A stretch of DNA of 26,017 nt, from positions 1 to 26,017 of IMG/VR virus record IMGVR_UViG_3300031841_002568. The stretch is one strand, 5' to 3'. Shown piece after piece: positions 1 to 26,017 of this stretch. Position 1 is the stretch's first letter. Every line of letters starts with the position of its first letter. The position numbers and the translations under genes are program-made. Origin of the DNA: a virus. The notes under the pieces are model-generated. The model made no database searches. It had not been told where the DNA came from and saw only the letters and a program-made list of their open reading frames with translations.

Positions 1-348
1 ACGTTCACTAATGAAGAAGGTTTTCAAAAATATATTGCATGGTGGCATGGTAGTGTATATCGATGTTTAGTTACACTGCCTTCTTTTGGAGAGTGGTACA
101 ATATTACATATACAAGAGATACATCTGGCACGATTACGGGACGTCTTAACGTTGATATACATTCTAATACTACTACGTACCAAAATACATTTGTAGATGA
201 AAATATGCGAATTGCCATATTCAATCCAGAAACGGCTTCAGTTCCATTTGATGGTGAAATAGGTATTGTTCAAATATATGAACGTGTATTGACAGTAGAT
301 GAAATACGTCAAAATTTCAATGCATTAAAACATAGATACGGATTGTAA
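1..348 (+). CDS. C-terminal end of a LamG/concanavalin A-like adhesin (partial)
   Basis: The frame open from base 1 runs 115 codons to a TAA at 346-348; the start lies outside the window. The visible part looks like the last strands of a LamG/concanavalin A-like sandwich: a strand reading EWYNITYTRD, a later DGEIGIVQIYERVL strand, and the closing VDEIRQNFNALKHRYG segment. That ending (glycine-rich strand, then I-Y-x-R-x-L, then an E-I-x-x-N-[FY] helix) is common at the C-terminus of LamG_3-type domains in phage fibres and structural proteins. The likely role is a carbohydrate-binding or decoration module of a virion adhesin, which fits the fibre genes that follow. The product's total length and N-terminal domains are unknown. 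Domain class is fairly secure; the specific function is inference. Confidence 0.7.
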   Translation, partial: TFTNEEGFQKYIAWWHGSVYRCLVTLPSFGEWYNITYTRDTSGTITGRLNVDIHSNTTTYQNTFVDENMRIAIFNPETASVPFDGEIGIVQIYERVLTVDEIRQNFNALKHRYGL

Positions 349-350
349 CA

Positions 351-358
351 TATTTATA
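351..358 (+). promoter_or_regulatory. Candidate late promoter (TATTTATA) for the fibre operon
   Basis: TATTTATA within ACATATTTATATA lies just after the stop of the preceding gene and 32 bases before the ATG at 391. The ribosome-binding site AAGGA (381-385) lies between motif and ATG. The same element recurs at eight other gene starts in the window. Confidence 0.6.
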
Positions 359-390
359 TATGACCCTTTGGAAAGTGAAAAAGGATATGC

Positions 391-3300
391 ATGGCAAATG
401 AGTTTATAGTACGAAAAGGACTACGGTCTTTAGATGATGTACAAATTACAGGGTCACTTGACGTCAATGGTACTGTAATACTAAATCGTTTAGAAGTTGG
501 CAGAGAACAGACTAACGTCTACGGCGGCGGTGCCCAGCATGCTATGCATATTTTTCCAAATCATGATAGTAGATCAATAATATCATTCGGTGACGGCCTA
601 GGCCCAGGTAACGACCCGGGCTATATCATGCACGTAAATCCATACAACGAAGCCGTTGATACAGCACGTATGGTGTTTTCTGTATCTGATAATACAACTG
701 GAGCCGGCCACGATCAATTTGTATTTGCCGGAGGAACATCGGTAACTGCGCCAAACCCATGGGTTCGTATTGGCGGTTCGAGTATGTGGAATACATCGAA
801 CATGTCGTCGTCATTAGCGATACATCCGAATGGCCAGGAACCTGCATATCCCGGACTTTTAATTAACTACGGAGGTTTACGTGTTATAGCTCCTAATACC
901 GGATCTGGTATTAAAGGATATGGATTAGATGCTACTGCATGGAGAAAGCCATCTATTGTTTCTATAGAAAATCGTAACATCATTGATTCGACGCATGGCC
1001 AAATCGGCGGCTTAAATTACATACAAAAACATCGTGTATTAGATATAAAGGCTAACGGCGATCTTTATTATGTACCTCGAGGATATGGCTATGGCTCATA
1101 TCAACACTCGACAATGTTTGTAAGTGCCTCTGGCGAACTTATGCGATTTGGTAATGGCACATATCCATTAATAGCAGTTACTGGTAGTAGTTATAATGGG
1201 TTCTTGCAAGTCGGAGCCACCAATGGTAGTATTATAGGTCCAGCAACTCTTACTATGTCTACTAGACAGAAGAAAGGCTTTATTTCATTCGGCGGCGGAC
1301 AATACTCAGCTGGTATGTTAATAGCAGCTCAAGGTGAAGACACTACATCAATAAAGCCTATAAATATAAGCGCTAAAGGCGGAGTTAGATTCGGTACTTC
1401 AACGGCATATAATCAAAACAATGCTGTATTCTTAGATGTTCACCGAAAGCGTCTTGGCATTGGATCTTATCCTGTTCCACAATTAGATAGCGATGGTGTA
1501 ACTGTAATCGGATCTCTGCCTGGCAGATCGCAATTGAGTGGATCTCGTTTGAGAGCCAATCTACATATTAAAAGCTATAACACACGATTTATAGAATTAG
1601 AATCAGATCTCGAGTCTAATCAAGCAACATCACAATCATTATTAATCATTGATAAAAATGCAAACATAGAAACATCCGGAAGTATACGTACACATGATTC
1701 ATTGTTTGTGTCATTGTCACTGAATGATGCTAACGGGTTAGGCACAGTTGTATATGATCCTAGTACAGATAAATTATTTTTTACCGGTAGTTATGGTGGC
1801 GGCGGAGGAGGTGAAGGAGGTGATAGTATCGCTGCCGGCACTAACATAAATACTAGTGATAATGGCCTAGGCGTAGTAACAGTTAATTTAGATGACGATG
1901 TTACAGGCTTAACATCATTAACATCTAGCAATTTACTTGTTGAAGATAGTGCTATATTCGAAGGAACGTTCTTATTCAACGGATTCGATTTTCAAGTACA
2001 AAATGCATCCGTATTTTCTGGAAGTACTATATTTGGATCTGGATCACTTCCTAGCGCCGCATCACATCAGTTTACAGGATCAGTTTTAATAACAGGCTCA
2101 GTGGTTGTCGAATCTGGCTCCGTCGGTATCGGAACTACTAATCCGGCGAGTAGATTTAACGTAGTTAATGGAAACACTGATATAAGGCTCGACGCCGGCG
2201 CTTCAGATTTGACGCCCGTCGTATCTGTGATAAATACTACCGAGGCTCATAAGGCCGCAGCTCTCGGTGCTGGTACGAACGGAAGCTTTTTCGCCTTTGA
2301 TGAGTCGGGCACTTTTAGCATTGTGGCCGGGCCAAAGTCTAAGTTCTTAGATAACACTGTAGCGGATGGGTCATTTACAAACCTACTTAAGGTCGATGGT
2401 ACGACGGGCAACGTAGGTATAGGAACAACTTCACCAGGAGAAAAATTAGAGGTTGACGGTGAAGTAAGATTATCCTCAGGTCATAGATTGCAATTTACTA
2501 ATGATAATGTAGGTCTATATAGAGATAGTAATGATTTAAGATTGGCAGGTTATACTGGTATTCATTTTTTAAGCTCAACTACGACTATGACGAGTCAAGT
2601 AGAGCGAATGCGTATCACAAATGCTGGTGACGTCGGAATCGGGACTACAAGCCCTACCGAAAAATTATCAGTAGTAGGTAATATAAGCGCTAGCGGCGAC
2701 ATGTCAGCATCTGGCCGGATTATGGCTGTAGAAGGATTCCGTATCCCATCTGCTTCAATAGATGGCGTTAACAATAAGTATGATTTCTATTTTGAACGTG
2801 GTAATCTCAACGGCGCTACTAGCTTTAAGCTACGTCATTCGAATAGCGGCAACCATATCGTATTTCAAGCCTCTAATATTACAGATATGTTACAACGCGT
2901 TGATATACATCGCGGAATGAATGTATATGATTTAAGCGATAACTTATTACTTCAAGTCGAAGAAGATAACAACACTGTTAATATCGGATCTAATACAAAC
3001 CATCCTACATCAAGCATAAACGTATATGGAACTACTACAGTAGAAGGATCTGGCTCGACAGTATTTCAAGTATTAGGTAGCCAAGGTCAATTATTTAGTA
3101 TAACAGATCAATTATCCGGATCATTATTCGGAGTGTCGGATGTCTCCGGATTGCCTATGTTTGAAGTGTTTAGCGATGGCAATACTGTTCTCGGTAAGTA
3201 TGCGGATGGCAATGTATCATCTAGTCTTAAGTCGACTGCCTCATTCGGCGTTTATTACGGCGATGGTAGTAAATTAACTGGTATTGATGCAAATAGCGGT

Positions 3301-3780
3301 GTCGAAGCTGTCGGGTTTGACTTTACAGGAAATACAATTCCATTTATAGTACAACATAATTTAGATTCAGAAGATATATCAGTAACATGTTATACCGGAA
3401 GTGTTGATACTAACAACAAACGTCAAATTATACCACGCGAAGTACGTATTATTAATAATGAATCTATTCAATTAGAATTTGATAGACCGACCACAGGTCG
3501 ATTAGTATTACATAGAGGCGGTAATATAGTATCTGGCTCAGCATTTAGTTATAGACAAGTATTAGGATCAGATCAATTGTTAGGATCACCTCACCCGGAT
3601 TATTCGTATGAGATAACACATAACTTAGGAGAATTGTATCCGATAGTACAATTCTATACAGCTAGCTTTGATGGATTCCCGACACAGATGATACCTAGAG
3701 CTGTTACATCAATTGATATAAATACAATCCGTTTAGAGTTTGATACGCCAATGGACGGCACAATAGTAGTTAAAAGGTAA
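391..3780 (+). CDS. Large tail-fibre protein with VGIGTT repeats
   Basis: This 1129-aa protein has a fibre-type N-terminus (MANEFIVRKGL, then a short ITGSLDVNG strand) and long beta-rich, glycine/serine-rich stretches. A six-glycine linker lies at residues 469-474. Three VGIGTT[NS]P repeats start near residues 578, 675 and 748; this motif is common in phage tail fibres and marks beta-helical or triple-stranded shafts. Near residues 948-965 is an SASFGVYYGDGSKLTGI module that also occurs in the gene at 7124. The C-terminus holds two tandem copies of a roughly 60-residue beta module (see the repeat entry). The start has a good AAGGA site five bases upstream and a candidate late promoter. The next gene follows two bases after the stop, so the two are probably co-translated. 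A structural fibre or adhesin role is well supported; the receptor and exact position on the virion are unknown. Confidence 0.8.
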   Translation: MANEFIVRKGLRSLDDVQITGSLDVNGTVILNRLEVGREQTNVYGGGAQHAMHIFPNHDSRSIISFGDGLGPGNDPGYIMHVNPYNEAVDTARMVFSVSDNTTGAGHDQFVFAGGTSVTAPNPWVRIGGSSMWNTSNMSSSLAIHPNGQEPAYPGLLINYGGLRVIAPNTGSGIKGYGLDATAWRKPSIVSIENRNIIDSTHGQIGGLNYIQKHRVLDIKANGDLYYVPRGYGYGSYQHSTMFVSASGELMRFGNGTYPLIAVTGSSYNGFLQVGATNGSIIGPATLTMSTRQKKGFISFGGGQYSAGMLIAAQGEDTTSIKPINISAKGGVRFGTSTAYNQNNAVFLDVHRKRLGIGSYPVPQLDSDGVTVIGSLPGRSQLSGSRLRANLHIKSYNTRFIELESDLESNQATSQSLLIIDKNANIETSGSIRTHDSLFVSLSLNDANGLGTVVYDPSTDKLFFTGSYGGGGGGEGGDSIAAGTNINTSDNGLGVVTVNLDDDVTGLTSLTSSNLLVEDSAIFEGTFLFNGFDFQVQNASVFSGSTIFGSGSLPSAASHQFTGSVLITGSVVVESGSVGIGTTNPASRFNVVNGNTDIRLDAGASDLTPVVSVINTTEAHKAAALGAGTNGSFFAFDESGTFSIVAGPKSKFLDNTVADGSFTNLLKVDGTTGNVGIGTTSPGEKLEVDGEVRLSSGHRLQFTNDNVGLYRDSNDLRLAGYTGIHFLSSTTTMTSQVERMRITNAGDVGIGTTSPTEKLSVVGNISASGDMSASGRIMAVEGFRIPSASIDGVNNKYDFYFERGNLNGATSFKLRHSNSGNHIVFQASNITDMLQRVDIHRGMNVYDLSDNLLLQVEEDNNTVNIGSNTNHPTSSINVYGTTTVEGSGSTVFQVLGSQGQLFSITDQLSGSLFGVSDVSGLPMFEVFSDGNTVLGKYADGNVSSSLKSTASFGVYYGDGSKLTGIDANSGVEAVGFDFTGNTIPFIVQHNLDSEDISVTCYTGSVDTNNKRQIIPREVRIINNESIQLEFDRPTTGRLVLHRGGNIVSGSAFSYRQVLGSDQLLGSPHPDYSYEITHNLGELYPIVQFYTASFDGFPTQMIPRAVTSIDINTIRLEFDTPMDGTIVVKR
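3337..3777 (+). repeat. Tandem ~60-residue C-terminal beta module, two copies
   Basis: Copy 1 is encoded at about 3337-3522 and copy 2 at about 3601-3777. Both read as a HNL strand, then a YT-x-S-x-D turn, an IPR segment and an I-x-LEFD-x-P strand ending in G-x-x-V. They are diverged at the DNA level, so this is an old duplication rather than a recent one. The second copy ends the protein, as expected for a fibre tip or attachment domain. Confidence 0.75.
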
Positions 3781-3782
3781 CA

Positions 3783-5240
3783 ATGAGAATAGATGGACCT
3801 CGTAATTTAGAACCGACAGCAGAATTATCTGGAAGTTTTTCTGGAAGCTTCCTTGGTAAGTTCACAAACAGAGTTGCAGATGCACAATTATCTGGATCAT
3901 TTAGCGGAAGCTTCTTCGGCCGGGCATCAGGATCATTCAGTGGAAGCTTTGCCGGCAATGGAGCTCAATTAGATAACGTTTTCAAAAGAATAGTTGCTGC
4001 ACCGAATGATGTCACATCTATATTAGATGCTCAAAATACCGGAGCAATAATATTCACATCTGAATCCGGAGCCGGCCTCCGTATTACACAACACCAAGTT
4101 GCGCAGTCTGCACCAGAGATAGTATTTAATTTAGTTGATATACCAAATAGTTCATTAGCTAATTCTACAATTAGCGGTATTGAACTAGGTCAAAATTTAG
4201 AATCACTCGATCTTGGCTCGGGTATCAAATTTGTTGATCAGCCGTACGGCACTGTATATAATGGCAGTGTTCAACGAGAGTTACAATTAGATCCTGATGG
4301 GTTAAGTGCTCTAGCCGGCTCGTCGTTAGCTATTAGCGACTCTTTAATTGTAGGTGATAGTAACGGCATAGTAAGAAAATTAACCGTATCCGACTTTGTA
4401 GACACATTAAATGGCTCTGGTATATCAGCTAATAACGGACAATTATCATTGAATAGTGATCAATTATTTAGTACTGTATTGAATAGTTCGGGTTTGACAG
4501 TAGGTGCCACAGCTAATACTAATATTGAATTTAGTGAAGCAGGTAGTACCGGTACTATAACAATAAGAGGCGGCGGCACAACAGCTTTGACTATAATTGC
4601 TGGCTCAGGTACTAATACTATTAGTATAGGGAGTGGCGTCGATTTCGATGGATTAGGCGATACGAATATCAAAGATATGAAATCAGTAACTGCCAATTCA
4701 TCTTCATTTCAGACTATTCAAGGAAAGTGGCGCGGCGTTCCTGGCACCGACAACAGCCAAGTTGCGAATTGGACACGTGGCGTCCCAATGTGTTTTACAG
4801 CGGAACGGAGTAACAATGTACAAGTCAATAAGGTATTTGCATTTGGCAACGGCGGCGAAGGTGAAGGCGCTGTAATGCCATTTGATGGTCGTATATTAGC
4901 AGTAACATTAGGATATTCTGGACCTTTAAAAGATAGCTCTAATAATACTATCAACGACATAAGATTTCGTCCGACCATTAATGGATCAGTCGTTGGCACG
5001 GAAAATGCCGCCGGCGGCGCAATTATTATAGATGACAATCAAAGTGATGGCCATGGCGGCAGTGTCGATGTTACTAGTAAAGGTTCGCAAGTAGTAACAG
5101 GTATAACAGATTTAGCGACTCACTTTACAGCCGGCGATGCAATTAACTGGCAATGTACTAGTATTAGCACAGCTACTAGTACGTTTACTGGAGAAGTTGA
5201 GGCCGTGCTAACATTAGCATTCTGGGTGATATTTGACTAA
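3783..5240 (+). CDS. SGSF-repeat fibre/adhesin protein, paralogue A
   Basis: A 485-aa protein. Residues 14-58 carry repeated SGSFSGSFxG units, a low-complexity beta-turn repeat typical of phage fibre shafts, followed by a GNGAQLDNVF connector. The middle is serine/threonine/asparagine-rich with no recognisable enzyme motif. The C-terminal part from about residue 300 (QGKWRGVPG, then GVPMCFTAE, FGNGG and MPFDGRI) matches the C-terminal part of the next gene in the same order, so the two are paralogues with a shared terminal domain. The start is two bases after the previous stop, with AAAGG at 3772-3776 lying inside the upstream gene, which suggests translational coupling. It is probably a virion adhesin or fibre subunit; no catalytic function is claimed. 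Confidence 0.7.
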   Translation: MRIDGPRNLEPTAELSGSFSGSFLGKFTNRVADAQLSGSFSGSFFGRASGSFSGSFAGNGAQLDNVFKRIVAAPNDVTSILDAQNTGAIIFTSESGAGLRITQHQVAQSAPEIVFNLVDIPNSSLANSTISGIELGQNLESLDLGSGIKFVDQPYGTVYNGSVQRELQLDPDGLSALAGSSLAISDSLIVGDSNGIVRKLTVSDFVDTLNGSGISANNGQLSLNSDQLFSTVLNSSGLTVGATANTNIEFSEAGSTGTITIRGGGTTALTIIAGSGTNTISIGSGVDFDGLGDTNIKDMKSVTANSSSFQTIQGKWRGVPGTDNSQVANWTRGVPMCFTAERSNNVQVNKVFAFGNGGEGEGAVMPFDGRILAVTLGYSGPLKDSSNNTINDIRFRPTINGSVVGTENAAGGAIIIDDNQSDGHGGSVDVTSKGSQVVTGITDLATHFTAGDAINWQCTSISTATSTFTGEVEAVLTLAFWVIFD

Positions 5241-5248
5241 GGAAACAA

Positions 5249-7111
5249 ATGATTATAATCAATCCAAATAATTTTTCAGAAGTTTCTAGTAGTTTATCTG
5301 GCAGCTTTAGTGGCTCAATGCATGGAAAAATTGTTAGTTATGTAGATGAAAATATTTTATCTGGATCATTTACTGGAAGCTTTTTTGGCGCTGGCACCGG
5401 AAGTTTTCATGCACGTGAATTGAAAGGTGAAATATTTGAAGGCGATGGTAAACATGTAAACAATGTATTTCATTTCATATCTTCGTCAACCGGCGAAGTT
5501 TCGAGTAGCTATATTGGTTCAATTAAATTCATGTCACTGGCTGATTTGAATAATACGTATCGTGGCCTAGAAATTAGTGCTACAACACTAGCTTCTGGTT
5601 TCACTGCACAAAATCTAGGTATAAGTGGCTGGACAACTAATAATGAATATGGTGCTGGCGGAGGTTCCACAAGAGTTCATTTTAAAATTAATGATATCCA
5701 TATCAACGAAGGTCTTCATCCATACGCAGCATTTCCGCCGTACATTGTCGGCAACGGTCCTCATTTAGGTTTACTTAACGGTAAGATTAGTAATAAGTTT
5801 TTAGGTCAAGATTTAGCTCGACTTTCCGGAAGTAGTGCTACCGGTATTGCAATTTTAAATCCAACTCAAACTGGTGGTACTCCACAAGCAAAAAGTTGGA
5901 ATGGCAGCGTACCAAATGCTTCAATACAGTTAGGTGTTTTTACAATGCCTACGATAGCAAATACTGAGTTATCCGGATTTTCTTTAATGTCATTACAAGC
6001 TTCAAGCAACACATTTAAAAAGGTATCGGTTAATAACGGCGCTATTCCAGTACTGGGCAATGCTATAGATACTAATGTATTTAATACTACTACGCCCGAT
6101 TTTAGTAAATTAAACATAAATTCTACTATATCAGATACATTTAGTTCATTATTAGGCCCGGGTAGTAGTTTCGAGATAGGTCTTACAGATAATGATGCGA
6201 CAGTTAGATTTACGTCAAATCAAATTAGATTTAAAACAGATGGCAGCGACGTATTCTTTTATGACGACAGTTTAAAAGTTCTACGTCCGGCTACAGGAAC
6301 TAATTTAGAAATTGTCGGTGATAATACAAATGAATCGCGCTTTGGTAGCCCGACAGGCGTCGCCGGTCAATTTGAATCTCAACAAATTACGTCATCTGCA
6401 ATGCAAGGTAGATGGCACGGCACGCCTGCAGTTAATAATATACCTTTCGATGCATCCGATATTGATAGACTTAAACATATACCAATGTGTATAACTGGCG
6501 AAATTTCTGGTGATGTATATAACGGTGATTGGTTATCGTTTGGAAATGGCGCCGGCACTAATCATACGGCTGCAGGTTATGACAACACGTATAGCACTAA
6601 ATCAAATTTTGGCATTGCAATGCCAGCTGCTGGCCGCATTGTACGTATTGTAGCAAGTTATAGACTTAACGATGATCAAGATAATACTACTTTATACTTC
6701 GTGCCAGTGTTGCTCATTAATGGAGAATACTTCGATGATGACAACGGCAATACGGCTATAGATAACTTCTTCGCAGATACAGATAAACGTAGTTCAGTGA
6801 TAGCATTTGACACTGCTAATGACCCGCCCTCGGAGAACTTCGCTGCAGGCGCAAGAAGAGTTTATAATGTTGATCTTCAATATAATCCCCGATCAGAAGT
6901 TGGACTGCCATTTAATGCTGGTGATACTATCAATTTTAGAGTAGCTATCTTAACAAGCACTGAATACCTTCAAGGCGATGACCCGCCCGTGAATGTCGGG
7001 ATTCTACAACAACAATTTGGATTATGGGATGATTATAATTCGGGTACAGATACCGATCCTAACAATAGAGTTAAGGATCTTAACTTTTCTTTCTATTTCG
7101 TACTTGAATGA
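5249..7111 (+). CDS. SGSF-repeat fibre/adhesin protein, paralogue B
   Basis: A 620-aa protein built like the preceding one. SGSFSGS units occupy residues 14-50, followed by an EGDGKHVNNVF connector, a long variable middle, and a C-terminal domain with QGRWHGTP, IPMCITGE, LSFGNGAG and MPAAGRI in the same order as in paralogue A. The C-terminal domain is longer here and includes an acidic loop (FDDDNGN) that could bind a cation, although this is not a clean EF-hand. AAGGA at 5239-5243 overlaps the upstream stop and gives a strong start signal. The middle regions of the two paralogues are hard to align by eye, consistent with a constant attachment end and variable receptor-facing parts. A fibre or adhesin role is inferred from composition, repeats and neighbours. 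Confidence 0.7.
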   Translation: MIIINPNNFSEVSSSLSGSFSGSMHGKIVSYVDENILSGSFTGSFFGAGTGSFHARELKGEIFEGDGKHVNNVFHFISSSTGEVSSSYIGSIKFMSLADLNNTYRGLEISATTLASGFTAQNLGISGWTTNNEYGAGGGSTRVHFKINDIHINEGLHPYAAFPPYIVGNGPHLGLLNGKISNKFLGQDLARLSGSSATGIAILNPTQTGGTPQAKSWNGSVPNASIQLGVFTMPTIANTELSGFSLMSLQASSNTFKKVSVNNGAIPVLGNAIDTNVFNTTTPDFSKLNINSTISDTFSSLLGPGSSFEIGLTDNDATVRFTSNQIRFKTDGSDVFFYDDSLKVLRPATGTNLEIVGDNTNESRFGSPTGVAGQFESQQITSSAMQGRWHGTPAVNNIPFDASDIDRLKHIPMCITGEISGDVYNGDWLSFGNGAGTNHTAAGYDNTYSTKSNFGIAMPAAGRIVRIVASYRLNDDQDNTTLYFVPVLLINGEYFDDDNGNTAIDNFFADTDKRSSVIAFDTANDPPSENFAAGARRVYNVDLQYNPRSEVGLPFNAGDTINFRVAILTSTEYLQGDDPPVNVGILQQQFGLWDDYNSGTDTDPNNRVKDLNFSFYFVLE

Positions 7112-7119
7112 TATTTATA
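7112..7119 (+). promoter_or_regulatory. Candidate late promoter (TATTTATA) abutting the start of the next gene
   Basis: TATTTATA begins at the base after the upstream TGA and ends only four bases before the ATG at 7124. With T4-like spacing, transcription would begin at or near the start codon, giving a nearly leaderless message; no Shine-Dalgarno sequence is visible. Confidence 0.5.
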
Positions 7120-7123
7120 CTAA

Positions 7124-8689
7124 ATGTCTGTAACGGAAAGCACGAATATCGGAACCAGGGTATCTGTTAACACAAATACTACACAAGTACGTATAACGCC
7201 TGCAGATCAATCTAAACTAGTAATATCTAATACTACACAAAATAGAGTAGTAATATCAGACCCCAGCAGACATGATAGTATAGAAAGTGTTGCACCAGTT
7301 ATACATACAGTACGTGTCCAGGATACATTACGTCAATCAGTTGTTTCTGATATAACAACGAACACAGTTGTAATAAATACAGGTCTACAAGGTCCAAAAG
7401 GGGATACGGGTGATACTGGACCGCAGGCATCTGATACTAATTTAGCTAATTCGCAACTTGTTTTATCTGACAACAGAAGTTTTATTTTAAATAGTTCGGC
7501 ATTATCATTTAGAGAAGATGCATTAACAACTCATAATCAATCATTACAAATCAATTCGGACGGAATCACTGTTGGCGCTAACGCCGGCGAAACTGCTTTT
7601 TTGAGATTACGTAATGCAAATGATGGTAATAGTTTACCTTATGCATTATCATTTCGTACGCCGAGTATATTAGGTACTAATGTTACATGGACATTACCAA
7701 GTACTATATTAACCGACGGATTGTTAACGACTAATGGAGCCGGTGAGTGGTCATTTACTAATACTTTAAATATTAACGAACTTACGGCGTCTGGCGATAT
7801 CAGTTCAAGTATCAATTCTACAGCATCATTCGGTGTTTATTTAGGTGATGGGTCACAATTAACTGGTGTACAATCTACAATCGAAACTAGTAGTTTTGCA
7901 ATAACTGGTAGTGACGTAACATTTTTAAATGTAACAGCTTCTAATATCTCAGCTAGCGGCGCAATAACATCATTCGGCAATATTATAACAAAAGGTGAAT
8001 TGAGGGGATTTCATGGGACCGCCAATGAATTATTTTTAGCAAGAGGTACGAGCTATGAATTTGGAGCATCTGTCCCGTTTATAGTAGTAGGTAATGTAAC
8101 AGCATCGTCTAATATAAGTTCTAGCGGAACGATCTCTGCCAATACAATTACTGCCAATACATATACAAATCTGCCGCATTCAGAGACATATGCATTAGGT
8201 TTTGTAGATTCATCTGGAATCGACGCTCGTAAGTCATACTTTACATCATTAGAACGTACTAGTGCTGCACTTGTTAATAGTAATTTTGGAGCTGCCACGT
8301 TTAATATGCCAGCGAGTGAATATGTGAATAGAGCAATAGTCTTAAAAGACAAAGGCACGTGCACTGATATACATGTTCAAGGATTTGTAATAGTCGATGG
8401 CGCTGCGGGCTTCGGCGCCGGCATTCAATTAGATATATATCATTCTACCGCGTCATTAACAATGGCCGCGACACAATCATTAACACGTGCGACGGGATTT
8501 GAAATACCAACAGATCCTACATTAACATATCAAGTACTAAACTTCAGCGGATCAATATCAAATGCTGTTGATAGTATAGGCGAAAATTCTATGATAACAT
8601 TGGCAGTTTCAAATACTAGTCCGAGCATACACTTTACCGGCGGTACTGTTACAATATCTGCATTCTTGACACATCGATATACGAAATAA
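7124..8689 (+). CDS. Fibre protein with collagen-like stretch
   Basis: A 521-aa protein. The N-terminal 80 residues are a beta-rich, Thr/Val/Asn-rich repeat (VVISDPSRH and similar). Five collagen-like Gly-X-Y triplets follow at residues 87-101 (GLQGPKGDTGDTGPQ), a common trimerising element in phage fibres. Around residues 232-249 is the STASFGVYLGDGSQLTGV module shared with the 1129-aa fibre. The C-terminal 150 residues form a distinct domain (YVNRAIVLKDKGTCTDIHVQ and onward), possibly the receptor-facing head. The ATG used is the first in frame, because an in-frame TAA sits directly before it. It has no Shine-Dalgarno and lies four bases after a promoter-like motif. Fibre assignment is good; the ligand is unknown. 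Confidence 0.7.
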   Translation: MSVTESTNIGTRVSVNTNTTQVRITPADQSKLVISNTTQNRVVISDPSRHDSIESVAPVIHTVRVQDTLRQSVVSDITTNTVVINTGLQGPKGDTGDTGPQASDTNLANSQLVLSDNRSFILNSSALSFREDALTTHNQSLQINSDGITVGANAGETAFLRLRNANDGNSLPYALSFRTPSILGTNVTWTLPSTILTDGLLTTNGAGEWSFTNTLNINELTASGDISSSINSTASFGVYLGDGSQLTGVQSTIETSSFAITGSDVTFLNVTASNISASGAITSFGNIITKGELRGFHGTANELFLARGTSYEFGASVPFIVVGNVTASSNISSSGTISANTITANTYTNLPHSETYALGFVDSSGIDARKSYFTSLERTSAALVNSNFGAATFNMPASEYVNRAIVLKDKGTCTDIHVQGFVIVDGAAGFGAGIQLDIYHSTASLTMAATQSLTRATGFEIPTDPTLTYQVLNFSGSISNAVDSIGENSMITLAVSNTSPSIHFTGGTVTISAFLTHRYTK

Positions 8690-8702
8690 CTTAATCACGA
8701 GA

Positions 8703-8710
8703 TATTTATA
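8703..8710 (+). promoter_or_regulatory. Candidate late promoter (TATTTATA) for the neck operon
   Basis: TATTTATA within GATATTTATATAAAA lies in the 35-base gap before the gp13-like gene. AAAAGGG (8712-8718) is the ribosome-binding site, six bases before the ATG at 8725. Genes to 12221 follow without another copy of the motif. Confidence 0.6.
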
Positions 8711-8724
8711 TAAAAGGGTAGACT

Positions 8725-9888
8725 ATGGCACAAAACATACCTATATGGCCAGGCTCATCATCATTCTTTCCGGGCGATACGCCATTCGGCTTTTATGATA
8801 ATGACTATGAATTTCAGCTCGAGGCTGATAAGATTGCCAGCTGGTGTGCTAGAAAATTAGGTTTCCCTTTAAGTGACGTTGAATTACAAGATGTCAACTT
8901 TTATACAGCATTTGAAGAAGCAATTACAGAATATGGCGCACAACTAAATACGTATAACATACGTGATAATATGCTTAATTTATATGGAGCTTCAACCGGT
9001 TCTAATTTAACAGGTAAGAAGGTTTCATCTAATTTTGGCGGCATAATCGAATTATCAGAAGAGTATGGTGTTGAAGCAGGTAGTGGCGGAAATGTAACAT
9101 ATTATACTGGATCTATAGAAATGACCTCCGGTCAACAAATTTATGACCTTACAGATACAAATGTAGTATCATTAGAACAAGGTACTCCTGGTACTGATGC
9201 AATTGAAATTAAAAAGTTATTTCATGATGCACCTCCGGCATTAGCGCGCTTCTTTGATCCATTTATTGGATCTGGCATAGGTACTCAACAGATGTTGGAT
9301 AGCTTCGGATTTGGTAATTATTCGCCCGGTGTATCATTTATGATGATGCCTATTTATGCTGACATGTTAAGATTACAAGCAATTGAGTTTAACGATCAAG
9401 TACGTAGATCCGCATATTCGTTCCAGATAACAAATAATCGTTTACGTATCTTCCCTATACCAGGCGATACAAATATTACTAAAGTACACTTTGAATACAT
9501 ATTAAAGTCAGATCGTAGTAATCCTTTGAAAGGTGCGACTGGTACGATATCTGATTTTTCAAATGTTCCGTATAATAATGTAGTGTATGAAAATATAAAT
9601 GACGTTGGAAGACAGTGGATTCGTCGTTATACTTTATCCTTAGCAAAAGAAATGTTAGGTTTAATTCGTAGTAAATATTCTGCATTGCCGATACCTAATT
9701 CAGAAATAACATTGAACGGCGGAGACCTAGTTTCGGCTGCGCAAACTGAAAAGGAAGGCCTTATAACAGAACTTAAAGAAACATTAGATACAATGTCTAG
9801 ACAAGCACAATTGGAAAGAAAACAGGCAGAATCTGATGCGTTACAAGCACAAATAAACAAGATACCACTTTTAATATACATGGCATAA
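8725..9888 (+). CDS. 13: Neck protein, T4 gp13-like
   Basis: A 387-aa homologue of T4 gp13 (309 aa), which with gp14 forms the collar or neck that closes the filled head before tail joining. Two blocks align by eye with remembered T4 gp13. Near residues 44-76 is the LG-x-P-x-x-x-VEL helix followed by YTAFEEAITEYG. Near residues 292-350 are QWIRRYTLSLAKEMLG, the ITLNGGDLVSAAQTEKE loop-helix and LITELKE. The protein is longer than T4 gp13 at both ends, with about 30 extra residues at the N-terminus and a lysine/glutamine-rich helix (TMSRQAQLERKQAESDALQ) at the C-terminus. Its stop codon directly abuts the ATG of the gp14-like gene. The order 13-14-15 is the same as in T4 and supports the call. 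Confidence 0.85.
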   Translation: MAQNIPIWPGSSSFFPGDTPFGFYDNDYEFQLEADKIASWCARKLGFPLSDVELQDVNFYTAFEEAITEYGAQLNTYNIRDNMLNLYGASTGSNLTGKKVSSNFGGIIELSEEYGVEAGSGGNVTYYTGSIEMTSGQQIYDLTDTNVVSLEQGTPGTDAIEIKKLFHDAPPALARFFDPFIGSGIGTQQMLDSFGFGNYSPGVSFMMMPIYADMLRLQAIEFNDQVRRSAYSFQITNNRLRIFPIPGDTNITKVHFEYILKSDRSNPLKGATGTISDFSNVPYNNVVYENINDVGRQWIRRYTLSLAKEMLGLIRSKYSALPIPNSEITLNGGDLVSAAQTEKEGLITELKETLDTMSRQAQLERKQAESDALQAQINKIPLLIYMA

Positions 9889-10425
9889 ATGGCGTTATTC
9901 GGTTCGGCACGTGATGCAAGTTTAATTAGATCGGTCAATCGTGAGTTGATCAATAACTACATTGATACGGAGGTAGGATTTTACAAACTTAACTTAGAAT
10001 CATCACGTGCTAATTTATACGGCGAGTCTGATAATAAAGTGTATTATGCACGTATAAAAATGAACGCCATTATAGAATTCGAAGAAAAGTCTAGATCTAC
10101 AGATGAATATGGTTTAGATTATACTAGAAATGCAATATATTCGTTTTTACGTGACGATCTTAAAGATCGTAATATAGTAATGGAAGAGGGTGATATTATC
10201 GAGTATAACAATGAATACTTTGAAATTGATAATGTATCATCGACGCAATATTGGTCTGGTCGTAATCCTAGTGCTGATATTGGATTTGTTAACAATGAAC
10301 GCGGCGAATTTGGCTATAGTGTTGCTGTTAGATGTGAAACACATGTGACGCGCCGTAATAGATTGAATATTGAAGAAGTACGTAGTGGTATTAATAGACC
10401 AAATGATATGCCGAGGAACTTATGA
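9889..10425 (+). CDS. 14: Neck protein, T4 gp14-like
   Basis: A 178-aa protein located exactly between gp13-like and gp15-like genes, as T4 gene 14 is. T4 gp14 is 256 aa, so this is a shorter version. The N-terminus (IDTEVGFYKLNLESS) and the central EEGDIIEYNNEYFEIDNV block resemble the T4 segment in which an EGDLIYF strand leads into a residue run FEI. Its role would be neck assembly with gp13, giving the site for tail attachment. The ATG follows the upstream TAA with no gap and no clear Shine-Dalgarno, so translation probably depends on coupling. The last four bases overlap the next start (ATGA). Confidence 0.75.
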   Translation: MALFGSARDASLIRSVNRELINNYIDTEVGFYKLNLESSRANLYGESDNKVYYARIKMNAIIEFEEKSRSTDEYGLDYTRNAIYSFLRDDLKDRNIVMEEGDIIEYNNEYFEIDNVSSTQYWSGRNPSADIGFVNNERGEFGYSVAVRCETHVTRRNRLNIEEVRSGINRPNDMPRNL

Positions 10426-11366
10426 GCAAGCCGAAATTAAATAAAACATATTCTACATTTTCGCGCAATCCTGAGATTAATCGTGCATTTGAACAACGTC
10501 GCGATAATGATACTATCAAATCTCCGACTATAGGAATATATGATATCGATTATGCAATAATGGACTGGCTACGTAGTGTTATACGTCCTTACATTATAGA
10601 AAATAATCAACGATTAGACGTGCCGATAATGTATGCCAATGGCGAAAGTTGGGCTCAATATCAAGCTAAAGGATTTATGTATGATAAAAAAGGCAAGATA
10701 ATGACGCCTTTGATTTCATTACGTAGATCTAGTGTAGTAGAACGAGATGTGCTTAAAACTCTAGGCGTAAATCAAAACCCAGAAGAAAATAATCTACTAT
10801 TCAAAAATCAGTTTAGTACGGTTAATCGATATGATAGATTTGCTGCTACGTATAACAAAAAACGTAGTCATGAATATTATATAGCTCCATTACCTGAATA
10901 TGTGGATGTATCATATGAAATGTTGATATGGACTGAATATCAGGAACAGATGAACGGAGTAATAGAACAGATTATACCTACTAATGGATTTGCATGGGGT
11001 ACGACCTGGAAGTTTACTACAATGATGCAAGATGTGTCATTCGAGACTATAACAGCAACTGGTGAGGACAGATTGGTTAGAGCTACAATTCCGATGACAG
11101 TTAAAGGTACTTTAGCTATGCCATCGGAGTTAAGACGTAGTAATGTTGAAAAACGTATATCAGTTAAGAAGATTAAATTCGGCGAATATACATTAAATCC
11201 ATTCCCAACAGTACCAGTTCCAGATAAAACATTAGACGTTCGACTAACAGATATAGATATTCAACATTCGGACAGTGGTGGTAGCTTCGGACAATCTTTT
11301 AGTGAAGATTTTGGCGACAACGGCCTAGGTGAATTTAATAACGACTTTAACAACGACTTTCCTTAA
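10422..11366 (+). CDS. 15: Tail terminator / sheath stabiliser, T4 gp15-like
   Basis: A 314-aa protein similar to T4 gp15 (272 aa), which caps the finished tail tube and sheath and joins it to the neck. Supporting blocks are DWLRSVIRPYI, then the VPIMYANGESW strand (T4 has VPITYASKEHF), and YEMLIWTEYQEQMNGVIEQI followed by a P at about residues 165-186 (T4 has an ELSIFTRYEDDM segment followed by VEQILP). The ATG overlaps the gp14 stop by four bases (ATGA), indicating coupled translation. The last 35 residues form an Asp/Asn/Phe/Gly-rich acidic tail not expected from the family core; it is probably disordered. Family assignment is strong from both alignment and gene order. Confidence 0.85.
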   Translation: MSKPKLNKTYSTFSRNPEINRAFEQRRDNDTIKSPTIGIYDIDYAIMDWLRSVIRPYIIENNQRLDVPIMYANGESWAQYQAKGFMYDKKGKIMTPLISLRRSSVVERDVLKTLGVNQNPEENNLLFKNQFSTVNRYDRFAATYNKKRSHEYYIAPLPEYVDVSYEMLIWTEYQEQMNGVIEQIIPTNGFAWGTTWKFTTMMQDVSFETITATGEDRLVRATIPMTVKGTLAMPSELRRSNVEKRISVKKIKFGEYTLNPFPTVPVPDKTLDVRLTDIDIQHSDSGGSFGQSFSEDFGDNGLGEFNNDFNNDFP

Positions 11367-11378
11367 TATGAGATAAAC

Positions 11379-12221
11379 ATGGCACTAGAAACAACTGCAT
11401 CGATAATAAGTAATTTTGAAAGTAATCTACCTACAAATAGTCAGGGGCAGATTACTGCAGAAGTATTACGTACTGAAATGAAACGTCTCGCAAGTAATAT
11501 GCGACAATCGATAGAAGATATTGTATTAATAAATCCTAGTGATGAAACTGATAAAACAGTATTTAAACGTCAAGATATTAAAGATCTTAAAGATGGTAAG
11601 CCTATAGTAGATGGTACTGCTAAAACTGCAGGTAAATCTCTTACTCACCCAGGCGATGAAAGTACGTTCATAAAACAAAAATCTACTGCACCTGGAAGAG
11701 TTGATCATGTAGTCTCTAATAAAACATTACTACAAATGACTACTGGATCTTTTATTATAGGCAATTCAGTAGAAAAGGACACGCCGATTAAGTTAGTCGG
11801 CAATACATTATCTATGGACGGCGAAACGTCTATAACTGGTTCAACTGTTGTTAGCGGATCTACTACAATATCCGGATCAGTGAGCGTAAATACAGGTAAC
11901 GAAGCTGTACAGATAGAAACCGGTACCGGCGGATTTGCTGTAAACAACTTATTAGATCTCTTAGCTAATTTTTCATCTTCAGGAGTACCTACTACAGGTC
12001 CTGAATCGGGAGTAAATGTAGGTGATATTAATTTAGATGGTCAAGTTAATGTAACTGATTTATTGTTAGGTTTAGCTGGTTACGGCAATCCAAATACTAT
12101 AGCTAATAGCATTTTAATTCCTCCGAACGTGAATCATCAATTAATAGGCCCTACAATAACAATCCTTTCTCCAGTATCAATGTCAATATCAACTGGATCT
12201 TTTGTTAGTATAACAGTATAA
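11379..12221 (+). CDS. Fibre-like protein with dockerin-type calcium loop
   Basis: A 280-aa protein of unknown exact role. Residues 1-50 are helical (SIISNFESNLP through MKRLASNMRQSIED). Residues 125-175 hold short SGSTxxSG beta repeats as in phage fibres. Near residues 187-240 is a dockerin-like segment: a first half-repeat VNNLLDLLANFSSSG without a calcium loop, then a complete loop VGDINLDGQVNVTDLL with D216, N218, D220 and D227 in the EF-hand-like positions. In bacterial cellulosomes such repeats bind cohesins; here a calcium-stabilised fold in a virion adhesin is more likely (inference). The gene follows gp15 by 12 bases with only a weak start signal, and there is no promoter motif before it, so it is probably the end of the neck operon. 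Confidence 0.65.
   Translation: MALETTASIISNFESNLPTNSQGQITAEVLRTEMKRLASNMRQSIEDIVLINPSDETDKTVFKRQDIKDLKDGKPIVDGTAKTAGKSLTHPGDESTFIKQKSTAPGRVDHVVSNKTLLQMTTGSFIIGNSVEKDTPIKLVGNTLSMDGETSITGSTVVSGSTTISGSVSVNTGNEAVQIETGTGGFAVNNLLDLLANFSSSGVPTTGPESGVNVGDINLDGQVNVTDLLLGLAGYGNPNTIANSILIPPNVNHQLIGPTITILSPVSMSISTGSFVSITV
12018..12092 (+). other. Dockerin-like calcium-binding loop (coding)
   Basis: Encodes VGDINLDGQVNVTDLL followed by a LAGYGNP turn. The D-x-N-x-D-G-x-V-x-V-x-D-L pattern is the dockerin type I calcium loop. A loopless partner half-repeat is encoded at about 11937-11990. Confidence 0.65.
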
Positions 12222-12238
12222 CATTCTAACATATTACA

Positions 12239-12246
12239 TATTTATT
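12239..12246 (+). promoter_or_regulatory. Candidate late promoter (TATTTATT)
   Basis: TATTTATT within ACATATTTATTAAAAAA lies in the 42-base gap before the ATG at 12264. The ribosome-binding site is weak (ATAGG, 12252-12256). One mismatch from TATTTATA; the flanking A-rich downstream sequence matches the other copies. Confidence 0.5.
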
Positions 12247-12263
12247 AAAAAATAGGCATACCC

Positions 12264-13106
12264 ATGAGTACATTAAAAGTAAATACCATTCAATCATTTA
12301 CAGATGCTGATCCAGTAACTATAAATGATAAATTGCAGCATGCTAATAGTTCCGCAACTGGCGGCGGCGGGACTCGAGCATTTGGATCCGCAGCTACTGC
12401 TAGCGGAGCACATTCACATGCAGAAGGAAGATCAACTGTATCTAAGGGTAATTATTCCCATGCCGAAGGACATAGTACGACAGCATCTGGTTCATATTCG
12501 CATGCCGAAGGCTTCGGTACCGAAGCGAATAATAGTTATGCTCATGCAGAAGGGATACATAGTGTTGCAGCTGGTTATGCATCACATGCAGAAGGATTTC
12601 AAACAAATACTACCTCATCTTATTCTCATACAGAAGGAATAGGTTCATCTACTCAAGCTAGTTATAGTCATGCCGAGGGGTATTTTGGTAAAACTACTGG
12701 TCAGTATGCACATGCTGAAGGCTTCTCAACCGTTGCTTCTGGACAAGCATCACATGCCGAAGGCCGACAGGTAGAGTCGTCAGGCCAGTATTCGCATGCG
12801 GAAGGAAATCTTACAAATGCAAATGGGTACGCATCACATGCAGAAGGAAATCAGACATATGCAAATGCCGCATATCAACATGTACAAGGACAGTTTAATG
12901 CTACTGGGTCCGGAACTCATGGCTCATTAATGATGATTGGTAACGGCACGTCAGTTGCAGCACGAAACAACTTGATCGAATTTCATACTGGTAGCATCGG
13001 ATTCAAATTAGATCTCGATGCAATACCGACTTCATCTGCAGGATTATCATCCGGACAATTATATAGAACAGGTTCGAACTCAGATTTACTTGCAGTCAAA
13101 TTATAA
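12264..13106 (+). CDS. SHAEG-repeat (YadA-head/Hep_Hag-like) adhesin
   Basis: A 280-aa protein whose middle (about residues 51-218) is a 14-residue repeat beginning [SA]H[AT]EG: eleven clear copies plus one degenerate twelfth (QHVQGQ). Such repeats form left-handed parallel beta-roll heads in trimeric autotransporter adhesins (Hep_Hag/YadA-head family) and are also used in phage fibres. The N-terminus (MSTLKVNTIQSFTDADPVTI) is the usual short attachment strand of phage structural proteins, and there is no signal peptide or membrane anchor, so this is a virion protein rather than an autotransporter. The C-terminus (SSGQLYRTGSNSDLLAVKL) is a common ending of phage fibre subunits. It probably forms a trimeric receptor-binding or decoration fibre; its place on the virion is unknown. 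Confidence 0.75.
   Translation: MSTLKVNTIQSFTDADPVTINDKLQHANSSATGGGGTRAFGSAATASGAHSHAEGRSTVSKGNYSHAEGHSTTASGSYSHAEGFGTEANNSYAHAEGIHSVAAGYASHAEGFQTNTTSSYSHTEGIGSSTQASYSHAEGYFGKTTGQYAHAEGFSTVASGQASHAEGRQVESSGQYSHAEGNLTNANGYASHAEGNQTYANAAYQHVQGQFNATGSGTHGSLMMIGNGTSVAARNNLIEFHTGSIGFKLDLDAIPTSSAGLSSGQLYRTGSNSDLLAVKL
12414..12917 (+). repeat. 42-bp coding repeat, 12 units (SHAEG)
   Basis: Twelve head-to-tail 42-base units, each encoding 14 residues beginning with [SA]H[AT]EG, with the last degenerate. The invariant part at DNA level is CA[TC]GC[AC]GA[AG]GG; the rest varies freely, so this is a protein-level repeat. Confidence 0.85.
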
Positions 13107-13124
13107 TCAACAATATTAGTTGTA

Positions 13125-13132
13125 TATTTATA
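13125..13132 (+). promoter_or_regulatory. Candidate late promoter (TATTTATA)
   Basis: TATTTATA sits 15 bases before the ATG at 13148. AAAGGA (13135-13140) is the ribosome-binding site, seven bases before the start. Confidence 0.6.
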
Positions 13133-13147
13133 ACAAAGGAATAAGTT

Positions 13148-13423
13148 ATGGCAGATCCAATCAAATTTACAGACGAAGAGCTTACAAATCTCAAAGAGCT
13201 TAGAACTAATAATGCAAACATTGTTAGCCAATTTGGCCAAATCGAACTTGAAAAGTTTTTAACAGATCAGCGTGTTGAACAACTTGATCAGGCGAAACTT
13301 CAATTGCAGTCGCAGTTAGAAAAACTTCAAGAACGTGAGCGTGAATTAGTTAAAGAATTGAACGACAAATATGGAGCTGGAACAGTAGATATCGAATCCG
13401 GTATGTTTGTTCCGAACACATAA
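13148..13423 (+). CDS. Small coiled-coil protein next to the sheath gene
   Basis: A 91-aa protein, mostly one long helix with heptad-like spacing: LTNLKELRTNN, then ELEKFLTDQRVEQLDQAKLQ and LEKLQERERELVKEL. It ends in a conserved-looking NDKYGAGTVDIESGMF tail. I recall similar small proteins beside sheath genes in marine T4-like phages, but no function is known to me. It has its own promoter motif and a good AAAGGA site, which suggests high late expression, as for a structural or assembly protein. It could be a chaperone or a minor virion protein; neither is shown by the sequence. Confidence 0.7.
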   Translation: MADPIKFTDEELTNLKELRTNNANIVSQFGQIELEKFLTDQRVEQLDQAKLQLQSQLEKLQERERELVKELNDKYGAGTVDIESGMFVPNT

Positions 13424-13436
13424 CTGTTTGGCTTTC

Positions 13437-13480
13437 TGCTCCAATATTTATTATTGATAATCTGTAATAAAATAGGAGCA
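13437..13480 (+). promoter_or_regulatory. Hairpin hiding the sheath-gene ribosome-binding site
   Basis: Outer stem TGCTCC (13437-13442) pairs perfectly with GGAGCA (13475-13480), which contains the sheath Shine-Dalgarno (TAGGAG, 13473-13478). After small bulges, an inner stem TTTATTA (13447-13453) pairs perfectly with TAATAAA (13465-13471). The loop is 13454-13464. The 5' arm contains the late-promoter motif TATTTATT (13445-13452), so only transcripts started upstream can form this hairpin. Confidence 0.6.
13445..13452 (+). promoter_or_regulatory. Candidate late promoter (TATTTATT) for the sheath gene
   Basis: TATTTATT lies 33 bases before the ATG at 13486, inside the 5' arm of the hairpin described at 13437-13480. 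A start about six bases downstream would give a leader beginning in the hairpin loop, leaving TAGGAG free. Confidence 0.55.
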
Positions 13481-13485
13481 TTATA

Positions 13486-15606
13486 ATGGCCGAAAAAATA
13501 GTATCTCCCGGTGTATTTACGAACGAAGTTGATCAGTCGTTCTTACCGGCAGGAGTACAAGCTATCGGTGCTGCGGTTATCGGACCAACGGCTAAAGGGC
13601 CGTCGGGTGTCCCAACCGTAGTATCTAGCTACTCCGAATTCGTACAATTGTTTGGTAGTGCATTTTCATCTGGATCTGGCGCAGTAGAACAAAAGTACAA
13701 ATATTTAACAAACTACTCAGCACAAGAATACTTAAAGTATGCTGATACATTAACCGTCGTCCGTGTCAGTGATGGAGCATCCCATGCAACAGCTGAAGTA
13801 GGAGCAACAGGTGCAACGACTAATCAAGCAAAAGGCGCATTAACAATTGTAGGCACATTTGGTCAATCTGTTAATGACCAGGTTCGTATTAATGTCAACG
13901 ATCGTGATTATAAATTTATTGCATATAGTAGTCCGGCGCCGACGGATGTAGTGAATAACACATACTACTTTGTAACCGGCTCTGATACAGCAACGTTTGT
14001 AGATAATTTGGTAGCAGAAATTAATGCAGCCAATATCGGCGTTGTTGCAAATGACGGTCTTTCCGATTCAATATTAGCATTAACAGCATCTGCATTCGGC
14101 TCGTCCGGTGATAGCATAACAGTTAATACCGGATCATCTGATTCAGACTTCCCAGGCAATGCCACAGAATTGACATTGAGCGGCGGCGCTGGACCTTCAA
14201 CGGTATCATTTAAACTTCATACATTATCTGACGGCGCAGATCAAAATAGTAACGGCAGCGAAGGAACAAATGGATTGTTGGCTAATGGTTCTGAAAATAA
14301 CTTAAGATATGAAATTTCAAATCGTAATACGGCAAAGGGTACATTTACATTGACTATTCGTCGCGGTAATGATACTAATCGTCGTAAAGTTATTCTGGAG
14401 CAATATAACAATGCAACACTTGATCCTAATACACCTAACTACATTGCACGACTTATTGGTGATCAAGTACAAACATTAAGAGATGCTGGAACAACAGATC
14501 CATTCCTGCAATTGTCAGGATCGTATGCTAATAGATCCAAATTAGTTCGTGTTGAAGTATTACAAAATACTTATAACTATTTAGATGAAAATGGTAATAT
14601 TAGAGACGGTTCATTAACATCCTTTATCCCAAGTGCGCAGTCAGGTTCATTCTCCGGCGGATCGGATGGAACTGTTACCAATCCTAGATTGTTTAATGAA
14701 AATATTAGCAATACAAATACACAGGGATATAATTTAGCAAATACTGGTCCTAAGAATGCATATATAGATGCTATTAGATTGTTAAAGAATCAGGATGAAT
14801 ATGATATTAATTTAATAACATTGCCTGGCCTGGTAGATAACTATTCTAATCATGCTACAGTAATTACCGAAGCATTGAACATGTGTGAAGATAGAGGTGA
14901 TTGTTTCTTTGTTATTGATCCTGCGGGATATAGTACTGCATTAACGGCAGTAACTACCGAAGCAGAAGAGCGTGATACGAATTATGCTGCAATGTATTGG
15001 CCATGGGTTAAGATTCCAGATGCAGAGTTAAACAAAGCAGTTTGGGTTCCAGCATCCACTTTGATTCCTAGTGTATATGCATTTAATGACAGAGTTGCTG
15101 CTCCATGGTTTGCACCTGCAGGTTTGAATAGAGGCGGTATTGATATTGCAATCCAAGCTGAAAGAAAGTTGACTCAAGCTAACAGAGATACTTTATATGA
15201 TAGCAATGTTAACCCAATTGCAACTTTCCCGAATACCGGTGTAGTTGTGTATGGACAAAAGACATTGCAGAAAAAGTCATCTGCATTAGATAGAGTTAAT
15301 GTACGTAGATTGTTGATCAATGCTAAGAAGTTTATTGCTTCGTCTAGTAAGTTCTTGGTATTCGAACAAAATACAACGGTAACAAGAAACAGATTCTTAG
15401 GTATTGTGAATCCATACTTTGAAAATGTACAACAGCGTCAAGGCTTGTATGCATTTAGAGTTGTAATGGATGAGACAACCAATACCCCAGATGTTATTGA
15501 TAGAAATGAAATGAGAGGACAAATCTTCCTCCAGCCTGCTAAAACGGCTGAATTCATTGTTATTGATTTCAATGTGTTACCAACAGGTGCATCGTTCCCA
15601 GAATAA
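13486..15606 (+). CDS. 18: Tail sheath protein, T4 gp18-like
   Basis: A 706-aa contractile sheath subunit (T4 gp18 is 659 aa). Hallmarks are the N-terminus EKIVSPGVFTNEVDQSFLP, followed by GAAVIGPTAKGPSGVPTVV, and a C-terminus with QGLYAFRVVMDETTNTP and VIDRNEMRGQIFLQPAK, closely matching the end of T4 gp18. The contractile core is at the two ends. Residues about 112-236 look like an inserted beta domain (TIVGTFGQSVNDQVRINVND, then a DTATFVDNLVAEINA helix and an ALTASAFGSSGDSITVNTG strand pair) that would project from the sheath surface. Arginine codon use changes sharply inside the gene: 10 CGN to 3 AGA before about 14600 and 3 CGN to 15 AGA after. Translation probably uses TAGGAG at 13473-13478, which lies in a hairpin. 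Confidence 0.95.
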   Translation: MAEKIVSPGVFTNEVDQSFLPAGVQAIGAAVIGPTAKGPSGVPTVVSSYSEFVQLFGSAFSSGSGAVEQKYKYLTNYSAQEYLKYADTLTVVRVSDGASHATAEVGATGATTNQAKGALTIVGTFGQSVNDQVRINVNDRDYKFIAYSSPAPTDVVNNTYYFVTGSDTATFVDNLVAEINAANIGVVANDGLSDSILALTASAFGSSGDSITVNTGSSDSDFPGNATELTLSGGAGPSTVSFKLHTLSDGADQNSNGSEGTNGLLANGSENNLRYEISNRNTAKGTFTLTIRRGNDTNRRKVILEQYNNATLDPNTPNYIARLIGDQVQTLRDAGTTDPFLQLSGSYANRSKLVRVEVLQNTYNYLDENGNIRDGSLTSFIPSAQSGSFSGGSDGTVTNPRLFNENISNTNTQGYNLANTGPKNAYIDAIRLLKNQDEYDINLITLPGLVDNYSNHATVITEALNMCEDRGDCFFVIDPAGYSTALTAVTTEAEERDTNYAAMYWPWVKIPDAELNKAVWVPASTLIPSVYAFNDRVAAPWFAPAGLNRGGIDIAIQAERKLTQANRDTLYDSNVNPIATFPNTGVVVYGQKTLQKKSSALDRVNVRRLLINAKKFIASSSKFLVFEQNTTVTRNRFLGIVNPYFENVQQRQGLYAFRVVMDETTNTPDVIDRNEMRGQIFLQPAKTAEFIVIDFNVLPTGASFPE

Positions 15607-15617
15607 TGAATGGCACA

Positions 15618-15625
15618 TATTTATA
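15618..15625 (+). promoter_or_regulatory. Candidate late promoter (TATTTATA) for the tail tube gene
   Basis: TATTTATA within ACATATTTATATAAAA lies 23 bases before the ATG at 15649. GGAG at 15636-15639 is the ribosome-binding site. Confidence 0.65.
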
Positions 15626-15648
15626 TAAAAGAAATGGAGTAAAATAAG

Positions 15649-16137
15649 ATGGCAGAATTACTTGACCCCACAGAAATCTTCTATACAGCCTATGAACCAA
15701 AGATGGCAAATCGGTTCATCATGTATATTGAGGGCATACCTGCATATCTTGTCAAAGCTGCTTCTCGTCCATCGATCGACCAAGGTGAAGTCATTCTTGA
15801 CCATATCAATGTTGAAAGAAAGTTGAAAGGCAAATCTAGATGGCAAGATGTGACGGTGACCTTGTATGACCCCGTAGTTCCTTCCGGAGCACAGGCAGTA
15901 ATGGAATGGGTGCGTTTGCATCACGAATCTGTTACTGGACGAGATGGATATAGCGACTTCTATAAGAAGGACATTACTTTCAATACTTTAGGACCAGTAG
16001 GCGATAAGGTTGAAGAATGGACTTTGAAAGGAGCTTTCATTTCTAGTGCGACTTTTGGAGACATGGATTGGTCGACAGAAGATCCAGTTAACATTGAATT
16101 GACAATTAAGTACGATTACGCAATATTGCAGTTCTAA
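15649..16137 (+). CDS. 19: Tail tube protein, T4 gp19-like
   Basis: A 162-aa protein, almost the same length as T4 gp19 (163 aa). Its hexameric rings stack to make the inner tube through which DNA passes. Diagnostic blocks are MANRFIMYIEGIPAYLVKAA near residues 19-38, VILDHINVERKLKGKSRWQD, VTLYDPVVPSGAQAVMEW, and the C-terminal VNIELTIKYDYAILQF. The order sheath then tube is as in T4 and nearly all myoviruses. It has its own promoter motif and a GGAG site, and it is followed by the only strong terminator in the window, so it can be made in high amount as a single-gene message. Confidence 0.95.
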   Translation: MAELLDPTEIFYTAYEPKMANRFIMYIEGIPAYLVKAASRPSIDQGEVILDHINVERKLKGKSRWQDVTVTLYDPVVPSGAQAVMEWVRLHHESVTGRDGYSDFYKKDITFNTLGPVGDKVEEWTLKGAFISSATFGDMDWSTEDPVNIELTIKYDYAILQF

Positions 16138-16160
16138 TTATTAATTGGCAACTGATTTGG

Positions 16161-16188
16161 AGAATCCCGTCGTAAGGCGGGATTTTCT
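16161..16188 (+). terminator. Rho-independent terminator after the tail tube gene
   Basis: Stem 16163-16171 pairs with 16176-16184 (nine pairs, one of them G-T; core AATCCCG with CGGGATT). The loop GTAA is of GNRA type, and TTTTCT follows. It lies 23 bases after the tube stop codon and before the next promoter motif at 16212. Confidence 0.85.
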
Positions 16189-16211
16189 ACATTTAAATGA
16201 ATGCATGAACA

Positions 16212-16219
16212 TATTTATA
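16212..16219 (+). promoter_or_regulatory. Candidate late promoter (TATTTATA) for the chaperone gene
   Basis: TATTTATA within ACATATTTATATAAAA lies 21 bases before the ATG at 16241 and just after the terminator. AGGAG at 16231-16235 is the ribosome-binding site. Confidence 0.65.
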
Positions 16220-16240
16220 TAAAAGTTATTAGGAGTACAA

Positions 16241-17092
16241 ATGCCAACGGTTAACGACGATTATCCCAAAAAACATACTGATATGTCCAATGAGGAGTTG
16301 AAAGCTATTGCAACTGCGCAATACGAAGAGACCCCAAAGGCATATGACTTTCCAACTGAGATTGTACAATTACCGAGTAAAGGAAAATTATATCCTGACG
16401 GTCATCCATTGAAGGATGGTACAATTGAAATGAAGTATATGACTGCCAAGGAAGAAGATATCCTTACCAATCAATCATTTATTCAGAACGGAGTAGTTTT
16501 AGACAAGTTGTTTCAGTCATTGATTATGACAAAAGTCGATTACAATGATTTGTTATTATGTGATAAGAATGCTATTATGATAGCCGCGCGTGTGTTAGGA
16601 TATGGAAAAGATTATCCAGTAACCGTTACCAATCCAAATACAGGTGAACAAGTTGAGCATACTGTTGATTTAACTACATTGAAAGATAAAGAAGTTGATT
16701 GGTCATTGATCAAAGATGGCACAAATGAATTTAAGTTTGACTTACCAGCATCTAAGCGTACTGTAAAACTTCGTTTGTTAACTCAAGGCATTCAAAAAAA
16801 GATTGATGCTGAAGTTAAAGGATTGGCAAAGGCTAAGAAAGAAGCTTCATTAACAACTACTTTAAAGTATCTTATTACAGAGGTAGATGGCGATGATACA
16901 TCATCGGTCATTCGTAAGTTTGTTGATAATGAATTGTTAGCTATCGATTCTAGAGCAATACGTCAATTTATGAGAACAATTACTCCTGAAGTTGAAACAA
17001 TGGTAGATGTCCCGGACGGAGATTCCGGTGATACATTTCGCACTTCGTTTGACGTTGGATTGGACCTTTTTTGGCCTGACGCCGACTTATAA
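16241..17092 (+). CDS. 26: Baseplate hub / tail assembly chaperone, T4 gp26-like
   Basis: A 283-aa protein of the T4_baseplate (gp26) family. The core is VQLPSKGKLYPDG near residue 43, MTAKEEDILTNQSFIQNG, then a helix VLDKLFQSLI and a block NAIMIAARVLGYGKDYPVTV. T4 gp26 is 208 aa and takes part in baseplate hub assembly. Here the gene lies between tail tube and tape measure, where lambda-type phages carry the G/GT tail chaperone pair. Its 3' end carries a CTTTTTT slip site (17066-17072) and a second open frame that continues to 17294, so both a short form and a longer frameshifted form are likely. The start is secure, with AGGAG five bases upstream. Confidence 0.8.
   Translation: MPTVNDDYPKKHTDMSNEELKAIATAQYEETPKAYDFPTEIVQLPSKGKLYPDGHPLKDGTIEMKYMTAKEEDILTNQSFIQNGVVLDKLFQSLIMTKVDYNDLLLCDKNAIMIAARVLGYGKDYPVTVTNPNTGEQVEHTVDLTTLKDKEVDWSLIKDGTNEFKFDLPASKRTVKLRLLTQGIQKKIDAEVKGLAKAKKEASLTTTLKYLITEVDGDDTSSVIRKFVDNELLAIDSRAIRQFMRTITPEVETMVDVPDGDSGDTFRTSFDVGLDLFWPDADL
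17066..17074 (+). other. Probable programmed frameshift site (+1 or -2)
   Basis: In the gp26-like frame the codons read CTT TTT TGG (17066-17074). Six T's (17067-17072) let the P-site tRNA re-pair with UUU after a +1 move or a -2 move. Both lead into the frame open to 17294, 18 bases before the zero-frame stop TAA at 17090-17092. Confidence 0.6.
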
Positions 17093-17294
17093 GGTTCAGA
17101 AGCAAGATCGTATTTTCGAGCTAGTATATCATAGCAATGGAGGTTTCACATACTCCGATGTCTATCACATGCCGGTCTATCTTCGTACATTCTATTTAAG
17201 GAAACTACAAAAGATGTTTGATGACCAGAAAAAGCAGCATGAAAAGGAAATGAAGAAGGTGTCTGCTAGAACACCTAAAATAGGACGTCGTTGA
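17073..17294 (+). CDS. C-terminal extension of the tail chaperone, made by frameshift
   Basis: About 73 codons in the frame +1 to the gp26-like gene: PTYKVQKQDRIFELVYHSNG, then FTYSDVYHMPVYLRTFYLRK and a charged helix ending RTPKIGRR. There is no ATG or GTG with a Shine-Dalgarno near its beginning. The only ATG in this frame, at 17007, lies deep inside the upstream gene and has no ribosome-binding site. The domain begins just after the T-run, so translation by slippage from the gp26-like gene is the best explanation, giving a product of about 350 aa. This mirrors lambda gpG/gpGT. By position it could also stand for T4 gene 51, which follows gene 26 in T4; I cannot confirm homology. The stop directly abuts the next promoter motif. 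Confidence 0.65.
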   Translation, partial: GLTPTYKVQKQDRIFELVYHSNGGFTYSDVYHMPVYLRTFYLRKLQKMFDDQKKQHEKEMKKVSARTPKIGRR

Positions 17295-17302
17295 TATTTA
17301 TA
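17295..17302 (+). promoter_or_regulatory. Candidate late promoter (TATTTATA) for tape measure/baseplate operon
   Basis: TATTTATA starts at the base after the upstream TGA (17292-17294) and lies 16 bases before the ATG at 17319. AAGGA at 17306-17310 is the ribosome-binding site. Confidence 0.6.
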
Positions 17303-17318
17303 AAAAAGGATATGTACT

Positions 17319-17564
17319 ATGTCGAAGCGTAAATTTGAACGGGACATGATAGACCAAATTAATCGTGTAGATGAAGGATTGGCATTGACAATTCTTAAAA
17401 TGTTAGTACGTCCTGCATTTAAACGTGCTTTGAAAAAGATGGCTAAAGATCCAGAAATCCAAGCGAAGGTCGATGCTGTTAATAAAACATCGAAAGATTT
17501 ACAAAAAGCTGTAAAGCAGTATAAAAGACGCAACCCCGGAAAAAAGTTGCCATGGGAGGATTAA
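17319..17564 (+). CDS. Small basic helical protein before the tape measure
   Basis: An 81-aa protein that I do not recognise. It is strongly basic and probably helical: MSKRKFERDMIDQINR, then LALTILKMLVRPAFKRALKK, and a C-terminal YKRRNPGKKLPWED. It has a good AAGGA site eight bases upstream and its own promoter motif, and it is followed three bases later by the tape-measure ATG, so it is expressed. Its position between the tail chaperone and the tape measure suggests an assembly role on the tape measure, possibly another chaperone. That is an inference from position only. Confidence 0.65.
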   Translation: MSKRKFERDMIDQINRVDEGLALTILKMLVRPAFKRALKKMAKDPEIQAKVDAVNKTSKDLQKAVKQYKRRNPGKKLPWED

Positions 17565-17567
17565 TCG

Positions 17568-20156
17568 ATGGCAGCAAAAGAGACAGCCAAACAAGCTAAA
17601 GAACGTGCTGCCGCGCTAAAAGCAATTGAAGAATCAGAAGCGCGGATAGCCCGGCTGGTTGCACAAAGCGCCGGCGCAAATGATAAGAAATTAGCGTCGA
17701 TTGAAGCTCAAGTTAAAGCAGAGGAGCGCAAACAAGCACTGCAAGAAAAAGAAATTACGAGATTAGATACGCAAAAAGCTTTGTATGAAGATGTAGCAAA
17801 TTCATTACAGAAGTCGGTAGATCTTGTTAAACAAACTGATAAGCAAACTAAAAATCTTTTTAAATCAACTGCATCAGTCGAATCTATACAAGCTCAAATT
17901 GAAGAGAACGAAGAAAAATTAAAACAGGCAAAACTTGACGGCCGAAAAAGTGAAGTACGAGCGCTAAAATTAACTCAATCAAAGTTAAAAGATCAAGAGG
18001 CTCTTGTTTCATTGCAGAAGGATCAAGCTAAACAATTAGCCGTAGTAAATGATATAGCACAAGATTATGCAAGTACATTAACTGGATTTGTGAATAAATT
18101 GCCAGGCGGTAAACATTTATCTAAAGCTTTAGGCATTGATAAGCTAGGCGAACAGCTGGAAGTTGCAATGACAAAAGGCGCAGCAGCATTTACAGAGGCG
18201 GGCGGCGGTATAAAAGGTATAACTGCCGGAGTTAGAGCATTCTCCGGAGGCATACTTGCCGCGTTAGGCCCAATTGCATTAGTAGCTATAGCAGTTGGAG
18301 GTTTAGCAGCATTATTCTCCGACATTTCACATAAGGCACATGATATATCAAAAGAAACTGGCCTAACATATGGACAATCTAAACAGTTGCAGAAATCATC
18401 AATGAAGGTACAAACTTCATTTGATAATCAACTTTCAACTACAAAAGACATAGTAGAAGTTCAGAAAGAGTTGTTAGGACAGTTTGGCACAATGTCAATG
18501 ATGTCAGCAGATCAAGCTGCGCAAGTCGCTGAGATAGGAAATGCATTTGGATATGGCGCGAAACAAGCTGCACAGGTAAATGCAGCGTTTATGCAAATGG
18601 GTATGGCTGCAGATGAAGCATCGAAAGCACAAACTGCAGTAGCGGCAGAAGCAGTAAAGGCCGGAGTCAATGTCGGTACTGTAACAAAAGATATAGCTGA
18701 TAATGCTAAATCAACTGCTAAATTCTTTGGCGGCAATGTTAAAGCATTACGGAAAGCTGCTGTACAAGCTGCTAAGATGGGCTTATCAATTAAGGACATG
18801 GCTAGCGTATCCGAAAAATTATTAGATATAGAAGGATCATTAGCAGCACAGTTTGAGTTCCAAGCACTGTCAGGAAAGCAAATTAATTTAGATAAAGCAC
18901 GACAATTAGCTTTAGATGGCGATATTGCCGGCGCAACTAAGCAAGTATTAGATCAAGTAGGTAGTATATCTGAGTTCAATAACTTGAGTATGCTTGAGAA
19001 AAAGAAACTTGCTGAGGCCACTGGCTTAGAAGTAGATCAACTTCAGAAGTCGTTAATAGTGCAAGATAAGCTCGGTGACCTAACGGAGGAGCAAAAGGCA
19101 GCAATGTCTGGACTTAATTTATCGGCAGAAGAGTTAGGTAAGTTAAGTGCAGATCAGATAAAGACTAAATTAGCCGAACAAGATGCTCAGAAGAAAATGA
19201 ATGCCTCAATGGAGTCATTGATCAATGATATGAAGGTGGCATTGTTACCATTGGCAGAAGGTGTAATGAAAATATTCGCTGCTATATCTCCAATACTTAA
19301 GGTAGTAGGAAAGGCTATTAGTATTGCATTTATGCCATTGACATATGCCGGCAAGATGCTTGAAAAGATAATCGGATATGCAAAAGAGTACCAAGGCATT
19401 ACAATGGTAATCGGAGGATTGCTAGCAACGGAATTTGCATTGAGAAAGAGAAAGGCTGCCATGGAAGCGCTTTCTAATACACACGCCAGAATTGCGAAGG
19501 CACTTAATCTCGAGCAGCTCGCTCAACTGTTTACAATGGAAGGCTTGCAAAAAGCTCGTGTAGCATTAGGTAATCTGGAAATAGTTCAGTTAGTTAGAAA
19601 AATTGCATTAGGTGGAATGGCTATAGCGAAAGCTGGCATGGAAGGTGCATTGAACTTAGCTAAGTCCATTGGTAGTATATTTAGTTCATTCTCTATGATA
19701 CCACTTGGACTTGGTATTCCATTAGCATTTGCAGCCGCCGGCGGCATGTTTGCATTATTTAAAAAGGCACAAGCAAAAAAGACTGGTGACCTTTCGATGG
19801 GTGCAAACGGCGGTCCGATTGTTGCATCACCTAGGGAGGGCGCAATATTCCAAGGTACTAAGAATGATGAGGTAGCAATGGGTCCTGGCGTAATAGGAGC
19901 GGCTCAAGCATCTGCACCTGATAGTGGTGGTATCTTTGGATCAATATTAGGAGGCATTGGTTCTGCAGTAAATGCAGTAACAGGCGGGGGTCAAGACATG
20001 TCCCAAGTAGTTTCGGCCATTAACGCACAGAATGTAATACTGAATCAGTTGTTAATGGCAATGAACAACCCACCGCCAGTACAAGTTGGAAGTAAAGTTA
20101 TAAAAGAGCTAAACGCTCAAATTGAAGTTGAACGATCATTTACTAGGGCAACATAA
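17568..20156 (+). CDS. Tail tape measure protein (T4 gp29-like role)
   Basis: An 862-aa protein, the longest in the tail-tip block and directly downstream of tube and chaperone, as tape measures are. Residues 1-150 are Ala/Lys/Glu/Gln-rich coiled coil. Long amphipathic helices follow, with hydrophobic segments near 213-255 (GGILAALGPIALVAIAVGG), 610-627 and 708-735 (GLGIPLAFAAAGGMFALF). These fit the family's channel-forming parts. The C-terminal region (GANGGPIVASPREGAIFQG) is a glycine-rich turn region seen in many tape measures. T4 gp29 is 590 aa; if length sets tail length, this tail is longer than that of T4. A very strong ribosome-binding site, GGGAGGA, lies at 17554-17560. The final A of the stop codon is the first base of the next ATG. 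Confidence 0.85.
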   Translation: MAAKETAKQAKERAAALKAIEESEARIARLVAQSAGANDKKLASIEAQVKAEERKQALQEKEITRLDTQKALYEDVANSLQKSVDLVKQTDKQTKNLFKSTASVESIQAQIEENEEKLKQAKLDGRKSEVRALKLTQSKLKDQEALVSLQKDQAKQLAVVNDIAQDYASTLTGFVNKLPGGKHLSKALGIDKLGEQLEVAMTKGAAAFTEAGGGIKGITAGVRAFSGGILAALGPIALVAIAVGGLAALFSDISHKAHDISKETGLTYGQSKQLQKSSMKVQTSFDNQLSTTKDIVEVQKELLGQFGTMSMMSADQAAQVAEIGNAFGYGAKQAAQVNAAFMQMGMAADEASKAQTAVAAEAVKAGVNVGTVTKDIADNAKSTAKFFGGNVKALRKAAVQAAKMGLSIKDMASVSEKLLDIEGSLAAQFEFQALSGKQINLDKARQLALDGDIAGATKQVLDQVGSISEFNNLSMLEKKKLAEATGLEVDQLQKSLIVQDKLGDLTEEQKAAMSGLNLSAEELGKLSADQIKTKLAEQDAQKKMNASMESLINDMKVALLPLAEGVMKIFAAISPILKVVGKAISIAFMPLTYAGKMLEKIIGYAKEYQGITMVIGGLLATEFALRKRKAAMEALSNTHARIAKALNLEQLAQLFTMEGLQKARVALGNLEIVQLVRKIALGGMAIAKAGMEGALNLAKSIGSIFSSFSMIPLGLGIPLAFAAAGGMFALFKKAQAKKTGDLSMGANGGPIVASPREGAIFQGTKNDEVAMGPGVIGAAQASAPDSGGIFGSILGGIGSAVNAVTGGGQDMSQVVSAINAQNVILNQLLMAMNNPPPVQVGSKVIKELNAQIEVERSFTRAT

Positions 20157-22051
20157 TGGGACTGATAGATTTAAAATCGGACTTATCATGGTATGGAAAG
20201 ACAGCTCCCGGCTTCAAACCTAACCCGAATCGGAGAAGGACTGATTATAACTATAGCGGAGGTGAGAAGGGCGACTTAACCGTTACAACAACAGTACAAG
20301 GATATTCTGATAAAGGCGAAACTGTTTCATTTAGACAAGTAACCTCGGGTAATGCATTTAATATATCAGGTCAGGGTACGGCTACAATGTTATCACAATT
20401 AGGTCAAGGTAGTAAATTTCCTATAGGACCTGCAGGACAAGTACATGAGTTTGATATTGCACGTACTGGATTTAGTCCTAGATCTAGATATGAAGATGTA
20501 TTTAATAACTTATCTACTGCCGGATTAGCAGATACATATACTATTAATTCACCTATCGATGATATGTATAACAAGGTTAAAGTACGAGATGCGGCATACA
20601 ATCCAATTGGATATGCCAGACACCCATTAATCTTACGAGGCATTCAGAGAGATGATAGTTCAGATCCACAACGCTTTGGATGGCCTAACTTACCTTCATT
20701 AGGCATACCTCGAGGCGGTATAGTGACCCAAGCAGAGCGTTTATTAGTAGATGCCGCTCGTATTGGTAAGTTTCTTATAAGACCTGAGGGGCTGTTGTTC
20801 TTAGCTAAGCAGCAAGGGTTAGAGTTAATGAATCCTAATGTAGAGAATAAAAGAGGATTGGCACGTCCTGGTACACAAAAGATATACAATCCATTATCAA
20901 TATTTTCTAATAGTGCTATTCATATACCTAGAAAGATTGGTAATTATGGTGGCAGGATAGGAGAAGCATTAGGATTGCCCCAAACACGTTATGGCGATAT
21001 TCTTGCTAGCCGTAATGGCGATGAACGTACGGCGTTCAATCGTTTAATTCAACTTAAGAAAGAAGTGTATGATCGTCCTAATGAGACTATTATATTCGAT
21101 GACAAAACTGGACCTAATTCATTGATGGGATTAGGACGTACTACAATTCGTAGGGCAGAAAATTCATTATTGAGTCAAGAATTATTCCGAGTCTCCGGAG
21201 ACCATGGCGGAGGGCAATTACGTACTTTAGCAAATGATATAGACAAGTTTCAGGAAAAGCGCAAGTTAGTTCCGACATTAGATGATGAGTTAGAACTTGA
21301 CGGCTTAACACGTACTATTGAAAATGATGATCACATTAAGCCAAAGGTAGGCGGCGATATAGATGTTGATACTAGTACATACCGTACATTATCATATGGA
21401 CAAATTCAAACACGTGCACGACAAAAATCTAATGGAAGAGCTCCGATAGTGCCATTTGATTTTCGCACTAATGCAGAGTGGGAACAGTCTCAGATAGATC
21501 TACAAACAGAAAAAGATCAGGGCAAGTTAGTTGATTTTAATATTGACGGTATTCAATTTAAAGCATATATTACATCACTTTCTGATCAAATATCTGCCGG
21601 ATGGCAGGGGCAGCCCGATCAAGGACGTGCAGAACAAAGATATTTGTATGGCGGCTTCGAACGTTCTGTTGACATCGGGTTTCTTGTTGCGGCCGAAAGT
21701 TTTGATGAAATTGAAAGTGAATGGAACAAATTAAGACGGCTAGCTAGATTATGTATGCCGACGTATGGAGAAGCTGGGTTCTTTGCATCGCCAGTAAAAG
21801 TTACTATAGGCGGACTTCATAGAGCTACGCCAATGTTATTGACAGACGTATCATTCGATTGGGATACGGAAAATCCATGGTCATTGCCTGGCAGTGCAAA
21901 AGCATATAACCCAGAAAATGGAGAAATAGAGCGTGTTACTGAGGAGGAGATGCGTGCCGGATATGGATATCCAATTGTTACTAGTGTTGACTGTACATTC
22001 ACATACTTAGGAACAAAAGCCCAAACTAAGGATTCGATAATATTTGGATAA
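20156..22051 (+). CDS. Large baseplate/tail-tube initiator-type protein
   Basis: A 631-aa protein of uncertain family. The N-terminal part is unlike anything I recognise. Residues about 205-235 hold a helix-rich block (RLLVDAARIGKFLIRPEGLL, followed by LAKQQGLELMNP). The C-terminal 180 residues look like a tube- or hub-type beta domain: FKAYITSLSDQISAGWQGQ, then YLYGGFERSVDIGFLVAAES, EWNKLRRLARLCMP, and PMLLTDVSFDWDTENPWSLP. This pattern (strand, aromatic YxYGGFxR strand, then helix WxKLRRL) is typical of baseplate proteins that share the tail-tube fold. T4 genes 48 and 54, the baseplate cap and tube initiator, follow the tape-measure gene 29, so a gp48/gp54-like role is plausible by position. 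Its start overlaps the tape-measure stop by one base. Confidence 0.6.
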   Translation: MGLIDLKSDLSWYGKTAPGFKPNPNRRRTDYNYSGGEKGDLTVTTTVQGYSDKGETVSFRQVTSGNAFNISGQGTATMLSQLGQGSKFPIGPAGQVHEFDIARTGFSPRSRYEDVFNNLSTAGLADTYTINSPIDDMYNKVKVRDAAYNPIGYARHPLILRGIQRDDSSDPQRFGWPNLPSLGIPRGGIVTQAERLLVDAARIGKFLIRPEGLLFLAKQQGLELMNPNVENKRGLARPGTQKIYNPLSIFSNSAIHIPRKIGNYGGRIGEALGLPQTRYGDILASRNGDERTAFNRLIQLKKEVYDRPNETIIFDDKTGPNSLMGLGRTTIRRAENSLLSQELFRVSGDHGGGQLRTLANDIDKFQEKRKLVPTLDDELELDGLTRTIENDDHIKPKVGGDIDVDTSTYRTLSYGQIQTRARQKSNGRAPIVPFDFRTNAEWEQSQIDLQTEKDQGKLVDFNIDGIQFKAYITSLSDQISAGWQGQPDQGRAEQRYLYGGFERSVDIGFLVAAESFDEIESEWNKLRRLARLCMPTYGEAGFFASPVKVTIGGLHRATPMLLTDVSFDWDTENPWSLPGSAKAYNPENGEIERVTEEEMRAGYGYPIVTSVDCTFTYLGTKAQTKDSIIFG

Positions 22052-22053
22052 CA

Positions 22054-22347
22054 ATGATTGAAAGATATAGATATACAGAAAAGGAAGCTCGTAGATATAA
22101 CACATCTAGATATTCAATCCCGCCTAAGAGTTCAGCTGACAAATACATATTTGCTAGAGAGGGTGATAGATTAGATAACTTGGCAAATGAATTTTATGAA
22201 GATCCTAGATTATGGTGGATCCTAGCAGAGGCAAATGAATTAGGTAAGGGTTCAATGAATGTACCGTCCGGCAAACAAATACGTATACCTAGCCTACAAG
22301 TACTTTCAGTCGATGAAACAATGAAACAGGCAGAACGCAATAAGTGA
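22054..22347 (+). CDS. Small LysM-type baseplate protein (gp53 / tail protein X-like)
   Basis: A 97-aa protein with a LysM-like fold. From about residue 31 it reads YIFAREGDRLDNLANEFYED, then a PRLWWILAEANEL helix and a VPSGKQIRIPSL strand. This GD-x-L-x-x-LA-x-x-x-Y pattern with WWILAEAN is seen in P2 gpX-type tail proteins and in the LysM-like part of T4 gp53 (196 aa), a baseplate wedge protein. No signal peptide or catalytic domain is present, so it is structural rather than a lysin. It starts two bases after the previous stop and ends one base before the next ATG, firmly inside the baseplate operon. Confidence 0.7.
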   Translation: MIERYRYTEKEARRYNTSRYSIPPKSSADKYIFAREGDRLDNLANEFYEDPRLWWILAEANELGKGSMNVPSGKQIRIPSLQVLSVDETMKQAERNK

Positions 22348-22348
22348 T

Positions 22349-24298
22349 ATGAGTTTCTTTTTTAGAACACCGACAGTAGATACATCAGGCTACAATCTTA
22401 GTCAGATTACTGACAATGCATATGTTAAGATTACAGGATTCGGTCATCAGAATGCTCCAATCGAAACTCCTTTAACATTGCCTGTACCGGTAACCGGCGA
22501 AGGTATAACAAATGAGTCTACTGGTCATATTAATTATAATGGTCGTCCTGCTCCTACATTAGGCGGCGTGAAAGTTAGTCTCGAGGGCGAAGCTGCTTCA
22601 TTGAGAAAATGTGAAGGCAGTTTTGTATGCTATACTGTACAAGATTTTGATAGATATCATGATGCATTTCTTAAGCCGGGATGTAAGATTGCTGTTGAAT
22701 ACGGATATGTAAATTCTTCGAAGACGCCTACTGCAAAGCATGAGTTCATAGTATATACATTTGATTTCAAACTAACAAAAGAGAACTATGTCGAATGTTC
22801 TTTCAAAGCAGTCGGCCAAGGTAGTTCATTAGAGAAGATGCCTGTAACTGCTGGTACCACTGCTGCCGCTCAAGCATCTAAGGATCTAGAATTTATAACA
22901 GATTATGATGGGTCTAATGAAAAAAAGAAGGTCGGTAGTTTCTTTGACTATCTTGAATATCTAATTCAAAAGAATACAAATTCCTTAAATACATCTGGAT
23001 TTGAACCTACGCAGGGAAAATCGTGGTTAAATGAAGATGGTAGAGGCGGCGGCGCTGTATTAATTACGCCGTTAAGAAATAGTGACCCGGCAACGGATGG
23101 CGGCTTTTTTGTCGACGATCGTACATCATATCTGACTTTAGGATTTATCGTATCACAACTAAACAAATGGGTTTCAGATTCTACTACTAAGACAAATGCA
23201 AGTATACAATTCGTACCGAGTAAACCTAATTTATCATTAGATGTCAAAGGCACGCCATGTAAAATATTCAGTAATGATCCGTTACAAGTAGGGATAGTAC
23301 ATGCGGATGGCGGTGACGGTTTCACCACCCCGGATGTGAATCATTATGGCAGCTTATTATGGAGATTAGCCCAATTAAGAACCAAAGGAACTCAGCGAAC
23401 CGTTCAAGCAGGAGGATTGCATTGGCATACGATAGAAAATACTGACGCATTTTTTATTGAGAAAGGATATGAAAATATTTTGATATCAATTCCTTTGTTG
23501 CGTAAAATTTCAAATCAATTTTTACGGAATACGACACCGGCTCAGGAAGGTGAACAGAAAGAAGCATCATTCAGCGTCCGATCATTTTTAGAAACACTAT
23601 TTGCGAAAGTAAAAACAGCGACTGCTGGTCATATCAATTTAGTACTAATAGACGATCCTGAAAAGTTCAATACAGTAGAAACGATTGAAGAAAAAGAAGT
23701 ATTGCTAATTGTTAATAAAACAGAAGGCCCGGGCGCTGAAAAGCCTACGCCAATTGTATTTGATGCATTAAACGGCGATGGATTGACTAAAGAATTAACA
23801 TTGACCGGTAAAGTACCGAAAGCAATTCAGCAATCTGCATTTGTAGGTGCTACTGGTACTAGTGGTGATGAGGGACGTTCTGATGCAGCGTTTAGCGGAG
23901 AAGAAGAAGACGGTGAAGAAATAAAAGGTCCAGCGACATTAGATAACCGAATTCGACAAGCTATGTCACAATTTACTACTGACGGATTAGATTCTACGGA
24001 AGCAGTGCAAGCCGCTACTAGTGTTTTAGAAGAAATGCGTAAAGCAGTTGATACAAAAGATTTAGTAAGAAGCAATTTCTCGGTACAATATCCTTTAGAA
24101 CTTGGTATTACATTGCATGGTATTAACGGATTTAGATTTGGCGATCTTGTAACATCGAATCTGTTACCAGCCGTGTATAGAGACCCGAGACCAAACGGCC
24201 TTGCATTAGGATTTACTGTTACATCAATTCAACAAGAAATAAAAGATAACCAATGGACTACTTCATTAGGAGCAGTTTGTAGACTATATGAAAAGTAA
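22349..24298 (+). CDS. Baseplate hub protein, gp27/gpD-type
   Basis: A 649-aa protein. The N-terminal part has two hub-type beta domains: LRKCEGSFVCYTVQDFDRYH, leading to an FLKPGCKIAVEYGYVN strand, then FDFKLTKENYVECSFKAVG. The C-terminal 70 residues carry the family-typical sequence YPLELGITLHGINGFRFGDL, then LPAVYR, LGFTVTSIQQEI and NQWTTSLG. The domain reading FxxTxxxHxIxxxxWxTxL closes hub barrels in gp27-like proteins. The long middle (residues about 170-560) includes an Asp/Glu-rich acidic linker (SGEEEDGEEI). T4 gp27 is 391 aa; the difference is mostly in this middle. It is the trimeric hub that would connect the tube to the central spike. No gp5-like lysozyme or spike gene is seen in the window. 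Confidence 0.7.
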   Translation: MSFFFRTPTVDTSGYNLSQITDNAYVKITGFGHQNAPIETPLTLPVPVTGEGITNESTGHINYNGRPAPTLGGVKVSLEGEAASLRKCEGSFVCYTVQDFDRYHDAFLKPGCKIAVEYGYVNSSKTPTAKHEFIVYTFDFKLTKENYVECSFKAVGQGSSLEKMPVTAGTTAAAQASKDLEFITDYDGSNEKKKVGSFFDYLEYLIQKNTNSLNTSGFEPTQGKSWLNEDGRGGGAVLITPLRNSDPATDGGFFVDDRTSYLTLGFIVSQLNKWVSDSTTKTNASIQFVPSKPNLSLDVKGTPCKIFSNDPLQVGIVHADGGDGFTTPDVNHYGSLLWRLAQLRTKGTQRTVQAGGLHWHTIENTDAFFIEKGYENILISIPLLRKISNQFLRNTTPAQEGEQKEASFSVRSFLETLFAKVKTATAGHINLVLIDDPEKFNTVETIEEKEVLLIVNKTEGPGAEKPTPIVFDALNGDGLTKELTLTGKVPKAIQQSAFVGATGTSGDEGRSDAAFSGEEEDGEEIKGPATLDNRIRQAMSQFTTDGLDSTEAVQAATSVLEEMRKAVDTKDLVRSNFSVQYPLELGITLHGINGFRFGDLVTSNLLPAVYRDPRPNGLALGFTVTSIQQEIKDNQWTTSLGAVCRLYEK

Positions 24299-24300
24299 TC

Positions 24301-24882
24301 ATGCCGAAACCAATTTATACACCTTCCAGTAAACGTAAGCCACCGGAGTATACTATGGGCAATGAATATGTTTACGCAGATACACGTGAGGAGTATATTG
24401 GTTTATATGTGAAGTATCCTAACGGTACTAAGTATACTACGCCATCGGAAAACAATCCTGAACGTGAATTAGCAGTCATGACAATTGCAGACCGGTCACC
24501 TAATACAAGTAGATATGCTCAAATAACACAATTACAGTTCTACAAAAAGTATGAACCGATTTTACATTATCCTACTATAACTGCTAAAAACAAAGAAGCA
24601 GGATTTCTTGATAGAGCATTTGCACAGAAAATAAATGAACCTGATCAGATTATCGAGATAACCGTGCCAGAAGCGTTTAAAGCATCGCCTGGCAATGAGC
24701 CTAGTATTGATACTAATCGATATCGTGTAGGTGTATTGCAATGGGCAATTGCAGGAAGTAGTAAATCGATTAGAGATCGCAATACAGCTGCAATATCTAC
24801 GTTAGAACGTACAATGCCAGGTATCAAACAATTCTTAAATGATTTGGACGAATTTAGTAATTCGGTTGTCAATTTAACTTGA
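24301..24882 (+). CDS. Putative baseplate-associated structural protein
   Basis: A 193-aa protein that I cannot place in a named family. Visible features are a segment YTMGNEYVYADTREEYIGLY followed by VKYPNGTKYTT near residues 17-46, a type of Y-x-G-x-Y turn I have seen in structural proteins of marine T4-like phages. A helical C-terminus follows (VGVLQWAIAGSSKSIRD and FLNDLDEFSNSVV). The gene begins two bases after the hub stop, with no promoter between them, so it is the last gene of the tape-measure/baseplate operon. A minor baseplate role is inferred from that position only. Confidence 0.6.
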   Translation: MPKPIYTPSSKRKPPEYTMGNEYVYADTREEYIGLYVKYPNGTKYTTPSENNPERELAVMTIADRSPNTSRYAQITQLQFYKKYEPILHYPTITAKNKEAGFLDRAFAQKINEPDQIIEITVPEAFKASPGNEPSIDTNRYRVGVLQWAIAGSSKSIRDRNTAAISTLERTMPGIKQFLNDLDEFSNSVVNLT

Positions 24883-24884
24883 TT

Positions 24885-24900
24885 CTCTTATATTTAAGAG
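24885..24900 (+). promoter_or_regulatory. Hairpin directly before the polymerase start codon
   Basis: CTCTTA (24885-24890) pairs perfectly with TAAGAG (24895-24900) around a TATT loop; T24884 can also pair with the A of the ATG at 24901. It ends at the start codon and contains the only purine-rich stretch before it. No T-run follows, so it is not a terminator. It also includes TATTTAAG (24891-24898), a weak match to the late-promoter motif. Confidence 0.4.
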
Positions 24901-26017
24901 ATGATCATCGAATCAGATTCAGATCTTAAGTATGTACAAGAGTCCTTAGAACGAGGCGATAGCTTCTGGATTCCAATGTATTCGGACGTATACAAGCATT
25001 ATACTAACAATGATCTTAGCTTTGTTTACATCTATTCAATAGCCGATGATCAGGATTATCTGATTCCGTTACGGCATATGGATTGCTTATGCCTACAAAG
25101 AGAACGTATACAAGAACTTGCAAGTCCACATAGTATCTTTGTATTAGCAAAGAAACGATTCATGCATTTCTATAGTAAAACGTGTTATGATGCAGATCTC
25201 ATGGCATGGTGGCGGACTTTGAAAATGTTACCATACGATGATGTGAATACAGCTGCACATGATACTTGGAACAAGTGGTGGCATGCCGAGCCTAATACAA
25301 ATGATTGGCTACCTGTAACTAAACATTATGAGCGTTGTATAACAATGCGTAAGTTGTTTATGGAGCAGTACAATACATTTACATTGACCGAAGAGTTCAA
25401 ACGATATGATTCGTACATCATTGACAACTTCTATGCTGTAGAACAATCTGGATTGAGAGTAGACTATACTAAGTTCACAGGACATTTCAAGACGAATGGT
25501 CTAAAAGATAGTATGGCTAAGACAGAATACAATCCATATACGAGTACAGGCCGACCTAGTAACAAGTTCGGCGGAGTTAATTATGCTGCGCTCAATAAAG
25601 AAGATGGATGTAGGACTGCATTTGTAAGTAGATTTGAACGAGGTATGTTGTTGGAGTTTGACTATGATGCATATCACGTACGGCTGATTGCAGAGTTGAT
25701 AGGATATGATTTGCCCGACGGATCTGTTCATGAATACTTTGGTAGACAGTATTTCGGTAAGGACGAATTATCAGATGAAGAATATGCTCAAAGTAAACAG
25801 ATTACGTTTAGATTGTTATATGGGGGCATCGATTCAGACTTTGCAAAAGTTCCATTCTTTGGTAAGGTGCAATCATATGTAGGTAGTCTTTGGCGAGGAT
25901 TTAAACAAGATGGTTACATAACAACTCCATACTTCAAACGGCGAATGCCCGGCGAACATATGTGGGAGATGAATCCTAACAAATTGTTTAACTATCTTTT
26001 GCAAGCAACTGAAACAG
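24901..26017 (+). CDS. Family A DNA polymerase-like protein, 5' part (partial)
   Basis: Open for 372 codons to the end of the window. Family A (Pol I) landmarks in order are VEQSGLRVD (residues 180-188), TSTGRPSN (214-221, the T-x-TGR-x-S motif), motif A as EFDYDAYHVRLIAEL with D254 in the metal-binding position, HEYFGRQYFG (277-286), and motif B as SKQITFRLLYGG with K299, F303 and Y307 matching E. coli K758, F762 and Y766. Motif C lies beyond the window. Differences are H259 where Pol I has the steric-gate Glu710, and Tyr295 where it has Arg754. Residues 1-130 resemble a 3'-5' exonuclease domain (LSFVYIYSIADDQDYLIPL) but without the catalytic Asp/Glu residues. T4 itself uses a family B polymerase. 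The start agrees with the beginning of the exonuclease-like fold, but its ribosome-binding site is poor and hairpin-embedded. Confidence 0.75.
   Translation, partial: MIIESDSDLKYVQESLERGDSFWIPMYSDVYKHYTNNDLSFVYIYSIADDQDYLIPLRHMDCLCLQRERIQELASPHSIFVLAKKRFMHFYSKTCYDADLMAWWRTLKMLPYDDVNTAAHDTWNKWWHAEPNTNDWLPVTKHYERCITMRKLFMEQYNTFTLTEEFKRYDSYIIDNFYAVEQSGLRVDYTKFTGHFKTNGLKDSMAKTEYNPYTSTGRPSNKFGGVNYAALNKEDGCRTAFVSRFERGMLLEFDYDAYHVRLIAELIGYDLPDGSVHEYFGRQYFGKDELSDEEYAQSKQITFRLLYGGIDSDFAKVPFFGKVQSYVGSLWRGFKQDGYITTPYFKRRMPGEHMWEMNPNKLFNYLLQATET

Follow-up and report, generated by a model that had tools for sequence, protein, structure and literature searches.

Does the tail sheath gene of this uncultured T4-like phage carry its promoter inside a hairpin that hides its own ribosome-binding site, and what would such an arrangement control? 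The window, i.e., the whole stretch of DNA that was analysed, comprises 26,017 nt of a 26-kb IMG/VR record. The sheath gene lies on the + strand at positions 13486–15606 and encodes a protein of 706 aa that matches the tail sheath family phrog_23 (E 9e-79). Its ATG is at 13486, shortly preceded by the Shine-Dalgarno sequence (SD) AGGAG at 13474–13478. By sheath protein, the nearest isolates are Flavobacterium phage immuto (46% identity) and Microcystis phage Mel-JY01 (49% identity across 80% of the protein); a nucleotide search against isolated phages gave no match. At the end of the window, a reading frame at 25003–26017, truncated by the end of the record, weakly matches family A DNA polymerase (PF00476, below the cut-off), and family A polymerases are also encoded by Immutovirus.

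The leader of the sheath gene contains two nested stems, all pairs of which are Watson-Crick. In the outer, SD-sequestering stem, TGCTCC (13437–13442, + strand) pairs with GGAGCA (13475–13480), so that GGAG of the SD lies within the 3' arm; in the inner stem, TTTATTA (13447–13453) pairs with TAATAAA (13465–13471). Both are present in the minimum free energy structure of 13400–13500 (−23.1 kcal/mol, z −2.95), whose stability was equalled or exceeded by 2 of 200 shuffled sequences, and their predicted probabilities are 0.94–0.99 and 0.95, respectively, in contexts of ~80 to 800 nt. The hairpin reported in the preliminary description, with the SD locked in it, is thus confirmed to the base, and the predicted fold agrees. 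An additional outer helix between 13427–13433 and the start-codon region (13488–13494) is predicted in the read-through fold but is weaker and has no covariation support.

The predicted cost of opening the SD depends on whether the 5' arm is present. It is 9–11 kcal/mol for RNAs of ~80–200 nt that contain the arm, 6 kcal/mol for an RNA beginning at 13148 and 1–2.4 kcal/mol for RNAs starting at or after 13443, all of which lack the 5' arm of the SD stem. With T4-like spacing assumed, transcription would be expected to start at 13458, and folding with and without the bases 5' of that position, a comparison proposed at the outset, gave ~11 and ~2 kcal/mol. For T4 gene e, a proven case, the identical computation gave 12.2 against a null of 3.5. 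Shuffling only the 11 nt between the GTTTGRC and TATTTAT boxes (described below), the spacer in which the outer 5' arm is located, lowered the cost from 10.6 to 5.4 (P 0.03). On the assumed start, these results support the proposed layout, with a promoter in the 5' arm, the SD in the 3' arm, and the 5' arm missing from the gene's own transcript.

The candidate promoter is the −10-type late promoter motif TATTTATT (13445–13452, + strand; consensus ATATTTATAnnAAA), which overlaps the 5' arm of the inner stem at 13447–13453. The evidence for it lies in recurrence and strand bias. By itself, TATTTATT is no commoner in the window than expected (3 occurrences against 4.4 expected). The pattern ATATTTAT[AT] occurs there nine times on the gene strand, every time just 5' of a gene (TATTTATW at 351, 7112, 8703, 12239, 13125, 13445, 15618, 16212 and 17295), and once on the other strand. 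Among four large relatives all 52 occurrences of ATATTTATANNAAA lie on one strand, with none on the other, and in the Immutovirus genome TATTTATW lies 5' of many head and tail genes. Read as TATTTATA, the motif is the reverse complement of the T4 late box TATAAATA; because it is strictly confined to the gene strand, we rejected the reading as an antisense T4 promoter. We take TATTTATW to be a promoter of structural (late) genes and infer from these patterns that TATTTATT is an active one. A literature search for TATTTATA as a late promoter returned nothing, which does not imply its absence elsewhere. In the region 7112–7124, TATTTATA stands 12 nt 5' of the ATG of a 521-aa ORF, and a T4-like start there would yield a (nearly) leaderless mRNA.

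A second element accompanies the motif at the sheath gene. GTTTGGC (13426–13432, + strand) begins 19 nt, start to start, 5' of TATTTAT, and among 72 sheath upstream regions located via the protein, without using the box, GTTT occurs at exactly this distance in 71, the single exception being a contig that ends at the box position. Of the sequences that are common at −19 in 273 other TATTTAT sites, none is GTTTG. Conversely, a scan of viral contigs for GTTTGRC-N11-ATATTTATW, which made no use of the sheath protein, yielded 114 matches across the loci examined, of which 78 are upstream of sheath genes with sheath identities down to ~29%, and a looser box pattern occurs exactly once per contig in 8 large contigs. 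In all, GTTTGRC was seen 19 nt before TATTTAT upstream of sheath genes at ~120 loci; in a few relatives the box is also present before the 91-aa gene upstream of the sheath gene (promoters L026 and L047; L139, L141 and L162). If the box is taken as an RNA arm, its pairing with the last part of the upstream gene stays at chance level (7/118 at P<=0.05). A conserved pairing of the box with the start codon was likewise discarded: variation at the R of GTTTGRC is not matched by variation at the third base of codon 2, and the pair is impossible with GTTTGAC. Since pairing with upstream RNA does not exceed chance, the box is likely to be a DNA site bound by a protein, a putative role read from the sequence; its spacing resembles that of a −35 or activator site. 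This second conserved box of the sheath promoters is a new finding for this phage group.

Transcripts carrying the 5' arms would have to arrive from upstream. The likely source is a 91-aa ORF (13148–13423, + strand), itself preceded by TATTTATA at 13125. A terminator scan found no intrinsic terminator with a T-run in the stretch from this ORF to the sheath gene and flagged just a weak terminator-like stem at 13412–13431; the hairpin itself is not followed by a T-run and was dismissed as a terminator. The sequence, the predicted folds and energies, the gene specificity, the recurrence and the partial compensation lead us to favour, with moderate confidence, a promoter-in-hairpin translational gate of the type known from T4 gene e. 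Read-through RNA would fold 13437–13480 into the two-part hairpin, which would occlude the SD, and would be poorly translated for sheath. RNA made from the gene's own promoter (the GTTTGGC box plus TATTTATT) would start in the loop without both 5' arms and would be freely translated. Sheath synthesis would then track the activity of its own promoter whatever arrives from upstream.

A first alternative to such a gate is that the hairpin is a functionless product of chance in an AT-rich leader. The inner stem consists of A and T only, the promoter motif itself forms its 5' arm, and many relatives have no hairpin at all. Among distinct sheath leaders, however, 16 of 48 exceeded shuffles of their own spacer at P<=0.05, compared with 9 of 162 other leaders from the same contigs with the same motif, and the SD-opening cost reached at least 6 kcal/mol in 15 of the 48 and in none of the 162. 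An extended set of sheath leaders gave 31 of 118 at P<=0.05 and 14 of 118 at P<=0.01, against 6 of 118 for a control segment of equal length upstream of the box. Many leaders in the sets of 48 and 118 are related, so these counts are not independent. Given this enrichment, the clean control segment and the compensatory changes described below, we consider a chance fold quite improbable. In these predicted folds the SD-hiding layout exceeds chance and belongs to the sheath gene, and both the predicted strength, near that of T4 gene e, and the restriction to this gene support the proposed switch.

Two further explanations accept the conservation and assign it to something other than translation. 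The spacer sequence TGCTCY could belong, with GTTTGRC, to the site at which the sheath promoter is recognized as DNA, and would then match the SD only incidentally. GTTTGRC is sheath-specific and held at a fixed spacing, which makes other nearby DNA constraints plausible, and the box itself takes part in RNA hairpins no more often than chance. The spacer is otherwise very variable, however, and complementarity to the SD is achieved through different sequences and positions in different lineages: L003 and L007 use the alternative arms TCCTATATT/AATATAGGA, and L061 uses GGCTCCTTA/TAAGGAGC. Changes in the 5' arm also match changes in the SD, as in L039, L040 and L192, where GCTCT/GGAGC has become GTTCT/GGAAC, and between L014 (TTTGCTCT/GGAGCAAA) and L016 (TTTACTCT/GGAGTAAA). 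Pairing extends to 71.3% of cells in the spacer/SD register, compared with 41–51% when the two are slid against each other, and 16 cells have changed on both sides. The covariation score, which is inflated by related sequences, is 0.225 versus 0.189 in shuffles (reached by 1 of 500); the count of double-change pairs and that of pair types showed no excess over shuffles. We regard a purely DNA-level role for the spacer as unlikely. Alternatively, the hairpin could serve RNA processing or stability, through an endonuclease cut in the loop of the read-through RNA or a stem that shields a 3' end, with a secondary effect on translation. A stable stem does stand between two genes, and RNA 5' ends at T4 promoter-like sites can arise by processing (PMC2988020). 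What is conserved across lineages, however, is the pairing with the SD rather than any particular stem, loop or cut motif, and the hairpin matched no Rfam family, the sole match being a chance miRNA below threshold. A processing element thus appears improbable, and the translational gate is preferred.

The gate is not a universal property of these phages. On the sheath protein tree the sequestered state requires ~15 changes, which means that sequestration has been gained or lost many times. The clade nearest to the window (L001 and L002) keeps the stem with a G-U change as its sole variation, and strict covariation therefore derives from the wider family. Strong sequestration is absent in about three quarters of relatives, several of them without a visible replacement. 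The expectation that pairing is maintained by compensation holds for the nearest clade and for scattered lineages with compensatory changes, but the pairing is lost or absent in many others. The preliminary description had staked the switch on related phages not losing the pairing without compensation; such losses were seen in many relatives, including L018, L060, L069 and L079, in which there is no pairing. The switch is accordingly a trait of some lineages, and the layout is selected in some and dispensable in others.

Comparison with characterized systems places the hairpin closest to T4 gene e, whose SD-hiding helix includes a late promoter in its 5' strand, a strand missing from late transcripts (PMC3014915). 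The predicted SD-opening costs are about equal (12.2 for e, ~11 here). In T4 soc, gene 49, I-TevI and Aeh1 mobE, too, the SD and/or AUG is sequestered only in RNA initiated upstream (PMC3014915, PMC2988022), and this general principle is shared by the sheath hairpin: predicted folding puts its SD in a helix in upstream-initiated RNA, and the position of the motif and its strand-specific conservation fit a promoter in the 5' strand, with the start site assumed. The analogy, as judged from predicted folds, fits the anatomy of the sheath hairpin. The anatomy of T4 soc is different; its helix is predicted around the SD and on the side of the AUG, and by our SD measure it is not sequestered (1.75, P 0.22). 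T4 gene 18, the sheath homologue, likewise has a late promoter motif, 36 nt before its ATG, but its SD is weakly paired (2.3 kcal/mol, P 0.16) and the GTTTG box is absent, and we do not consider it a precedent.

The promoters themselves resemble T4-type late promoters in having an 8-bp AT box just before structural genes. T4-type (gp55) late promoters, however, are defined by the TATAAATA box, also the motif of gene e, with no sequence conservation at −35 (PMC2988020), whereas the sheath promoters here combine TATTTATW with GTTTGRC at a fixed spacing. A gp55-like late sigma factor (phrog_234) was not found in the incomplete contigs of relatives. In immuto, L302 (78142–78477) is a weak gp55-like candidate (E 0.008 to phrog_234); its homologue in Mel-JY01, L303 (158803–159477), shares 39% identity with it.

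The setting of the sheath gene bears on the purpose of the gate. The T4 hairpins stop early read-through transcripts from producing late proteins (PMC3014915). Gene e lies in an early-transcribed region, where its hairpin prevents early lysis, and the late genes or homing endonucleases soc, gene 49, I-TevI and mobE lie inside early or middle units. The sheath gene is instead a core structural gene, and the genes directly upstream of it, which share its promoter motif, are structural too, so that transcripts reading through from them are not necessarily early. The original proposal that read-through is silenced to prevent early translation is therefore unsupported as stated. For the same reason, we infer that the purpose is more likely to make sheath output dependent on its own promoter than to block it early.

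A literature search for a sheath-gene hairpin returned nothing, which does not show that none exists. As far as the databases and literature searched show, three things are new: that the hairpin stands in front of a core structural gene, that it evolved repeatedly, and that a private promoter box accompanies it. Previous cases of promoter-in-hairpin control concerned homing endonucleases and late genes located within early regions. Here the hairpin recurs, with different arms, solely in front of the sheath gene in a widespread uncultured phage group, which suggests that such control can also decouple one structural gene from the late genes around it. The GTTTGRC box, present once per genome, points in a testable way to a regulator specific to the sheath gene, and it offers a simple marker by which sheath promoters can be recognized in metagenomes. 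More tentatively, in this large uncultured phage group a two-part promoter, composed of GTTTGRC and TATTTATA and present once per genome, may be reserved for the sheath gene and would probably be recognized by a dedicated phage factor, and in several lineages the overlapping hairpin may tie sheath translation to that promoter alone, so that the most abundant tail protein would be controlled apart from the other late genes.
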